From assembly GCA_949289455.1 (NCBI GenBank), contig CASEOA010000047.1:1-56912 (forward strand): DNA of 56,912 nt. Direction: 5' to 3'. Both the position numbers and the translations under genes were made by a program. The notes beneath the pieces are model-generated. The model did no database searches. It saw nothing but the letters and a program-made list of their open reading frames with translations, and was not told the DNA's origin. The DNA comes from an uncultured Eubacteriales bacterium (GTDB taxonomy: Bacteria; Bacillota; Clostridia; Oscillospirales; Oscillospiraceae). Of this stretch, positions 1 through 56,912 are shown piece by piece. Position 1 is the first letter of the stretch; every line of letters begins with the position of its first letter.

Positions 1-2
1 CC

Positions 3-338
3 CGGGGTACTCTGGAAGGTGATATTGCCGCCAGCCCCATCACCTTCTACCGCCTCCAGTGCGACAGCGAGGGGGTGCTGCGGTCCTACATCGCCCAGGG
101 CGAGGTGCTGCCCGTCAAGACCCGTTCCTTCGGGGGCATTGGCATCTTTGCCATCCCGGAGATGGGCCGGTTCTACCGCCATGTGCTGGTGGAGAAGCGG
201 TATCCCCACCACGGGGCGGTGGCCGTCGGCCACTACGGCAAGGCCCTGTTTGAGGGCATGAAGATCCTGTGGGGTCAGGACGTGGCCTACAACCAGCCCA
301 AGAGCCTGCCCTATCCCACTGAAAATCCCTTCTGCTAA
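3..338 (+). CDS. L-fucose/L-arabinose isomerase-like protein, C-terminal part (5' truncated)
   Basis: The reading frame is open from the window edge, so only about 111 C-terminal residues are seen. The pattern TLEGDIAASPITFYRL, then RSYIAQGEVL, then a His-His pair in RYPHHGAV, resembles the C-terminal substrate-binding domain of the FucI/AraA-type sugar isomerase superfamily, which interconverts aldoses and ketoses in the cytosol. The catalytic core lies outside the window, so substrate and even isomerase activity are inference. An intrinsic terminator follows directly, making this the last gene of its unit. It might instead be one of the uncharacterised fucose-isomerase-like proteins. Confidence 0.55.
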   Translation, partial: RGTLEGDIAASPITFYRLQCDSEGVLRSYIAQGEVLPVKTRSFGGIGIFAIPEMGRFYRHVLVEKRYPHHGAVAVGHYGKALFEGMKILWGQDVAYNQPKSLPYPTENPFC

Positions 339-350
339 CGGTTTGCTCCA

Positions 351-387
351 AAAGGCCCAACCATCGGTCTTGATGGTTGGGCCTTTT
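351..387 (+). terminator. Intrinsic terminator of the isomerase-like gene
   Basis: A 14-15 bp stem (AAGGCCCAACCATC and its complement) with a 6-nt loop ends in TTTT, 12 nt after the stop codon. Confidence 0.85.
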
Positions 388-392
388 CCTGT

Positions 393-435
393 ACAAAAAA
401 ACATCCCCGCAACGCTGATGCGCGCTGCGGGGATG
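393..435 (-). terminator. Intrinsic terminator of the XRE regulator gene
   Basis: Read on the minus strand, CATCCCCGCA pairs with TGCGGGGATG and is followed by a run of seven T. It lies 18 nt past the regulator's stop and faces the terminator of the convergent isomerase-like gene. Confidence 0.85.
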
Positions 436-453
436 AGGGTTGTTCCAAACGGT

Positions 454-990
454 TCATCTGTTTGGAAAGAGCTTGGCCCGGACAGGGGGCCAGGAGACCA
501 GGAAGAGGGCCGCGCCGCCCACCAACAGCAGGCAGAACAGGACGGTGAGCAGTTCCAGGTCGTAGGTCTGGATGAAATACTTCCAGCTGTGATCGGTGCG
601 GGAGCTGTCCCAGTTATACCAGGTAACGCCCTGATCGTAGGTGACGAAAGGCACCGGGACAGCGATCGCCCGGGATAGGATATAGATCACAAGATTGCCC
701 AGCAGTCCGGCGGCAGCCAGCAGCAGCCCCACTAGCCGGCGTTTTTTTAGAGGGTCCGTGACCGGAGAGGCAGCGGGCTGGGCGGGCTGTTCCAGCGTGT
801 CGTCCAACAGGTAGTCGGCGCTGACCTGGAACAGGCGGCTGAGCTGGAACAGGTTGCCCGCGTCGGGCTGGGCGGAGCCCTGCTCCCAGCGGGAAATGGC
901 CTGGCGGGATACTCCCAGGCGTTCTGCCAGGGCCTCTTGAGACAGACCCCGTCCTTTGCGCAGGGCGACCAGTTTTTCAGGCAGTTTCAT
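454..990 (-). CDS. XRE-family HTH regulator with C-terminal membrane segments
   Basis: A 178-residue protein. Residues 1-65 form a classical helix-turn-helix (LSQEALAERLGVSRQAISRW). Two hydrophobic segments (about 86-108 and 146-166) follow, so the DNA-binding domain is probably tethered to the membrane with a short Trp/Tyr-rich stretch outside. The start was set at the ATG preceded by AGGAGGTG at 7-nt spacing; a longer upstream reading lacks a ribosome site. It lies downstream of uraA on the same strand with 99 bp between and no obvious terminator, so read-through from uraA is possible. The signal it senses is unknown. HTH assignment is firm; the membrane role is inference. Confidence 0.8.
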   Translation of the reverse strand: MKLPEKLVALRKGRGLSQEALAERLGVSRQAISRWEQGSAQPDAGNLFQLSRLFQVSADYLLDDTLEQPAQPAASPVTDPLKKRRLVGLLLAAAGLLGNLVIYILSRAIAVPVPFVTYDQGVTWYNWDSSRTDHSWKYFIQTYDLELLTVLFCLLLVGGAALFLVSWPPVRAKLFPNR

Positions 991-1089
991 AGATGCACCT
1001 CCTGATTTTCTGGCTCTATCATACCGGAAGACAGGGGGCAACGCCACCGCAAAAAGATGTCACTTCCGCAACAACTCTTTACATGGGGC

Positions 1090-2475
1090 TCAATACCGGC
1101 CAAAATCACCGGCCCGGCCGTCGGTGACGTCGGACGGGAACTCGTAGTCCTTGCCGGGCAGAATGGCGTTGAGGGCGATGCCGGCGATGGCGGCGATGGC
1201 CAGGTTGGTGAGGGTAATGTGGATCTCACCGATGGCGAAGGTAATGCCGCTGGAGAAGCCCAGGCCGCACACCAGGATGACGGCGGCGATAATCAGGTTG
1301 CGGGAGTTGGTGAAGTCCACCCGGTTCTCCACCACATTACGCACGCCGATGGCGGAGATCATGCCGTAGAGGATGAAGGATACGCCGCCGATGATGGCGG
1401 TGGGGATGGAATTGACAATGGCGGCAAAGATGGGGGAGAAGGACAGGACCACGGCGTAGATGGCGGCCAGACGGACCACCCGGGGATCGTGGACCCGGGA
1501 GAGCACCAGCACGCCGGTATTCTCGCCATAGGTGGTATTGGCGGGGCCGCCGAAGAGACCGGCCAGGGCGGTGGCTAGGCCGTCGCCCAGCAGGGTGCGG
1601 TGGAGGCCGGGGTTCTCAATGAAGTTGCGGCCCACCGTGGCGGAAATGGCGGACATGTCGCCGATGTGCTCCATCATGGCAGCGATGGCGATGGGGGCCA
1701 TGACGAAGATGGAGGTCAGGTCAAACTTGGCCACAAGGAAGGGCTGGAGCCCCACGGGGGCGGCGTTGGCCAGGCCGGAGAAGTCGATGAGGGGGATCAC
1801 ATTGCCCGCGCTGTCCAGGGCGGTGGCGCCGGCGGCGTTGGCGATGAGGGCCACCACATAGGAGCCCACCACGCCCAGCAGGATGGGGATGATCTTGATC
1901 ATGCCCTTGCCCCAGATGTTGGCCACCACAATGATGGCCATGGCTACGATGGCCAGCCACCAGCAGGTGGAGGCGTTGGTAACGGCAGAGGGGGCCAGGT
2001 TCAGGCCGATGAGGATGATGATGGGGCCGGTGACCACCGGAGGCAGGAAGCGCATGACCTTCTTGGCACCCACCAGCTTGATGACCAGGGCCAGGACCAC
2101 ATAGAGCAGGCCGGCCACCACGATGCCGCCGCAGGCGTATTGCAGCTTGACGGCGGGGTCCATGCCCGCATACTTGCCCGCGTCCAGCTTGGACATGGCC
2201 TCAAAGCCGCCCAGGAAGGCGAAGGAGGAGCCCAGGAAGGCGGGCACCTGCAGCTTGGAGCAGACGTGGAAGAGCAGGGTGCCGATACCGGCGAAGAACA
2301 AAGTGGTCTGGATGGACAGGGGCAGGCCGTAGGAGTTGCTCACCAGCATGGGCACCAGCACAGTGGCACCGAACATGGCAAACATGTGCTGCAAGCCCAG
2401 GATGAGCATTTTGGGCAGGCCCAGCACCCGGGCGTCCCGGATGGGCTCAGTTCCCGGCGTTTTGTTGTCGTTCAT
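1090..2475 (-). CDS. uraA: Uracil permease, NCS2 family (UraA-like)
   Basis: A 461-residue integral membrane nucleobase:cation symporter with many hydrophobic segments. Family signatures are visible: the EHIGD motif in the middle (substrate-binding Glu of TM8) and the YGENTGV motif (second substrate Glu, TM10). Together they favour uracil over xanthine transport, though family alone cannot settle it. The start ATG has GAGAGG 6-7 nt upstream; an in-frame upstream extension overlaps the ribosome site and was rejected. It is read from a strong sigma-A promoter through a leader of about 150 nt with alternative pairings, so expression is probably controlled by attenuation. The divergent neighbour is lysA. 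Confidence 0.88.
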   Translation of the reverse strand: MNDNKTPGTEPIRDARVLGLPKMLILGLQHMFAMFGATVLVPMLVSNSYGLPLSIQTTLFFAGIGTLLFHVCSKLQVPAFLGSSFAFLGGFEAMSKLDAGKYAGMDPAVKLQYACGGIVVAGLLYVVLALVIKLVGAKKVMRFLPPVVTGPIIILIGLNLAPSAVTNASTCWWLAIVAMAIIVVANIWGKGMIKIIPILLGVVGSYVVALIANAAGATALDSAGNVIPLIDFSGLANAAPVGLQPFLVAKFDLTSIFVMAPIAIAAMMEHIGDMSAISATVGRNFIENPGLHRTLLGDGLATALAGLFGGPANTTYGENTGVLVLSRVHDPRVVRLAAIYAVVLSFSPIFAAIVNSIPTAIIGGVSFILYGMISAIGVRNVVENRVDFTNSRNLIIAAVILVCGLGFSSGITFAIGEIHITLTNLAIAAIAGIALNAILPGKDYEFPSDVTDGRAGDFGRY

Positions 2476-2626
2476 AAGAAACCTCTCTTTCCCGGCGGAC
2501 AGAAAAAAAGCAACTGCTTTTTCCAACGAAAAAACAATCGCTCCCGTTTTTTGTGTCCGCCCTGTCCATAAGCAGCAGTTCCATCCGATTCAACAAGACG
2601 AACACCTCCTGTCCGCGCTCAAAATT
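2476..2626 (-). promoter_or_regulatory. Structured uraA leader with mutually exclusive pairings
   Basis: The transcribed leader holds CTGTCCGCC just before the uraA ribosome site (2494-2502). It can pair with GGCGGACA (2554-2561) or with GCGGACAG (2609-2616), but not both. Between them sit two weak hairpins followed by T-runs (AAAAAGC-AGTT-GCTTTTT and AAAAAAC...GTTTTTT). This looks like an attenuator. I could not find the PyrR-binding consensus or a purine aptamer. Together with the flanking promoters this accounts for the whole 326-bp uraA/lysA gap. Confidence 0.45.
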
Positions 2627-2632
2627 CACATG

Positions 2633-2661
2633 ATTCTACCAGCTCCCGGGGCGAGGTGCAA
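2633..2661 (-). promoter_or_regulatory. Sigma-A promoter of uraA
   Basis: TTGCAC, 17-bp spacer, TAGAAT on the minus strand; predicted start about 150 nt upstream of the uraA ATG. Confidence 0.75.
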
Positions 2662-2744
2662 GATGGTTGATTGAAATTCTTCTCATTTGGGTAAATTTCT
2701 AAAGAATACCTGGGAGGCGGAAAAAATCCCTCACGATCTGCATA

Positions 2745-2776
2745 TTGACAGGCAGGAAAAACTTTACTATAGTAAA
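2745..2776 (+). promoter_or_regulatory. Sigma-A promoter of lysA overlapped by a 14-bp perfect palindrome
   Basis: TTGACA, 17-bp spacer, TATAGT. The -10 lies inside the perfect palindrome TTTACTATAGTAAA (2763-2776), a plausible repressor operator. Confidence 0.8.
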
Positions 2777-2801
2777 TGGCAAAAGATAAGAAGGTGACCC
2801 C

Positions 2802-4061
2802 ATGAAACGACCTTTTGTGACACTGGAGCAGCTCCAGGAAATGACCGCCCAATACCCCACCCCCTTTCACCTGTACGACGAGAAGGGCATCCGGGAAAAC
2901 GCCCGCGCGCTGAAGGCTGCCTTTGCCTGGAATCCGGGCTTCAAGGAGTATTTCGCCGTGAAAGCCACTCCCAATCCCGCCATTCTGAAGATTCTCCGGG
3001 AGGAGGGCTGCGGCGCCGACTGCTCCTCCCTCACCGAGCTGATGATGTCCGACCGCTGCGGCCTCACCGGGCCGGAGATCATGTTCTCCTACACCGATAC
3101 TCCGGCGGAGGTCTTCAAGCTGGCCGCCAAGCTGGGAGCCACCATCAACCTGGACGACTTCACTCATATCGACTTTTTGAAGGAGACCATCGGGTATATC
3201 CCCGAGACCATTTCCTGCCGGTTCAATCCCGGCGGGGTGTTCACCATCGGGGAGTCCACCGAGGGGTTTCAGGTGATGGACAACCCTGGGGATTCCAAGT
3301 ACGGCTTCACCCGGGAGCAGCTCTTTGAGGGCTTCAAAAAGCTGAAGGTCATGGGAGCCAAGCGGTTTGGCATCCACGCCTTCCTGGCCTCCAACACCCT
3401 GTCCAACGACTATTATCCCACCCTGGCGGGGATTCTATTCCGGCTGGCGGTGGAGCTGGAGCGGGAGACCGGCTGCGACATCTGCTTTATCAACCTGTCC
3501 GGCGGCGTGGGGGTGCCCTACAAGCCCGACCAGCCCGCCAACGACATTGCCGCCATCGGCGAAGGGGTGCGGCGGCAGTTTGAGGAGATCCTGGTGCCGG
3601 CCGGCATGGGGGACGTGGCCATTTACACCGAGCTGGGCCGGTTTATGCTGGCTCCCAATGGTTGTCTGGTGACCCGCGTGCTCCACTTCAAGCACACCTA
3701 CAAGGAGTATGTGGGGGTGGACGCCTGCGCCGCCAACCTGATGCGGCCGGCCATGTACGGGGCCTACCACCACATCACCGTCATGGGCAAAGAGGACGCC
3801 CCCTGCGACCACAAGTACGACGTCACCGGCGGCCTGTGCGAAAACAACGACAAGTTCGCCATCGACCGGATGCTGCCGGAGGTGGAGATCGGGGATCTGC
3901 TGGTGATCCACGACGCAGGCGCCCATGGCTTTTCCATGGGGTACAACTACAATGGCAAGCTGCGCTCCGCCGAGGTGCTGCTCCAGGAGGACGGCTCCAC
4001 CCGCCTCATCCGCCGGGCGGAGACCCCGGAGGACTACTTTGCCACCCTGATTTTTGACTGA
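2802..4061 (+). CDS. lysA: Diaminopimelate decarboxylase
   Basis: A 419-residue PLP enzyme of the alanine-racemase-fold group that decarboxylates meso-diaminopimelate to L-lysine in the cytosol. Visible landmarks are the PLP lysine (K54 in EYFAVKATPNP), the phosphate-binding glycine loop GGVG (234-237), the cross-subunit active-site Cys in GGLCENNDKFA (C346), and DAGAHGFSMGYNYN (from D371) near the C-terminus, which together fit LysA better than ornithine/arginine decarboxylases. Length is normal. It has its own promoter with a palindromic operator candidate and ends in a strong terminator, so it is monocistronic. Related nspC-type decarboxylases are the main alternative. Confidence 0.85.
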   Translation: MKRPFVTLEQLQEMTAQYPTPFHLYDEKGIRENARALKAAFAWNPGFKEYFAVKATPNPAILKILREEGCGADCSSLTELMMSDRCGLTGPEIMFSYTDTPAEVFKLAAKLGATINLDDFTHIDFLKETIGYIPETISCRFNPGGVFTIGESTEGFQVMDNPGDSKYGFTREQLFEGFKKLKVMGAKRFGIHAFLASNTLSNDYYPTLAGILFRLAVELERETGCDICFINLSGGVGVPYKPDQPANDIAAIGEGVRRQFEEILVPAGMGDVAIYTELGRFMLAPNGCLVTRVLHFKHTYKEYVGVDACAANLMRPAMYGAYHHITVMGKEDAPCDHKYDVTGGLCENNDKFAIDRMLPEVEIGDLLVIHDAGAHGFSMGYNYNGKLRSAEVLLQEDGSTRLIRRAETPEDYFATLIFD

Positions 4062-4101
4062 AAAACGCGGAGTCCGGCGTTGGCCGGACTCCGCGTTTTT
4101 C
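4061..4101. terminator. Bidirectional terminator between lysA and a small membrane protein gene
   Basis: AAAAACGCGGAGTCCGGC pairs with its complement around a 3-nt loop; A- and T-runs on both sides serve both convergent genes. Confidence 0.88.
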
Positions 4102-4102
4102 G

Positions 4103-4288
4103 TTACAGCGCTAAAAATCCCTGAACCACCATGAACAGACCCAGGGCAAGGAACACGGCGCCCCCGAGCTTGGTGGTGACCTTGGAGCGCATATGGCGGA
4201 AGGCCTTTTGCAGCTGTTCTAGGGGAGCCAGCAGAAAGACCAGCCCCACCACGACGAAGAAGCCGCCTACCGTAAAATATCCGGACAT
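4103..4288 (-). CDS. Small two-helix membrane protein, unknown function
   Basis: A 61-residue protein with two hydrophobic helices (about 6-24 and 40-59) joined by a basic, amphipathic linker (KAFRHMRSKVTTK). I do not recognise the family. The start was put at the ATG 8 nt after GGTGG; an in-frame TTG ten codons upstream has no ribosome site. A promoter lies just upstream and a shared terminator follows, which supports it as a real monocistronic gene. Confidence 0.6.
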   Translation of the reverse strand: MSGYFTVGGFFVVVGLVFLLAPLEQLQKAFRHMRSKVTTKLGGAVFLALGLFMVVQGFLAL

Positions 4289-4323
4289 CCCATGTTCCAC
4301 CTTTCCGACAAATTTCAAGACCT

Positions 4324-4352
4324 ATCTTAACAGGTCTTAGTGCGTATTGCAA
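4324..4352 (-). promoter_or_regulatory. Promoter of the small membrane protein, with a hairpin/operator
   Basis: TTGCAA, 17 bp, TAAGAT on the minus strand. AAGACCT...AGGTCTT forms a dyad around the -10. Confidence 0.6.
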
Positions 4353-4381
4353 GAGTCCGCCGTGGGCGGACAGAAAGGCCC

Positions 4382-4411
4382 TTGACAAAGGGAACGGGGG
4401 TGTGCTATAAG
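4382..4411 (+). promoter_or_regulatory. Sigma-A promoter of the pflAB unit
   Basis: TTGACA, 18-bp spacer, TATAAG, placing the start just before the riboswitch. Confidence 0.75.
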
Positions 4412-4418
4412 TAAACTA

Positions 4419-4516
4419 TCATATGACTGACGGATAATGTGGAGCCTACCACATGGAGTATGATGTTTGAAAGCCGACCGTCTGGGCGAGAAAAGCCCGG
4501 ACTGTCGGCTTTTCTG
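4419..4516 (+). ncRNA. ZTP riboswitch (pfl motif) upstream of pflA
   Basis: The leader has the layout of the ZMP/ZTP-sensing pfl RNA. CATATGACTGAC opens the first domain, ATGTGG-loop-CCACAT forms the internal stem, and GGAGTATGATG closes it. A short linker leads to GCCGACCGTCTGGGC, the hallmark second domain, which here pairs with GCCCGGACTGTCGGC and runs into TTTT, so it doubles as a terminator. Ligand binding should disrupt termination and raise pflAB when folate one-carbon units are short and Z nucleotides accumulate. I identified it by recalled consensus and by context (the motif is named for pfl genes), not by a covariance search. Confidence 0.88.
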
Positions 4517-4545
4517 ATGTGATACGCAAAGGGGGACAGGGCTTC

Positions 4546-5274
4546 ATGACAAAAGGGCTGATCCATTCGGTGGAGTCCATGGGACTGGTGGACGGGCCCG
4601 GTATCCGTACTGTGTTCTTTTTGCAAGGGTGTGCCCTGCGCTGCCGCTACTGCCACAACCCGGACACCTGGGAGCGGAACAGCGGTGCGGCGGCTTGGTA
4701 TACCCCGGAGGAGGTGCTCCGCCGACTGGAGCGCTTCCGGCCCTATTACGGCTGTACCGGCGGGGTGACCTTTTCCGGCGGGGAGCCCCTGCTCCAGCCG
4801 GAGTTTCTGGGGGAGACGATGAGACTCTGCCGGCAGGCGGGCATCCACACCTGCCTGGACACGGCGGGGGTGGGCCTGGGAGACTACGGGGCCATCCTGG
4901 CCCACACCGACCTGGTGCTGCTGGATGTGAAGCACTACACCCCGGAGGGCTATCGGGCGGTGACCGGGGCGGACATGGGGGAGTACCGGCGGTTTCTGGC
5001 GGCTGTCCAGGCCGCGGAGATCCCCCTGTGGGTGCGCCATGTGGTGGTGCCCGGCCTCACCGACGGGGAGGCCCACCTGGCGGGGCTGGAGGACTACCTC
5101 AAAACCCTCCGCCATGTGCAGCGGGTGGAACTGCTGCCTTATCACACCCTGGGGGTCCACAAGTACGCCGCCCTGGGCATTCCCTACCCCCTGGAGGGGG
5201 TGGCGCCGCTGGAGCCCAAGGCCCTGGAGGACTGGAACCAAAGACTGAACCAAACCCGCTGTGAGAAAGAATGA
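4546..5274 (+). CDS. pflA: Pyruvate formate-lyase activating enzyme
   Basis: A 242-residue radical-SAM enzyme that installs the glycyl radical on PflB. The [4Fe-4S] motif CX3CX2C is at C29-C33-C36 (CALRCRYCHNPDTW), followed by the SAM-binding FSGGEPLLQPEF. The start ATG follows GGGGG at about 10 nt; an upstream in-frame GTG would run into the riboswitch terminator and was rejected. pflB begins 15 nt after its stop, so the two are co-transcribed under the ZTP riboswitch. Length and motifs are fully standard. Confidence 0.93.
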   Translation: MTKGLIHSVESMGLVDGPGIRTVFFLQGCALRCRYCHNPDTWERNSGAAAWYTPEEVLRRLERFRPYYGCTGGVTFSGGEPLLQPEFLGETMRLCRQAGIHTCLDTAGVGLGDYGAILAHTDLVLLDVKHYTPEGYRAVTGADMGEYRRFLAAVQAAEIPLWVRHVVVPGLTDGEAHLAGLEDYLKTLRHVQRVELLPYHTLGVHKYAALGIPYPLEGVAPLEPKALEDWNQRLNQTRCEKE

Positions 5275-5289
5275 GGAGGTCATAGTCAT

Positions 5290-7533
5290 ATGAGCATTGA
5301 TGTGAATTGTACCGCCTGGAAGGGCTTCCGTACGGGCGAGTGGCGCCATCTGGTGAATGTGCGCAATTTTATCCAGAAGAACTACACCCCCTATCAGGGG
5401 GATGCCTCCTTCCTGGCCCCCATCTCCCCCAAGACCGCCAGGGTGTGGGAGAAGGCCCAGGCCCTCATCATCGAGGAGGTGAAGAAAGGCATCATCGACG
5501 TGGAGACCCACGCCGTCTCCGGCATCGACAACTTTGCCCCCGGCTACATTGACAAGGACAACGAGGTCATTGTGGGCCTCCAGACCGACGCGCCGCTGAA
5601 GCGGATCGTCAACCCCTTCGGCGGCATCCGCAACGCCACCTCCGCCCTGGAGCAGTATGGCTATCAGCTGGACCCGGAGATCGAGCGCCACTTCCGCCTC
5701 TACCGCAAGACCCACAACGAAGGGGTGTTTGACGCCTATCCCAAGCGCACCCGGCTGGCCCGGACGGCGGGGCTGCTCACCGGCCTGCCCGACGCCTACG
5801 GCCGGGGCCGCATCGTGGGGGACTACCGCCGGGTGCCCCTGTACGGCACCGACTTTCTCATTGAGGAGAAGGAAAAGGATCTGGACATGATCGACGGCCC
5901 CATGACCGATGAGCGCATCCGCCTGCGGGAGGAGGTCCAGATGCAGATCCGGGCCCTGGAGCAGATGGCCGCCATGGCCAAGCGGTATGGCTGCGACATC
6001 ACCCGTCCGGCGGAGAACGCCCATGAGGCGGTGCAGAACCTGTACATGGCCTACCTGGCGGGCATCAAGGAGAACAACGGAGCCGCCACCTCCCTGGGCC
6101 GCACCGCCACCTTCCTGGACATTTACATCCAGCGGGACCTGGAAAATGGCGTGCTGGACGAGGCGGGGGCCCAGGAGCTCATCGACCAGTTCGTCATCAA
6201 GCTTCGGCTGGTGCGCCACCTGCGCACCCCGGAGTACAATGAGCTCTTCGGCGGCGACCCCACCTGGGTCACCGAGTCCATCGGCGGCATGGGGGTGGAT
6301 GGCCGCACCCTGGTCACCAAGAGCTCCTTCCGCTACCTTCACACCCTCACCAATCTGGGCACCGCCCCTGAGCCCAACCTGACGGTGCTTTGGAGCCCCC
6401 ACATGCCCCAGGGCTTCAAGGACTACTGCGCCAAAATGAGCATCGACACCGACTCCATCCAGTATGAGAGCGATGAGCTCATGCGGCCCATGTACGGGGA
6501 CGACTACTGCATTGCCTGCTGTGTCTCCGCCATGGCGGTGGGCAAGCAGATGCAGTTCTTCGGCGCCCGGGCCAACCTGGCCAAGAGCCTGCTGTACGCC
6601 ATCAACGGCGGTGTGGACGAGAAGAAGGGCATCAAGGTGGTGCCTGAGATTGAGCTGGACACCGACGAAGTGCTGGACTACCCCAAGGTGCTGGGCAACT
6701 ATAAAAAGGTGCTCTCCTACGTGGCAGAGCTCTATGTGGACACCATCAACATCATCCACTTCATGCACGACAAATACGCCTACGAGAGCAGCCAGATGGC
6801 CCTCCACGACACCCTGGTGGAGCGGCTGGCCGCCTTCGGCGTGGCGGGGCTGTCCATCGCCGCCGATTCCCTGTCCGCCATCAAGTTTGCCAAGGTGCGC
6901 CCCGTCCGCAACGAGCAGGGCATCGCCGTGGACTTTGAGGTGGAGGGAGACTTCCCCAAATACGGCAACGACGACGACCTGGTGGACGACATTGCGGTGG
7001 AGCTGGTGTCCTACTTCTCCGCCGAGCTGAAAAAGCACCCCCTGTACCGCAATGCCATCCACACCCTGTCCGCCCTCACCATCACGTCCAATGTGATGTA
7101 CGGTAAAAAGACCGGGGCCACCCCCGACGGCCGGAAGGCGGGGGAGCCCTTTGCCCCCGGCGCCAACCCCATGCACGGCCGGGACAAGAGCGGAGCCCTG
7201 GCTTCCCTCAACTCGGTGGCCAAGCTGCCCTACCGGGCGGTGTGTCAGGACGGGGTGTCCAACACCTTCTCCATCGTGCCCTCCGCCCTGGGCAAGACCG
7301 AGGCCCAGCAGGTGGACAATCTGGTGCACATCCTGGACGGCTATTTTCTCCAGGGTGCCCACCACCTGAATGTGAACGTGATGAACCGCCAGCTGCTGCT
7401 GGACGCCATGGAGCACCCCGAGCAGTACCCCACCCTTACCATCCGGGTGTCCGGCTATGCCGTCAACTTCTCCCGCCTCAGCCGGGAGCAGCAGCTGGAG
7501 GTAATCAAGCGCACCTTCCACGAGAGCATGTGA
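5290..7533 (+). CDS. pflB: Formate C-acetyltransferase (pyruvate formate-lyase)
   Basis: A 747-residue glycyl-radical enzyme converting pyruvate and CoA to acetyl-CoA and formate anaerobically. The catalytic cysteine pair is C410-C411 (CIACCVSAM) and the radical glycine is G722 in RVSGYAVNF near the C-terminus, both where the family has them. GAGGAGGT precedes the ATG. With pflA it provides formate, which can be loaded onto tetrahydrofolate for purine synthesis; this fits its ZTP riboswitch and purF being next downstream. Motifs match PFL proper rather than glycerol/choline-type glycyl radical lyases. Confidence 0.95.
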
Positions 7534-7556
7534 CGCTGATTTATGGAGCTTGTACA

Positions 7557-7585
7557 TTGACAAACGGAGGATTCGGTCGTATCAT
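7557..7585 (+). promoter_or_regulatory. Sigma-A promoter between pflB and purF
   Basis: TTGACA, 17 bp, TATCAT. The predicted start lies just ahead of a 19-bp perfect hairpin, so transcripts from here must pass it to reach purF. Confidence 0.65.
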
Positions 7586-7596
7586 ATCCTCATCGG

Positions 7597-7645
7597 CAGA
7601 CAAAGAGGTCTCAGATAAAATTCTGAGACCTCTTTGTCTGTTTTG
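7597..7645 (+). terminator. 19-bp perfect hairpin: terminator or attenuator ahead of purF
   Basis: CAGACAAAGAGGTCTCAGA and its exact complement enclose a 6-nt loop and are followed by TTTTG. It can end pflAB transcription, but it also lies downstream of the purF-proximal promoter. Confidence 0.75.
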
Positions 7646-7677
7646 CTATGACGCATTACCACGGAGGGAAAACGGAT

Positions 7678-9141
7678 ATGAATGACTTGACCCAACAGCA
7701 GCCCCGCCATCTGCATGAGGAGTGTGGTGTGCTGGGCCTGTACGCCCCCCAGAGAGGGGAGCTGGCCCCCCTGGCCTATTACGGCCTGTACGCCTTGCAG
7801 CACCGGGGCCAGGAGAGTGCGGGTATCGTTCTTAACGACGACGGCTGCTTTAACGCCTGGTGCGATGTGGGGCTGGTAAACGAGGTCTTTCCCCGGGACC
7901 GGCTGGAGGCCATGGGGCAGGGGAGTATCGCGGTGGGTCATGTACGCTACGCCACCACCGGCTCGGACCGGAAGCGAAATGTACAGCCCATTGTGATCAA
8001 CCACTTCAAAGGCCGGATGGCTCTGGCCCACAACGGAAACCTGACCAACTCCTTCCGGCTCCGCCGTGCGCTGGAGGAGCAGGGGTCCATTTTTCATACC
8101 ACCACGGACTCAGAGGTCATTGCCTACACCATCGTCCAGGCCAGGCTGACCGCCCCCTCCATAGAGGCGGCGGTGTCCATGGCGATGGATAAGCTGGAGG
8201 GGGCCTACTCCCTGGTGATCTCCTCTCCCACCAAGCTCATTGCCGCCCGGGACCCCTACGGGTTCCGGCCTCTGTGTATGGGCCGCAGGCCGGACGGCAT
8301 GGTGGTGTTTGCCTCGGAGTCCTGTGCCCTCGACGCGGTAGGGGCGGAGTTTGAGCGGGATCTGCTGCCGGGGGAGATTGTCTCGGTGAGCCACCGGGGC
8401 ATGGTCAGTGATACCACCCACTGTGGGAAGCGGCCCAAAAAGCTGTGCGTCTTTGAGCTGATCTACTTTGCCCGGCCGGACTCCACCATCGACGGGGCCA
8501 GCGTCAGCCTGGCCCGCCAGCGGGCGGGGGCCTTTTTGGCCCAGGAGCACCCGGTGGAGGCCGATGTGGTCATCGGGGTGCCGGATTCCGGCCTGGAGGC
8601 TGCCCTGGGCTACGCCCGGGCCTCCGGTATCCCTTACGCCATGGGCTTTACCAAAAACAAGTACATTGGCCGTACCTTTATCTCTCCCACCCAGAGTCTG
8701 CGGGAGGCCGGGGTCAACCTGAAGCTCAACCCCATCCGGGCGCAGGTGGAGGGGAAGCGGGTGGTGCTCATCGACGACTCCATCGTCCGGGGCACCACCT
8801 GCCGCCGCACCATTCAGCTCCTCCGGAAAGCGGGCGCCAAGGAAATCCATATGCGGGTGAGCGCGCCCCCCTTTGTGGCCCCCTGCTTTTACGGTACCGA
8901 CATCGACAGCGCCGACCACCTCATTGCCAACCACCACACCGTGGAGGAGATTGCCGGCATCATCGGGGTGGATTCCCTGGGCTATCTCAGCCTGGAGCAT
9001 GTGACCCAACTGGCCGGGCCGGCCGGCGGCGGTTTTTGTACCGCCTGCTTTGGGGGCGGCTACCCCACGCCCATACCGGGCCCCGGGGAAAAGGACCGCT
9101 TTGAGCAGCCCATTGGCCGGAGCAAACAGAATGAAGCATAA
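7678..9141 (+). CDS. purF: Amidophosphoribosyltransferase (first step of purine synthesis)
   Basis: A 487-residue glutamine PRPP amidotransferase. The N-terminal nucleophile domain begins with a short propeptide ending at C16 (HEECGVLGLY), as in the Bacillus-type enzyme whose propeptide is removed. The C-terminal phosphoribosyltransferase domain carries the PRPP motif VVLIDDSIVRGTT. Cysteines in KKLCVFE, VAPCFYG and GGFCTACFGGG fit the Fe-S-containing class. The start follows GGAGGG at 9 nt; an upstream in-frame ATG lacks a site and lengthens the propeptide. It is isolated from other pur genes but sits behind the ZTP-controlled pfl unit. Confidence 0.95.
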   Translation: MNDLTQQQPRHLHEECGVLGLYAPQRGELAPLAYYGLYALQHRGQESAGIVLNDDGCFNAWCDVGLVNEVFPRDRLEAMGQGSIAVGHVRYATTGSDRKRNVQPIVINHFKGRMALAHNGNLTNSFRLRRALEEQGSIFHTTTDSEVIAYTIVQARLTAPSIEAAVSMAMDKLEGAYSLVISSPTKLIAARDPYGFRPLCMGRRPDGMVVFASESCALDAVGAEFERDLLPGEIVSVSHRGMVSDTTHCGKRPKKLCVFELIYFARPDSTIDGASVSLARQRAGAFLAQEHPVEADVVIGVPDSGLEAALGYARASGIPYAMGFTKNKYIGRTFISPTQSLREAGVNLKLNPIRAQVEGKRVVLIDDSIVRGTTCRRTIQLLRKAGAKEIHMRVSAPPFVAPCFYGTDIDSADHLIANHHTVEEIAGIIGVDSLGYLSLEHVTQLAGPAGGGFCTACFGGGYPTPIPGPGEKDRFEQPIGRSKQNEA

Positions 9142-9178
9142 AAAATCGGGGAATTGCCGCGGCAATTCCCCGATTTTT
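9141..9178. terminator. Bidirectional terminator, purF / fusion reductase
   Basis: AAAAATCGGGGAATTGCC with an almost loop-less complement and T-runs on both strands; it serves both converging genes. Confidence 0.85.
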
Positions 9179-9185
9179 CATGGGA

Positions 9186-11756
9186 TCAGCAGCTGGCGCC
9201 GCCGATCACGGTCTTGTTCATGACAGCCTGCTTGTCCACGGTACCGTGGAGCAGCTTGTCCTCCACATAGTCGAAGCCCAGGCGCTGGATGGTGTCGGAG
9301 AACCGCTCGCCGGTCTGGCCTTCATCCCGGAAGAAGAGGATGGCTTTCTCCACCAGGTCGATGACCTCCTGCTCGCTGGTGAAGAACTTGGACAGCGGTC
9401 TGCCGGAGGCCACCCTCTTGCCCCAGCGGCCGCCGATGTACACCTTGTAGCCATAGGTGCTCTCGGTAAAGGCGCCGAAGGGGCACTTCTCCATGCAGCG
9501 TCCGCAGTGGTTGCAGAGGTTGGGGTCAATGATGGCCTTGCCGTCCTTCAGGGTGACGGCGTGGATGGGACAGGCCTTCTCGATCTGGCACACCTTGCAG
9601 CCTCTGCATTTGTTCAGGTCTGGCTCGGGCAGCCGCTGGCCGATGATGCCCAGGTCGTTCAGGTCGGGCTTGACGCAGTTGTTGGGGCAGCCGCCCACGG
9701 CCAGCTTGAACTTGTGGGGGAGGGACACGTCGTGATAGCCCTTGTAGAACAGCTCGTGGAGCTTCTCGCTGAGGGCAAAGGTGTCGATCAGGCCGTACTG
9801 GCAGGTGGTACCCTTGCAGGATACCACAGGCCGCACCTTGGAGCCGGTGCCGCCGGCTTCCAGCCCGGCGTTGTTCAAAAACTCGATCAGGGGCTCCACA
9901 TTCTGGTAGGGCACGCCCTGGATCTCCAGGGTAAGCCGGGTGGTCATGGTGACCTCGCCGGAGCCAAACTTCTCAGCGGCTTCAGCCACAGCAGTGTGCT
10001 CAGCGGTGGTCAGCTTACCGTTGCGGGTGATAACACGCACGTTGAAGCAGTCTGGAGTGCGCTTGTCCCACAGGCAGCCCATACCCTTCAGCCGCTTGAC
10101 CTCCTCGGGAGGCACGGCAGCACCGGCGGGGCGGGGTACTTTGACCTGGTTGAAGGTGACGCCGCCCTCCAGAACACGGGTGTTGGTGTAGCCGAAGAAC
10201 TTCAGCCGGTTCTGGAGGAAGTAGCCCCGTTTGCCCCGGGCGCACACCAGCAGCAGCTTGGCGTCCTTGTCGATGCCCTCCAGAGGGCCGTTGACCTGGG
10301 CCAGGTTGACCCACTTGGCCCCGGGGATGGCGGGGGCGGGCTGGGCGTCAATGACCTGGTAGTCTTTTGCTTCCCCGGCGCTGTACTGGGCGGGGGTGAA
10401 GGTCTCCAGCTTGCCGGAGAGCTTGTTCTCCAGCACATGGCAGGCCTGAACAAAGGGGTGGATGGCGGTGGAGAAGGGGGGCGCATAGGCCAGATCCATG
10501 GTGTCATAGGCGTCGATGGTCAGCCCGGCGTACAGGCCCACCGCGGCCACGTCTACCATCTTGTCCACGGCCCCGGCGCCGATGACCTGGAGGCCCAGCA
10601 GCTTGCGGGTGTTTTTATCGGCCACCAGCTTGGTGAGGAAGAGGGAGGCACCGGGATAGTAGTGGGCCTTGTCGTCGGAGACGCACACCACGGTTGCGGG
10701 ATCAAAGCCCTCAGCCTTGGCCTGGGCCTCGGTGAGGCCGGTGCGGCCCACGTTGAGCTGGGGGAGCAGCTTGGCCACGCCGGTACCCAGGCAGCCGCCG
10801 TAGGGGGTGGGAGAACCGGTGAGGGTGTAGGCCAGGGCACGGGCGGTCAGGTTGGCGGTGGAGCCCATAGCGGACCACTGGCCCTTGCCGGTGATAGCGG
10901 AGCGTACCATGGCGCAGTCGCCGGCGGCATAGATGTGGGGCAGGTTGGTGCGCATCAGCTCGTCCACCACCACAGTGCCCTTGAAGAGCTCGATGCCGGT
11001 GTCTGCCAGGAAATCAGTGGCGGGGCGGACGCCGATGGCCAGCACCACCACGTCAGCGGCGATGGAACCCCCGTCGGTGACGATACCGGTAGCCTTGTCG
11101 GTGCCGGTGACCGACTGGATGCGCTGGCCGGTGAGCACCCGCACTCCGGCCTCCTTCAGCTTCCGGCGGGCAAAGTCGGCCATCTCAGGATCAAAGGCGT
11201 TGGGCATGATCTGGTCGGCAAAGTCCACCACCGTCACGTCCAGACCCTGGCCCAGCAGGTTCTCGGCAATCTCCAGGCCGATAAAGCCGGCGCCGGCTAC
11301 CACAGCCTTGCGGCAGCCATTGGCGGAGACATAGTCCCGCAGGCCCACCGCGTCGTCGGGGGTGCGCATGGGGAACACGCCGGGCAGTGCCTTGCCGGGC
11401 ATGTCGGGCACAAAGGGCGCCGCGCCGGTAGCGATGATGAGTTCATCGTAGCTTTCGGTGAAGCTCTCCCCATGGAGCAGGCCGCTGACTGTTTTGGCGG
11501 CAGGGTCCACATGGGTGACTTCGCAGCCGGTGACCACCTCGGCGCCGGTGAGACCGGCGTACTTCTGAGGCGTGTTGACGATGAGCTCCTCCCGAGTGCC
11601 GATGGAGCCGCCTACATAGTAGGGCAGGCCGCAGCCGGCATAAGAGATATCCTCACCCTTGTTAAGTACCTTGACCTGGGCGCTGCGGTCCTCCCGTTTC
11701 AGCTTGGCGGCCGCTTTCGTCCCGGCGGCCACGCCGCCGATGACCAGAATGCGCAT
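9186..11756 (-). CDS. Fusion: CoA-disulfide-reductase-like flavoprotein, rhodanese, siroheme sulfite/nitrite reductase, 2x[4Fe-4S]
   Basis: An 856-residue cytosolic multidomain protein. Residues 1-445 are an FAD/NAD(P)H oxidoreductase with GGVAAG and GAGFIG nucleotide loops and C42 in YAGCGLPYYVGG, the position of the CoA-disulfide/NADH-oxidase redox cysteine. Residues about 465-545 are rhodanese-like with C505 in the loop CARGKRG. Residues about 570-710 resemble the nitrite/sulfite reductase siroheme domain, with C647/C652 and C690/C694 as cluster ligands; the first pair is CX4C where CX5C is usual. Residues 715-765 hold two ferredoxin motifs (C717-C720-C723-C729; C748-C751-C754-C758). The domains suggest reduction of persulfide, polysulfide or sulfite to sulfide with NAD(P)H; NirB-like nitrite reduction is the alternative. 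The start follows GGGGGAAC. LysR is divergent. Confidence 0.85.
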   Translation of the reverse strand: MRILVIGGVAAGTKAAAKLKREDRSAQVKVLNKGEDISYAGCGLPYYVGGSIGTREELIVNTPQKYAGLTGAEVVTGCEVTHVDPAAKTVSGLLHGESFTESYDELIIATGAAPFVPDMPGKALPGVFPMRTPDDAVGLRDYVSANGCRKAVVAGAGFIGLEIAENLLGQGLDVTVVDFADQIMPNAFDPEMADFARRKLKEAGVRVLTGQRIQSVTGTDKATGIVTDGGSIAADVVVLAIGVRPATDFLADTGIELFKGTVVVDELMRTNLPHIYAAGDCAMVRSAITGKGQWSAMGSTANLTARALAYTLTGSPTPYGGCLGTGVAKLLPQLNVGRTGLTEAQAKAEGFDPATVVCVSDDKAHYYPGASLFLTKLVADKNTRKLLGLQVIGAGAVDKMVDVAAVGLYAGLTIDAYDTMDLAYAPPFSTAIHPFVQACHVLENKLSGKLETFTPAQYSAGEAKDYQVIDAQPAPAIPGAKWVNLAQVNGPLEGIDKDAKLLLVCARGKRGYFLQNRLKFFGYTNTRVLEGGVTFNQVKVPRPAGAAVPPEEVKRLKGMGCLWDKRTPDCFNVRVITRNGKLTTAEHTAVAEAAEKFGSGEVTMTTRLTLEIQGVPYQNVEPLIEFLNNAGLEAGGTGSKVRPVVSCKGTTCQYGLIDTFALSEKLHELFYKGYHDVSLPHKFKLAVGGCPNNCVKPDLNDLGIIGQRLPEPDLNKCRGCKVCQIEKACPIHAVTLKDGKAIIDPNLCNHCGRCMEKCPFGAFTESTYGYKVYIGGRWGKRVASGRPLSKFFTSEQEVIDLVEKAILFFRDEGQTGERFSDTIQRLGFDYVEDKLLHGTVDKQAVMNKTVIGGASC

Positions 11757-11796
11757 AACAGTTCCCCCTTCAATAATTACATTTTTTGGACCACAC

Positions 11797-11825
11797 TTGA
11801 AACTAGTATAACACTCCACTATAAT
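11797..11825 (+). promoter_or_regulatory. Sigma-A promoter of lysR
   Basis: TTGAAA, 17 bp, TATAAT. It overlaps face to face with a minus-strand TATACT (11805-11810) that probably is the -10 of the fusion reductase gene. Confidence 0.75.
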
Positions 11826-11831
11826 AAAATA

Positions 11832-11846
11832 AAGTTTATAAAACTT
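11832..11846 (+). promoter_or_regulatory. Candidate LysR operator
   Basis: The dyad AAGTTT-ATA-AAACTT sits at the expected lysR transcription start and just upstream of the opposing promoter, in an AT-rich island typical of LysR divergent control. Confidence 0.5.
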
Positions 11847-11883
11847 ATGAGCTGATTTGATTTTTTAATGGGTGGTGAACGTC

Positions 11884-12765
11884 ATGGTAGACTACCGCAT
11901 CCGCACCTTTCTGACCCTGTACGAGACCATGAACTACCGCCGGACGGGGGAGCTGCTCTGTCTGAGCCAGCCTGCGGTCAGCCAGCAGATCCGGGGGCTG
12001 GAGGAAAAGTACGGCTGCAAGCTGTTTGTATATGATGGGCGGAGGCTCCAGGTTACCCCCCAGGCCAAGCGGGTGGCGGAGTACGCCCGCACCGCCCTGT
12101 ACAACGAGCAGCGGCTCCAGCAGGAGCTGGCGGACCCTGCTGCCCGGGAGGTGCGGATGGGGGCCACCAAGACAATCGGAGAGTTTGTGGTGGCCGAGGC
12201 GCTCAGCCGGTATATCCGCCGGACGGGAGACAGCCTGAAAATCGTGGTGGACAACACCAGAGCCTTGCTCAGCCTGCTGGACCATGAGCAGTTGGATTTT
12301 GCCCTGGTGGAGGGGGCCTTTGACCGGCAGCGGTATGGCAGCCGCCTGTTCCGCCAGGCCAAATTTGTGGGCCTGTGCCGAAGGGATCACCCCTTTGCCG
12401 GGCGCACCGTCTCCCTGGAGGACCTGGCGGGCCAGTGCCTGTTGGTGCGGGAGCCGGGGTCGGGTACCCGGGGTATTCTGGAAAACGCCCTGGCTGAGCG
12501 GGGGTACTCCTTTGACCTGTTTTCCCGGGTAATCTGTGCCAATCAGTTTTCCCTCATTACCCGGTTCGTAGCGGCGGGGACAGGGATCACCTTTGCCTAT
12601 GAGCCGGTGGGGGAGGGGCAGCCGGAGCTGGCCCCCTTCCACCTGGACTGTCTGGACGAACACCGGGAGTTCAGCCTGGTCTACCTGAAGGGGACTCAGA
12701 TCTTTTCCCTGGCCCGGGAGGTATTGGGCGAGGATTCTCCCGTCGGATTGGAGCGGGAGGATTAA
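11884..12765 (+). CDS. LysR-family regulator, divergent from the fusion reductase
   Basis: A 293-residue protein. Residues 1-60 are the winged HTH (RRTGELLCLSQPAVSQQIRGLEEKYG), and residues about 85-280 are the periplasmic-binding-like effector domain. Start at ATG, 6 nt after GGTGGTG; GTG codons just upstream overlap that site. LysR proteins typically regulate the divergent gene and themselves, so this one probably controls the fusion reductase in response to a sulfur metabolite, as CysB/CysL relatives do. The effector is unknown. No terminator is evident before the lar leader promoter, which lies within 40 bp of its stop. Confidence 0.85.
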   Translation: MVDYRIRTFLTLYETMNYRRTGELLCLSQPAVSQQIRGLEEKYGCKLFVYDGRRLQVTPQAKRVAEYARTALYNEQRLQQELADPAAREVRMGATKTIGEFVVAEALSRYIRRTGDSLKIVVDNTRALLSLLDHEQLDFALVEGAFDRQRYGSRLFRQAKFVGLCRRDHPFAGRTVSLEDLAGQCLLVREPGSGTRGILENALAERGYSFDLFSRVICANQFSLITRFVAAGTGITFAYEPVGEGQPELAPFHLDCLDEHREFSLVYLKGTQIFSLAREVLGEDSPVGLERED

Positions 12766-12771
12766 AAAAGC

Positions 12772-12800
12772 TTGCCAAAGAGAAGCCGGTATGGTATACT
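12772..12800 (+). promoter_or_regulatory. Sigma-A promoter of the lar leader and operon
   Basis: TTGCCA, 17 bp, TATACT. Confidence 0.78.
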
Positions 12801-12806
12801 AATTCA

Positions 12807-12960
12807 AACATCGGAAGCAGCAATCCCAGATCCGGCAAGAAGCCGGACGGCGCGGCTAGAGCCGCATGGAGCGCATCCCAACAGCCGGTGTTTACCCAGT
12901 CGATGAAGATACTAGGAAGGTATCTGTCCCCCCCAAGGGGGACGGATGCCTTCTTTTTTT
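12807..12960 (+). ncRNA. Structured leader (candidate riboswitch) ahead of larE, ending in a terminator
   Basis: From the predicted start the RNA can fold into a closing helix CATCG/CGATG (12809-12813 with 12901-12905). This encloses a hairpin TCCGGC-aagaa-GCCGGA (12831-12847) and a hairpin GCGGC-taga-GCCGC (12852-12865). A second GCCGG (12884-12888) could capture the same CCGGC. After the closing helix, GATAC (12908-12912) can pair with GTATC (12920-12924), which would break the 5' arm of the following terminator. This is the architecture of a transcriptional riboswitch. I compared it from memory with cobalamin, NiCo, Moco, TPP, SAM and T-box signatures and found no match. Nickel or a cofactor-related ligand is inference from the operon. 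Confidence 0.65.
12916..12960 (+). terminator. Attenuator terminator upstream of larE
   Basis: A 17-bp stem with two G-U pairs (GAAGGTATCTGTCCCCC against GGGGGACGGATGCCTTC), a 4-nt loop and seven T. It is only 16 nt ahead of the larE start, so it must be bypassed to express the operon. Confidence 0.88.
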
Positions 12961-12976
12961 GCAAAGGAGCGCTGAT

Positions 12977-13720
12977 ATGACACTGGAGCAGTTTTTTCAG
13001 CAGACCCCACGGGCGGCGGTGGCCTTTTCCGGCGGCACCGACTCTGCCCTGGTGCTGTGGGCGGCCAAGACCTGGGGTTGCCAGGTGCAGGCGTATTATG
13101 TCAACACCGCTTTCCAGCCCGCCTTTGAGCTGGCCGACGCCCAAAGACTGGCGGCGGAGCTGGATGTGCCCATGACGGTGGTGCAGGTGGACGTGCTGGC
13201 GGTGCCCGAGGCGGCGGCCAACGGCCCAAGGCGGTGCTACTACTGCAAGCGGGCTCTGTTCACCGCCCTGTGGCAGGCGGCCAAAGCCGACGGCCACACC
13301 GTACTGCTGGACGGCACCAACGCCTCGGACGACGCCGGGGACCGACCGGGGATGCAGGCCCTCCGGGAGCTGGAGGTCCGATCCCCCCTGCGGGAGTGCG
13401 GCGTCACCAAGGCCGAGGTGCGGCGGCTGTCCCGGGAGGCGGGACTATTCACTTGGGACAAGCCGGCCTACGCCTGTCTGGCCACCCGGGTGCCCACCGG
13501 CACCGCCATCACGGCGGAGGCCCTGGTCAAGGTGGAGCGGGGGGAGGACATCCTGTTCCGGCTGGGATTCACCGACTTCCGGCTGCGGCTGCTGGGAGAC
13601 GCCGCCCGTATACAGGTGCCGGCGGATCAGATGGAGCGGGCCGCCGCCCTTCACAGCGAGATCACCCAGGCCCTGGGGGCGGATTTTTCCGCCGTTCTGC
13701 TGGACCTGGCGGGGAGGTAA
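12977..13720 (+). CDS. larE: ATP-dependent sacrificial sulfur transferase LarE
   Basis: A 247-residue PP-loop enzyme that activates pyridinium-biscarboxylate mononucleotide with ATP and adds sulfur to it on the way to the nickel-pincer nucleotide cofactor. The SGGTDS loop is at residues 18-23. C167 in KPAYACLATRVPTG is in the position of the sacrificial cysteine of known LarE. A further RCYYCK pair (C87, C90) is present. The start follows AAGGAG at 7 nt; the in-frame upstream extension runs through the terminator and was rejected. It is the first gene of larE-larB-larC-transporter, with larB 4 nt away. Confidence 0.9.
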   Translation: MTLEQFFQQTPRAAVAFSGGTDSALVLWAAKTWGCQVQAYYVNTAFQPAFELADAQRLAAELDVPMTVVQVDVLAVPEAAANGPRRCYYCKRALFTALWQAAKADGHTVLLDGTNASDDAGDRPGMQALRELEVRSPLRECGVTKAEVRRLSREAGLFTWDKPAYACLATRVPTGTAITAEALVKVERGEDILFRLGFTDFRLRLLGDAARIQVPADQMERAAALHSEITQALGADFSAVLLDLAGR

Positions 13721-13724
13721 GGAA

Positions 13725-14483
13725 ATGGACAACAAGCATGAAATCCTGGAGCTGCTGCGGGCGGTGGAGCAGGGGAGGACCACCCCGGAGGACGCCTTGC
13801 TGGAGCTGAAGCAGAAGCCCTTCGAGGACCTGGGCTATGCCAAGGTGGACTTCCATCGCAGTGTGCGCCAGGGGGCGGCGGAGGTGATCTACGGCGCGGG
13901 CAAGACGCCGGAGCAGATCGCCGGTATTGCCGCCGCCATGGGAGAGCGGGGGTGCAAAAACATCCTCATCACCCGCATGGGGCAGGAGGCCGCCGACCTG
14001 GTGGCCCAGTCGGTGCCTCTGGAGTACCATCCGACCCCCAAGCTGGGCATCGCCTTCTCCGGGGAGCGGACGGCGCTGGGACACATTGTGGTGGCTACAG
14101 GCGGCACCAGCGATATGCCGGTGGCGGAGGAGGCAGCCCTTACCGCCGAGATGATGGGCAACAGGGTCACCCGGCTGTACGACGTGGGAGTGGCGGGTCT
14201 CCACCGGCTGCTGAGCAACCTGGAACCCCTGATGAGCGCCCGGTGCGTGGTGGCTGTGGCGGGCATGGAGGGTGCCCTGGCCTCGGTGGTGGGCGGCCTG
14301 GTGGACTGCCCGGTGGTGGCGGTGCCCACCAGCGTGGGCTACGGAGCCAACTTCGGCGGCCTGTCCGCCCTGTTGGCCATGCTCAACTCCTGCGCCTCCG
14401 GGTGCAGCGTGGTGAATATCGACAACGGATTTGGAGCCGGCTATCTGGCCAGCATGATCAATCAGATGGAGGGATTGCAGTGA
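13725..14483 (+). CDS. larB: Nickel-pincer cofactor biosynthesis protein LarB
   Basis: A 252-residue protein with a helical N-terminus and a PurE/AIR-carboxylase-like C-terminal domain (GGTSDMPVAEEA; CVVAVAGMEGALASVVGGL; PTSVGYGANFGG). LarB carboxylates and hydrolyses nicotinic acid adenine dinucleotide to pyridinium-biscarboxylate mononucleotide, the first step of the pathway. GGGGAGGTAAGGAA precedes its ATG, and its stop overlaps the larC start (GTGA), so translation is probably coupled. The larE context separates it from true PurE. Confidence 0.92.
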   Translation: MDNKHEILELLRAVEQGRTTPEDALLELKQKPFEDLGYAKVDFHRSVRQGAAEVIYGAGKTPEQIAGIAAAMGERGCKNILITRMGQEAADLVAQSVPLEYHPTPKLGIAFSGERTALGHIVVATGGTSDMPVAEEAALTAEMMGNRVTRLYDVGVAGLHRLLSNLEPLMSARCVVAVAGMEGALASVVGGLVDCPVVAVPTSVGYGANFGGLSALLAMLNSCASGCSVVNIDNGFGAGYLASMINQMEGLQ

Positions 14484-15841
14484 AAACGCTGTACATTGAG
14501 TGTAATATGGGGGCAGCGGGGGACATGCTCATGTCCGCCCTGTACGAGCTGCTGGGAGAGAAGGAAAAGGAAACCTTCCTCCAGACCATGAACAGCCTGG
14601 GTCTGCCCGGGGTCGAGGTGGCGGCCGATACCGCCGTCACCAGCGGCATCACCGGTACCCATATGAAGGTCACCGTCCACGGGGAGGAGGAGGACGAGCA
14701 CCTTCACCACCACGACCATGAGCACCCCCACGAGCATGGGTGTTGCCACGACCATAAGCACCCCCACGAGCATGGACACTGCCACGACCATGAGCACCCC
14801 CACGAGCATGGGCACTGCCACCACCTCGAGCATCCCCATGAGCATGGGCACTGCCATGACCATGAGCACCCCCACGACCATGAACATCATCACCACCACC
14901 ATGCCAGCCCCGACCACATTGCCCATCTCATCGACCACCTGCCCCTGCCGGAGGAGGTCAAGGCCCAGGCCAAGGGGGTGTACGATGCCATCGCCCAGGC
15001 GGAGGCCAAGGCCCACGGTTGCCCGGTGGGGGAGGTCCACTACCATGAAGTGGGGGCTCTGGACGCGGTGGCCGACGTGGCCGGTGTGTGCTACGCCCTC
15101 TACCTGCTCCGGCCCGACCGCATTGTGGCCTCTCCCGTCCATGTGGGCAGCGGCACCGTGCGGTGTGCCCACGGAATTATGCCGGTGCCCGCCCCCGCCA
15201 CCGCCGCCCTGCTGGCCGGGGTGCCCACCTACGGCGGGCAGATCCGGGGGGAGCTGTGCACCCCCACCGGGGCGGCTCTGCTGGCCCACTTCGCTCAGTC
15301 CTTCGGCTCCATGCCTCCTCTGACGGTAGAAAAGGTGGGCTACGGCGTGGGCACCCGCCAGTTTGAGCAGGCCAACTGCGTCCGGGCATTCTGGGGAGAG
15401 AGCCAGCAGGGGAGCAACGGGGAGATCGTGGAGCTGGTGTGCAACATCGACGACATGACCCCCGAGGCCCTGGCCTTCGCCTCCCAGCGTCTGCTGGAGG
15501 AAGGGGCCCTGGACGTGTACACCGTCACCGGCACCATGAAGAAGGGCCGCCCCGGCCATGTGCTCACCGTACTGTGCGACGCCGGGAAGGAAGACGGTCT
15601 GGCCCGGGCCATCCTCCGCCACACCACCACCATCGGCCTGCGGGTCCGCCGGTGCGAGAAGTATTTCCTCACCCCCGGCAGCCGGTCCGTGTCCACCCCC
15701 TGGGGGGAGGTGGCGGTCAAGACGGCGGAGGGCTTTGGCGTGTGCAAGGCCAAGCCGGAGCACGCCTCGGTGGCCGCCGTGGCCCAAGCCGCCCAAGTGC
15801 CCTATCAGGAGGTCTACCAGGCCGCCCTGAAGGGCCTGTAA
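14480..15841 (+). CDS. larC: Nickel insertase LarC with a histidine-rich insertion
   Basis: A 453-residue CTP-dependent nickel insertase that completes the nickel-pincer nucleotide. It starts at a GTG overlapping the larB stop. The N-terminus (LYIECNMGAAGDMLMSAL) and the C-terminal half (CNIDDMTPEALAFASQRL) are LarC-like. In Lactiplantibacillus plantarum the two halves join by a programmed frameshift; here they are one continuous frame. Residues about 74-141 form a His-dominated tract with Cys, Glu and Asp encoded by 36-bp tandem repeats, likely to bind or store nickel. The transporter gene follows 9 nt after the stop. Confidence 0.92.
   Translation: MKTLYIECNMGAAGDMLMSALYELLGEKEKETFLQTMNSLGLPGVEVAADTAVTSGITGTHMKVTVHGEEEDEHLHHHDHEHPHEHGCCHDHKHPHEHGHCHDHEHPHEHGHCHHLEHPHEHGHCHDHEHPHDHEHHHHHHASPDHIAHLIDHLPLPEEVKAQAKGVYDAIAQAEAKAHGCPVGEVHYHEVGALDAVADVAGVCYALYLLRPDRIVASPVHVGSGTVRCAHGIMPVPAPATAALLAGVPTYGGQIRGELCTPTGAALLAHFAQSFGSMPPLTVEKVGYGVGTRQFEQANCVRAFWGESQQGSNGEIVELVCNIDDMTPEALAFASQRLLEEGALDVYTVTGTMKKGRPGHVLTVLCDAGKEDGLARAILRHTTTIGLRVRRCEKYFLTPGSRSVSTPWGEVAVKTAEGFGVCKAKPEHASVAAVAQAAQVPYQEVYQAALKGL
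14711..14890 (+). repeat. Five 36-bp tandem repeats encoding HDHEHPHEHGHC-type units
   Basis: Five in-frame 36-bp units lie end to end at 14711, 14747, 14783, 14819 and 14855. Each encodes a 12-residue unit like HDHEHPHEHGHC; the fourth and fifth have drifted, and a run of His codons follows. The tract is coding and has no spacers, so it is not CRISPR. Copy number probably varies between strains. Confidence 0.9.
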
Positions 15842-15850
15842 GGAGGCCCT

Positions 15851-17410
15851 ATGAAACGTATTCTGCCTTTGCTGCTGGCCTTTGCCCTTCTGGCCGGCTG
15901 CGGCGGCGGGACCCCCGCCGCCACGCCATCCGCCGCTCAAAAGACCGACAGTGTGGTCATCGCCATGGGTCCCACCTCGGAGCCCGAGGCGGGCTTTGAC
16001 CCGGCCTACGGCTGGGGGGCCGGGGAGCACGTCCACGAGCCCCTGATCCAGTCCACCCTGACGGTGACCAACACCGACCTGACCATCGGTTACGACCTGG
16101 CCACCGACGTGCAGGTCAGCGACGACGGCCTCACCTGGACGGTCACTATCCGGGACGATGTGAAATTCACCGACGGGGAACCCCTTACCGCCGCCGACGT
16201 GGCCTTTACCTATAATACCGTCAAGGCTGCCAGCTCGGTGAACGACTTCACCATGCTGGACAGCGCCGAGGCGGTGGACAGCACCACCGTAGTATTCCAT
16301 ATGGCCACCCCTAACTCCATCTGGCCCTACACCATGGCCATCGTGGGCATCGTGCCCGAGCACGCCTATGACCCGGCCACCTACGGTTCCAACCCCATCG
16401 GCTCCGGCCGGTACATCCTCAAGCAGTGGGACAAGGGCCAGCAGGTGATTTTGGAGGCCAACCCGGACTACTACGGGGAGGCCCCCCAGATGAAACAGGT
16501 GACCATCCTCTTTATGGAGGAGGACGCCGCCTTCCTGGCGGTGCAGGCCGGCCAGGTGGATCTGGCCTACACCTCCGCAACCTACTCCGACCAGAGCCCC
16601 GCCGGGTACAGCCTGGCCTCTTACGAGAGCGTGGACAACCGGGGCTTCAACCTGCCGGTGATCGAGGGTGCCCTCACCGGGGACGTGCTGGTCCGCCGGG
16701 CCATCAACGTCGGCATCGACCGGCAGGAGATGATCGACAACGTGCTCAATGGCTATGGCACCCCCGCCTACAGCGTGTGCGACGGTCTGCCCTGGTACAG
16801 CCCGGACTCCGAGGTGGCCTACGACCCCGAGGGGGCCGCTGCCCTGCTGGACCAGGCGGGCTGGACCATGGGGACCGACGGCGTCCGGGAAAAGGATGGC
16901 GTAAAAGCCGCACTGGAGCTGCTCTATCCCACCGGCGACTCGGTGCGTCAGGCCCTGTGCGCCGACTTTGCCAACCAGCTGGGGGAGCTGGGCATATCCT
17001 GCACCATGGAGGGGGTGGGCTGGGACACCGCCTATGACCGGGCCCTCACCCAGCCTCTGATCTGGGGCTGGGGGGCTCACACTCCCATGGAGCTGTACAA
17101 CATCTACCACACCATCGGGGAGACCGGCACCGCCCAGTATTCCCCCTATGCCAATTCCACTGTGGACTCCTATATGGACCAGGCCCTGGCCTGCTCCGAT
17201 TTGGAGGAGTCCTACACCCTGTGGCAGAAGGCCCAGTGGGACGGCACCACCGGCGTCACCCAGGAGGGGGACATCCCCTGGGTGTGGCTGGTGAACGTGA
17301 GCCACCTGTACTGGGTGCGGGACGGCCTCCAGGTGGCGGAGCAGAAGATTCACCCCCACGGCCACGGCTGGTCCGTTGTCAACAACGTGGACCAGTGGAG
17401 CTGGGGATAA
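15851..17410 (+). CDS. ABC transporter substrate-binding lipoprotein, NikA/OppA family (probable nickel)
   Basis: A 519-residue SBP_bac_5 protein. The signal peptide ends in the lipobox LLAGC (C17), so it is anchored outside the membrane. Family blocks are clear (DDVKFTDGEPLTAADVAFTYN; IGSGRYILKQWDKGQQV). The C-terminus is rich in His (IHPHGHGWSVVNN), which suits metal-chelate binding. AAGGAGG precedes the ATG, 9 nt after larC. Placement directly behind lar genes makes nickel, probably as a complex, the best guess; di- or oligopeptides remain the family alternative. Confidence 0.8.
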   Translation: MKRILPLLLAFALLAGCGGGTPAATPSAAQKTDSVVIAMGPTSEPEAGFDPAYGWGAGEHVHEPLIQSTLTVTNTDLTIGYDLATDVQVSDDGLTWTVTIRDDVKFTDGEPLTAADVAFTYNTVKAASSVNDFTMLDSAEAVDSTTVVFHMATPNSIWPYTMAIVGIVPEHAYDPATYGSNPIGSGRYILKQWDKGQQVILEANPDYYGEAPQMKQVTILFMEEDAAFLAVQAGQVDLAYTSATYSDQSPAGYSLASYESVDNRGFNLPVIEGALTGDVLVRRAINVGIDRQEMIDNVLNGYGTPAYSVCDGLPWYSPDSEVAYDPEGAAALLDQAGWTMGTDGVREKDGVKAALELLYPTGDSVRQALCADFANQLGELGISCTMEGVGWDTAYDRALTQPLIWGWGAHTPMELYNIYHTIGETGTAQYSPYANSTVDSYMDQALACSDLEESYTLWQKAQWDGTTGVTQEGDIPWVWLVNVSHLYWVRDGLQVAEQKIHPHGHGWSVVNNVDQWSWG

Positions 17411-17413
17411 AAA

Positions 17414-17439
17414 CGGGCGGGGACAAGCCCCGCCCCTAC
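17414..17439 (-). repeat. REP-like palindromic element, copy 1
   Basis: On the minus strand it reads GTAGGGGCGGGGCTTGTCCC then CGCCCG: a GTAGGGGCG head, a dyad, and a CGCCCG tail. It lies head to head with copy 2. Confidence 0.7.
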
Positions 17440-17450
17440 AAAAACGACCA

Positions 17451-17476
17451 GTAGGGGCGACCCTTGTGGTCGCCCG
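17451..17476 (+). repeat. REP-like palindromic element, copy 2
   Basis: GTAGGGGCGACC-CTTGT-GGTCGCCCG; same head and tail as copies 1 and 3. The pair separates the binding-protein gene from the permease genes and may modulate their expression ratio. Confidence 0.7.
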
Positions 17477-17514
17477 TGCCTTGGCATGGAACCTATCGGA
17501 AAGAAGGGATCCTT

Positions 17515-18507
17515 TTGAAGCACCGCCTGACGTTTACCGGGAAAAAGCTCATCCGGATGCTCCTCCTCCTGCTGGGGGTGAGCCTGGCCGCCTTCCTGCT
17601 CATGTCGGCCTCCCCTCTGGACCCGCTCCAGACCAACGTGGGTCAGGCCGCTCTGGGTACCATGAGCCAGGAGCAGATCGCCAAGCTGGAGGACTACTGG
17701 GGAGTCAACGACCCGCCGGCCCAGCGGTATCTGGGCTGGCTGGGGGACTTTGTCCGGGGAGACATGGGTACCTCTCTGCTCTACCGCCAGCCGGTGAGCC
17801 AGGTCATTGGTCAGCGGCTGCAAAACTCCCTGTGGCTCATGGTCTTTGCCTGGGTGATCTCGGGGGTGCTGGGCCTTACCCTGGGAGTCATTGCCGGGGC
17901 CAACCGGGGCGGGCTGGCAGATAAGCTCATCCGGGGCTATTGCCTGCTCATTTCCAGCACTCCCGCCTTCTGGCTGGCCTTGCTGCTGCTGATGATCTTC
18001 GGCGTGTGGCTGGGCTGGCTGCCCATCGGCCTGTCGGTGCCCATCGGGGTGGACGCCGCCAGCGTCACCCTGGCCGACCGGCTGTACCACGCCATCCTTC
18101 CCGCCCTCACCCTGAGCATCACCGGAGTGGCCAACATTGCCCTCCACACCCGGGAGAAGATGGCCGACATCATGGAGCAGGACTACATCCTCCTGGCCCG
18201 GGCCAGGGGGGAGTCCCACCGCTCCATCGTCCTCCGCCACGGCCTGCGCAATGTGGCCCTCCCTGCCATCACCCTGCAATTCGCCTCCATCAGCGAGATT
18301 TTTGGGGGCTCGGTTCTGGTGGAGCAGGTGTTTTCCTACCCCGGCCTGGGACAAGCTGCCGTCAACGCCGGCCTGGGGGGCGACCTGCCTCTGCTGCTGG
18401 GCATCACGGTGGTGAGCGCCGCCCTGGTATTCGGGGGCAATCTGATTGCCGACCTGCTGTACGGTGTGGTCGATCCCAAAATCCGGAGAGGGGTGGCCAA
18501 GCTGTGA
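17515..18507 (+). CDS. ABC transporter permease, NikB/DppB family
   Basis: A 330-residue inner-membrane permease with about six helices. The EAA-type loop for ATPase contact is visible (DYILLARARGESHRSIVLRHGLRN). I placed the start at a TTG, 8-10 nt after AAGAAGGG, because earlier in-frame codons fall in the REP-like repeats; the exact start is uncertain by up to 17 codons. Its stop overlaps the next permease gene (GTGA). With its partner it forms the channel of the presumed nickel importer. Confidence 0.8.
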   Translation: MKHRLTFTGKKLIRMLLLLLGVSLAAFLLMSASPLDPLQTNVGQAALGTMSQEQIAKLEDYWGVNDPPAQRYLGWLGDFVRGDMGTSLLYRQPVSQVIGQRLQNSLWLMVFAWVISGVLGLTLGVIAGANRGGLADKLIRGYCLLISSTPAFWLALLLLMIFGVWLGWLPIGLSVPIGVDAASVTLADRLYHAILPALTLSITGVANIALHTREKMADIMEQDYILLARARGESHRSIVLRHGLRNVALPAITLQFASISEIFGGSVLVEQVFSYPGLGQAAVNAGLGGDLPLLLGITVVSAALVFGGNLIADLLYGVVDPKIRRGVAKL

Positions 18508-19325
18508 GACATTGGAATGGACGGCGGGCTGCCCTGGCGCTGCTGCTGCTGGCGCTGCTGGTGCTGTGCGCCGTGACGGCGGCGGGCTGCCTGCTGGGGG
18601 AGCAGGCCATGGTCACCGACTTCTCCCGCAAAAATCTCTCCCCCTGCGGTGCCTTCCTCTTCGGCACCGACTGGATGGGCCGGGACATGCTGGCCCGCAC
18701 CCTCACCGGCCTGTCCCTGAGCATTCGCATCGGCCTGCTGACAGCGGGGGTGAGCGCCGTTCTGGCCCTGGTTCTGGGGCTGGCCTCCGCCCTGGGAGGC
18801 TGGGTGGACAGCGTGGTGTCCTGGTGCATCGACCTGGTCATGGGCATCCCCCACATTCTGCTGGTGATGCTCATCTCCCTGGCCTTTGGCAAGGGCTTTG
18901 TAGGGGTGGTGGCCGGGGTGGCCCTCAGCCACTGGCCCTCCCTGGCCCGGGTCATCCGGGGGGAGGTCCTCCAGCTCAAGGGGGCCACCTATGTGAGGAC
19001 GGCGGAAAAGCTGGGGGTGTCCCGGCTCCAGATTGCCCGGCGGCATTTCCTGCCCCATTTGCTGCCTCAGTTCCTCACCGGGCTGGTGCTCCAGTTCCCC
19101 CATGCCATCCTCCACGAGGCCAGCGTCACCTTCCTGGGCTTCGGCCTCTCTTCGGAGCAGCCCGCCATCGGGGTGATCCTGTCGGAGAGCATGAACTATC
19201 TCACCACCGGCAAGTGGTGGCTGGCGGTGTTCCCCGGGCTGAGCCTGGTTCTGGTGGTGGTGCTCTTCGCCGCCATGGGAGAACAGCTGCGCAAGCTCCT
19301 GGACCCGGCAAGCGTACATCGGTAA
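18504..19325 (+). CDS. ABC transporter permease, NikC/DppC family
   Basis: A 273-residue permease. The N-terminal helix is followed by the family block FLFGTDWMGRDMLARTLTGLSLS and the EAA loop (GATYVRTAEKLGVSRLQIARRHFLPH). Start at GTG overlapping the preceding stop by four bases, which implies translational coupling. It pairs with the NikB-like subunit. The substrate is inferred only from the operon. Confidence 0.82.
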   Translation: MRHWNGRRAALALLLLALLVLCAVTAAGCLLGEQAMVTDFSRKNLSPCGAFLFGTDWMGRDMLARTLTGLSLSIRIGLLTAGVSAVLALVLGLASALGGWVDSVVSWCIDLVMGIPHILLVMLISLAFGKGFVGVVAGVALSHWPSLARVIRGEVLQLKGATYVRTAEKLGVSRLQIARRHFLPHLLPQFLTGLVLQFPHAILHEASVTFLGFGLSSEQPAIGVILSESMNYLTTGKWWLAVFPGLSLVLVVVLFAAMGEQLRKLLDPASVHR

Positions 19326-19337
19326 GGAGGTGCGGAT

Positions 19338-20267
19338 ATGGAACCGATTTTGGACGTAAAGGATCTGTCTATTTCCTTCACCCAGTACAGCCGGGGTACC
19401 CGGCAGGTGCTGCTCCATGTGATCCGGGAGCTGTTCCTCACCATCCAGCCGGGGCAGATTGTTGCGGTGGTGGGCTCCAGCGGCTCGGGCAAGAGCCTGC
19501 TGGCCCACGGCATCCTGGGCATCCTGCCCTATAACAGCCACATGGCGGGGGAGATCACCTTCCTGGGCCAGCCCCTCACCCAGCAGCGGGCGGAGCAGGT
19601 CCGGGGGCGGGAGATGGTGCTGGTGCCCCAGGGGGTGACCTACCTGGACCCCCTGATGCAGGTGGGCCCCCAGCTGCGCAAGGGCAAAAAGGACCCCCAA
19701 ACAAAAGCCCGGTTCCGGCAGGTGCTGAACCGCTATGGCCTGGGGGAGGAAGTGGAAACCCTTTACCCCTTTGAGCTGTCCGGGGGCATGGCCCGGCGGG
19801 TGCTCATCGCCACCGCCGCCGAGGCCGCCCCCAGGCTGGTCATCGCCGACGAGCCCACCCCCGGCCTGGACGCCCGGGCGGCCAGCCGGGTGCTGGGCCA
19901 CTTCCGGGAGCTGGCGGAGGGGGGCGCCGGGGTGCTCCTCATCACCCACGACCTGGAGCTGGCCCTCACCATCGCCCACCGGGTGACGGTGTTCTATGCC
20001 GGGGTCACCATCGAGGAGGCGGACGCCGCCGACTTTGCCGCCGGAAAGCTCCGTCACCCCTACACCAGGGCCCTGTGGAACGCCCTGCCCCAGAACGGAT
20101 TTGTGCCCATCCCCGGGGCCCAGCTCGGGCCGGGGGAGGGAGGCCAGGGCTGCCCCTTTGCCCCCCGGTGTACCCAAGCCCGTCCGGAGTGCCTGGGGCC
20201 GGTGCCCTACCGGTCCCTGGACGGGGGCAGGGTGCGCTGCCTGTATCCGGAAGGAGGGAACCTATGA
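19338..20267 (+). CDS. ABC transporter ATP-binding protein, NikD/OppD family
   Basis: A 309-residue ATPase. Walker A GSSGSGKS, signature LSGGMARRV, Walker B RLVIADEPTPGLD and the switch ITHDLELALT are present. The C-terminal extension carries the Cys-rich oligopeptide-ABC motif CPFAPRCTQARPEC, typical of OppD/NikD-type subunits. AAGGAGG precedes the start. Its stop overlaps the next ATPase gene by four bases. Confidence 0.85.
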   Translation: MEPILDVKDLSISFTQYSRGTRQVLLHVIRELFLTIQPGQIVAVVGSSGSGKSLLAHGILGILPYNSHMAGEITFLGQPLTQQRAEQVRGREMVLVPQGVTYLDPLMQVGPQLRKGKKDPQTKARFRQVLNRYGLGEEVETLYPFELSGGMARRVLIATAAEAAPRLVIADEPTPGLDARAASRVLGHFRELAEGGAGVLLITHDLELALTIAHRVTVFYAGVTIEEADAADFAAGKLRHPYTRALWNALPQNGFVPIPGAQLGPGEGGQGCPFAPRCTQARPECLGPVPYRSLDGGRVRCLYPEGGNL

Positions 20268-20866
20268 GCCTGGAAGGAATGGGCCTGACCTTCGGTTACC
20301 GGGGGAAGGGCAAAAAAGGGGTGCTGGACCATGTGGACCTGTGCCTGGAGCCCGGGGAGCGGCTGGGCCTGTCCGGCCCCAGCGGCCGGGGCAAGACAAC
20401 TTTATGTAAACTGCTTTCCGGCTACGAAAGACCGGACAAGGGCCGGGTGCTGGTGGACGGCAAACCCCTGGGGGAGTACAAGGGCCTGTGCCCGGTGCAG
20501 ATGATCTGGCAGCATCCCGAGACGGCGGTGGACCCCCTGATGAAGCTGGGGGACACCCTGAGGGAGGGCGGGCCGGTGGAGGAGGGGCTGCTGGAGGCTC
20601 TCCACATCCAGCCGGCCTGGCTGGACCGGTATCCCACCGAGCTGTCCGGCGGAGAGCTCCAGCGGTTCTGCATCGCCCGGGCCCTGCGGCCGGGGGTGAA
20701 ATACCTGCTGTGCGACGAGATCACCGCCATGCTGGACCTCATCACCCAGGCCCAGATGTGGTCTTTCCTGCTGGAGCAGGCGGAGCGGCGGCAGTTGGGC
20801 CTGCTCATCGTCAGCCACAACTCCGCCCTGCTGGAGCGGCTGTGTACCCGCATCCAGCCCCTGTAA
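20264..20866 (+). CDS. ABC transporter ATP-binding protein, NikE/OppF family (short)
   Basis: A 200-residue ATPase with Walker A GPSGRGKTT, signature ELSGGELQRFCIARAL, Walker B YLLCDEITAMLD and switch IVSHN. It ends right after the nucleotide-binding domain and lacks the Cys-rich C-terminal extension of its partner, as is usual for NikE-like short forms. Note Thr-Ala (ITAML) where many ATPases have PTSAL. It starts at ATGA overlapping the upstream stop, with GGAAGGAGG ahead. Last gene of the lar-transporter operon; no clear terminator follows before the next promoter. Confidence 0.83.
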   Translation: MSLEGMGLTFGYRGKGKKGVLDHVDLCLEPGERLGLSGPSGRGKTTLCKLLSGYERPDKGRVLVDGKPLGEYKGLCPVQMIWQHPETAVDPLMKLGDTLREGGPVEEGLLEALHIQPAWLDRYPTELSGGELQRFCIARALRPGVKYLLCDEITAMLDLITQAQMWSFLLEQAERRQLGLLIVSHNSALLERLCTRIQPL

Positions 20867-20868
20867 CC

Positions 20869-20898
20869 TTGACAGCGGGTGACCCGGCGGGGTACAAT
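20869..20898 (+). promoter_or_regulatory. Sigma-A promoter of the macrodomain gene
   Basis: TTGACA, 18 bp, TACAAT, just after the NikE-like stop. Confidence 0.75.
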
Positions 20899-20929
20899 CC
20901 AGGCAGGAAAACCTGATGGAGGGATGGCT

Positions 20930-21433
20930 ATGCCGCTGAAATTCATTCGGGAGGACATCACAACATTAAAGGTGGACGCCATTGTGAACGCCGCCAATAC
21001 CAGCCTGCTGGGGGGCGGCGGGGTGGACGGCTGCATCCACCGGGCCGCCGGGCCGGAGCTGCTGGCCGAGTGCCGCACCCTGGGGGGCTGCGCTACCGGG
21101 GGCGCCAAGATCACCAAGGGCTACCGCCTGCCCAGCAAGTATGTGATCCACACGGTGGGGCCGGTGTGGCACGGCGGGGAGCACGGGGAGCGGGAGCTGC
21201 TGGAATCCTGCTACCGGACCTCTCTGGATCTGGCGGCGGAGCGGGGGTGCGCCTCGGTGGCCTTTTCCCTGATTTCCGCCGGGGTGTACGGCTACCCTAA
21301 GGAGCAGGCCCTGCAGGTGGCGGTGGACACCATCCGGGCATTCCTGGAGACCCGCCCCATGGAGGTCTACTTGGTGCTCTTTGACCGGGAGGCCTGGGCG
21401 CTGGGGCAGGAACATTACCCGGAGCTGATCTGA
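20930..21433 (+). CDS. Macrodomain protein (O-acetyl-ADP-ribose deacetylase, YmdB-like)
   Basis: A 167-residue single macrodomain. The ADP-ribose-binding signatures are clear: [22 protein letters not shown] near the start and the SAGVYGYPK phosphate loop later. Such proteins hydrolyse O-acetyl-ADP-ribose or remove ADP-ribose from proteins or nucleic acids. The start follows GGAGGG at 6 nt; an ATG two codons earlier overlaps that site. It has its own promoter and terminator. No sirtuin or ADP-ribosyltransferase gene is adjacent, so its physiological substrate is open. Confidence 0.88.
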
Positions 21434-21440
21434 AACATGT

Positions 21441-21474
21441 GCGGGGCTCTGCGCAGGCAGGGCCCCGCCTTTTA
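21441..21474 (+). terminator. Terminator of the macrodomain gene
   Basis: GCGGGGC...GCCCCGC stem followed by CTTTT; its tail runs into the TTAAG repeats of the next promoter. Confidence 0.7.
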
Positions 21475-21502
21475 AGTCTGATTAAAGTTTTCCCGGTAGA
21501 AT
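21472..21502 (+). promoter_or_regulatory. Response-regulator-type promoter of the first two-component system
   Basis: TTAAG and TTAAAG start 10 bp apart (21472, 21482). A TAGAAT -10 (21497) follows 9 nt after the second repeat, with no sigma-A -35. The same arrangement occurs ahead of the VTC gene, implying autoregulation. Confidence 0.65.
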
Positions 21503-21534
21503 GGGGACGACAGAACGGGAAAGAGGTGCTTGCC

Positions 21535-22209
21535 ATGCGGCTTCTTCTAGCGGAGGACGAGAAGGCCCTGTCCAAGGCGCTGGTGACGATTTTGGAGCGC
21601 AACAACTACTCGGTGGACGCAGTGTTTGACGGCCAGGCCGCCCTGGACTATCTGGAGGCCGACAACTATGACGGGGTGATCCTGGACATCATGATGCCCA
21701 AGGTGGACGGGATCACCGTGCTCAAAACCATCCGGCAGCGGGGCAATCACATCCCGGTGCTGATGCTCACCGCCAAGGGAGAGGTGGACGACAAGGTGCT
21801 GGGGCTGGACGCCGGGGCCAACGACTATCTGACCAAGCCCTTCCACATGCGGGAGCTGCTGGCCCGCATCCGGGCCATGACCCGGGTGCAGACCGCCCAG
21901 ACCGACTCCCGGCTCCACATGGGCAACGTGACCCTGGATCGGGCCACCTTTGAGCTGTCCACCCCCACCGGCAGCTACCGGCTGGCCAACAAGGAGTTCC
22001 AGATGCTGGAGCTGCTGATGAGCAACCCCCGCACCCTCATCCCCACCGAGCGGTTTTTGGAGAAGATCTGGGGGTATGACAGCGAGGCCGAGCTGAACGT
22101 GGTGTGGGTCTACCTGTCCTACCTGCGGAAGAAGCTGGCCGCCCTCCAGGCCAACATCCACATCAAGGCCACCCGCAACGCCGGATACTCCCTGGAGGAA
22201 GAGACATGA
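21535..22209 (+). CDS. OmpR/PhoB-family response regulator
   Basis: A 224-residue regulator. The receiver domain (1-120) has acidic residues at E8-D9, the phosphoacceptor D51 (ILDIMMPKVDG) and the conserved TKPF lysine. The C-terminal winged helix (about 130-220) follows. The start follows GAGGTG; an in-frame upstream extension covers the promoter and was rejected. Its stop overlaps the kinase start by four bases. TTAAG repeats in its own promoter and ahead of the polyphosphate operon suggest that it controls both. Confidence 0.9.
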   Translation: MRLLLAEDEKALSKALVTILERNNYSVDAVFDGQAALDYLEADNYDGVILDIMMPKVDGITVLKTIRQRGNHIPVLMLTAKGEVDDKVLGLDAGANDYLTKPFHMRELLARIRAMTRVQTAQTDSRLHMGNVTLDRATFELSTPTGSYRLANKEFQMLELLMSNPRTLIPTERFLEKIWGYDSEAELNVVWVYLSYLRKKLAALQANIHIKATRNAGYSLEEET

Positions 22210-23441
22210 TCAAAAAACTGCGCTTCAAGCTCATTATGGCGGCCATGGCCTCCCTGCTGGCGGTGCTGTTGGTCATCATGACCGCCGTCAGCGTCATCAG
22301 CTACCGAAAGGTGGTGGACGACGCCGATACCACCCTGGCCCTGCTGGCGGAAAACGACGGCTTTTTCCCCAAGCTGGACCATGACGGGCCCAGGGGGGAG
22401 CTGCCGGCGCAAAAGAACTTCCCCATGTCACCTGAGATGCCCTATGAGACCCGGTATTTCTTTGTCTCCCTGGATAGGGAGGGCGGGGTTAATACCGTGA
22501 ATACCGGGAAGATCGCCGCGGTGGACAGCTCTACCGCTATCCAGTACGCCCGGACCGTGTGGGAGGAGGGGGAGGAGCGGGGATTTGTGGAGGATTACCG
22601 CTTCCTGCGCCACCAGAATGATGGGGAGACCATGGTGCTCTTCCTGGACTGCACCCGCAGCCTGGACAGCTTCCGCGCCCTGCTGCTGACCTGCGTAGGG
22701 GTGTCGGCGGTGGGGGCTCTGCTGGTACTGCTGCTGTTGATCTTCCTGTCGGGGCGGATCGTCCGGCCCTTTCTGGAGAGTTATGAGAAGCAGAAGCGGT
22801 TTATTACCGACGCAGGCCATGAGCTCAAGACCCCCCTCACCATCATCAACGCCGATACGGAGATCCTGGAGATGGATCTGGGGGACAACGAGTGGCTGAA
22901 GGATATCCAGGCCCAGACCAAACGGCTGTCCGGACTGACCCACGACCTGATCCTGCTGGCCCGGATGGAGGAGGAACAGTCCCCCCAGCAGAAGGTGGAG
23001 TTCCCCCTGTCCGATCTGGTGGAGGAGGCGGCCGCCGCCTTTCAGGCGGTAGCCATTACCCAGGGCAAAACCCTCACTGCCCGGGTGCAGCCCATGCTGT
23101 CCATGGTGGGGGATGAAAACGCCCTGAGCAAGCTGGTGTCCATTCTGCTGGATAACGCCGTAAAATATGCCAGCCCCGGCGGGGAGATCACCTGCGTGCT
23201 GGAGCGGCAGAAAAACTGGCTGCGGCTCACCGTGTCCAACCCCACGGAGGGGATGAGCGAGCTGCGGCTGGAGCGGCTCTTTGAGCGGTTTTACCGAGGC
23301 GATCCCTCCCGCAACTCCCAGACCGGGGGCTACGGCCTGGGGCTGTCCATTGCCGCCGCCGTGGCGGCCGCCCACAAGGGCAAACTCACCGCAGCCAGGG
23401 AGGGGGAGCTGCTGCGGATCACCGCCGCTTTCCCTGTATGA
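22206..23441 (+). CDS. Sensor histidine kinase, partner of the preceding regulator
   Basis: A 411-residue kinase. Two membrane helices (about 8-31 and 158-181) flank an extracytoplasmic sensor of about 125 residues. The H-box FITDAGHELKTPLTII has H205; the N-box LDNAVKYA and G-box GGYGLGLSIAAAV follow. It starts at ATGA overlapping the regulator. The sensor domain is not one I recognise; phosphate, envelope stress or cations would each fit a polyphosphate regulon. Confidence 0.88.
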   Translation: MIKKLRFKLIMAAMASLLAVLLVIMTAVSVISYRKVVDDADTTLALLAENDGFFPKLDHDGPRGELPAQKNFPMSPEMPYETRYFFVSLDREGGVNTVNTGKIAAVDSSTAIQYARTVWEEGEERGFVEDYRFLRHQNDGETMVLFLDCTRSLDSFRALLLTCVGVSAVGALLVLLLLIFLSGRIVRPFLESYEKQKRFITDAGHELKTPLTIINADTEILEMDLGDNEWLKDIQAQTKRLSGLTHDLILLARMEEEQSPQQKVEFPLSDLVEEAAAAFQAVAITQGKTLTARVQPMLSMVGDENALSKLVSILLDNAVKYASPGGEITCVLERQKNWLRLTVSNPTEGMSELRLERLFERFYRGDPSRNSQTGGYGLGLSIAAAVAAAHKGKLTAAREGELLRITAAFPV

Positions 23442-23446
23442 TAGAT

Positions 23447-23490
23447 ACAGCGGAACCTGCCAATTTTGGCGGGTTCCGCTGTATTTTTTT
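23447..23490 (+). terminator. Terminator of the two-component operon
   Basis: ACAGCGGAACCTGCC pairs with its near-complement around AATTTT, followed by seven T. Confidence 0.88.
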
Positions 23491-23515
23491 GTGTTTAACT
23501 ATAAATAAGGCACAT

Positions 23516-23569
23516 TTAAGTTGAATTAAGGGGAGACTTAAAGTTCGGTTAAGGGCGGGGGCTTATACT
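23516..23569 (+). promoter_or_regulatory. Response-regulator-type promoter of the VTC operon
   Basis: Four TTAA(A)G repeats in two pairs (23516/23526 and 23538/23549) on about 10-11 bp phasing, then TATACT at 23564, 10 nt after the last repeat. This is the same geometry as at the response-regulator gene. Confidence 0.68.
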
Positions 23570-23600
23570 TGGGCCATTCCAACGGAAGGGAGCGCACAGA

Positions 23601-24320
23601 ATGGCAGTTCAGACTACCTTTGAACGCTACGAATTGAAATACCTCCTGAATCCCCGGCAGAAGGCCCGGGTGCTGGAGGCCATGGAGCCCTATATGGCCC
23701 TGGACAACTACGGCCGCACCACCATCCGCAACATCTATATGGACACGGGGAACTACCGCCTGATCCGCCGCTCGCTGGAGAAGCCGGCCTACAAGGAAAA
23801 GCTGCGCATCCGCAGCTACCAGCAGGTGGGGCCGGAGGACGGGGTCTTTGTGGAGCTGAAGAAGAAGTACAAGTCGGTGGTATACAAGCGCCGGCTGGTG
23901 CTGCCCCAGGTCCAGGTGACCAGGAGCTTTGCCCTGGGTCTGCCCCTGCCGGACAACAGCCAGATTGGCCGGGAGATCCAGTATTTCCGGGACTTTTACG
24001 GCGACCTGCGCCCGGCGGTGTACCTGTCCTACGAGCGGGAGGCCTACTATGAGCGGAGCGGTGGGGATTTCCGGGTGACCTTTGACGAGAACATCCTCTA
24101 CCGGCAGGAGGAGCTCTCCCTGGAGAGCCAGCCCTACGGCGCCCCGCTTCTGGCCAAGGGCAGCACCCTGATGGAGCTGAAGATTTCAGGCGGCATCCCC
24201 CTGTGGATGAGCCATGTGCTCAACCGGTGCGGCATCTACAAGACCTCCTTTTCCAAATACGGCGCGGCTTATCAGGATATGCTGAACGGCGGCCTGGAGG
24301 GAGGGCTGCGCTATGCTTGA
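23601..24320 (+). CDS. VTC-domain polyphosphate polymerase
   Basis: A 239-residue protein made of a single VTC catalytic domain. The tunnel-fold signatures are visible: RYELKYLL near the start, a basic strand KEKLRIRSYQ, acidic-basic VFVELKKKY and VVYKRR, and a late metal-binding Glu (LMELKISGG). By analogy with yeast Vtc4 it would polymerise the gamma-phosphate of ATP into polyphosphate at the membrane. It overlaps the next gene by 8 bp, and the usual VTC-DUF4956-lipoprotein order follows. The catalytic role is family-based inference. Confidence 0.82.
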   Translation: MAVQTTFERYELKYLLNPRQKARVLEAMEPYMALDNYGRTTIRNIYMDTGNYRLIRRSLEKPAYKEKLRIRSYQQVGPEDGVFVELKKKYKSVVYKRRLVLPQVQVTRSFALGLPLPDNSQIGREIQYFRDFYGDLRPAVYLSYEREAYYERSGGDFRVTFDENILYRQEELSLESQPYGAPLLAKGSTLMELKISGGIPLWMSHVLNRCGIYKTSFSKYGAAYQDMLNGGLEGGLRYA

Positions 24321-25008
24321 CAACCTGTTTCGCGGCCTGTTCGATACCGACATGACCAACGTGATCCCGGTGCCCGATTTCCTGTTGTGCGTTGTCAGCG
24401 CCCTGGCGGTGGGCCTGCTGCTGGCGGCCTGCTATATGTACCGCACCCGGTATACCCGCAGCTTTGTGGCCACCCTGGCTCTGCTGCCCGCGGCGGTGTG
24501 TGTGGTGATCATGATGGTCAACGGCAACGTGGGGGCCGGTGTGGCGGTGGCCGGAGCCTTCAGCTTGGTGCGGTTCCGGTCGGTGCCCGGCTCCGCCAAG
24601 GAGATCGGAGCTATTTTCCTGGCCATGGGCACCGGCTTGATCATAGGCATGGGCTATATCGCCTACGGTTTCCTCTTTGCCCTGGTGATGGGACTGGTGA
24701 TGATGGTCTATAGCCAGGTGGACTTTGGTTCCGCCGCCCGGAAGGCCCGGTACAAGACTCTCCACATCACCATTCCCGAGGACCTGGACTATAACGGGGT
24801 CTTTGAGGAACTGCTGGACCAGTTTGCCTCCTCCTATGAGCTGATCCAGGTCAAGACCACCAATATGGGCAGCCTCTTCCGGCTGACCTATGACCTGACC
24901 CTCAAACGGGCGGGTACGGAAAAAGAGCTCATCGACCAGCTGCGCTGCCGCAACGGCAATCTGGAAATCACTCTCTCCCGGCAGGAGAGCACGGTGGGCG
25001 AATTGTAA
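24313..25008 (+). CDS. DUF4956 membrane protein
   Basis: A 231-residue protein. Residues about 22-135 hold four hydrophobic helices with the conserved stretch VAGAFSLVRFRSVPGSAKEI typical of DUF4956; residues 140-231 are a soluble, ferredoxin-like or ACT-like C-terminal domain. It is translationally coupled to the VTC gene. DUF4956 proteins recur beside bacterial VTC polymerases and may form a membrane channel or scaffold for polyphosphate export; this is inference, not an established function. Confidence 0.78.
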   Translation: MLDNLFRGLFDTDMTNVIPVPDFLLCVVSALAVGLLLAACYMYRTRYTRSFVATLALLPAAVCVVIMMVNGNVGAGVAVAGAFSLVRFRSVPGSAKEIGAIFLAMGTGLIIGMGYIAYGFLFALVMGLVMMVYSQVDFGSAARKARYKTLHITIPEDLDYNGVFEELLDQFASSYELIQVKTTNMGSLFRLTYDLTLKRAGTEKELIDQLRCRNGNLEITLSRQESTVGEL

Positions 25009-25019
25009 AGGAGTACGAT

Positions 25020-26963
25020 ATGATCCATTCCAAACGGATATTCCCCCTGGTGCTGGCAGGTGCGCTGTTGCTGACCGGTTGCCAGGGCACAGGGGACAGC
25101 GGCTCCACCGAGACCCCAGCTCAGGAGAGCGCCGCTGTGGAGACGGCTCTGTTTTCCGACCGGGATATGGAGGTGGGCTACGACGAGCAGACCGCCGCCG
25201 CCATTACCCTGTCCGGCGGCACCGCCTCCTGCGACAGCGACGCAGTGCTCATCGACGGCTCTGCCGTCACCATTACCGATGAGGGCACCTATATCCTCTC
25301 TGGCAGCCTGGAAGACGGCATGGTCATAATAGACGCGGAGGACACCGATAAGATCCAGCTGGTGTTGGACGGGGCGGACATCCACTGCTCTGACTGCGCC
25401 GCCCTGTACGTCCGCCAGGCCGACAAGGTCTTTGTGACCATGGCCCAGGACTCAGTGAACACCTTCACTGGCGGGGACAGCTTTGTGACCATGGACGACA
25501 ACAACATCGACGGCGTGATTTTCTCCAAGTCCGACCTGACCCTCAACGGCAACGGCACCCTGACCATTACCTCTCCCGCCGGCCACGGCGTGGTGAGCAA
25601 GGATGATCTGGTGGTCACAAGCGGGGCCTATATCATCACTGCCGCCGGCCACGGCCTGTCCGGCAAGGACAGTGTCTGCATTGCCGACGGTACCTTTACG
25701 CTGGCCACCGGAAAAGACGGAATCCAGAGCGACAACACCGAGGACAGTGAAAAGGGCTACGTCTATCTGGGCGACGGTACCTACACCGTCACTGCCGAAG
25801 GGGACGGGTTCAGCGCCAGCAGCTGGATGCAGGTGGACGGGGGGACCTACTCTGTCACCACCGGCGGCGGCAGCGCAAACGGCGAAACCCACACGGACGA
25901 AGCCATGGGCGGCGGCATGGGGGGCCATCAGCGGCCTGACATGACTGGCGGGGAGGGCCAGACCATGGAGCCCCCGGAAGGCATGGAGCCGCCGGAGGGT
26001 GAGGCCCCTGCTGACCTTCCGGAGACCGCTATGGAAACGCCAGTGTCTACGGAGACCGCCCAGACCGAGACCACGGATGAGACCACCAGCACCAAAGGCT
26101 TCAAGGCGGGCACAGCCCTGACGGTATGCGGCGGCAGATTCACCCTGGACTGCGCCGACGACGCATTCCACGCCAACGGTGATCTGCTCTATCAGGGGGG
26201 CGAGGCGTCCATCCAGACCGGGGACGACGCCTTGCACGCTGACGGAGCTCTCACCGTGGAGGACGGCGTAATCCAGGTCGGCGCCAGCTATGAGGGCCTG
26301 GAGGGCCTGACGGTCACCGTTAATGGCGGGGAGATTGATATCACAGCCAGCGACGACGGCCTCAACGCCGCCGGGGGTAATGACCAGAGCGGCTATGGCG
26401 GCAGAGGACAGGACGGGTTCGGGGCCCAGAGCGACGCCGCTATCCTGGTGTCCGGCGGCTCCCTCACCGTCCAGGCGAAGGGCGACGGACTGGATTCCAA
26501 CGGTTCCCTCACCATCACCGGGGGCACGGTGCTGGTGTCTACCCTTCCCAACAGCGGCGACTCCGCCCTGGACTGCGACGGAAACGCCGTGGTCACCGGC
26601 GGCACAGTCATCGCTGCCGGCGGCTCAGGTATGGCCCAGAATTTCGGCACCGATTCCACCCAGGGCTCCATCCTGCTGACGGTGGACACCCAGACCGCCG
26701 GCAGCACCGTATCCCTGACTGACAGCGCCGGCGCGGTGCTCCTCACCTGGCAGGTGCCCCAGGACTTCAACTCGGTGGTGCTCAGCTGCCCCGAGCTGGT
26801 TGCAGGCGGGATCTACACCGTTACCACCGGAGACGCCGCCCAGGAAGTCACCCTGGACAGCCTGCAATACGGCTCCGGCATGGGCTTCGGCGGCGGTATG
26901 GGCGGCGGCAAGGGCGGCGGAGCCGGCCAGCAGCCCCAGAAAACAGAGATGACCGGGCAATGA
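25020..26963 (+). CDS. Cthe_2159-like carbohydrate-binding beta-helix lipoprotein (DUF4353)
   Basis: A 647-residue secreted protein. The signal peptide ends at lipobox LLTGC (C21). Much of the rest is Asp/Gly/Thr-rich short repeats (DGMVIIDAEDTDKIQLVLDG and similar) expected of a parallel beta-helix of the Cthe_2159 family, which binds acidic polysaccharide and calcium. A Pro/Glu/Met-rich linker near residues 300-360 splits two beta-helix halves, and the C-terminus is Gly/Met-rich. AAAGGAG precedes the start, 11 nt after DUF4956. In this operon the acidic surface might present or anchor polyphosphate or Ca2+; that is a guess. Confidence 0.75.
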   Translation: MIHSKRIFPLVLAGALLLTGCQGTGDSGSTETPAQESAAVETALFSDRDMEVGYDEQTAAAITLSGGTASCDSDAVLIDGSAVTITDEGTYILSGSLEDGMVIIDAEDTDKIQLVLDGADIHCSDCAALYVRQADKVFVTMAQDSVNTFTGGDSFVTMDDNNIDGVIFSKSDLTLNGNGTLTITSPAGHGVVSKDDLVVTSGAYIITAAGHGLSGKDSVCIADGTFTLATGKDGIQSDNTEDSEKGYVYLGDGTYTVTAEGDGFSASSWMQVDGGTYSVTTGGGSANGETHTDEAMGGGMGGHQRPDMTGGEGQTMEPPEGMEPPEGEAPADLPETAMETPVSTETAQTETTDETTSTKGFKAGTALTVCGGRFTLDCADDAFHANGDLLYQGGEASIQTGDDALHADGALTVEDGVIQVGASYEGLEGLTVTVNGGEIDITASDDGLNAAGGNDQSGYGGRGQDGFGAQSDAAILVSGGSLTVQAKGDGLDSNGSLTITGGTVLVSTLPNSGDSALDCDGNAVVTGGTVIAAGGSGMAQNFGTDSTQGSILLTVDTQTAGSTVSLTDSAGAVLLTWQVPQDFNSVVLSCPELVAGGIYTVTTGDAAQEVTLDSLQYGSGMGFGGGMGGGKGGGAGQQPQKTEMTGQ

Positions 26964-26967
26964 CCTC

Positions 26968-27004
26968 AGAGCCTGTCGCAGACGGCGCGGCAGGCTCTCT
27001 TTTT
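26968..27004 (+). terminator. Terminator of the VTC operon
   Basis: AGAGCCTG.CG pairs with CGGCAGGCTCT and is followed by CTTTTTG. Confidence 0.8.
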
Positions 27005-27040
27005 GTCCCATTGTAGGGGGGAAAAGTTAATTTGAAATCC

Positions 27041-27080
27041 ATTCTACTTATTGTACCGGGGAGTAGAATATGGTATTCTA
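27041..27080 (+). promoter_or_regulatory. Promoter of the acetyltransferase-like operon with nested inverted repeats
   Basis: TTGTAC (27051), 17 bp, TATTCT (27074). TAGAATA-tgg-TATTCTA (27064-27080) is a perfect dyad over the -10, and ATTCTAC/GTAGAAT (27041/27063) brackets the -35; both look like operator half-sites. Confidence 0.68.
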
Positions 27081-27101
27081 AATGAGATAGGGGGGAGAGC
27101 C

Positions 27102-28439
27102 GTGGCCCGGAAAGAGAAGAAGAGCGCCAAGAAGGAGTGGTATCGTCTGGACAACGCCGCGGTGGTGTACTCTGCCATCCAGAAGGACACCTACTCCGCC
27201 GTGTACCGGTTCTCTGCCGTCATGGACCATGAGGTGGACCCTGCCGCCCTCCAGCGGGCGGTGGACAAGATCATGCCCCGGTTCCCAGGCTTCCGGGTGC
27301 GTATCAAGCAGGGCATCTTCTGGTACTACTCGGAGTTTAACGACGCCCCCGGCCCTTTTGTGCGGCCGGATATCTCCAACCCCTGCCAGCCCATCCGCTT
27401 TGACCAGGAGGACGGCTGGCTGGTGCGGTTTTTCTACTACCACCGCCGGATCTCCATTGAGGTGTTCCACGGCATCAGCGACGGAGGCGGAGCCATGGTG
27501 GTGCTGCGCACCCTGCTGGCGGTCTACCTGCGGGAGATGGGCTATAACATCCCCAACACACACGGTGTGCTGGACGTGAACCAGCCCCCCCGGCCGGAGG
27601 AGCTGGAGGACGCCTACGCCCGGTACGCCACGGTAAAGGCCCGGCGGTTCAACACCCTCCAGAAGGCCTTCCCCAACGCCGGTACCCCGGAGCCCTTTTA
27701 CACCCTAAACGTGACCATGGGCTTCTGTTCGGTGCGCCAGCTGAAGGAGCGGGCGGCGGCCCACGGGGCCTCCATCACGGAATACCTGACGGCGGTGCTG
27801 CTGAAGGTGCTGGTGGACCAGCAGCATGCCGCCCGGCCCGCCCGGGAGCTGCCAGTGTCCCTGGCCATCCCGGTGAACCTGCGCTCCTGGTTTCCCAGCA
27901 AGACCCTGCGCAACTTTATCCTCACTGTCCGGCCCTGCATCGACCCCAGCCTGGGGGAATATACCTTTGAGGAGATCATCAGCCAGGTTCACCACTACCT
28001 GCGGCTGAACATCACCCGGCAGCGGATGCAGGCCGAGCTGGCGGGCAATGTGAAGTTTGCCAAAAACAAGCTGATCCAGATCCTGCCCGCCGTGCTGAAA
28101 AACCCGGTGGTGTCCTTTGGCTACTACATGGCGGGGGTGCGGCCCTATTCGGGCACCTATACCAACCCCGGCCCCTTCCAGGCGCCCGAGGAAATGAAGG
28201 CCCACATCCGGCGGATGGAGGTCATCCTGGGACAGGCCACCGTGCCCCGGGTCCACTGTGCCTCCATCAGTTTTGGCGACATTATGGAGATCACCTTTGC
28301 CGGCACCCAGAAGGAGGCCGACACCGAGCGGGAATTTTTCCGTTTTCTGGTGAAGGACGGGGTCCATGTAAAGGTGGAGAGCAACCGGAATCCGGAGCAT
28401 AGGCCCCTTTCGCAAGTTGGAGAGGAGGGCGCCGGATGA
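27102..28439 (+). CDS. Alcohol-acetyltransferase-like / condensation-fold acyltransferase
   Basis: A 445-residue member of the chloramphenicol-acetyltransferase/condensation superfamily. The catalytic HXXXDG motif is intact (H123 to D127-G128 in VFHGISDGGG), followed by a second lobe with the SITEYLTAVLLK and IPVNLRSWFP blocks of the alcohol acetyltransferase group. It would transfer an acyl group from CoA or a carrier to a hydroxyl or amino acceptor; the substrate is unknown. Start at GTG after GGGGGGAG. It heads a three-gene unit with two membrane proteins and overlaps the next gene by four bases. Confidence 0.78.
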   Translation: MARKEKKSAKKEWYRLDNAAVVYSAIQKDTYSAVYRFSAVMDHEVDPAALQRAVDKIMPRFPGFRVRIKQGIFWYYSEFNDAPGPFVRPDISNPCQPIRFDQEDGWLVRFFYYHRRISIEVFHGISDGGGAMVVLRTLLAVYLREMGYNIPNTHGVLDVNQPPRPEELEDAYARYATVKARRFNTLQKAFPNAGTPEPFYTLNVTMGFCSVRQLKERAAAHGASITEYLTAVLLKVLVDQQHAARPARELPVSLAIPVNLRSWFPSKTLRNFILTVRPCIDPSLGEYTFEEIISQVHHYLRLNITRQRMQAELAGNVKFAKNKLIQILPAVLKNPVVSFGYYMAGVRPYSGTYTNPGPFQAPEEMKAHIRRMEVILGQATVPRVHCASISFGDIMEITFAGTQKEADTEREFFRFLVKDGVHVKVESNRNPEHRPLSQVGEEGAG

Positions 28440-28792
28440 AGCGGAACTGGACATACTGGCTTGTCAGCGGGGTCATCCTGCTGCTGAGCTTTGTAGTGTG
28501 CCGGTACGGGCTCTTTGACCTGCACGGCATGAAGTCCTGGCCGAAGCACCTGTTCCTCATGGGCGGGTTGTTCTTTTTGATCGCCATGGGGATGAGGAGC
28601 AGATACATCCCCCTCTTTACGGCGGTGGGCTATCCCTTGGCCTTTGCCGTGGGTCTGCTGTTCCGGCATGGCGGCCCAACCCCCCACGGGGGGACTATCG
28701 ACCGGCTGTGGTTGGTCTGGACGGTAACCTACCTCTGCATCATCGCGGCGGGGGGCATCGTAGAGCTGATTGCCCGGAAGCGGGGGCGCTGA
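28436..28792 (+). CDS. Small integral membrane protein, unknown
   Basis: A 118-residue protein with about four hydrophobic helices (8-26, 38-52, 57-76, 88-111) and a basic C-terminus. It starts at ATGA overlapping the acyltransferase stop. I do not recognise the family. Co-translation with an acyltransferase and a DUF6320 protein suggests a shared membrane-envelope task such as acylation of an exported or lipid-linked product. Confidence 0.7.
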   Translation: MKRNWTYWLVSGVILLLSFVVCRYGLFDLHGMKSWPKHLFLMGGLFFLIAMGMRSRYIPLFTAVGYPLAFAVGLLFRHGGPTPHGGTIDRLWLVWTVTYLCIIAAGGIVELIARKRGR

Positions 28793-28822
28793 CGGCACCC
28801 GGTTCAGGAAGGAGAGATCGAC

Positions 28823-29527
28823 ATGTCCTATTGTGTGCACTGCGGGGTGGAGCTGGACGCCACCGCTGCCTATTGTCCCCTGTGTCAGACCCCAGTGCTG
28901 GACCCGGGCCATCCGGTGGATACAACCTCCCCCAAGCCCTTCCCCACCCAGCCGGGGGAGGTGCCTCCCATCCACAAGGGAGCCATTGCCGGTGCCCTCA
29001 CCGGGATGCTTGTCTGCGTGGCCGTCGGCTGCGGCGCGCTCAATCTTTTCCTCCGGCCCGGCCGGGGGTGGTCCCTGTACGTCATCGGGGCGGTCATTAT
29101 GCTGTGGGTGTGGATCGTCATTCCTCTGCTCATCCGCGGCATCCCCCTGCTGCTGCGCAGCATCATCAACGTGGCGGCGGTGGGGTTGTACGTCTATCTG
29201 ATTTCGGTGGATTTGAAGGGGTGGAACTGGTACGTCGGCCTGGCGGTGCCCATCATCCTGTGGGGCGGGGCGGTGTGGCTGCTCCTCTCCCTTATGCTGC
29301 GGGTGTATCACCGCTCAGCCATCAGCGCCGCCGCCATTCTGCTGTGCAGCCTGGGGATATTTCTGGTGGGGGTGGAATTTCTGGTGGACCGCTGGCTCAC
29401 CGGGGCGGTGGACCTGTCCTGGTCCCTGGTGGTACTCACCATCTGCGTGTGCATCGCGGTTCCCCTGGTCATCATCCGGCGCATCCCCGCTGTGCGGGAA
29501 GAGGTGCGTCGCCGGTTCCATCTGTAA
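28823..29527 (+). CDS. DUF6320-type membrane protein with N-terminal zinc ribbon
   Basis: A 234-residue protein. Residues 1-27 form a zinc-ribbon-like CX2C...CX2C motif (YCVHCGVEL, YCPLCQTPV). A Pro-rich linker and about six to seven helices (53-225) follow. Such DUF6320 proteins are, as I recall, commonly encoded beside alcohol-acetyltransferase-like proteins in Clostridia, as here. AAGGAGAG precedes the start. Function unknown; the terminator right after shows it is the last gene of the unit. Confidence 0.75.
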   Translation: MSYCVHCGVELDATAAYCPLCQTPVLDPGHPVDTTSPKPFPTQPGEVPPIHKGAIAGALTGMLVCVAVGCGALNLFLRPGRGWSLYVIGAVIMLWVWIVIPLLIRGIPLLLRSIINVAAVGLYVYLISVDLKGWNWYVGLAVPIILWGGAVWLLLSLMLRVYHRSAISAAAILLCSLGIFLVGVEFLVDRWLTGAVDLSWSLVVLTICVCIAVPLVIIRRIPAVREEVRRRFHL

Positions 29528-29534
29528 GGCCCAG

Positions 29535-29566
29535 ACGCGGCGCATATTTCTGCGCCGTGTTTTTTT
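29535..29566 (+). terminator. Terminator of the acetyltransferase-DUF6320 operon
   Basis: CGCGGCGCA-TATTTC-TGCGCCGTG stem followed by seven T. Confidence 0.85.
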
Positions 29567-29595
29567 GCATACAATGGTAAAAAGGGGGCGGCGGT

Positions 29596-30141
29596 ATGGA
29601 ACGGCGGTTTTCACTGGCGGGGGGAACGGGCTGGCTGACGGTGGCGGAGACCGGGGACCGGGTGGTGTGTGCCGCCCAGCTTCCCGCCGACGGCAGGGGG
29701 CTGTACAAGTGCTGGCTGTCCGGATCGGAGGGCAAGGCCCTGGTGGGCACATTTGTGCCCGAGGGGGGCGTCTTGAAGCTAAATCGCACCCTGCCGGTAG
29801 CCCAGCTCAAAAGCTGTGGGGCCTGGCCGCCTACGGAGGCGGAAGCTGTTATGGCTTTCTCCTTTACAGAGAAAAAGCCGTCCATCCCTGAGGGCTGGCG
29901 CTGTGAGCCCAACCCTGCCCGGCTCATGGGGGAGCCGCTGCTGGCCCAGGCGGCGGGGGAGAGGAGCGCCCTCTGCCGCAGGGAGGAGGGGGGCTTTTCT
30001 CTGGCCTATCCATTCGACTCCGAAAAGCCCTTTCCCCTTACCCCGCTGTTCTGCTTTGCCAGGTTAGAGCGGCTGGAGGGCCGGGACTACCTGGTGTTTC
30101 CCTTCCGGCCCGGGGGCTGCCCCCGGGGGGAGGAGTTGTAA
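29596..30141 (+). CDS. Conserved-looking protein of unknown function
   Basis: A 181-residue soluble protein with no signal peptide or membrane helix. The N-terminal 85 residues look like a beta-rich domain (LYKCWLSGSEGKALVGTFVPEG); the C-terminal part is rich in Pro, Arg and Glu. AAAAAGGGGGCGG precedes the ATG, and a TACAAT -10 lies 20 bp upstream, but no clear -35. I do not recognise the family. It is read just before the mrnC promoter; codon use matches its neighbours, so I take it as a real gene. Confidence 0.6.
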   Translation: MERRFSLAGGTGWLTVAETGDRVVCAAQLPADGRGLYKCWLSGSEGKALVGTFVPEGGVLKLNRTLPVAQLKSCGAWPPTEAEAVMAFSFTEKKPSIPEGWRCEPNPARLMGEPLLAQAAGERSALCRREEGGFSLAYPFDSEKPFPLTPLFCFARLERLEGRDYLVFPFRPGGCPRGEEL

Positions 30142-30164
30142 TTTTCCGCCGCATGCGGTATACT
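30136..30164 (+). promoter_or_regulatory. Sigma-A promoter of mrnC-rqcH
   Basis: TTGTAA, 17 bp, TATACT; the -35 overlaps the end of the preceding gene. Confidence 0.78.
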
Positions 30165-30196
30165 GGCACAATAGATCAGAAAAATGAGGAATGAAT

Positions 30197-30601
30197 ATGA
30201 CCGACTATTTTCATCTGAACGCCGCGCCCGACACCATCCGGGGCATCAGCAGCCTGGGACTAGCCCACCTGGGGGACGGCGTGTTTGAACTGATGGTTCG
30301 CTCCTGGCTGTGCCTCCACGGCAAGGCCACCTCCCGGGGCCTCCACAAGGCCACGGTGCGCTATGTGTCCGCCCCAGCCCAGGCCAAGGCGGTGGAGAAG
30401 ATCCTGCCGGTTCTGGAGGAGGAGGAGCACGACGTATTTCGCCGGGGCCGCAACACCAGCCCCCACAGCGTGCCCCAGGCCGCCAGCCGGGCGGACTACC
30501 AGGCCGCCACCGGACTGGAGGCCCTGTTTGGCTGGTTGTGGCTCCAGGGCCGCACCGACCGGCTCAACCAACTCTTTGCCATCATGATGGAGGACGCGTA
30601 A
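30197..30601 (+). CDS. mrnC: Mini-ribonuclease 3
   Basis: A 134-residue catalytic-only RNase III relative that matures 23S rRNA ends. The domain lacks the dsRNA-binding region. The signature LGLAHLGDGVFELMVRSWL holds the catalytic Asp, and the AASRADYQAATGLEALFGWLWL block matches the second acidic region. The start was set at the second ATG, 6 nt after GAGGA; the ATG two codons earlier abuts that site. rqcH starts immediately after its stop, so the two are coupled. Confidence 0.9.
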   Translation: MTDYFHLNAAPDTIRGISSLGLAHLGDGVFELMVRSWLCLHGKATSRGLHKATVRYVSAPAQAKAVEKILPVLEEEEHDVFRRGRNTSPHSVPQAASRADYQAATGLEALFGWLWLQGRTDRLNQLFAIMMEDA

Positions 30602-32326
30602 ATGCCATTGGACGCACTGTGCCTCACCGCCGTGACGGAGGAGCTCCGCCGGGCGGTGGTAGGAGGCAAGATCGACAAAATATACCAGCCCACCCGGGAC
30701 GAGGTGGTGCTCTTTCTCCGGGGGCAGGGGGAGAACCTGCGGCTGCTGCTGTCGGCCAACCCCGGCCACCCCAGGGCCCACCTTACCACCCTTACCCGGG
30801 AAAACCCGGACAAGCCCCCCATGTTCTGTATGCTCCTGCGCAAGCACCTGTTGGGGGGGCGTATCCTGGAGCTGACCCAGCCCCCCATGGAGCGCATCCT
30901 GGACTTCCGGCTGGAGACCATCGACGAGCTGGGAGACCGGGTGGAGCGCCGGCTGGTGCTGGAGGCCATGGGCCGCTCGGCCAATCTGATCCTGCTGGAC
31001 GGGGAGGGGCGGATCATCGACTGCATCCGCCGGATCGACGGGGATATTTCCCGGGGACAGCGGCAGGTTTTGCCCGGTTTGTTCTACCGGCAGCCCCCTG
31101 CACCCGACAAGTTAAATCCCATTACAGTTGACGAGGACGCCCTGGCGGCCGCCTTGGAAAATCCCACACAAAAAGAACCGGATAAGCTGATTTTGGACAG
31201 CTTCAGCGGCATTTCTCCTCTCATAGCCCGGGAGATTGCCTTTCGGGCCGGGGGACAGGAAAACCTTCATGCCGAGCTGGACAAGCTCCGAAAAACTGTA
31301 CAGGAAAAAGACTTTACACCATTTTTGCTGGTGCGGGAGGGGAAGCCGGTGGATTTCACCTTCCTGCCCATTCTGCAATACGGTCCCCAGACCGAGAGCG
31401 TCCGCCAGGACAGCTTTTCCGCCCTGCTGGACGGCTTCTATGAGCGCCGGGAGGCGGCGGACCGGGTCAGGCAGAAGGGTCAAGATCTGGTAAAGACGGT
31501 GACCAACGCCCGGGACCGCACCGCCCGGAAGCTGGCCAACCAGGAGAAGGAGCTGGCCGCCACCTGGGAGCGGGAAAAACTCCGGGAGCAGGGGGACATC
31601 ATCACCTCCAACCTCCACCGGATGGAACGGGGGATGAAAACGCTGCGGGCCCAGAACTTCTATGACCCGGAGGGCGGGGAGATCGACATCAAACTGGACC
31701 CCCTGCTCACCCCCCAGCAGAACGCCGCCAAATATTATAAGGATTACAACAAGGCCAAGAAGGCGGAGGAGATGCTCACCATCCTCATGGAGAAGGGGGA
31801 GCGGGAGCTGGAGTATCTCAACAGCGTGCTGGAGAACCTGAGCCTGGCGGAGGGGGAGCGGGATTTGCAGGAGATCCGACAGGAGCTCACCGATACCGGC
31901 TACCTCCGCAGGCCCAAGACCGCCGCCAAGCGGGAGAAGCGGGTGGCGGGCAAGCCCATGGAGTTCCGTTCCACCACCGGACTGCGGATCACCGTGGGCA
32001 AGAACAACAGTCAGAACGACCAGCTCACCACCAAGATGGCCTATAAGAGCGACATCTGGCTCCACACCCAGAAGATCCATGGCTCCCATGTGATTTTGTG
32101 GCTGGAGGGAGGCGAGGCCGACGCCCAGAGCCTCACTGAGGCCGCCATTCTGGCGGCCACCTTCTCCCAGGCGGCAGACAGCACCCGAGTGCCGGTGGAC
32201 TATACCCCGGTGAAGTATGTGAAAAAGCCCGCCGGGGCCCGGCCGGGCATGGTGGTGTACACCACCTATCAAACCGCCGTGGTGGACCCGGATCAGGAGC
32301 TGGCCCGCCGGCTGCGGGTAAAGTAG
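30602..32326 (+). CDS. rqcH: Ribosome quality control protein RqcH (NFACT family)
   Basis: A 574-residue NFACT protein (often mis-named fibronectin-binding protein). The NFACT-N domain (1-200) includes the conserved Asp-Arg equivalent in ILDFRLE. Helix-hairpin and coiled-coil parts (about 270-430) are followed by the NFACT-R domain (about 450-565: NNSQNDQLTTKMAYKSDIWLH). RqcH binds obstructed 50S subunits and adds C-terminal alanine tails to stalled peptides. Its stop codon lies within a REP-like repeat. Pairing with mrnC makes a ribosome-maintenance operon. Confidence 0.92.
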   Translation: MPLDALCLTAVTEELRRAVVGGKIDKIYQPTRDEVVLFLRGQGENLRLLLSANPGHPRAHLTTLTRENPDKPPMFCMLLRKHLLGGRILELTQPPMERILDFRLETIDELGDRVERRLVLEAMGRSANLILLDGEGRIIDCIRRIDGDISRGQRQVLPGLFYRQPPAPDKLNPITVDEDALAAALENPTQKEPDKLILDSFSGISPLIAREIAFRAGGQENLHAELDKLRKTVQEKDFTPFLLVREGKPVDFTFLPILQYGPQTESVRQDSFSALLDGFYERREAADRVRQKGQDLVKTVTNARDRTARKLANQEKELAATWEREKLREQGDIITSNLHRMERGMKTLRAQNFYDPEGGEIDIKLDPLLTPQQNAAKYYKDYNKAKKAEEMLTILMEKGERELEYLNSVLENLSLAEGERDLQEIRQELTDTGYLRRPKTAAKREKRVAGKPMEFRSTTGLRITVGKNNSQNDQLTTKMAYKSDIWLHTQKIHGSHVILWLEGGEADAQSLTEAAILAATFSQAADSTRVPVDYTPVKYVKKPAGARPGMVVYTTYQTAVVDPDQELARRLRVK

Positions 32327-32346
32327 GGGCGGCCTTTGGCCGCCCG
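32323..32346 (+). repeat. REP-like palindromic element, copy 3, overlapping the rqcH stop
   Basis: GTAGGGGCGGCC and its dyad half GGCCGCCCG; same GTAGGGGCG head and CGCCCG tail as the pair at 17.4 kb. Its first bases provide the TAG stop of rqcH. Confidence 0.65.
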
Positions 32347-32363
32347 ATACAGGGGGAAACACG

Positions 32364-33053
32364 ATGGATACCTATCATATTTTAGTGGTGGAGGACGACC
32401 AGGACATCAACAACCTGCTGTGCAAGATCCTCACCGGGGCGGGGTACCAATGCCGCCCGGCCTACTCGGGCAGCGAGGCCGCTCTGTGGGTGGAGCAGTA
32501 CGACTACGACTTGATTCTGCTGGACCTGATGCTCCCCGGCCTGACCGGGGAGGAGTTCATCGCCCAGCTCCGCCGCCGCAAGACCATGCCGGTGATTGTC
32601 CTCTCCGCCAAGGCGGGACTGGAGGACCGGGTGAACGTGCTGGGCCTGGGGGCGGACGACTTCATTCCCAAGCCCTTCGACAACCGGGAGGTGTTGGCCC
32701 GAGTGGAGGCCCAGCTGCGTCGGTACAGGCAGTTTGACCGGGGAGCGGGGGGAAGTCAGCTCATCCACGGGGACTTGGCGCTGGACAAGGAGGGGGTGAC
32801 GGTGACCGCCGGAGGCAACCCGGTGGCTCTCACCGCCCGGGAGTTCCGCATCCTGGCCCTGCTGATGGAGCACCCCAAGAAGGTGTTCACCCGGGAGGAG
32901 CTCTACCAGCAGGTGTGGGGCGGGGAGTACATGGGGGACGACAACACGGTGAACGTCCACATCTCCAACCTGCGCTCTAAGCTGGCCAAGGCCAGCCCCG
33001 CCGAGTATATCAAAACGGTGTGGGGCATTGGGTTCAAAATGAGCGACCTGTAG
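32364..33053 (+). CDS. OmpR-family response regulator (ABC-exporter system)
   Basis: A 229-residue regulator. The receiver has D11-D12 and phosphoacceptor D54 (LLDLMLPG) plus a PKPF lysine; a winged-helix domain covers 130-225. AGGGGG precedes its ATG. It is followed by an ABC exporter and, three genes on, a histidine kinase, the order seen in antimicrobial-peptide detoxification modules. No promoter of its own is evident past the REP-like repeat, so it may be read from mrnC-rqcH. Confidence 0.88.
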   Translation: MDTYHILVVEDDQDINNLLCKILTGAGYQCRPAYSGSEAALWVEQYDYDLILLDLMLPGLTGEEFIAQLRRRKTMPVIVLSAKAGLEDRVNVLGLGADDFIPKPFDNREVLARVEAQLRRYRQFDRGAGGSQLIHGDLALDKEGVTVTAGGNPVALTAREFRILALLMEHPKKVFTREELYQQVWGGEYMGDDNTVNVHISNLRSKLAKASPAEYIKTVWGIGFKMSDL

Positions 33054-33086
33054 GTGACGGTACCCACATCGGCATACTGAACGCAA

Positions 33087-33141
33087 CTTTAAAAATTCTT
33101 CATCTTTGCTTAAAGCCCTGTTGTTCCCCTGCCGCTATACT
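33087..33141 (+). promoter_or_regulatory. Activator-dependent promoter of the ABC exporter
   Basis: TATACT (33136) with no sigma-A -35. CTTTAA (33087) and TTAAAG (33110) form an inverted pair upstream, a possible binding site for the adjacent response regulator. Confidence 0.5.
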
Positions 33142-33174
33142 GGCATCACAAACTAAGAGAAAGGCTGATGCCCA

Positions 33175-34095
33175 ATGACAGATACAGTATTGGCGACCAA
33201 GGGCCTGACCAAGCGGTACGGCAATCACCTGGCGGCAGACCGGGTGGAGCTCACCGTGGGGAAGGGCCAGATCTACGGCCTGGTAGGCCGCAACGGGGCG
33301 GGCAAGACCACCATCATCCGTATGGTGTCCGCTCAGACGGTGCCCACGGCGGGGGAGATATCCCTCTTCGGGGCCACCGGGAAGGCGCTGCCTCGGATGC
33401 GGGCCCGCACCGGGGTGATGGTGGAGACCCCCAGTTTTTATCCCTACCTCACCGCAAAACAGAACCTGGAATACTACCGTATCCAGCGGGGGGTGCCCGG
33501 CAAGAGGACGGTGGACCAGGTGCTGGAGGAGGTGGACCTGGCGGACACCGGCAAAAAAACCTTCAAGAACTTCTCCCTGGGCATGAAGCAGCGGTTGGGG
33601 TTGGCCCTGGCCCTGATGAACCGGCCCGACTTCCTGCTGCTGGACGAACCCATCAACGGCCTGGACCCGGAGGGGATCGTGGAGTTCCGCAACCTGCTGC
33701 TCAAGCTCAACCGGGAGCGGCAGACCACCATCCTCATCTCCAGCCATATCCTGCCCGAGCTGGCCAATCTGGCCACCTGCTATGGCTTCCTGGACAATGG
33801 GGTCATGCTGGAGCAGATCACCGCCCAGGCCCTGGAGGAGAAGTGCCGGGCTTGCATTGAGGTGCGGGTGGACGATCCCGCCGCCGGCGCCCTGGTGCTG
33901 GAGCAGCGGCTGAACCTGCGGGACTACGAGGTGCTGCCCGGCAACCTGCTGCGGCTGTACCAGGAGCTGGACCGGCCCCAGGCGGTGGCCAAGGCCCTGG
34001 TGGAGGGGGGCGTGGGCCTCCAGTCCATCGAGAGCCGGGGGGCCAACCTGGAGGACTACTTCCTGTCCATGATCGGGGGTGTCCGCCATGCGTAA
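33175..34095 (+). CDS. ABC exporter ATP-binding protein (antimicrobial-peptide immunity type)
   Basis: A 306-residue ATPase. Walker A GRNGAGKTT, Q-loop region GVMVETPSFYPYLT, signature FSLGMKQRLGLALAL, Walker B FLLLDEPINGLDPEG and switch ISSHIL are present; the C-terminal 80 residues are an extension as in BcrA/SpaF-type exporters. The ETPSFYPYLT stretch resembles that of bacitracin and lantibiotic immunity ATPases. It overlaps the first permease gene by 8 bp. It probably energises removal of a membrane-active compound. Confidence 0.83.
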   Translation: MTDTVLATKGLTKRYGNHLAADRVELTVGKGQIYGLVGRNGAGKTTIIRMVSAQTVPTAGEISLFGATGKALPRMRARTGVMVETPSFYPYLTAKQNLEYYRIQRGVPGKRTVDQVLEEVDLADTGKKTFKNFSLGMKQRLGLALALMNRPDFLLLDEPINGLDPEGIVEFRNLLLKLNRERQTTILISSHILPELANLATCYGFLDNGVMLEQITAQALEEKCRACIEVRVDDPAAGALVLEQRLNLRDYEVLPGNLLRLYQELDRPQAVAKALVEGGVGLQSIESRGANLEDYFLSMIGGVRHA

Positions 34096-34843
34096 CTATC
34101 TGGCTGCCGAGTGCTACAAGGTCTTTCACAGAAAATATCTCTACCTCACCCTGTTGGTGGTGCTGGCCCTGGAGGGGCTGATGGTGTGGGGGTGCTGGTT
34201 CACCTCTTCCAACGGCAACGCCGGCATGGACTTCCACTCTGCCGTTATCACCCTGGTGATGCTCATGAGCATCGGCCTGTACGCCACTATTCTCACCGGC
34301 GACATGGTCTTTTCCGAGCAGCACAAGCACAACACCTTAAAAAATGAGGTGGCCTACGGTCTGCCCCGGGGACGGATCTACCTGGGCAAGCTGGCGGTGT
34401 CCACCCTGGTGGCGGTGGTGGCCGCCGCGGTCATGCTGGGGTTCTACATGCTGGGCTGCTGGATTCTGCTGCCCCACAACGAGTTTGACCAGCTGGCCCT
34501 GGAGGCGGTGGGCTATGCTCTGGCGGGCTCCCTGCCCCTGTGGCTGGGAGGCCAGGGGGTGGTGCTGGCCTGTTACTTCCTGGTGCGCAGTTCCACCATG
34601 GCCGCCTTCCTGGCGGTGGGCCTGCTGGGGGTGGTGCCTCCCATCTTCCAGCTGTGCGGTATCCTGATCCACCCGGTCTTTGAGACCATCCGCCAGTTCA
34701 TGCCCGCCGTTATGCTGGAGCGCCTGAGTGCCAACGCCTTCCAGTGGGACTATGTGGGCCAGTGCTGGCTGGTGGGTATGGTCGTGCTGGTGGGGGCCAC
34801 GGCGGTGGGCCTGCTGGCCTTCCGGAAAAAGGAGATCCGCTGA
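34088..34843 (+). CDS. ABC-2-type permease, first subunit
   Basis: A 251-residue membrane protein with about six helices and a cytosolic N-terminal helix (NYLAAECYKVFHRKYLYLTLL). The KHNTLKNEVAYGLPRGRIYLGK block is typical of lantibiotic-immunity ABC-2 permeases. I placed the start at the ATG 6 nt after GGGGGTG; an in-frame GTG three codons earlier is less likely. The two permeases share the block and are about the same length, so they probably arose by duplication and act as a heterodimer. Confidence 0.8.
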   Translation: MRNYLAAECYKVFHRKYLYLTLLVVLALEGLMVWGCWFTSSNGNAGMDFHSAVITLVMLMSIGLYATILTGDMVFSEQHKHNTLKNEVAYGLPRGRIYLGKLAVSTLVAVVAAAVMLGFYMLGCWILLPHNEFDQLALEAVGYALAGSLPLWLGGQGVVLACYFLVRSSTMAAFLAVGLLGVVPPIFQLCGILIHPVFETIRQFMPAVMLERLSANAFQWDYVGQCWLVGMVVLVGATAVGLLAFRKKEIR

Positions 34844-34867
34844 GCCAAACTGCGGGGAGGGAACGCC

Positions 34868-35614
34868 ATGCTCAACTATATCCAGGCGGAGCTGTGGAAG
34901 GCCTCCCGCACCAAGGGCCTGTATGTGCTGGCGCTCCTGCTGGCGGTGCTCACCGGCTTGTTTACCGCCCTAATGCTGTTTGCGGAGGACTTTGCCCAGA
35001 TGGCCTCCGCCGCAGCCACTACCATGCTGCTGGGGATGCTGGTGGCTCCGCTTATCACCCAGGTGGTGGACGGTGGAATCCTGAGCACTATGAAAAACGA
35101 GGTCTCCTTTGGCCTGGACCGGGGGCGGATCTACCTGGGCAAGCTGGCGGCGGGGCTGCTGCTGGGCCTGGGGCTCTGCCTGGTCCTCATCGGGGGCTAC
35201 CTCCTGGCGGGCTGGCTCATCCTGCCCCACGGGGATGGGAGCGACAATCTGGTGGCCCTGGCGGCGGTGGGCTTCGCCCTGCTGGGCTCCCTGCCGGTGT
35301 GGTGCGGGATATACAGCCTGTGCCACCTGATGGCCATGGGAATCCCCAGCACGGCGGGCTGGATGGCGTGCTACTACCTGCTCAGCTTTTTCGGCCAGCC
35401 CATTCTGGCTGCCCTGGCGGGGATGTTCGGAAGCGGCCAGACCACCTGGCTCCTCCAGGCGGTCATTATGCCGGCATCCCTGCTGGCGCCCAGCTTTTTT
35501 CCCAACTGGCTGACCTGGGAGTACCTGCTCTGGTGCTGGGCGGTGGGCCTGGGTTGGTTCCTGGTTTCCACCGGCCTGGGCCTGCTGTGGTTCCGCCGGC
35601 GGGAGATCAAATAA
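34868..35614 (+). CDS. ABC-2-type permease, second subunit
   Basis: A 248-residue membrane protein with about six helices. The block STMKNEVSFGLDRGRIYLGKL mirrors that of its partner. GGGAGGG precedes the ATG, 24 nt after the first permease. A hairpin without a T-run separates it from the kinase gene, which may lower kinase expression. The exporter's substrate is unknown. Confidence 0.8.
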   Translation: MLNYIQAELWKASRTKGLYVLALLLAVLTGLFTALMLFAEDFAQMASAAATTMLLGMLVAPLITQVVDGGILSTMKNEVSFGLDRGRIYLGKLAAGLLLGLGLCLVLIGGYLLAGWLILPHGDGSDNLVALAAVGFALLGSLPVWCGIYSLCHLMAMGIPSTAGWMACYYLLSFFGQPILAALAGMFGSGQTTWLLQAVIMPASLLAPSFFPNWLTWEYLLWCWAVGLGWFLVSTGLGLLWFRRREIK

Positions 35615-35621
35615 CGCTGCG

Positions 35622-35657
35622 CCAAGGGCGTGCCGCATTTGCGGCACGCCTCCTTGG
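35622..35657 (+). other. Stable hairpin between exporter and kinase genes
   Basis: CCAAGG and GCGTGCCGC pair with GCGGCACGC and CCTTGG around ATTT. There is no T-run, so it is more likely a stability or processing element than a terminator. Confidence 0.5.
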
Positions 35658-35678
35658 GTTTCAAAAGGAGGGGTGGAG

Positions 35679-36584
35679 ATGCTGCTGAGCCTGTGTATTC
35701 TGTTGGCCCTGTTCAGCTGTGGGCTGGGGCTGTGGGTGTGGACCCAGCGCCGGGCCCTGCGGGGAGCTGCGGCCCAGCTGGAGGAGCAGGTCCGGGGAGA
35801 TAGCACCGCCCGGGTGCGGATGGAGGTGCCAAACCGCAGCGCCGAAGCCCTGCTGGAGCAGGTCAACCGGCTGCTGGAGCTGCGGCGGCAGGATCAGTCG
35901 GTGTGGCGGGAGCGAGAGCAGTCCCTCCGCCGCCAGATCGCCAACGTGTCCCATGACCTGCGCACCCCCCTGACCTCCATTTTGGGCTATCTCCAGCTGC
36001 TGGAGGACGAAAACCTGGGGGAGGAGGAGCGGCGGGAATATCTGGCGGTGGTGGAGAGCAGGGCCAAGGCCCTCCAGAGCCTCATCACCGGCTTTTACGA
36101 CCTGTCCCGGCTGGAGGGGGGCGAATTCCCTCTGAACCGGGAGCCGGTAAACCTGTACGCCAGCCTGTCCGGTCTGCTGGCCGCCTTCTACGGGGATTTT
36201 ACCGAAAAGGGATTCGACATGACGGTGGAGCTGGAGGAGCATCTGCCCCCAGTGCTGGCGGACAGCGGCGGGGTGCTGCGGGTGTTCACCAACCTGATCC
36301 GCAACGCCTTGGATCACGGCAGGGGCAAAATGACCGTAAAGCTCTACCGGGACGGGGATGAGGTGGTGAGCCTCTTTGCCAACGACACCGACGAACTGAC
36401 GGAGGAGGATCTGCCCCATATCTTTGACCGGTTTTTTACCTCGGATAAGATGCGCACCGGCCGGAATACCGGCCTGGGGCTGGCCATCGTAAAGGCTCTG
36501 GCAGAGCAGATGGGCTGCCGTGTGGAGGCGGATCTGCGGAATGGATATTTTTCCATCAGCATCCGATGGGTGTATGTTAAGTAA
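35679..36584 (+). CDS. Histidine kinase with a single N-terminal membrane helix
   Basis: A 301-residue kinase. One hydrophobic helix (1-22) is followed directly by a HAMP-like or coiled-coil linker (30-85), the H-box QIANVSHDLRTPLTSI (H92), the N-box LIRNALDHG and the G-box NTGLGLAIVKALAEQ. There is no extracytoplasmic sensor domain, so it probably reads the adjacent exporter or the membrane itself. The start is the ATG 7 nt after GGAGG; a GTG two codons earlier abuts the site. Partner of the regulator upstream of the exporter. Confidence 0.87.
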   Translation: MLLSLCILLALFSCGLGLWVWTQRRALRGAAAQLEEQVRGDSTARVRMEVPNRSAEALLEQVNRLLELRRQDQSVWREREQSLRRQIANVSHDLRTPLTSILGYLQLLEDENLGEEERREYLAVVESRAKALQSLITGFYDLSRLEGGEFPLNREPVNLYASLSGLLAAFYGDFTEKGFDMTVELEEHLPPVLADSGGVLRVFTNLIRNALDHGRGKMTVKLYRDGDEVVSLFANDTDELTEEDLPHIFDRFFTSDKMRTGRNTGLGLAIVKALAEQMGCRVEADLRNGYFSISIRWVYVK

Positions 36585-36592
36585 AAAAACTG

Positions 36593-36643
36593 TACTAACC
36601 GGTTAGTATCTGCCTTGACAAATGAGATAAAAGCTGATATGGT
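36593..36643 (+). promoter_or_regulatory. Promoter of nfnAB with a 16-bp perfect palindrome
   Basis: TTGACA (36615), 17 bp, TATGGT (36638). TACTAACCGGTTAGTA (36593-36608), a perfect 16-bp palindrome, lies 6 bp upstream of the -35 and resembles a TetR-family operator. The leader that follows has a CCCCC/GGGGG hairpin close to the start codon. Confidence 0.65.
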
Positions 36644-36756
36644 TTTTCTGACATGGAAAATGTTTGCTTCCAACAGACATTTTTCTGAGAGAAAATGGGA
36701 ATGAAGGAAAAAGAGCCCCCATTCAAACGGGGGCGAAAAAGGCGAGGTTGAAGTAC

Positions 36757-37614
36757 ATGGTAAAAATCGTTCGGAAAAAGGTCCTCAACCCCAGCGTCAC
36801 GCTGATGGAAGTGGAGGCCCCTCTCATCGCGAAGAAGGCCCAGGCGGGCCAGTTCATCATCCTGCGGGTGGATGAATACGGGGAGCGCACTCCTCTGACC
36901 ATCGCGGACTATGACCGCGAGAAGGGGACCGTCACCATCATCTTCCAGAAGGTCGGTCTGACCACCGAGCTGCTGGGCGACCTGAACGAAGGGGATTACA
37001 TCAAGGATTTCGTGGGCCCCCTGGGCCTGCCCACCGAGCTGCCCGAGGGTACCAAGCGGGTCTGCGTAGTGGGCGGCGGCGTAGGCTGCGCCATTGCCTA
37101 TCCCCAGGCCAAGAGCCTCCACGCCAAGGGCATTCAGGTGGACGTCATCGCCGGCTTCCGCTCCAAGGACATCGTGATCCTGGAGGAGGAGTTCAAGGCC
37201 GCCTGTGACAACCTGTACCTCACCACCGACGACGGCTCCTACGGTGAGAAGGGCTTTGTCACCGATAAGCTGAAGAGCCTCATCGAGGCGGGCAACCAGT
37301 ATGACGTGGTCATCGCCATTGGTCCCATCATCATGATGAAGTTCGTTGCCGCCGTGACCAAGCCTTTTGGCATCAAGACCATCGTGTCCCTCAACCCCAT
37401 CATGATCGACGGCACCGGTATGTGCGGCGGCTGCCGTGTCACCGTGGGGGGCAAGATGAAGTTTGCCTGTGTGGACGGCCCCGACTTTGATGGCCACGAG
37501 GTGGACTTTGACGAGCTGATGAGCCGCAACACCGTGTACCGCGGGGAAGAGACCGAGGAAAAAGAGCGCCATGCCTGCCGGATGGAGCAGCTGGCCCACC
37601 AGATGATTCAGTGA
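36757..37614 (+). CDS. nfnA: NADH-dependent ferredoxin:NADP+ oxidoreductase, small subunit
   Basis: A 285-residue FAD/[2Fe-2S] protein of the ferredoxin reductase fold. The FAD region has GERTPLTIADYD, the NAD loop is VVGGGVGCAIAYPQAKSL, and D218, C223, C226 and C238 are placed as the [2Fe-2S] ligands, including an unusual Asp as recalled for Thermotoga NfnA. With NfnB it performs electron bifurcation: NADPH reduces NAD+ and ferredoxin together, or the reverse. GGCGAGG precedes the start. Earlier in-frame codons run into the leader. Annotated in many genomes as sulfide dehydrogenase or glutamate synthase-related. Confidence 0.87.
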   Translation: MVKIVRKKVLNPSVTLMEVEAPLIAKKAQAGQFIILRVDEYGERTPLTIADYDREKGTVTIIFQKVGLTTELLGDLNEGDYIKDFVGPLGLPTELPEGTKRVCVVGGGVGCAIAYPQAKSLHAKGIQVDVIAGFRSKDIVILEEEFKAACDNLYLTTDDGSYGEKGFVTDKLKSLIEAGNQYDVVIAIGPIIMMKFVAAVTKPFGIKTIVSLNPIMIDGTGMCGGCRVTVGGKMKFACVDGPDFDGHEVDFDELMSRNTVYRGEETEEKERHACRMEQLAHQMIQ

Positions 37615-37630
37615 GAGGGAGTACATAACG

Positions 37631-39028
37631 ATGCCGAATATGAGTATGACCAAAGTCCCCGTGCCCGAGCAGGACCCCAAGGTCCGCAGCCGCAACTTTG
37701 AGGAGGTCTGCCTGGGCTACACCAAGGAGCAGGCCATGGAGGAGGCCACCCGCTGCCTCAACTGCAAGAACAAGCCCTGCGTGGGCGGCTGCCCGGTGAA
37801 CATCCACATCCCCGACTTTATTGCCAAGGTGGCCGAGGGCGACTTCAAGGCCGCCTATGAGATCATTTCCGATACCAACGCCCTGCCCGGCGTCAGCGGC
37901 CGCGTCTGCCCCCAGGAGAGCCAGTGCGAGAAGTACTGCGTCCGGGGCGTCAAGGGCGAGCCTGTGGCCATCGGCCGGCTGGAGCGCTTTGTGGCCGACT
38001 GGTATCGCCAGAACATCAACGAGATGCCCGCCAAGCCCGAGAGCAACGGCATCAAGGTGGCGGTGGTGGGCTCCGGCCCCGCCAGCCTGACCTGCGCCAG
38101 CGACCTGGCCAAGCTGGGCTATCAGGTGACCATGTTCGAGGCGTTCCACACCGCCGGCGGCGTGCTGGTGTACGGCATCCCCGAGTTCCGTCTGCCCAAG
38201 GCCATTGTGGCCAACGAGGTGGCCAAGCTCACCGCTATGGGCGTGGACCTGGAGACCGACATGGTGGTGGGCAAGACCTACACCATCGACGAGATGTTCG
38301 AGGCCGGCTATGAGGCTGTCTTTGTGGGCTCCGGCGCTGGCCTGCCCATGTTCATGGGCATTCCCGGCGAGACTCTGGCTGGCGTGTACTCCGCCAACGA
38401 GTACCTCACCCGTATCAACCTGATGAAGGCCTACCTGAACACCTACGACACCCCCATCAAGAAGATCAAGAAGGCTGCCATTGTGGGCGGCGGCAACGTG
38501 GCTATGGACGCCGCCCGCTGCGCCATGCGCATGGGCGCCGAGCACGTGTATGTGGTGTACCGCCGCAGCGAGGCCGAAATGCCCGCCCGTAAAGAAGAGG
38601 TCCACCACGCCAAGGAAGAGGGCATCGAGTTCCTGCTCCTGAACAACCCGGTGAAAATCCTGGGCGACGAAAAGGGCCGGGTGCGGGCCATGGAGTGCAT
38701 CAAGATGGAGCTGGGCGAGCCTGACGCCAGCGGCCGCCGCCGTCCTGTGGAGGTGCCCGGCAGCGAGTTCGAGCTGGAAGTGGACGCTGTCATCATGAGC
38801 CTGGGCACCAGCCCCAACCCCCTGATCCGCTCCACCACCCCCGGCCTGGACGCCAACAAGAAGGGCTGCCTGGTGGCCGACGAGGAGACCATGGCTACCA
38901 CCCGAGAGGGCGTGTACGCCGGCGGTGACGCCGTCACCGGCGCCGCCACCGTCATCCTGGCCATGGGCGCCGGCAAGAAGGCCGCCGCCGCCATGCACGA
39001 TTATCTGGTGAAGAAGCACAGCAAGTAA
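37631..39028 (+). CDS. nfnB: NADH-dependent ferredoxin:NADP+ oxidoreductase, large subunit (GltA-like)
   Basis: A 465-residue flavoprotein with an N-terminal [4Fe-4S] domain (C42, C45, C50, C54 in CLNCKNKPCVGGC), a second Cys set (RVCPQESQCEKYC), and FAD and NADPH Rossmann domains (VAVVGSGPASLTCA, AAIVGGGNVAMDAAR). It looks like a GltD/GltA glutamate synthase small subunit, but its location 16 nt after nfnA and the absence of a GltB partner here identify NfnB. A separate true gltBD pair occurs at the end of the window. Confidence 0.88.
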   Translation: MPNMSMTKVPVPEQDPKVRSRNFEEVCLGYTKEQAMEEATRCLNCKNKPCVGGCPVNIHIPDFIAKVAEGDFKAAYEIISDTNALPGVSGRVCPQESQCEKYCVRGVKGEPVAIGRLERFVADWYRQNINEMPAKPESNGIKVAVVGSGPASLTCASDLAKLGYQVTMFEAFHTAGGVLVYGIPEFRLPKAIVANEVAKLTAMGVDLETDMVVGKTYTIDEMFEAGYEAVFVGSGAGLPMFMGIPGETLAGVYSANEYLTRINLMKAYLNTYDTPIKKIKKAAIVGGGNVAMDAARCAMRMGAEHVYVVYRRSEAEMPARKEEVHHAKEEGIEFLLLNNPVKILGDEKGRVRAMECIKMELGEPDASGRRRPVEVPGSEFELEVDAVIMSLGTSPNPLIRSTTPGLDANKKGCLVADEETMATTREGVYAGGDAVTGAATVILAMGAGKKAAAAMHDYLVKKHSK

Positions 39029-39040
39029 GAGAGACCCCAA

Positions 39041-39073
39041 GCAGGGCGCGCCAACGGCGCGCCCTGCTTTTCA
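39041..39073 (+). terminator. Terminator of nfnAB
   Basis: GCAGGGCGCGCC-aac-GGCGCGCCCTGC followed by TTTTC. Confidence 0.85.
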
Positions 39074-39082
39074 CGCCTTGTC

Positions 39083-39149
39083 ACTTACCTATGTGTAAGT
39101 CACTGAGCAAAAGGTGGGGCTTGCGGGATGGCGGCCGGAGAGGTACACT
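39083..39149 (+). promoter_or_regulatory. Promoter and inverted-repeat operator of the first MATE gene
   Basis: TTGCGG (39121), 17 bp, TACACT (39144). ACTTAC-N6-GTAAGT (39083-39100) lies 20 bp upstream of the -35 and is a likely regulator site. Confidence 0.62.
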
Positions 39150-39184
39150 GATTCTGATTGAGAGAAAAAGGAGAGGATAAGGGT

Positions 39185-40522
39185 ATGCCAGCCCTGCAAA
39201 ACGATCTCACCCAAGGCGCCGTCAGCCGGAAGCTGATTCAGTACGCCATGCCCCTGGTGGCATCCAGCCTGTTGCAGGCCATCTATTCCATTACGGATAT
39301 CATCATTGCCGGCCACTATATCGGGGAAAACGGCATCTCTGCCATCAACACCTCCAGCGTCATCATGAACATGCTCACCCAGCTGGCCATCGGTGTCACG
39401 GTGGGCGGCAACATCCTGGTGAGCCAGTATTTCGGCAGCGGCGCCCATGAGGACCGCCGGAAGGCGGCGGGCAACACCGTGTCCATCGGAGCTATCGCCG
39501 GCGTACTGTTTACCGCCCTGGTGGTGCTTCTCTGCCGGCCCATCCTGGTGCTGCTGAAGGCCCCCGCTATGGCTGACTCGGTGGCCTACCTGGGTATCTG
39601 TGGGGTGGGCCTGCTCTTCATCTTCGGCTACAACGCCCTGTCGGCTATCCTGCGAGGGGTGGGCAACTCCCGGATTCCGCTGTACTGTATCATCGCGTCA
39701 GTATCCCTCAACGTGGTGCTGGATATCCTCTTTGTGGCGGTGTGGAATATGGGGGTGGCGGGAGCCGCCCTGGCTACCGTCACCGGCCAGGCGGTGTCCT
39801 TTGCCGCCGCCCTGTGCTTTTGCCTGGCCCACCGGGCCGACCTGGGCCTGCTGCCCCGCTACCTGGCCCCCGACCGGCAAGTGGTGAGCCGTACCCTGAA
39901 GCTGGGCCTCCCGGTGGCTCTCCAGTGGACCATCGCCAGCGTGTCCTGGTTGGTGGTGCTCACCCTCATCAACAAGTACGATGTGGACGTGTCGGCCGCC
40001 AACGGGGTGTCCAACAAGATCCGGGATTTTTGTCAGCTCTTTGTCTCCGCCCTCACCACCGGCGCAGGCACTATGTGCGCCCAGTGCCTGGGAGCCAAGC
40101 TGTATGACCGGGCGGAGCAGGTGATGAAAACCTGCATGAAGCTGTCACTGGGCATGGCTACCCTCATTGTGGTGCTGGCCGAGGTGCTGGCCCCCTGGCT
40201 GGTGATGATCTTCACCCCCGACCCCGACGTGCAGGCCTGGGCCGTCATTAACCTGCGCATTGAGATCGTCTGCCAGATCTTCTACGCCGGTATGTTCACC
40301 TACAATACCCTGGCCACCGGTTCGGGCCACACTGTGTTTATCATGTGGAACTCCTTCCTCAACTGCATTGTGGTGCGGCTGGTGCTGGCGGTGGTACTGG
40401 AGCACTTTATGGGCATCTACGGCGTCTATCTGGCCTGTGGCATCGCTGTGTCCAGCTCGGTGCCGGTGGGCTACTGGTTCTACCGCTCCAACCGGTGGAG
40501 GACCATGAAAAACATCCGATAA
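39185..40522 (+). CDS. MATE-family multidrug efflux transporter
   Basis: A 445-residue membrane protein with about twelve helices in two homologous halves (MPLVASSLLQAIYSITDIIIAGHYIG and GLPVALQWTIASVSWLVVLTLINKY). It is an Na+ or H+ antiporter exporting cationic or flavin-like compounds. GGAGAGGATAAGGG precedes the chosen ATG; a GTG-type upstream extension has no site. The substrate is unknown. It is flanked by terminators, so it stands alone. Confidence 0.88.
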   Translation: MPALQNDLTQGAVSRKLIQYAMPLVASSLLQAIYSITDIIIAGHYIGENGISAINTSSVIMNMLTQLAIGVTVGGNILVSQYFGSGAHEDRRKAAGNTVSIGAIAGVLFTALVVLLCRPILVLLKAPAMADSVAYLGICGVGLLFIFGYNALSAILRGVGNSRIPLYCIIASVSLNVVLDILFVAVWNMGVAGAALATVTGQAVSFAAALCFCLAHRADLGLLPRYLAPDRQVVSRTLKLGLPVALQWTIASVSWLVVLTLINKYDVDVSAANGVSNKIRDFCQLFVSALTTGAGTMCAQCLGAKLYDRAEQVMKTCMKLSLGMATLIVVLAEVLAPWLVMIFTPDPDVQAWAVINLRIEIVCQIFYAGMFTYNTLATGSGHTVFIMWNSFLNCIVVRLVLAVVLEHFMGIYGVYLACGIAVSSSVPVGYWFYRSNRWRTMKNIR

Positions 40523-40523
40523 C

Positions 40524-40561
40524 AGAAAAAACGCAGGCCGGACGGCCTGCGTTTTTTCTGT
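40524..40561 (+). terminator. Terminator of the first MATE gene
   Basis: CAGAAAAAACGCAGGCC-gga-CGGCCTGCG and a run of six T. Confidence 0.88.
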
Positions 40562-40564
40562 GGG

Positions 40565-40593
40565 TTGCAAGAAAGCCCGCCGTCCTGTATACT
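40565..40593 (+). promoter_or_regulatory. Sigma-A promoter of the HAD phosphatase gene
   Basis: TTGCAA, 17 bp, TATACT. Confidence 0.75.
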
Positions 40594-40626
40594 GGAGGGG
40601 CAATTTGAACACAGATGGAGTATGCT

Positions 40627-41454
40627 ATGAATGATATTCGACTGATCTGCCTGGATATGGACGGCACCCTGCTGGACGACGACCACGCCACCGTGCCGCC
40701 CCGGAACATCGCCGCCCTCCGGGCGGCCGCGGAGCAGGGGGCTTCGGTGGCCATCGCCAGCGGCCGGGCCTGGGCCCTGCTGCGGGGGGTGGACGCCCAG
40801 CTGGGGGTGACCCGGTACGCCGTGCTGTCCAATGGCGCGGCGGTGCTGGACGTGGCGAAAAACCAGTGGCTCTACCGCCGGCCCATGCCGGAGGAAGCCC
40901 GCCGGGAGGCCATCCGGAAGCTGCTGGACTGGGGACTGCCCTTTGAGGTGTACTGTGAGGGGGAGAACTACATTCAGCAGGACCGGATGGAGCTGGTGGT
41001 GGGCAGCGCCCTCTCACCTGAGTTTGCCCAGGTGCTGCGGGCCTGTTCCCACTTCCCGGAGGATATCAACGCCGCTCTGGACGGCAAGGCGGTGGAGAAG
41101 ATCCACATCTTCCACATCCCGGAGGCCCGAAAACGGGAGCTGCTGGCCTTGACCGATGAGCTGGGCCCTCTGGCGGCGGCCAGCTCATATGAGGGCAACC
41201 TGGAGCTCACCGCACTGGGGGTAAACAAGGGCACCGCCATCCAGGCCCTGTGCGCCCAGCTGGGGCTGGGCCCTGACCAGGTGATGGCCTTTGGGGACGC
41301 GGGCAACGACCTGGAGATGCTCCGCTGGGCCAACTGGTCCTTCGCCATGGCCAACGGCTCCCCGGAGGCCAAGGAGGCAGCCCGCTATGTTACCGGCTCC
41401 AACAAGGAGGGCGGGGTAGGCATGGCAGTGGAACAGTACCTGCTCAACCCATGA
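40627..41454 (+). CDS. Cof-type HAD-superfamily phosphatase
   Basis: A 275-residue hydrolase. Motif I is LDMDGTLLDDD (both catalytic Asp), motif II ASGR, and motif IV FGDAGNDLEMLRWA; the cap domain between about 85 and 185 is of the C2B type. Such enzymes dephosphorylate sugar phosphates, flavin precursors or PLP; the substrate cannot be told from sequence. The start follows GATGGAG at 6 nt. Monocistronic with its own promoter. Confidence 0.87.
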   Translation: MNDIRLICLDMDGTLLDDDHATVPPRNIAALRAAAEQGASVAIASGRAWALLRGVDAQLGVTRYAVLSNGAAVLDVAKNQWLYRRPMPEEARREAIRKLLDWGLPFEVYCEGENYIQQDRMELVVGSALSPEFAQVLRACSHFPEDINAALDGKAVEKIHIFHIPEARKRELLALTDELGPLAAASSYEGNLELTALGVNKGTAIQALCAQLGLGPDQVMAFGDAGNDLEMLRWANWSFAMANGSPEAKEAARYVTGSNKEGGVGMAVEQYLLNP

Positions 41455-41482
41455 AAAACGGCCCGGATCACGGGCTGTTTTT
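41454..41482. terminator. Bidirectional terminator, HAD phosphatase / second MATE
   Basis: AAAAACgGCCCG-gatca-CGGGCtGTTTTT; it overlaps the last codons of the minus-strand MATE gene. Confidence 0.75.
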
Positions 41483-42781
41483 CCGTACCGTATGGAAATA
41501 GCGGGCCAGAAAGCCCAGGGTGGCCAGCAGGCACAGCCCTTCGGAGACCAGGGGGGAGAGCCACACTCCCGTCTCCCCCAGCCAGGCGGACAGCACCATC
41601 AGGCAGCCGGAGATGAGCACCAGCCCCCGTCCAAAGGAGATGGTGAGGGCGGGGAAGGGGTGCTCCATGGCGGTGAAGAATCCGGAGACCACCACGTTGA
41701 ACCCCAGGGGGAGGAAGGACCAGGCATACATCCGCAGGGCGGCCATGGAGTAGCCCAGCAGGGGGTCGTCAGGGGCCAGGAAGAGCCCCACAATGGGTCC
41801 GGCCAGCAGCTGGCAGAGCCCACAGAACAACACCCCTGCTCCCGCCACCAGACGCAGGCCATAGGACAGGAACTTATGGCACACCGGCCGCTCTCCCGCC
41901 CCCAGATAAAAGCTGGACAGGGGCTGCACCCCGTGGGCGGTGCCGATCATGGTCATGAGCACCAGGGTGTTCACATAGCTGACGATGGTATAGGAGGTGA
42001 GGGCGGCCTCTCCGGATACCCGCAGGATAGTCTGGTTGAACAGGAAAATGACGATGCCGTTGGAGAACTCGCTGAGGCCGTCGGCGGTGCCCAAGGGGAT
42101 GATCCTGCGGTAAGCCCCCAGGTTGGGCCGGAATTTGCCAAACCGCAGGGGGGCGGGGTGGCGGATAAAGTAAAAGACAAACACCGCCGTGGAGGTGACC
42201 TGAGACAGTCCGGTGGCCAGGGCGGCCCCCCACACCCCCCAGTGAAAGTGCATGACGAACACATAGTCCAGCAGGATGTTCATGACGGCGCAGGACAGCA
42301 CCCCGATGGTACTGACGTGGGGAGCGCCGTCCGCCTTCACCTGAACCTCCAGGTTGTAGGACACGGTGAAAAAGACGGCGAAGCAGGCGATGGTGCCCAC
42401 ATACTCCTTCACCAGGGGGAGCAGATCCCCATCGGCTCCCAGGAACCGGGCCACCTCCTCCAGGTTGAGGAGCACCCCGGCGGTGAGGGCCAGGGACAGG
42501 GCGATGACTACCGCCAGGTTTTGGTTGAAGTAGTTGCGGGCCTCCTCCTCGTCCCCCCGGCCCAGGGCCAGGGAGAGGACGGTGGAGGTGCCGGTGGCCA
42601 GCAGGATGCCGATGGTGAAGATGAGAGACACAAAGGGCATGGACAGGTTCACCGCCCCCAGGGCATGGCTGCCCACTCCGTGGGCCACGAAAATACCGTC
42701 CACAATGGTGTACAGGGAGAAAATCCACATGGACACAATGGACGGGATGGTGAATTTCAGAAATTTGGATACCAGCTTCAC
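41468..42781 (-). CDS. MATE-family efflux transporter under MerR control
   Basis: A 437-residue twelve-helix transporter, clearly diverged from the other MATE protein here (FTIPSIVSMWIFSLYTIVDGIFVAHGVG). It starts at GTG after GAGGAGGT. Its promoter is the classic MerR type with a 19-bp spacer, and the divergent gene is a drug-binding MerR regulator. It therefore probably exports the compound that the regulator senses. Na+/H+ coupling is assumed from the family. Confidence 0.88.
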   Translation of the reverse strand: MKLVSKFLKFTIPSIVSMWIFSLYTIVDGIFVAHGVGSHALGAVNLSMPFVSLIFTIGILLATGTSTVLSLALGRGDEEEARNYFNQNLAVVIALSLALTAGVLLNLEEVARFLGADGDLLPLVKEYVGTIACFAVFFTVSYNLEVQVKADGAPHVSTIGVLSCAVMNILLDYVFVMHFHWGVWGAALATGLSQVTSTAVFVFYFIRHPAPLRFGKFRPNLGAYRRIIPLGTADGLSEFSNGIVIFLFNQTILRVSGEAALTSYTIVSYVNTLVLMTMIGTAHGVQPLSSFYLGAGERPVCHKFLSYGLRLVAGAGVLFCGLCQLLAGPIVGLFLAPDDPLLGYSMAALRMYAWSFLPLGFNVVVSGFFTAMEHPFPALTISFGRGLVLISGCLMVLSAWLGETGVWLSPLVSEGLCLLATLGFLARYFHTVRKNSP

Positions 42782-42805
42782 GGATAAAACCTCCTCGCTG
42801 GTACC

Positions 42806-42836
42806 ATGATAAACCCTCGTATTATACGAGAGTCAA
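42806..42836 (-). promoter_or_regulatory. MerR-type promoter of the second MATE gene
   Basis: On the minus strand: TTGACT, 19-bp spacer, TATCAT. The spacer contains CTCGTAT-A-ATACGAG (42816-42830), the overlong spacer with central dyad that MerR activators untwist. It probably also represses the divergent merR gene. Confidence 0.85.
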
Positions 42837-42852
42837 GAGGGGGCGCAAAAAA

Positions 42853-43656
42853 TTGAAGGAATATTATCAGATCCACGAGCTAGCCAAGCTCTTTGATCTG
42901 TGCCCGGATACCCTGCGGTACTATGAGGAAAAGGGGCTGCTCCACCCGGCCCGGGGAGAGAATCGCTACCGGCGGTACGGCATTCAGGATGTGTGCACCC
43001 TGAATATCATCCGGGCCCTGCGGGAGCTGGACCTGCCCACCCAGACCATCCGGGGTTATCTGGAGCGGCGGAGCGTGGGAGAGACCCTGGCCTTGCTGGA
43101 TCGGGAGGAGGAGCTGCTGGTCCGCCGGATGGCCGAGCTGGAGGAGGCCCGACAGGAGGCGGAGGACCGGCGGCAGCGGCTGGAGCGGTATCGTGCGGTG
43201 GAGGCCCTGCGGCCGGAGTGGGTGACGGAGGAGGAGCGGCCCTATGTGTTTCTGGAGGAGGACTTCATTCTGGAGAAGGAGATCGACTTCCAGCTCAAGC
43301 GGCTGGCCCAGCGGCACCAAGATTATATCCAGATCATCGGCAGCCAGTGCATGGGGGCGGCGGTAGACCAGAGCAGCCTGGAGCGGGGGATCTTCAACCA
43401 TTTCTCCCGGGTATTTTTCCTCACCAAGCCCGGCCTGCCTTATGACGACAGATTGCCGGCGGGGGAATATGCCCGGCTGTACTACCGGGGGCCCTATGAG
43501 GCCCTGGAGCGCCATCTGGCTTTGCTCACCGGCTTTGTGTCGGCGGCGGGGCGGCGGCCCGCCGGACCACCCCTGGAGCTCTACCGCATTGATGCCCACG
43601 ACACCAACCGGGTGGAGGAGTACGTCACCGAGCTGCAAATCAGAGTAGAGGGCTGA
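42853..43656 (+). CDS. MerR-family regulator with GyrI-like effector domain
   Basis: A 267-residue regulator. The MerR winged HTH covers 1-70 (IHELAKLFDLCPDTLRYYEEKGLL), a charged dimerisation coiled coil covers about 80-125, and an effector-binding domain resembling BmrR/GyrI covers 150-267. It starts at TTG, the only suitable codon behind the GGGGG-containing site. BmrR/TipA-type members bind hydrophobic cations and activate efflux genes; the MerR-type promoter on the divergent MATE gene fits exactly. Confidence 0.85.
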   Translation: MKEYYQIHELAKLFDLCPDTLRYYEEKGLLHPARGENRYRRYGIQDVCTLNIIRALRELDLPTQTIRGYLERRSVGETLALLDREEELLVRRMAELEEARQEAEDRRQRLERYRAVEALRPEWVTEEERPYVFLEEDFILEKEIDFQLKRLAQRHQDYIQIIGSQCMGAAVDQSSLERGIFNHFSRVFFLTKPGLPYDDRLPAGEYARLYYRGPYEALERHLALLTGFVSAAGRRPAGPPLELYRIDAHDTNRVEEYVTELQIRVEG

Positions 43657-43688
43657 GCGGGCACGGAGGTGCCCGGAGCAACCAAGGG

Positions 43689-43721
43689 GAGCTGCCGTAT
43701 CCGTGCGGCAGCTCTTTTTTT
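43689..43721 (+). terminator. Terminator of the merR gene
   Basis: GAGCTGCCG...CGGCAGCTC followed by seven T; ACCAAGG and CCTTGGT extend the dyad on either side. Confidence 0.87.
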
Positions 43722-43731
43722 GCCTTGGTAC

Positions 43732-43787
43732 TTGACAATGCGGTGAGGCAATGCTAGTATAAACACATGAACAAATAATCATATGAG
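43732..43787 (+). promoter_or_regulatory. Promoter and ArsR/SmtB-type operator of the metal-efflux operon
   Basis: TTGACA (43732), 17 bp, TAGTAT (43755). ACATGAACAAATAATCATAT plus GAG (43765-43787) matches the CzrA/SmtB operator pattern TGAACA...TCAnATGA and covers the start site, so apo-repressor should block transcription. Confidence 0.78.
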
Positions 43788-43798
43788 CAGGTGATAAC

Positions 43799-44164
43799 GT
43801 GAATGACAACAACCCCGTAGAATGCTGTGACCTGATGGCGGCCCATCCGGACGTTGTGGAGCTGGTGCGCCGGGAGATGCCTGACGAGGACACCCTATAT
43901 AATCTGGCGGAGCTCTTCCACGTCTTTGGGGACTCCACCCGGATTCGGATTTTGTATGTGCTGTTTACCTCGGAGCTGTGCGTATGCGACATTGCCACCC
44001 TGCTGGGCATGACACAGTCGGCCATCTCCCACCAGCTCCGGCTGCTGAAGAACATGAAGCTGGTGCGTTCCCGCCGGGAGGGCAAGACGGTGTTCTACGC
44101 CCTGGCGGACGACCACGTCAAGACCATCATCAACCAGGGACTGGAACATGTAGGCGAGCTGTGA
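43799..44164 (+). CDS. ArsR/SmtB-family metal-sensing repressor (CadC-like)
   Basis: A 121-residue winged-helix repressor. The DNA-recognition helix is TQSAISHQLRLLKNM. Metal-site residues are visible: an N-terminal C9-C10 pair, the alpha-3 motif ELCVCD (C61, C63) and the alpha-5 site D104/H106 with H117. This layout fits CadC-type Cd/Pb/Zn sensors. It starts at GTG with AGGTG upstream. It is the first gene of repressor-metallochaperone-ATPase and probably represses its own operon. Confidence 0.88.
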   Translation: MNDNNPVECCDLMAAHPDVVELVRREMPDEDTLYNLAELFHVFGDSTRIRILYVLFTSELCVCDIATLLGMTQSAISHQLRLLKNMKLVRSRREGKTVFYALADDHVKTIINQGLEHVGEL

Positions 44165-44185
44165 CGAGAGAGGAGGGAATTTAAA

Positions 44186-44404
44186 ATGAAAAAGCGTTTT
44201 TCCATGGAGCATCTGGACTGCGCCAACTGTGCTGCCAAGATGGAAGCGGCCATTCAGAAGCTGCCGGGGGTGAACCACGCGGCTGTCAGCTTTATGACCC
44301 AGAAGCTGACCATAGACGCCGACGACAGCCGGTTTGAGGAGATTATGGACCAGGCGGCGGCCATCTGCCGGAAGGTGGAGCCCCACTGTGTCATCAAACG
44401 CTAA
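44186..44404 (+). CDS. Heavy-metal-associated domain protein (free-standing HMA)
   Basis: A 72-residue ferredoxin-like HMA domain with the metal motif DCANC (C12, C15). The Asp before the first Cys is typical of the Zn/Cd-type HMA domains in ZntA/CadA rather than copper chaperones. GAGGAGG precedes the start. The neighbouring ATPase lacks its own N-terminal HMA, so this is probably the detached metal-delivery domain of that pump. Confidence 0.87.
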   Translation: MKKRFSMEHLDCANCAAKMEAAIQKLPGVNHAAVSFMTQKLTIDADDSRFEEIMDQAAAICRKVEPHCVIKR

Positions 44405-44417
44405 AGGGGGGAGTCCT

Positions 44418-46325
44418 GTGGGTAAATTGACCGGGAGCCAGCGGCGGGATCTGAGCCGGATTTTGGCGGCGGCAGTACTGCTGGCGGTGGTCAGGCTGCT
44501 GCCAGACCTGTCCCAGCCGCTGGAGGCGGTATGCTATCTGATTCCCTACGCTATTGTGGGCTGGGACGTGGTTTGGAGCGCTCTGCGCAATTTAGTCCGG
44601 GGCCAGGTGTTTGATGAGAACTTTCTCATGGCTCTGGCCACTGTGGGGGCCTTTTTCACCACGGAATACGCCGAGGCTGTCTTTGTCATGCTGTTTTACC
44701 AGGTGGGGGAGCTCTTCCAGAGCTACGCCGTGGACCGCTCCCGTCAGTCCATCGCCCAGCTGATGGACATCTGCCCCCAGTGGGCCAACCTGGAGGGACC
44801 GGACGGCACGGTGACCCAGACCGACCCGGAAGAGGTGCCGGTGGGAGCCCGTATTGTGGTGAAGCCGGGAGAGCGGGTTCCCCTGGACGGGGTAGTGGAG
44901 GAGGGAACCTCCGCCCTGGATACTGCCGCCCTCACCGGCGAGTCCCTGCCCCGGACGGTGGGGGTGGGGGACAGTGTTCTCAGCGGCTGCGTCAACCAGT
45001 CCGGCCTGCTGCGGCTGCGGGTGACCAAGCCGTACGAGGAGTCCACCGTGGCCCGCATTCTGGAGCTGGTGGAGAATGCCGCCGAGCGCAAGTCCCGCTC
45101 CGAACAGTTCATTACCCGGTTCGCCCGGTACTACACTCCCTGCGTGGTGCTGGCCGCCCTGGCACTCTTCCTGCTGCCCACCCTGGCTCTGATCCTCCTG
45201 CCCCAGGCCGCCCTGCCCGCCTTCCTGGCGGGCACCGGATGGAGCCAGTGGCTCCACCGGGCTCTGGTATTCCTGGTGATTTCCTGCCCCTGTGCCCTGG
45301 TGATCTCGGTACCCCTCAGCTTTTTCGGCGGTGTGGGGGGTGCCGGCCGGTGCGGTATCCTGGTGAAGGGGAGCAACTATCTGGAGGCTCTGGCCGCCGC
45401 CGAGACGGTGGTGTTCGACAAGACGGGTACCCTGACCCAGGGGTCCTTCGGGGTCACTGCCCTCCATCCGGCGGAGGGGGTGGAGCCCCACCGCCTGCTG
45501 GAGTACGCCGCCCTGGCGGAGCGGTGGTCAGACCATCCCATCTCCCAGTCCATCCGGGCGGCCTGTCCCCGGGAGCTGGATGCCAGCCGGGTGACCGATG
45601 TCAGGGAGCAGGCGGGTTACGGGGTTGAGGCCCTGGTAGACGGCAATCAGGTGCTGGCGGGCAGCCGTCGGCTGCTGGAGGGGCGCGGCGTCTCTGTGCC
45701 CCCCTCCGAGCTGCCCGGCACCCTGGTCCATGTGGCGGTGGACGGGGCCTACGCCGGCTACATTGTCCTCTCTGATCTGCCCAAGCCAGACGCCAAGGGG
45801 GCCATTGCCCGGCTGAAGGCCCTGGGCGTGAAAAAAGTGGTCATGCTCACCGGGGACACCGAGGAGGCTGCCGCCGCTGTGGCGGCGGAGCTGGGGGTGG
45901 ATGAGTGCCACGCCCAGCTGCTGCCGGGGGACAAGGTGGACCGGGTGGAGCAGCTCCTGGCCCAGACTTCTTCCAAGGGCAAGCTGGTATTTGTGGGGGA
46001 CGGCATCAACGACGCCCCGGTGCTCACCCGGGCCGACGTGGGGGTGGCCATGGGGGCCCTGGGTTCGGACGCCGCCATCGAGGCCGCCGACGTGGTGCTC
46101 ATGGACGACAAGCCCTCCAAACTGGCGGCGGCGGTGGGGATCGCCCGCAAGACGGTCCGCATTGTCCGGCAGAACATCGTCTTTGCCCTGGGGGTAAAGG
46201 GCGTGGTGTTGGCGATGGGGGCCTTTGGTGTGGCCTCCATGTGGGCGGCGGTGTTTGCCGACGTGGGAGTGGCGGTGATCGCCATTCTCAACGCCATGCG
46301 TGCCCTCCGGGTGGAGCGTTGCTGA
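44418..46325 (+). CDS. P1B-type heavy-metal ATPase (Zn/Cd/Pb exporter)
   Basis: A 635-residue pump. The ion-channel motif CPC is C290-P-C292 (SCPCALVISVPLSFFGG), the phosphorylation motif DKTGT is at D334, the HP motif is SDHPISQS, and the hinge is GDGINDAPVLT. The actuator TGES is at about 173-176. It lacks an N-terminal HMA, which is encoded separately just upstream. CPC with an HMA of the DCXXC type and a CadC-like repressor points to Zn/Cd/Pb efflux. It starts at GTG after GGGGGGAG. Confidence 0.92.
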   Translation: MGKLTGSQRRDLSRILAAAVLLAVVRLLPDLSQPLEAVCYLIPYAIVGWDVVWSALRNLVRGQVFDENFLMALATVGAFFTTEYAEAVFVMLFYQVGELFQSYAVDRSRQSIAQLMDICPQWANLEGPDGTVTQTDPEEVPVGARIVVKPGERVPLDGVVEEGTSALDTAALTGESLPRTVGVGDSVLSGCVNQSGLLRLRVTKPYEESTVARILELVENAAERKSRSEQFITRFARYYTPCVVLAALALFLLPTLALILLPQAALPAFLAGTGWSQWLHRALVFLVISCPCALVISVPLSFFGGVGGAGRCGILVKGSNYLEALAAAETVVFDKTGTLTQGSFGVTALHPAEGVEPHRLLEYAALAERWSDHPISQSIRAACPRELDASRVTDVREQAGYGVEALVDGNQVLAGSRRLLEGRGVSVPPSELPGTLVHVAVDGAYAGYIVLSDLPKPDAKGAIARLKALGVKKVVMLTGDTEEAAAAVAAELGVDECHAQLLPGDKVDRVEQLLAQTSSKGKLVFVGDGINDAPVLTRADVGVAMGALGSDAAIEAADVVLMDDKPSKLAAAVGIARKTVRIVRQNIVFALGVKGVVLAMGAFGVASMWAAVFADVGVAVIAILNAMRALRVERC

Positions 46326-46333
46326 AATACATA

Positions 46334-46369
46334 AAAACCGGGTCCGCGGTGCTCCGCGGGCCCGGTTTC
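46334..46369 (+). terminator. Terminator of the metal-efflux operon
   Basis: AACCGGGTCCGCGG-tgct-CCGCGGGCCCGGTT with a short T-run. Confidence 0.7.
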
Positions 46370-46414
46370 GCTATGAAAACTACTTTTTGAACTGCTGACT
46401 TGCGGCAGGCCGTC

Positions 46415-47410
46415 TCAGGCCATTTCCCCCGCCAGGGAGCGCTCCATGTAGTCCCGGATAATCTCCCGGTCGCCGGTCTGGCCCAGCACCCACATGAGCT
46501 TGGTCACCGCCGCTTCGGTGGTCATGTCCCGGCCCTGGATGACCCCCTGCTCCAGGGCCCGCTGGCCCACCTCGTAGAGGGAGAAGTCGCTGGGCTCATA
46601 CAGGCACTGGCTGCACACCACCACGGTCATTCCCGCCTGGGCGGCGGCCTGGAGTTTGGCGATCAGGTCCCGGCGGACAAAGTGGAGGCCCCCCGCCCCA
46701 AAGGCCTCGATGACGATGCCGCGGTAGTGCATCTGAAGGAGCATATCGAAGATCTCCGGGTCCAGGCCGGGAGTGAGCTTGATAAGGAACACTTTGTCGC
46801 ACAGTCTGTCCCGGAGAGCGCAGGCCCCGGAGAGGTTGGGAATGGCGGCGGGGTGGATCTGGAGTCCCTTGCCGTCCACGTTGGCGGCCAGGGGCCAGTT
46901 GACGCTCTCAAAGGCGTCAAAGTCGGTGGTGCGGGTTTTCACTGCCCGGCAGCCCAGAATCACCTTCCGGTCAAAGGCCAGAAAGACCCCCGCAACCCTG
47001 GAGGCCGCCATGGCCAGAGCGGTGCGCAGATTTTCCATGCCGTCACTGAGGGGGTGGGTCATGGGCAGCTGGGCCCCGGTGAGGACCACCGGGATGGGAA
47101 TGCCCCGCAGCATGAAGGAGAGCACCGAAGCGGTATAGGCCATGGTATCGGTGCCGTGGGTGATAACAATGCCGTCGTAGGCGTCCCGCTGGGCGAACAC
47201 CTGCCGGGCGATGGTCTGCCACTCCTCCGGCTGGATGTTGGAGGAATCCAGGTGGAGAATGTCATGGATGGTGATTTCATAGGCGTCGGTGACGCCGTGG
47301 GGGAGGAGCCGGGCCAGTTCCTCTCCCGCCAGGCCGGGGGCCAGGCCCGCCCCAGTGGGCAGGGAGGCGATGGTGCCGCCGGTGGTGAGCAGCAGAATCC
47401 GGGGCCGCAC
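46415..47410 (-). CDS. ansA: Type I (cytosolic) L-asparaginase
   Basis: A 331-residue enzyme hydrolysing L-asparagine to aspartate and ammonia. The first catalytic Thr lies in LLTTGGTIAS and the second in the GIVITHGTDTMAYTASVLSF block, with the Lys of the triad further on. No signal peptide, so the low-affinity cytosolic type is likely. It starts at GTG directly after the stop of the flavoprotein gene, with GGAGGTG as site; both form one operon. Confidence 0.9.
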   Translation of the reverse strand: MRPRILLLTTGGTIASLPTGAGLAPGLAGEELARLLPHGVTDAYEITIHDILHLDSSNIQPEEWQTIARQVFAQRDAYDGIVITHGTDTMAYTASVLSFMLRGIPIPVVLTGAQLPMTHPLSDGMENLRTALAMAASRVAGVFLAFDRKVILGCRAVKTRTTDFDAFESVNWPLAANVDGKGLQIHPAAIPNLSGACALRDRLCDKVFLIKLTPGLDPEIFDMLLQMHYRGIVIEAFGAGGLHFVRRDLIAKLQAAAQAGMTVVVCSQCLYEPSDFSLYEVGQRALEQGVIQGRDMTTEAAVTKLMWVLGQTGDREIIRDYMERSLAGEMA

Positions 47411-48016
47411 TCAAAACACCTCCGCCGTGGCCTCCGCCCGGGCCATGGCCTGGGCCATCAGGGCGTCCTTGTCGTTGCGGATGTCATCCAGTCCCTCAGC
47501 GGCCAGGCAGAGGAACTGGTCGATGCCGTACATGGCGCACAGGGCCTCCAGCTGCCGGGCCCCCATCTCCATCCAGGCGGTCTCCGGGCTGGAGAAGTTG
47601 CCGCCCCGGGTGGTGATGAACAGCAGTTTGTCCGCCCGGCATTTGCCCACGCTTCTGCCCAGGTCGTCATAGCCGAAGGTGATATCGGTAACCGAGATCC
47701 GCTCCAGGTAAATCTTTAAAATGGCGGGGAAGGACAGATCCCAGAAGGGGGCGGCGATGACCAGCTTGCCGGCGCCGGCAAACTGGTGGGCGGGGGCAAA
47801 CATGGGGTGGTCCAGCTTGCCGGCGTTCCACAGGGCGTCCCGCTCCTCCAGTACCTCGGGGTACTGGGGAGGCAGCCGGTGGGTGCACAGATCCAGTTCG
47901 GTGAGGCTTGCCTGGGAGTGGAGGGCCTGCCACTTGGACAGGAAATGCCGGGCCAGCTTCAAAGAGCGGGATCGATCCCCCCGGACACAGGCGTTGATAA
48001 ACAGCAGATCATCCAT
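47411..48016 (-). CDS. FMN-dependent NADH-azoreductase/quinone reductase-like flavoprotein
   Basis: A 201-residue flavodoxin-fold protein. FINACVRGDRSRSLKLARHFL has the FMN-phosphate loop of the AzoR/NQO family, LVIAAPFWDLSFPAILKIYLERI matches the central block, and FITTRGG the third. It would reduce quinones, azo or nitro compounds with NAD(P)H. The start follows GGAG at 8 nt; an ATG three codons earlier is poorly spaced. It is coupled to ansA for no obvious metabolic reason. Confidence 0.82.
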   Translation of the reverse strand: MDDLLFINACVRGDRSRSLKLARHFLSKWQALHSQASLTELDLCTHRLPPQYPEVLEERDALWNAGKLDHPMFAPAHQFAGAGKLVIAAPFWDLSFPAILKIYLERISVTDITFGYDDLGRSVGKCRADKLLFITTRGGNFSSPETAWMEMGARQLEALCAMYGIDQFLCLAAEGLDDIRNDKDALMAQAMARAEATAEVF

Positions 48017-48130
48017 CGTAAACACTCCAAAACAGTAAGTTTTATCAGTCCTATGCTACCATAGACGGGGGACGGACGCAAGGGCGGCCGGTGGGCCGGA
48101 GAAAGAAAAAGAAAAAATCGAAAATAGTTG

Positions 48131-48159
48131 TTGACAACAGAGGGGGAACGTGGTAATAT
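48131..48159 (+). promoter_or_regulatory. Sigma-A promoter of tRNA-Leu
   Basis: TTGACA, 17 bp, TAATAT, 35 bp ahead of the tRNA. Confidence 0.8.
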
Positions 48160-48194
48160 AAATCCTGCGCTGAGCGAAAGCGCGACAATCAAAT

Positions 48195-48282
48195 GCGCGA
48201 GTGGTGGAATTGGCAGACTCGCTAGATTCAGGTTCTAGTGTGCATTACGCACGTGCGGGTTCAAGTCCCGCCTCGCGCACCA
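48195..48282 (+). tRNA. tRNA-Leu (anticodon CAG)
   Basis: A class II tRNA. Acceptor GCGCGAG pairs with CTCGCGC, followed by the encoded ACCA end. The anticodon stem CTAGA/TCTAG holds the loop TTCAGGT (anticodon CAG at 48229-48231, reading CUG). A long variable arm (TGTGC...GCACG) and T-arm GCGGG-TTCAAGT-CCCGC complete it. CUG is the main Leu codon of these GC-rich genes. Confidence 0.95.
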
Positions 48283-48289
48283 AACCAAG

Positions 48290-48337
48290 ATAATCCGAAC
48301 TTGTTTCCGACAGGAGATAGGTTCGGATTATTTTTTT
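48290..48337 (+). terminator. Terminator of tRNA-Leu
   Basis: ATAATCCGAAC and GTTCGGATTAT stem with a run of seven T. Confidence 0.85.
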
Positions 48338-48388
48338 CACGCCGGGATAGAAGTCTGGATTCCATCGCCTAAAGCAGAGGAGTACAGT

Positions 48389-48904
48389 ATGAATTTGATT
48401 ATGAGCGACCGGCATCTGGAGCTGCCTCCGGCAGATCCGGATGTGACCCAGTGGGTGGACCTGTCCCAGATGAAGATCGCCAACTGCGTGGGGTGCTTCG
48501 GCTGCTGGACCAAGACCCCCGGCAAGTGTGTGATCCGGGACGACGCGGTAAAGGTCTATCCTCTGATTGCGGCCAGCGACCGGGTGCTGTATGTCACCCG
48601 GGTTGTATACGGCTGCTATGATACCGTGATGAAAACCATGCTGGAGAGGGCCATTCCCGTCCAGAAGGCATTTATCCGTCTGCTCCATGGGGAGACCCAC
48701 CACTATCAGCGCCGTGTGGTACCCAAACGGACGGTGGTTTTGGGCTATGGGGAGATCTCCAGCCGGGAGCGGGAGATTTTTCGCCGCCTGGTGGAGCGCA
48801 ACGCCAGCAATATGAATTTTCAGGACGTACAGGTGGACTTTGTGTCGGAGGACGGCGTGGAGCAGGCGGTACGGGATGAGGTGCGGACATGGAAAAGATA
48901 TTGA
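48389..48904 (+). CDS. Flavodoxin-fold NAD(P)H-dependent reductase with Cys-rich motif
   Basis: A 171-residue protein resembling the NADPH-dependent FMN reductase/multimeric flavodoxin group. Near residues 30-50 it has the CVGCFGCWTKTPGKCVIRDD motif common in iron-sulfur-flavoprotein-like members; four cysteines there could bind metal or act in redox. GAGGAG precedes the start. The N-terminus looks short for the fold (the first strand and FMN loop are abbreviated), so it may pair with the next gene product, with which it overlaps by 16 bp. Confidence 0.72.
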   Translation: MNLIMSDRHLELPPADPDVTQWVDLSQMKIANCVGCFGCWTKTPGKCVIRDDAVKVYPLIAASDRVLYVTRVVYGCYDTVMKTMLERAIPVQKAFIRLLHGETHHYQRRVVPKRTVVLGYGEISSREREIFRRLVERNASNMNFQDVQVDFVSEDGVEQAVRDEVRTWKRY

Positions 48905-49497
48905 TCCTCAACGGAAGCCCCCGGGAGCCCCGGTCCAATTCCAAGCAATATGCCGCCCTGTTCGCCAAAGCCAGTCGGATGGATACTGAGTACCGGGCCA
49001 TTACCAAGACCAACCACCTGGAGCTGTGCCGGGCCGCGGCGGAGTGTGCCCAGCTGTTGCTGGTGTTTCCCCTGTACGCCGACTGCCCGCCGGTGACCCT
49101 GCTACACTTCCTGCACGCTCTGGCGGAGCATCCGCCGGTGGAGAAGCCCAGGGTATCGGTGCTCATCAACTGCGGCTTTCTGGAGCCGGAGCAGAACGAC
49201 GTGTCGGTGGAGATTGTCCAAGCCTTCTGTCAGGCCAACGGCTATCCCTTTGGCTCCGTGCTGGAGATCGGGGGCGGTGAGGTCATTTTGAACACCCCTT
49301 TCGCCTTCCTGGTGCGGCGGAAGATTCGGAAGCTGGCCTCCGCCATGGCGGCCGGCCGGAGTCGGCGGCTGAAGGTGACCATGCCCATTACCAAGAAGAT
49401 ATACCTGTGGGCATCTACTATCTATTGGGAAAACTACGGCAAGCGTAACGGTATCACCAGAATGCAGATGGAGACCATGGAGATCGAGGAACGCTGA
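48889..49497 (+). CDS. NAD(P)H-dependent FMN reductase-like flavodoxin
   Basis: A 202-residue flavodoxin-fold protein with a complete FMN-phosphate loop (LILNGSPREPRSNSKQYA), a LLLVFPLYADCPP block, and a basic C-terminal region. It overlaps the preceding, shorter flavodoxin-like gene, so the two are translationally coupled and may work as a heteromer. Partners and substrate are unknown. DUF4317 follows 43 bp on, probably in the same transcript. Confidence 0.75.
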   Translation: MEKILILNGSPREPRSNSKQYAALFAKASRMDTEYRAITKTNHLELCRAAAECAQLLLVFPLYADCPPVTLLHFLHALAEHPPVEKPRVSVLINCGFLEPEQNDVSVEIVQAFCQANGYPFGSVLEIGGGEVILNTPFAFLVRRKIRKLASAMAAGRSRRLKVTMPITKKIYLWASTIYWENYGKRNGITRMQMETMEIEER

Positions 49498-49540
49498 CCT
49501 GGGAGGCATTCTGGAAAAACCCGGGATGGAGGAATGAACC

Positions 49541-50674
49541 ATGAAGGAAAAGGAAGCGGCGGAGCTGCGCCGCCGGTTTAAGGCGGACAAGAGCGCCATC
49601 ACCCATGTGCGTGGCTGCTATGTGAACGAAAAGGGGGAGATCGTCTCCCAGTTTGACCAATCCCTGGCCATGATGAGCCAGGAGGAGAGCGAGAAGCTGC
49701 TGTCCATTCTGCGGCGGACCCTGTCCGGCGGGATGGACCGCAACCTGCTGGACATCACCTTTGCCACCCAGCAGGTGGCCCAGGGAGAGGAGCACAGGCT
49801 GCTCATGGCCCTGCGGGACAGCGCCCTCCGGGACGAGGAGGCGGTGCAGGCGTTCTTCCAGAAGGCCATCGACAGCCTGGACCTGGAGGGGAATTATCTC
49901 ATCCTGCTGGCCCATGACCGCTACGACGTGCCCTACAAGGCCAAGGACGGGGAGGAGCAGAAGGACGCCTCGGAGGAGGTATACTCCTACATTCTGTGCA
50001 GCATCTGTCCGGTGAAGCAGACCAAGCCCGCCCTCAGCTTTTACGTCCGGGAGAACCGGTTCTACAACCGGCAGGCCGACTGGCTGGTGGCGCCGCCGGA
50101 GCTGGGCTTTTTGTTCCCGGCCTTTGACGACCGCTCCACCAATCTGTACAACGCTCTTTATTATAACCGGGACGCGGGAGAAAACCACCCGGACTTTGCC
50201 CAGGCGGTTTTTGCCGTCCAGCCTCCCATGCCCGCCCAGGCCCAGAGGGAGACCTTCCAGGCCCTGCTGGGGGATTCCCTGGGGGAGGAGTGCAGCTACG
50301 AGGTGGTGCAGGCCGTCCACGAGCAGCTCCGGGAGCTGGTGGAGGAGCATAAGGAGAACAAGGAGGAGGAGCCTCTGCTGGTGTCCAAGGGGGCGGTAAA
50401 GTGCGTTCTCCAATCCTGCGGAGTGAGCGAGAGCCACATTGCCTCCTTTGACAGCCGGTACGACGACAGCTTTGGGGAGGATACCCGGCTCAGCCCCAAA
50501 AATCTGGTGGACGCCAAAAAGGTGGAGCTGTCCACCCCCGCCGTCACCGTGAAGGTGTCCTCAGAATACAGCGGCCTGGTGGAGACCCGGGTCATCGACG
50601 GCAAAAAGTACATCCTCATCCCCGCCGAGGGGGAAGTGGAGGTCAACGGAGTGCCCATCTGCATTGGGGAATAA
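49541..50674 (+). CDS. DUF4317 family protein
   Basis: A 377-residue soluble, acidic protein. The N-terminus MKEKEAAELRRRFKADKSAITHVRGCYV and later YVRENRFYNRQADWLVAPPELGFLFPAFDDRSTN are recognisable DUF4317 blocks, a family confined largely to gut Firmicutes. No enzymatic motif is evident and there is no membrane segment. GGAGG precedes the start. It has a centrally charged stretch (VEEHKENKEEEP). Function unknown. Confidence 0.82.
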   Translation: MKEKEAAELRRRFKADKSAITHVRGCYVNEKGEIVSQFDQSLAMMSQEESEKLLSILRRTLSGGMDRNLLDITFATQQVAQGEEHRLLMALRDSALRDEEAVQAFFQKAIDSLDLEGNYLILLAHDRYDVPYKAKDGEEQKDASEEVYSYILCSICPVKQTKPALSFYVRENRFYNRQADWLVAPPELGFLFPAFDDRSTNLYNALYYNRDAGENHPDFAQAVFAVQPPMPAQAQRETFQALLGDSLGEECSYEVVQAVHEQLRELVEEHKENKEEEPLLVSKGAVKCVLQSCGVSESHIASFDSRYDDSFGEDTRLSPKNLVDAKKVELSTPAVTVKVSSEYSGLVETRVIDGKKYILIPAEGEVEVNGVPICIGE

Positions 50675-50684
50675 CAGGGAGCCG

Positions 50685-50713
50685 TTGCATCTTGGAGAAA
50701 AATGGGGTACAAT
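50685..50713 (+). promoter_or_regulatory. Sigma-A promoter of the YesL-like gene
   Basis: TTGCAT, 17 bp, TACAAT. Confidence 0.75.
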
Positions 50714-50745
50714 CATCCTAACAGTTTTGACAGGAGGCCGGCGTC

Positions 50746-51381
50746 ATGGGCATCTTCAATCCGGATAACGCATTCTTCCGGGTGACGGGGAAAATGGTGG
50801 ATATTGTGCTGCTCAGCCTGTTCTGGCTGGTGTGCTCCCTGCCGGTGGTGACCCTGGGGCCCGCCACAGCCGCCCTGTATCACACGGTAGTCCGCTGTAT
50901 GCGGGGCAACGACCGCAACAGCTGGGGGATGTTCTTCCTGACCTTTCGGGATAATCTGAAGGTGGGGGTGCTGACCACTCTGGTGGTGATCCCGGTGGCG
51001 GTGGTGCTGGTGTTCCTCTCCGGCCTGTTCTATCAGGCCGCCAGGGTGGACAGCGTGGCTCTGGTGCTCTATTACGCTTACCTGGTGTTTGCCCTGCTGC
51101 CCATCGGGGCGGGATGCTATCTCTTTCCTGTGCTCTCCCGGTTTACCTTCCAGGTTACCGGACTGCTGGTAACCTGCTGTAAGCTGGCCATCGCGAACCT
51201 GCCCAAGACGGTGCTGCTGGCGCTGGCCTTTTACGCCGCCGTGGTGCTCTGCTCCCAGATCTTTGTGCTGGTCTTTGTGCTGCCGGTGGTGGTAGCCTGG
51301 TTCCACTCCCTGCTGCTGGAGAGGATTTTCAAGCCCTACATAGATGCCCAGAAGGCGGAACAACAGGAGGAGAACCTATAA
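50746..51381 (+). CDS. YesL-like (DUF624) membrane protein
   Basis: A 211-residue membrane protein with five to six helices. Family landmarks are the N-terminal NPDNAFFRVTGKMVDIVLLSLFWLVCSLPVVTLGPATAALY and the RNDRNSW-like loop. YesL proteins usually lie beside carbohydrate ABC transporters; none is near here, so its role is open. GAGG precedes the start. Monocistronic with its own promoter and terminator. Confidence 0.82.
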   Translation: MGIFNPDNAFFRVTGKMVDIVLLSLFWLVCSLPVVTLGPATAALYHTVVRCMRGNDRNSWGMFFLTFRDNLKVGVLTTLVVIPVAVVLVFLSGLFYQAARVDSVALVLYYAYLVFALLPIGAGCYLFPVLSRFTFQVTGLLVTCCKLAIANLPKTVLLALAFYAAVVLCSQIFVLVFVLPVVVAWFHSLLLERIFKPYIDAQKAEQQEENL

Positions 51382-51386
51382 CCGAC

Positions 51387-51416
51387 GAAAGCCCGCCGGC
51401 CCGGCGGGCTTTTTTC
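51387..51416 (+). terminator. Terminator of the YesL-like gene
   Basis: AAAGCCCGCCG-gcc-CGGCGGGCTTTTTT. Confidence 0.88.
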
Positions 51417-51425
51417 TGTTTGCCC

Positions 51426-51455
51426 ATGACAAGGATTGGGCGGATTTGGTATACT
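51426..51455 (+). promoter_or_regulatory. Promoter of the MalT-like regulator
   Basis: ATGACA, 18 bp, TATACT. Confidence 0.6.
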
Positions 51456-51492
51456 ATAGCCGGAAATGTTACCGTGGAACAGGGGGATAGCC

Positions 51493-53844
51493 GTGGAGGA
51501 AGAGATTATCGTATTGCGATCCCAAGTGGCCGAGCGGTTCCAGGCCGCCATGGAGCGTGGACGGGTGGTGCTGTTCAGCGCCCCATGCGGATTTGGCAAA
51601 ACTGCCGCCGCCCGGCAGCTGCTGGCCGGGCGGCAGGTATATGGCTGTTCCGGTCTGGCCCCCCGGTTCACCCTGCCACAGCAGGAGGATCAGTGGGACG
51701 TTCTGCTGGTGGACGACATGCAGGAACTGGACGAGAGCGAACAGCAGGCGGTGTGCCGGCTGATCCGGGACCAGCCGGGCAAGCGCTTTGTGCTCCTGTC
51801 CCGGGGAAACACCCCCGGCTGGCTGATGCCCTTTCAGTTTACCGGCCTGATGACCCTCATCAACGTGCAGATGATGCTGTTTGACCGGGAGGACACCGCC
51901 CGGCTGCTGGAGCAGTTGGGCCTGTCCCGGACGGGGGTGGATCTGGATGGCGTGCAGCGGGTGGCCCAGGGTTATCCCCTGGGGACGGCCATCGTGGGGC
52001 GGCTGCTGGCGGAGGGAAAGTCCCTGGACACCATGCTGGTGGAGCAGGCCCGTAAAATTTTATATTTCCACCTGGAGGAGGCGGTATTTCGCCGGTTCAG
52101 CCAGCCCTTTCAGCAGCTGATGATGGAGCTATCCCTCTTTGAGCGGTTCGATCTGGAGCTGGCCCGCATCATCAGCGGGGACAGCCGGGTGGGGGAGATG
52201 CTGGGCCGCCTCCAGCGGGACAGCAATATGCTCATCCAGGACCAGCCGGGGACCTATCGGTTCTGGCCGCTGTTTCGTGACTTTCTCCAGTGGGAGCTGA
52301 CCCAGGTATATACCGACGAAGGACGCCGGGAGATCCTCCGGCGGGGTGGGCTGTATTACGAGCTGGCGGAGGATTACAGGGCGGCGCTGGACTGCTATGA
52401 ACGCAGCGGGAACCACGGCAAGATCTCTGAGCTGCTGGTGAAGAACGCCCAGCTGCATCCGGGTTTGGGCCATTACTATGAGATGGAACGGTACTATTAT
52501 GCCCTGCCGGAAGAGGAGATCCTCAGCTCTCCCACCCTGATGCAGGGTATGAGTATGCTGTGCTCCATGAATCTGGAGTTTGAGCAGTCCGAGCGGTGGT
52601 ATCAGGCCCTGAGCGACTTTGTGGCCAGCGGCAGCTATACGGACCGGACCCGCCGGGAGGCAAAGGTGCGGCAGGCCTGGCTGGACATTGCCCTGCCACA
52701 GCGGGAGGTGAAGGGGACGCTGACCCACATCGGCAAGGCCTTTCAGCTCATCACCAACCGGGGCATCAAGATGCCGCCCTTCTCGGTGACCAGTATGATC
52801 CCCAGCCTGATGAACGGGGGAAAGGATTTCTCCGAGTGGAGCAAAAAGGACGATTTCCTGTATGCCACCATGCGCCGGCCCGTAGAGGCGGTGCTGGGAC
52901 GGGACGGCGTATGTCTGCCCGAGTGCGCTGTGGCCGAGAGCAAGTTTGAGAAGGGGGAGGACGTGTCCGGGCGGATGCTGGCCCTGATGTCCCGGCTCAA
53001 TGACATCCAGCGGCGGGGCACTCCGGACATTGAGTTTGCTGTGGTAGGGCTGTTGGCCCGGACCCAGGCCGACGCGGGCCACGGGAATGACGCCAGGATT
53101 ACCATTGAGACCCTGCGGGACCGGTTCCGAGAGGAGGGAAATCAGCGATTTCTGCCTAATGTGGAGGCCATGCTCTGCCGCATTGATCTCCACCTGGGCC
53201 AGATGGAGCAGGCTGCCGCCTGGTATGGGGAAAAGGCCCCCCGGGACCCCCAGCACATCTGGGTGATGTGGCGGTACCAGTATGTCACCCAGGCTATGGT
53301 GGAGCTGGCCATGGAGCAGGAACAGGCTGCCCTGCTTACGCTGGCTCCGCTGGTGCCCTACTGCGAGCTGTGCCGCCGGCATCTGGACAGCATCCAGATC
53401 CATGTGCTGTCGGCCATCGCCTATTTCCGGTTGGGGAAGGAGTGCTGGCGGCAGGAGCTGGAGGCGGCTCTGGAGATCGCCCTGGAATACCGGTTCATCC
53501 GTCCGGTGTCCATCTACGGCATTGCCGTCCTGCCGCTGCTCACCCAGTGCGGCTGGAAGGGCTCCGAGGACTTTCTCCGGCAGCTCATCCAGGCTGCCCG
53601 AACCCAGGCGGTGTACTATCCCAACTTCCTACAGCCCCGCCAGTCCCCCAGGGAGCCTTTGACGGCGGCGGAGCAGCAGGTGCTCCGGCTGTTGTGCGCC
53701 GATAAGAGCAACGGAGAAATTGGGGAGATTTTGGGCATCCGGCTGCCCACGGTGAAGAGCCATGTCAGCCACATTTTGCAGAAGCTGGGGGTAAAGCGCC
53801 GCGGCGAGGCAAAAACAGCGGCCGAGCGGTTCCACCTTTTATGA
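51493..53844 (+). CDS. MalT-like LuxR-family ATP-dependent regulator
   Basis: A 783-residue STAND-type activator. A P-loop NTPase leads (Walker A APCGFGKT at 30-37, Walker B LLVDD at 71-75), followed by a winged helix, a long TPR-like sensor region (about 290-690) and a C-terminal LuxR HTH (about 718-780: LTAAEQQVLRLLCADKSNGEIGEIL). MalT-type proteins bind a small inducer in the TPR part and oligomerise with ATP. The target is unknown; no co-directional metabolic operon is attached. Start at GTG after AGGGGG. Confidence 0.85.
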   Translation: MEEEIIVLRSQVAERFQAAMERGRVVLFSAPCGFGKTAAARQLLAGRQVYGCSGLAPRFTLPQQEDQWDVLLVDDMQELDESEQQAVCRLIRDQPGKRFVLLSRGNTPGWLMPFQFTGLMTLINVQMMLFDREDTARLLEQLGLSRTGVDLDGVQRVAQGYPLGTAIVGRLLAEGKSLDTMLVEQARKILYFHLEEAVFRRFSQPFQQLMMELSLFERFDLELARIISGDSRVGEMLGRLQRDSNMLIQDQPGTYRFWPLFRDFLQWELTQVYTDEGRREILRRGGLYYELAEDYRAALDCYERSGNHGKISELLVKNAQLHPGLGHYYEMERYYYALPEEEILSSPTLMQGMSMLCSMNLEFEQSERWYQALSDFVASGSYTDRTRREAKVRQAWLDIALPQREVKGTLTHIGKAFQLITNRGIKMPPFSVTSMIPSLMNGGKDFSEWSKKDDFLYATMRRPVEAVLGRDGVCLPECAVAESKFEKGEDVSGRMLALMSRLNDIQRRGTPDIEFAVVGLLARTQADAGHGNDARITIETLRDRFREEGNQRFLPNVEAMLCRIDLHLGQMEQAAAWYGEKAPRDPQHIWVMWRYQYVTQAMVELAMEQEQAALLTLAPLVPYCELCRRHLDSIQIHVLSAIAYFRLGKECWRQELEAALEIALEYRFIRPVSIYGIAVLPLLTQCGWKGSEDFLRQLIQAARTQAVYYPNFLQPRQSPREPLTAAEQQVLRLLCADKSNGEIGEILGIRLPTVKSHVSHILQKLGVKRRGEAKTAAERFHLL

Positions 53845-53893
53845 AAAAAACAGCGGGGCTGTCGCGTTATATTGCGACAGCCCCGTTTTTTTG
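53844..53893. terminator. Bidirectional terminator, regulator / gltD
   Basis: AAAAAAACAGCGGGGCTGTCGC with its complement and seven T on both strands. Confidence 0.88.
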
Positions 53894-53898
53894 TTGGT

Positions 53899-55356
53899 TT
53901 AAAGATTGGTGTACCCCATCAGGTACTGATCTGTGGCCCGGGCGGCCTGGCGGCCCTCCTGAATAGCCCACACCACCAGGGACTGGCCCCGGCGCATATC
54001 TCCGGCGGCAAAAACTCCGGGCAGGTCGGTGGCATAGCCGCCATCCTCTGTCTGGACCCGGCCCCGGTCGGTCAGAGTCAAGCCGAAGCTCTGGGGCACA
54101 TAGGCCTGGGCCCCCAGGAACCCGGCGGCGATGAGGAGCAGCTGGCATTCCAGAACCTCCTCAGTGCCGGGGATCGGCTGGTGGTCGGGCCCCAGTCGAA
54201 CGGTTTTCACCGCTGCCAGCTTACCCTGCTCGTCTCCAATAAGCTCGGCCACCGTGGTTTCGTATACTCTGGGGTCCCGGCCATAAAGGGCGATGGCCTC
54301 CTCCTGGCCGTAGTCGGTCTTGCACACCCGGGGCCATTCCGGCCAGGGGTTGGTTTCGGTCCGGCGGTCCGGCGCCTTGGGCATCATCTCCAACTGGAGC
54401 ACACTCTGGCAGCCGTGACGGATGCAGGTGCCCACGCAGTCGTTGCCGGTGTCGCCGCCGCCTACAATGATCACCTGTTTGCCCTTGGCGGAGGGGTAAG
54501 AGCCCTCTGCCAGGCCGTTGTCCAGCAGGGCCCGGGTGGTCTCCTTCAAAAAATCCACCGCAAACCAGACGCCCTCCAGCTCCCGGCCGGAGACGGCCAG
54601 ATCCCGGGGCTGGGCGGCGCCGCAGCACAGCACCACAGCGTCATAGTTCTGCCGCAGCTCCGCCGCGGTCACGTCCTTCCCCACATCCACGCCAGTGCGG
54701 AACAGCACCCCTTCGGCGGCCATTTTGTCCAGCCGCCGCTGGACGATGGATTTCTCCAGCTTCATGTTGGGGATGCCGTACATCAGCAGGCCGCCGGGCC
54801 GGTCCTCCCGCTCAAAGACGGTGACGGTATGGCCCCGGCGGTTGAGCTGGTCGGCGCAGGCCAGGCCGGCGGGACCGGAGCCCACCACCGCCACCTGCTT
54901 TCCGGTGCGCGCTTTGGGGGGGCGGGGAGCCATGAGGCCCTTGTCCCAGGCATCCTCGATGATGCCCAGCTCGTTTTCCTTCACGGTGACCGGGTCGCCA
55001 TGGAGGCCGCAGGTGCAGGCCGCCTCGCACAGGGCGGGGCATACCCGACCGGTGAACTCAGGGAAGTTGTTGGTTTTCAGCAGCCGTTCCAGGGCGTGGG
55101 TAAAGTTGCCGGTGTAAATGAGGTCGTTCCACTCGGGGATCAGGTTGTGGAGGGGGCAGCCGGACACCATACCGTTCAGTACCGCCCCCGACTGGCAGAA
55201 GGGTACACCGCACTCCATGCACCGGGCGCCCTGCCGCCGGCGCTCCTCCCGGCTGAGCCGGGGATGAAACTCGTTATAATGCTTGATACGCTCCAGGGGA
55301 GCCTGGGAAGGGTTCCCCTGACGCTGATATTCCATAAATCCAGTGGGCTTTCCCAT
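53899..55356 (-). CDS. gltD: Glutamate synthase (NADPH), small subunit
   Basis: A 485-residue flavoprotein that passes NADPH electrons to GltB. The N-terminal Cys clusters (CMECGVPFC, SGCPLHN and RVCPALCEAACTCG) ligate [4Fe-4S], followed by FAD and NADPH Rossmann domains (VAVVGSGPAGLACA, VIIVGGGDTGNDCVG). It starts 2 nt after the gltB stop with GGGGGAA as site. It differs from nfnB in its partner: here a true GltB is fused in operon order gltB-gltD. Confidence 0.93.
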   Translation of the reverse strand: MGKPTGFMEYQRQGNPSQAPLERIKHYNEFHPRLSREERRRQGARCMECGVPFCQSGAVLNGMVSGCPLHNLIPEWNDLIYTGNFTHALERLLKTNNFPEFTGRVCPALCEAACTCGLHGDPVTVKENELGIIEDAWDKGLMAPRPPKARTGKQVAVVGSGPAGLACADQLNRRGHTVTVFEREDRPGGLLMYGIPNMKLEKSIVQRRLDKMAAEGVLFRTGVDVGKDVTAAELRQNYDAVVLCCGAAQPRDLAVSGRELEGVWFAVDFLKETTRALLDNGLAEGSYPSAKGKQVIIVGGGDTGNDCVGTCIRHGCQSVLQLEMMPKAPDRRTETNPWPEWPRVCKTDYGQEEAIALYGRDPRVYETTVAELIGDEQGKLAAVKTVRLGPDHQPIPGTEEVLECQLLLIAAGFLGAQAYVPQSFGLTLTDRGRVQTEDGGYATDLPGVFAAGDMRRGQSLVVWAIQEGRQAARATDQYLMGYTNL

Positions 55357-55358
55357 GG

Positions 55359-56912
55359 TTATTCCCCCTTCTGGTGGGTGTTGACGTAAAAGGCCTCCAC
55401 CTGGGCCTCCTCCCGGCTCATGCCCTTCTCCTCGTATTGGGCGATGGTGCGCAGCATCCGGTCGTAGTCATGAGGCAGGATCTTCTTAAAGAGAGGCAGA
55501 TATGCTTCGAAAGACTCCAGGATGTGCTTGGCCTTGACCGAGCCGGTGGCGTCGGCGTGGGCCTGGATGAGGGAGCGCAGCTCGGCGATGTCGTGCTTTT
55601 CGGTCACAGGTTCCATGGACACCAGGGCCTTGTTCAGCCGCAGGTACAGATCCCGGCCTTCGTCCAGCACATAGGCCACGCCGCCGCTCATGCCGGCGGC
55701 GAAGTTTTTGCCGGTCCGGCCCAGCACCACCACCCGGCCGCCGGTCATATACTCGCAGCCGTGGTCGCCCACGCCCTCCACCACGGCGGTGGCCCCCGAG
55801 TTGCGGACGCAGAACCGCTCCCCGGCCACGCCGTTGAGGAAGGCGGAGCCACTGGTGGCGCCGTACAGGGCCACATTGCCCACCAGGATGTTTTCCGCCG
55901 GGTCAAAGACGCTGTTTTTGGGGGGATAGACCACCAGCTTGCCGCCAGACAGGCCCTTGCCCAAATAGTCGTTGGCGTCTCCCTCCAGCTCCAGGGTGAG
56001 GCCCTGGGGCAGGAAGGCCCCGAAAGACTGGCCGCCGCCGCCGTTGCACTTGACGGTAAAGGTGTCGTCGGCCAGGGCGCCGCCGTGGAGCCGGGTGATG
56101 TCGGAACCCAGGATGGTGCCCACCGCCCGGTCGGTGGAGGACACTGCCAGCTCCACCCGCTTGGGGGAGCCCTTCATCAGGGCGGTTCCCAGCTTTTTCT
56201 CCAGAATCCGCAGGTCTACCGTGTCCTCCAGGTGGAAGTCGTAGGCGTCGGCGGGATCAAAGTGGGTCTTTTCCTGCCCCGCCCAGGGGTTGTCCAGAAT
56301 GGCGGAGAGATCCACGGTGGCGGCCCGCTGGTTCACCGCCGGGGTGCGGACGGCCAGCAGGTCGGTGCGGCCCACCAGCTCCTCCACGGTGCGTACCCCC
56401 AGCTTTGCCATGTGTTCCCGCAGCTCCTGGGCGATGAAGCGCATGAAGTTGACCACATACTCCGGTTTGCCCTGGAACCGCTTGCGCAGCTCGGGGTTCT
56501 GGGTGGCTACGCCCACCGGGCAGGTGTCCAGATTGCACACCCGCATCATGACGCACCCCATGGTCACCAGGGGGGCGGTGGCGAAGCCGAACTCCTCGGC
56601 CCCCAGCATACAGGCGATGGCCACGTCCCGGCCGCTCATCAGCTTGCCGTCGGTCTCCACTACCACCCGGGACCGCAGGCCGTTTTGGATCAGGGTCTGG
56701 TGGGTCTCAGCCAGGCCCAGCTCCCAGGGCAGGCCCGCGTTGTGGATGGAGCTGATGGGCGCCGCGCCGGTGCCGCCGTCGCAGCCGGAGATGAGGATGA
56801 CCTGGGCCCCGGCCTTGGCCACGCCCGCGGCCACGGTGCCCACGCCCGCCTCGCTCACCAGCTTTACCGAGATGCAGGCCCGGTCGTTGGCGCTCTTCAG
56901 GTCATAGATGAG
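55359..56912 (-). CDS. gltB: Glutamate synthase, large subunit, C-terminal part (5' end outside the window)
   Basis: The last 517 residues of GltB; the frame runs through the window edge. It contains the end of the FMN synthase domain (LVSEAGVGTVAAG, SGCDGGTGAAPISS) with the [3Fe-4S] cysteines in CVMMRVCNLDTCPVG, and the GXGXG beta-helix domain (LYGATSGSAFLNGVAGERF, GCEYMTGGRVVVLG). With GltD it makes two glutamates from glutamine and 2-oxoglutarate. The missing amidotransferase domain must lie upstream. Confidence 0.95.
   Translation of the reverse strand, partial: LIYDLKSANDRACISVKLVSEAGVGTVAAGVAKAGAQVILISGCDGGTGAAPISSIHNAGLPWELGLAETHQTLIQNGLRSRVVVETDGKLMSGRDVAIACMLGAEEFGFATAPLVTMGCVMMRVCNLDTCPVGVATQNPELRKRFQGKPEYVVNFMRFIAQELREHMAKLGVRTVEELVGRTDLLAVRTPAVNQRAATVDLSAILDNPWAGQEKTHFDPADAYDFHLEDTVDLRILEKKLGTALMKGSPKRVELAVSSTDRAVGTILGSDITRLHGGALADDTFTVKCNGGGGQSFGAFLPQGLTLELEGDANDYLGKGLSGGKLVVYPPKNSVFDPAENILVGNVALYGATSGSAFLNGVAGERFCVRNSGATAVVEGVGDHGCEYMTGGRVVVLGRTGKNFAAGMSGGVAYVLDEGRDLYLRLNKALVSMEPVTEKHDIAELRSLIQAHADATGSVKAKHILESFEAYLPLFKKILPHDYDRMLRTIAQYEEKGMSREEAQVEAFYVNTHQKGE

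Follow-up and report, generated by a model that had tools for sequence, protein, structure and literature searches.

An undescribed RNA leader with repeated GA-rich hairpin loops precedes lar operons and ECF transporter S components in Clostridia

Introduction

A 56,912 nt contig from an uncultured Eubacteriales bacterium (CASEOA010000047.1 in GenBank assembly GCA_949289455.1; the whole contig is here called the window) carries a lar operon, which makes the nickel-pincer nucleotide, behind an apparent attenuator. A sequence-only reading had described this leader as riboswitch-like and of no class that it could name. What the leader is, which genes it accompanies elsewhere and what signal it might follow are the questions addressed here. 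Among the matches listed in the open-licence literature, no regulatory RNA was described for nickel-pincer cofactor supply, nor was any cofactor importer. The words "transporter" and "uptake" do not occur in the available portions of PMC11770544, PMC11796402 and PMC7583248, nor does "riboswitch" in those of PMC11770544 and PMC11796402.

An attenuator ahead of larE

The leader sits between a LysR gene (11872–12765, same strand) and larE (12977–13720), and the attenuator in it is real. A sigma-70-type promoter, TTGCCA-17-TATACT with an extended −10 TG, is found at 12772–12800 (+ strand) as a consensus match only; 10 of the 12 consensus letters match, and one such site was found where shuffled sequences yield a mean of 0.1. 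Two hairpins follow on the same strand, H1 (CCGGC[AAGAA]GCCGG, 12832–12846) and H2 (GCGGC[UAGA]GCCGC, 12852–12865), both supported by the fold, by a covariance model match (R3, below) and by a joint alignment. The antiterminator hairpin GAUACU[AGGAA]GGUAUC (12908–12924, +), which has the same type of loop as H1 and H2, is supported by the model match, its computed energy and the joint alignment. Finally, the fold and a terminator scan place an intrinsic terminator at 12914–12960 (+), with 19 pairs (stem 12914–12955) and then a T run, that ends 16 nt 5′ of the larE start. The promoter, the two internal hairpins, the competing GATAC/GTATC helix and the strong terminator had all been proposed in the sequence-only reading, and each is present.

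The 3′ arm of the antiterminator is part of the 5′ arm of the terminator, with 12914–12924 common to both, so the two hairpins cannot coexist. Their computed energies are −3.9 and −34.7 kcal/mol, respectively, and the terminator should therefore form unaided. The whole fold (12803–12960) reaches −69.9 kcal/mol against −47.2 ± 4.1 kcal/mol for shuffled sequences (z −5.56; 0/200 shuffles as low), with the terminator alone accounting for about half of this energy. As the terminator scan returns 0.6 terminator-like sites per shuffle, the presence of a terminator is in itself unremarkable.

H1 and H2 are enclosed by a 9 bp helix, P1, formed by AAACAUCGG (12806–12814, +) and CCGGUGUUU (12885–12893, +) in the fold and in an alignment of five congeneric species that includes the window's. 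Its six alignable pairs form in 29/29 cells and two of them show double changes, though 117/500 shuffles did as well, five sequences being too few for this control to tell. The closing helix that had been suggested instead, CATCG (12809–12813) with CGATG (12901–12905), exists as letters but is absent from the minimum-energy fold and pairs in only 13/24 cells in the same five congeners, and we reject it. The CCGG that had been taken for an alternative partner belongs to the better supported P1.

Directly behind the leader, larE (TIGR00268, 248.8 bits), larB (13725–14483; NF033503), both over the curated cut-offs, and larC (14480–15841, start GTG; PF01969, E = 3.9e-132) are firmly identified by their profile matches. 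They are followed on the + strand by genes for an ABC importer. Its solute-binding protein (15851–17410) is NikA-like and of the SBP_bac_5 type, and its permeases and ATPases occupy 17464–20866; the products of 17464–18507 and 19338–20267 were scanned, and the second permease (to 19325) and second ATPase (to 20866) were named by reading only. The claim of a nickel importer holds insofar as this is an SBP_bac_5-type ABC system for which nickel or oligopeptide is the best name, but none of its matches reaches the curated cut-offs for nik or opp. Since the binding protein is NikA-like yet scores 152.9 bits with TIGR02294 against a cut-off of 393, nickel is a likely substrate but not a certified one. 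Strong Lar_N (LarA) matches lie away from the lar operon, on contigs 72 and 44 of the window genome.

Three further observations concern the window. The LarC translation contains a long His-rich insert with repeats of the HEHPHEHG type, possibly a nickel store. The LysR gene is divergent from a large ORF (9186–11819) that reads as a CoA-disulfide reductase or NADH oxidase fusion and is the more likely target of the LysR protein. A ZMP/ZTP riboswitch (pfl RNA, 58.5 bits) at 4413–4494 (+) directly precedes ORFs 4519–5274 and 5290–7533, which read as pyruvate formate-lyase activating enzyme and pyruvate formate-lyase.

A family of leaders

A covariance scan of the window leader with Rfam 15 returned nothing at the gathering score, in agreement with the failure of the sequence-only reading to place it in a class. 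At E values up to 10 the best match was ctRNA_p42d (E 0.023; 21.1 bits against the 50 needed), which lies on the terminator, and none was credible. The same scan of 20 related loci found one tRNA and nothing else. Judged from these scans and the model searches that follow, the leader is a member of a so far undescribed RNA family, one absent from the Rfam library searched.

The family is marked by several hairpins that carry a C[ANGAA]G or C[NGAA]G loop, the final one overlapping the terminator. In canonical members a first hairpin, a second and often a third are followed by a last one whose 3′ arm also serves as the terminator 5′ arm and whose loop is C[AGAA]G or similar. Such leaders were found before lar operons, one Fec-type importer, one Nik-type importer and ECF transporter S components. 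Three covariance models were built: R1 from eight lar leaders, kept as an independent test on S-component leaders; R2 from 19 sequences, including an S-component leader (L111); and R3 from six S-component leaders only, with a short calibration that makes its E values rough.

Within the taxonomic family, larE is present in 126/250 genomes. A leader was read in 17 of the 30 best larE loci (L002–L031) and was not seen in the other 13. The models back most of the 17, with three (L016, L019 and L025) being R1 seeds that are weak in R3. In 60 further larE loci, chosen by place and searched with R1 (nine also with R3), there were two weak R1 matches (L091, E 0.012; L075, E 0.034). Three loci of genus g66 (L011, L013 and L014) have a terminator-like hairpin upstream of larE and no visible GA-loop hairpins, and another control may therefore exist there.

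When R1 was used to search 400 genomes of the family at E ≤ 0.05, 23 had matches. Eight were the seeds themselves and ten were other larE loci, named by reading; the remainder were L111, which lies before an ECF S component gene (PF12822; E = 1e-4), and four weak ones (E 0.009–0.042). Three of the four (L112, L114 and L115) look like chance, and the fourth (L113, E 0.016), upstream of an apparent FecB-type binding-protein gene, is too weak to count. R1 gave no match in the window at E ≤ 1.

R2 matched the window at 12826–12959 (23.9 bits). At E ≤ 0.01 it matched 28/394 genomes of the order (30 matches) and 14/391 of the class (14 matches), of which 14/30 and 5/14 matches were read (leaving out L144–L147, L153–L161 and ten further rows). 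Eleven of the 19 loci read fit by their downstream gene. Two precede larE (L133 and L134), three precede lar operons that start with two small proteins (L131, L132 and L148), one precedes an importer of FecCD type (L130; grouped by clustering with a PF01032 protein), one a NikA-like binding protein (L149), and four precede S components (L135, L138, L143 and the weaker L141). The small proteins have the forms MAC..VPAAEA.. and MTLLTTVFAA.ICTVIWY.., and the pair in L132 has no Pfam match. The remaining eight (L136, L137, L139, L140, L142 and L150–L152) have nothing fitting downstream and are probably chance.

Lar-derived and S-component-derived models recognise each other's leaders. On 54 S-component loci, R1 gave six matches at E ≤ 0.01 (L162, the leader also numbered L111, 6.3e-6; L135, L197, L165, L141 and L211, 0.002–0.005) and three at 0.01–0.03 (L163, L138 and L143), all at the leader position, while R2 matched 5/30 and 5/20 S-component loci at E ≤ 0.01. 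In the other direction, R3 matched the window, searched alone, at 12820–12960 (+) with 40.2 bits and E = 1.4e-10, a rough value given the short calibration. Across 58 sources, its 27 matches at E < 0.002 were 25 lar leaders, the window's included, the L130 leader and an opposite-strand shadow of L131. R3 at 0.01 misses the known lar leaders L016, L019, L025, L106, L109, L110 and L134. On 22 larE loci read as leaderless (the 13 above and L032–L040) it gave nothing below 0.02, the lowest values being 0.022 (L020) and 0.034 (L014). R3 also matched the window at 16488–16628 on the minus strand (E = 0.0053), but this site falls within the gene for the binding protein and is probably a chance match. 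Because R1 and R3 cross-match, we conclude that lar leaders, the window's included, form a single RNA family with the S-component leaders.

Covariation and conserved loops

The homologous leaders also covary, as the sequence-only reading had asked of them. In an alignment of eight lar leaders made with MAFFT only (A3), 88.1% of cells are paired and 12/21 pairs show double changes (shuffle control, 2/500; slid controls, 29–46%). The joint alignment of lar and S-component leaders (A12), which was fitted to R3, kept 52 matches (51 distinct) from 55 sources chosen from earlier matches. In it, 93.4% of cells are paired, against 34–49% in slid controls, and 18/20 pairs show double changes. Eighteen doubly changed pairs were reached by 10/500 shuffles; 0/500 attained the share of paired cells, the count of cells with double changes or the covariation score. 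The simplest account of the leader, an ordinary attenuator or chance fold with no common regulator, could appeal to the frequency of terminators in shuffled sequence and to spacers that vary in length, but the cross-matching of independent models, the position of the matches and the covariation leave it scarcely credible.

Conserved letters are found mainly in the loops of H1 (A-N-G-A-A), H2 (N-G-A-A) and the antiterminator (A-N-G-A-A), all of which are closed by C-G. The others are a spacer U (0.88) and A (0.87) before the antiterminator and the terminator's own letters. The ANGAA loop is present in 41/51 sequences in H1 and 35/51 in the antiterminator, and the H2 loop ends in GAA in 35/51, H2 being weak or missing in some members. 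By alignment columns, the H1–H2 spacer is 1–4 nt and that between H2 and the antiterminator 4–53 nt (median 31), with the latter spacer and some loops misplaced in several rows (loops of at least 11 bases).

Repeated hairpins of this kind recall the targets of ANTAR proteins, which, according to the available part of PMC3369931, act on paired hairpins by stabilising the antiterminator. The leader could be a variant ANTAR target, read by the ANTAR protein encoded beside glutamine synthetase. The consensus AGCAANGRRGCUY at the terminator base, as given in that part of PMC3369931, resembles C[ANGAA]G less one base, and an ANTAR protein was found in 13/15 genomes tested (G000 and 12/14 others). 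However, the portions available of PMC3369931 and PMC8164766 describe a hexaloop with A1 and G4, which occurs in 0/51 sequences in H1, 0/51 in H2 and 1/51 in the antiterminator, and we therefore reject membership of the ANTAR-target class itself. The linkers given there are 5–12 nt (eut) or 2–25 nt (an actinobacterial set), against 1–4 nt between H1 and H2 and a median of 31 nt between H2 and the antiterminator here, either of which might be the spacer to compare. Two leader-bearing genomes of one genus (G668 and G738) have no ANTAR match, and the only one in the window genome (G000 contig 79; L092) follows a glutamine synthetase-like ORF. Taken together, a variant ANTAR target appears distinctly unlikely. 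LoaP-dependent antitermination was also considered and rejected, with a LoaP gene over the NF033641 cut-off in 0/13 genomes.

The S component and larE exclude each other

The S component carries the motif SPMHIPVLLCG and passes curated cut-offs only for broad ECF families (PF12822; the protein in L205 also PF07155 and PF07694). Named loci are the best 80 of 564. Among these best 80 there were 26 R3 matches on the + strand at E ≤ 0.01, 24 of which end 9–136 nt upstream of where the S-component match starts; in 56/80 no R3 match was found just upstream. One of the other two matches precedes genes that read as ECF ATPases, T component and S component (L223), and the second lies elsewhere (L275). 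L212 and the R3 seed L165 have identical scores and may stem from one species.

At E ≤ 1e-10, the S component is found in 91/250 genomes and tends to occur where larE does not: 10 genomes have both, 116 larE only, 81 the S component only and 43 neither (p = 1.4e-22). Genomes listed as at least 90% complete give about 9 with both, 59 with the S component only, 72 with larE only and 20 with neither (p = 7e-17). Exclusion is weaker for the 32 closest S components (6 both, 26 S component only, 120 larE only and 98 neither; p = 1.1e-4). In 19 mixed genera, 28 genomes have larE only, 28 the S component only and 2 both (genomes with neither left uncounted). As the exclusion is also seen inside genera, it is not just the result of old ancestry.

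The neighbours of the S component bear on what it carries. A nucleoside-kinase-like gene is near it in 28 of the best 80 of 564 loci, and the accompanying protein (L206:1310–2380, L116:447–1628) is in two parts with a uridine-kinase-like C-terminal domain. The simplest reading is that the S component would replace synthesis by uptake of the cofactor, which would probably enter as a nucleoside and be phosphorylated afterwards. A DUF3842 gene is near the S component in 25 of the same 80 loci, and DUF3842-like proteins are also encoded in two lar loci (L122:10110–10631 and L131:1058–1471), the assignment having been scanned (PF12953) for L195:3933–4403 only. No paper naming DUF3842 was found in the open-licence literature, and we consider it a candidate for cofactor handling or regulation. 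In L268, L275 and L288 the gene after the S component reads as a SAM-dependent methyltransferase, and the S-component family may thus hold more than one branch.

Direct sensing of Ni2+ or Co2+ by the leader, in the manner of NiCo riboswitches, would suit the importers of Nik and Fec type that the leader precedes. The window leader and 20 related loci, however, have no match to the NiCo family, and a nucleoside-kinase-like neighbour fits a nucleoside better than a metal. Furthermore, LarC is missing from four of five genomes in which the leader precedes an S component (G078, G668, G738 and G495, but not G589), so both NaAD and Ni2+ fit poorly as ligands. We regard metal sensing as very unlikely.

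The distribution of LarA was also compared. It is present in 51/126 larE genomes, 29/81 with the S component only and 8/43 with neither (either against neither, p = 0.014); at E ≤ 1e-10 it is absent from 75/126 and 52/81 of the first two groups, and G668, which has the leader and an S component, has no LarA at E ≤ 0.001. The link between LarA and the S component by presence is weak (p = 0.06 within larE-negative genomes), and one LarA query on the 80 named S-component loci (best 80 of 564) found nothing. LarA adjoins the S component in G012, and the single-contig genomes G206 and G128 have LarA and the S component, with no larE at the threshold used. The available part of PMC11796402 reports larB, larE and larC without larA in about 15% of genomes, which fits the LarA-free genomes seen here.

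Given that the RNA is common to lar and S-component genes, which exclude each other, it probably controls the supply of the nickel-pincer nucleotide, whether made or imported. The role in the pincer-cofactor pathway that the sequence-only reading had considered is better supported than before, as the leader also precedes an importer component that appears to replace larE.

Discussion

The same loop recurs in every hairpin, which suggests that one binding module holds the antiterminator. With so little conserved elsewhere, the leader looks more like the site of a protein antiterminator than a small-molecule aptamer, as far as conservation in the alignment can tell. Our best explanation, which we hold tentatively and at slightly less than an even chance, is that a trans-acting factor acts on the GA-rich loops, stabilises the antiterminator and so controls genes for pincer-cofactor supply. 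By default the more stable terminator would win, and larEBC and the ABC importer would be off. The factor would recognise the loops common to H1, H2 and the antiterminator hairpin and keep the latter closed, blocking the terminator and allowing read-through when the cofactor is needed. It would most likely be a protein, acting on its hairpin targets as ANTAR proteins do. Several results speak against this explanation: no regulator gene was found among the clustered ORFs of at least 90 aa in selected loci, LarA is often absent, LarC was found in one of five genomes with a leader before the S component, the leader was not seen in 13 of the 30 best larE loci or by R3 just upstream in 56 of the best 80 of 564 S-component loci, R1 matches few S-component loci and not the window, the exclusion is weaker for the closest S components, and H2 is not well formed in every member.

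Alternatively, the leader may itself bind the nickel-pincer nucleotide or its nucleoside and so decide between antiterminator and terminator. A covarying, conserved fold before genes of one pathway is what a riboswitch would present, as are the conserved U and A of the spacer and, in the window's genus, a P1 that encloses H1 and H2. The regulon, with biosynthesis (lar), importers and an ECF importer, also resembles those of cofactor riboswitches, and no linked regulator gene was found among the clustered ORFs of at least 90 aa in selected loci. On the other hand, one loop motif recurs in all of the hairpins, an aptamer would be expected to have a larger conserved unpaired core, and the spacer varies in length. 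Direct binding is therefore possible but doubtful. The fuller proposal, a new riboswitch class for the nickel-pincer nucleotide or nucleoside that controls both lar synthesis and a salvage route, with uptake by an unrecognised ECF transporter and a nucleoside kinase, we consider rather unlikely.

The common leader RNA unites genes for cofactor synthesis with an ECF importer in a single regulon. Since larE and the S component exclude each other, many Clostridia may well obtain the nickel-pincer cofactor by scavenging from their neighbours. Should this be so, both the sharing of the cofactor and the ligand of the switch would be open to direct tests.

Among known systems, cobalamin riboswitches have a comparable regulon, in which one RNA governs the synthesis of a cofactor, the import of metal and an ECF transporter that brings in the cofactor ready-made. 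The leader described here likewise precedes synthesis genes, probable metal importers and an ECF S component but, unlike cobalamin riboswitches, has no Rfam match. The NiCo (czcD) riboswitch shares with it a possible link to nickel; it is in Rfam, and its fold differs from that of the leader. Lambda-type boxB hairpins, which have a GNRA-like loop, are bound by N peptides and are used in antitermination. The leader loop is also GNRA-like, with a variable base, but the leader differs in overlapping the terminator and in its repeated hairpins, and an N-like peptide is not known here. From the ANTAR-target RNAs (EutV/NasR/AmiR), as the available parts of the two papers describe them, the leader differs in its loops of 4–5 nt (NGAA, ANGAA), in having two or three hairpins before the antiterminator, in its longer spacer, in its regulon and in the two leader genomes without an ANTAR match. 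On the same descriptions, it resembles them in its small repeated hairpins, in a loop that starts with A, holds a G and is closed by C-G, and in a last hairpin that shares sequence with the terminator 5′ arm.
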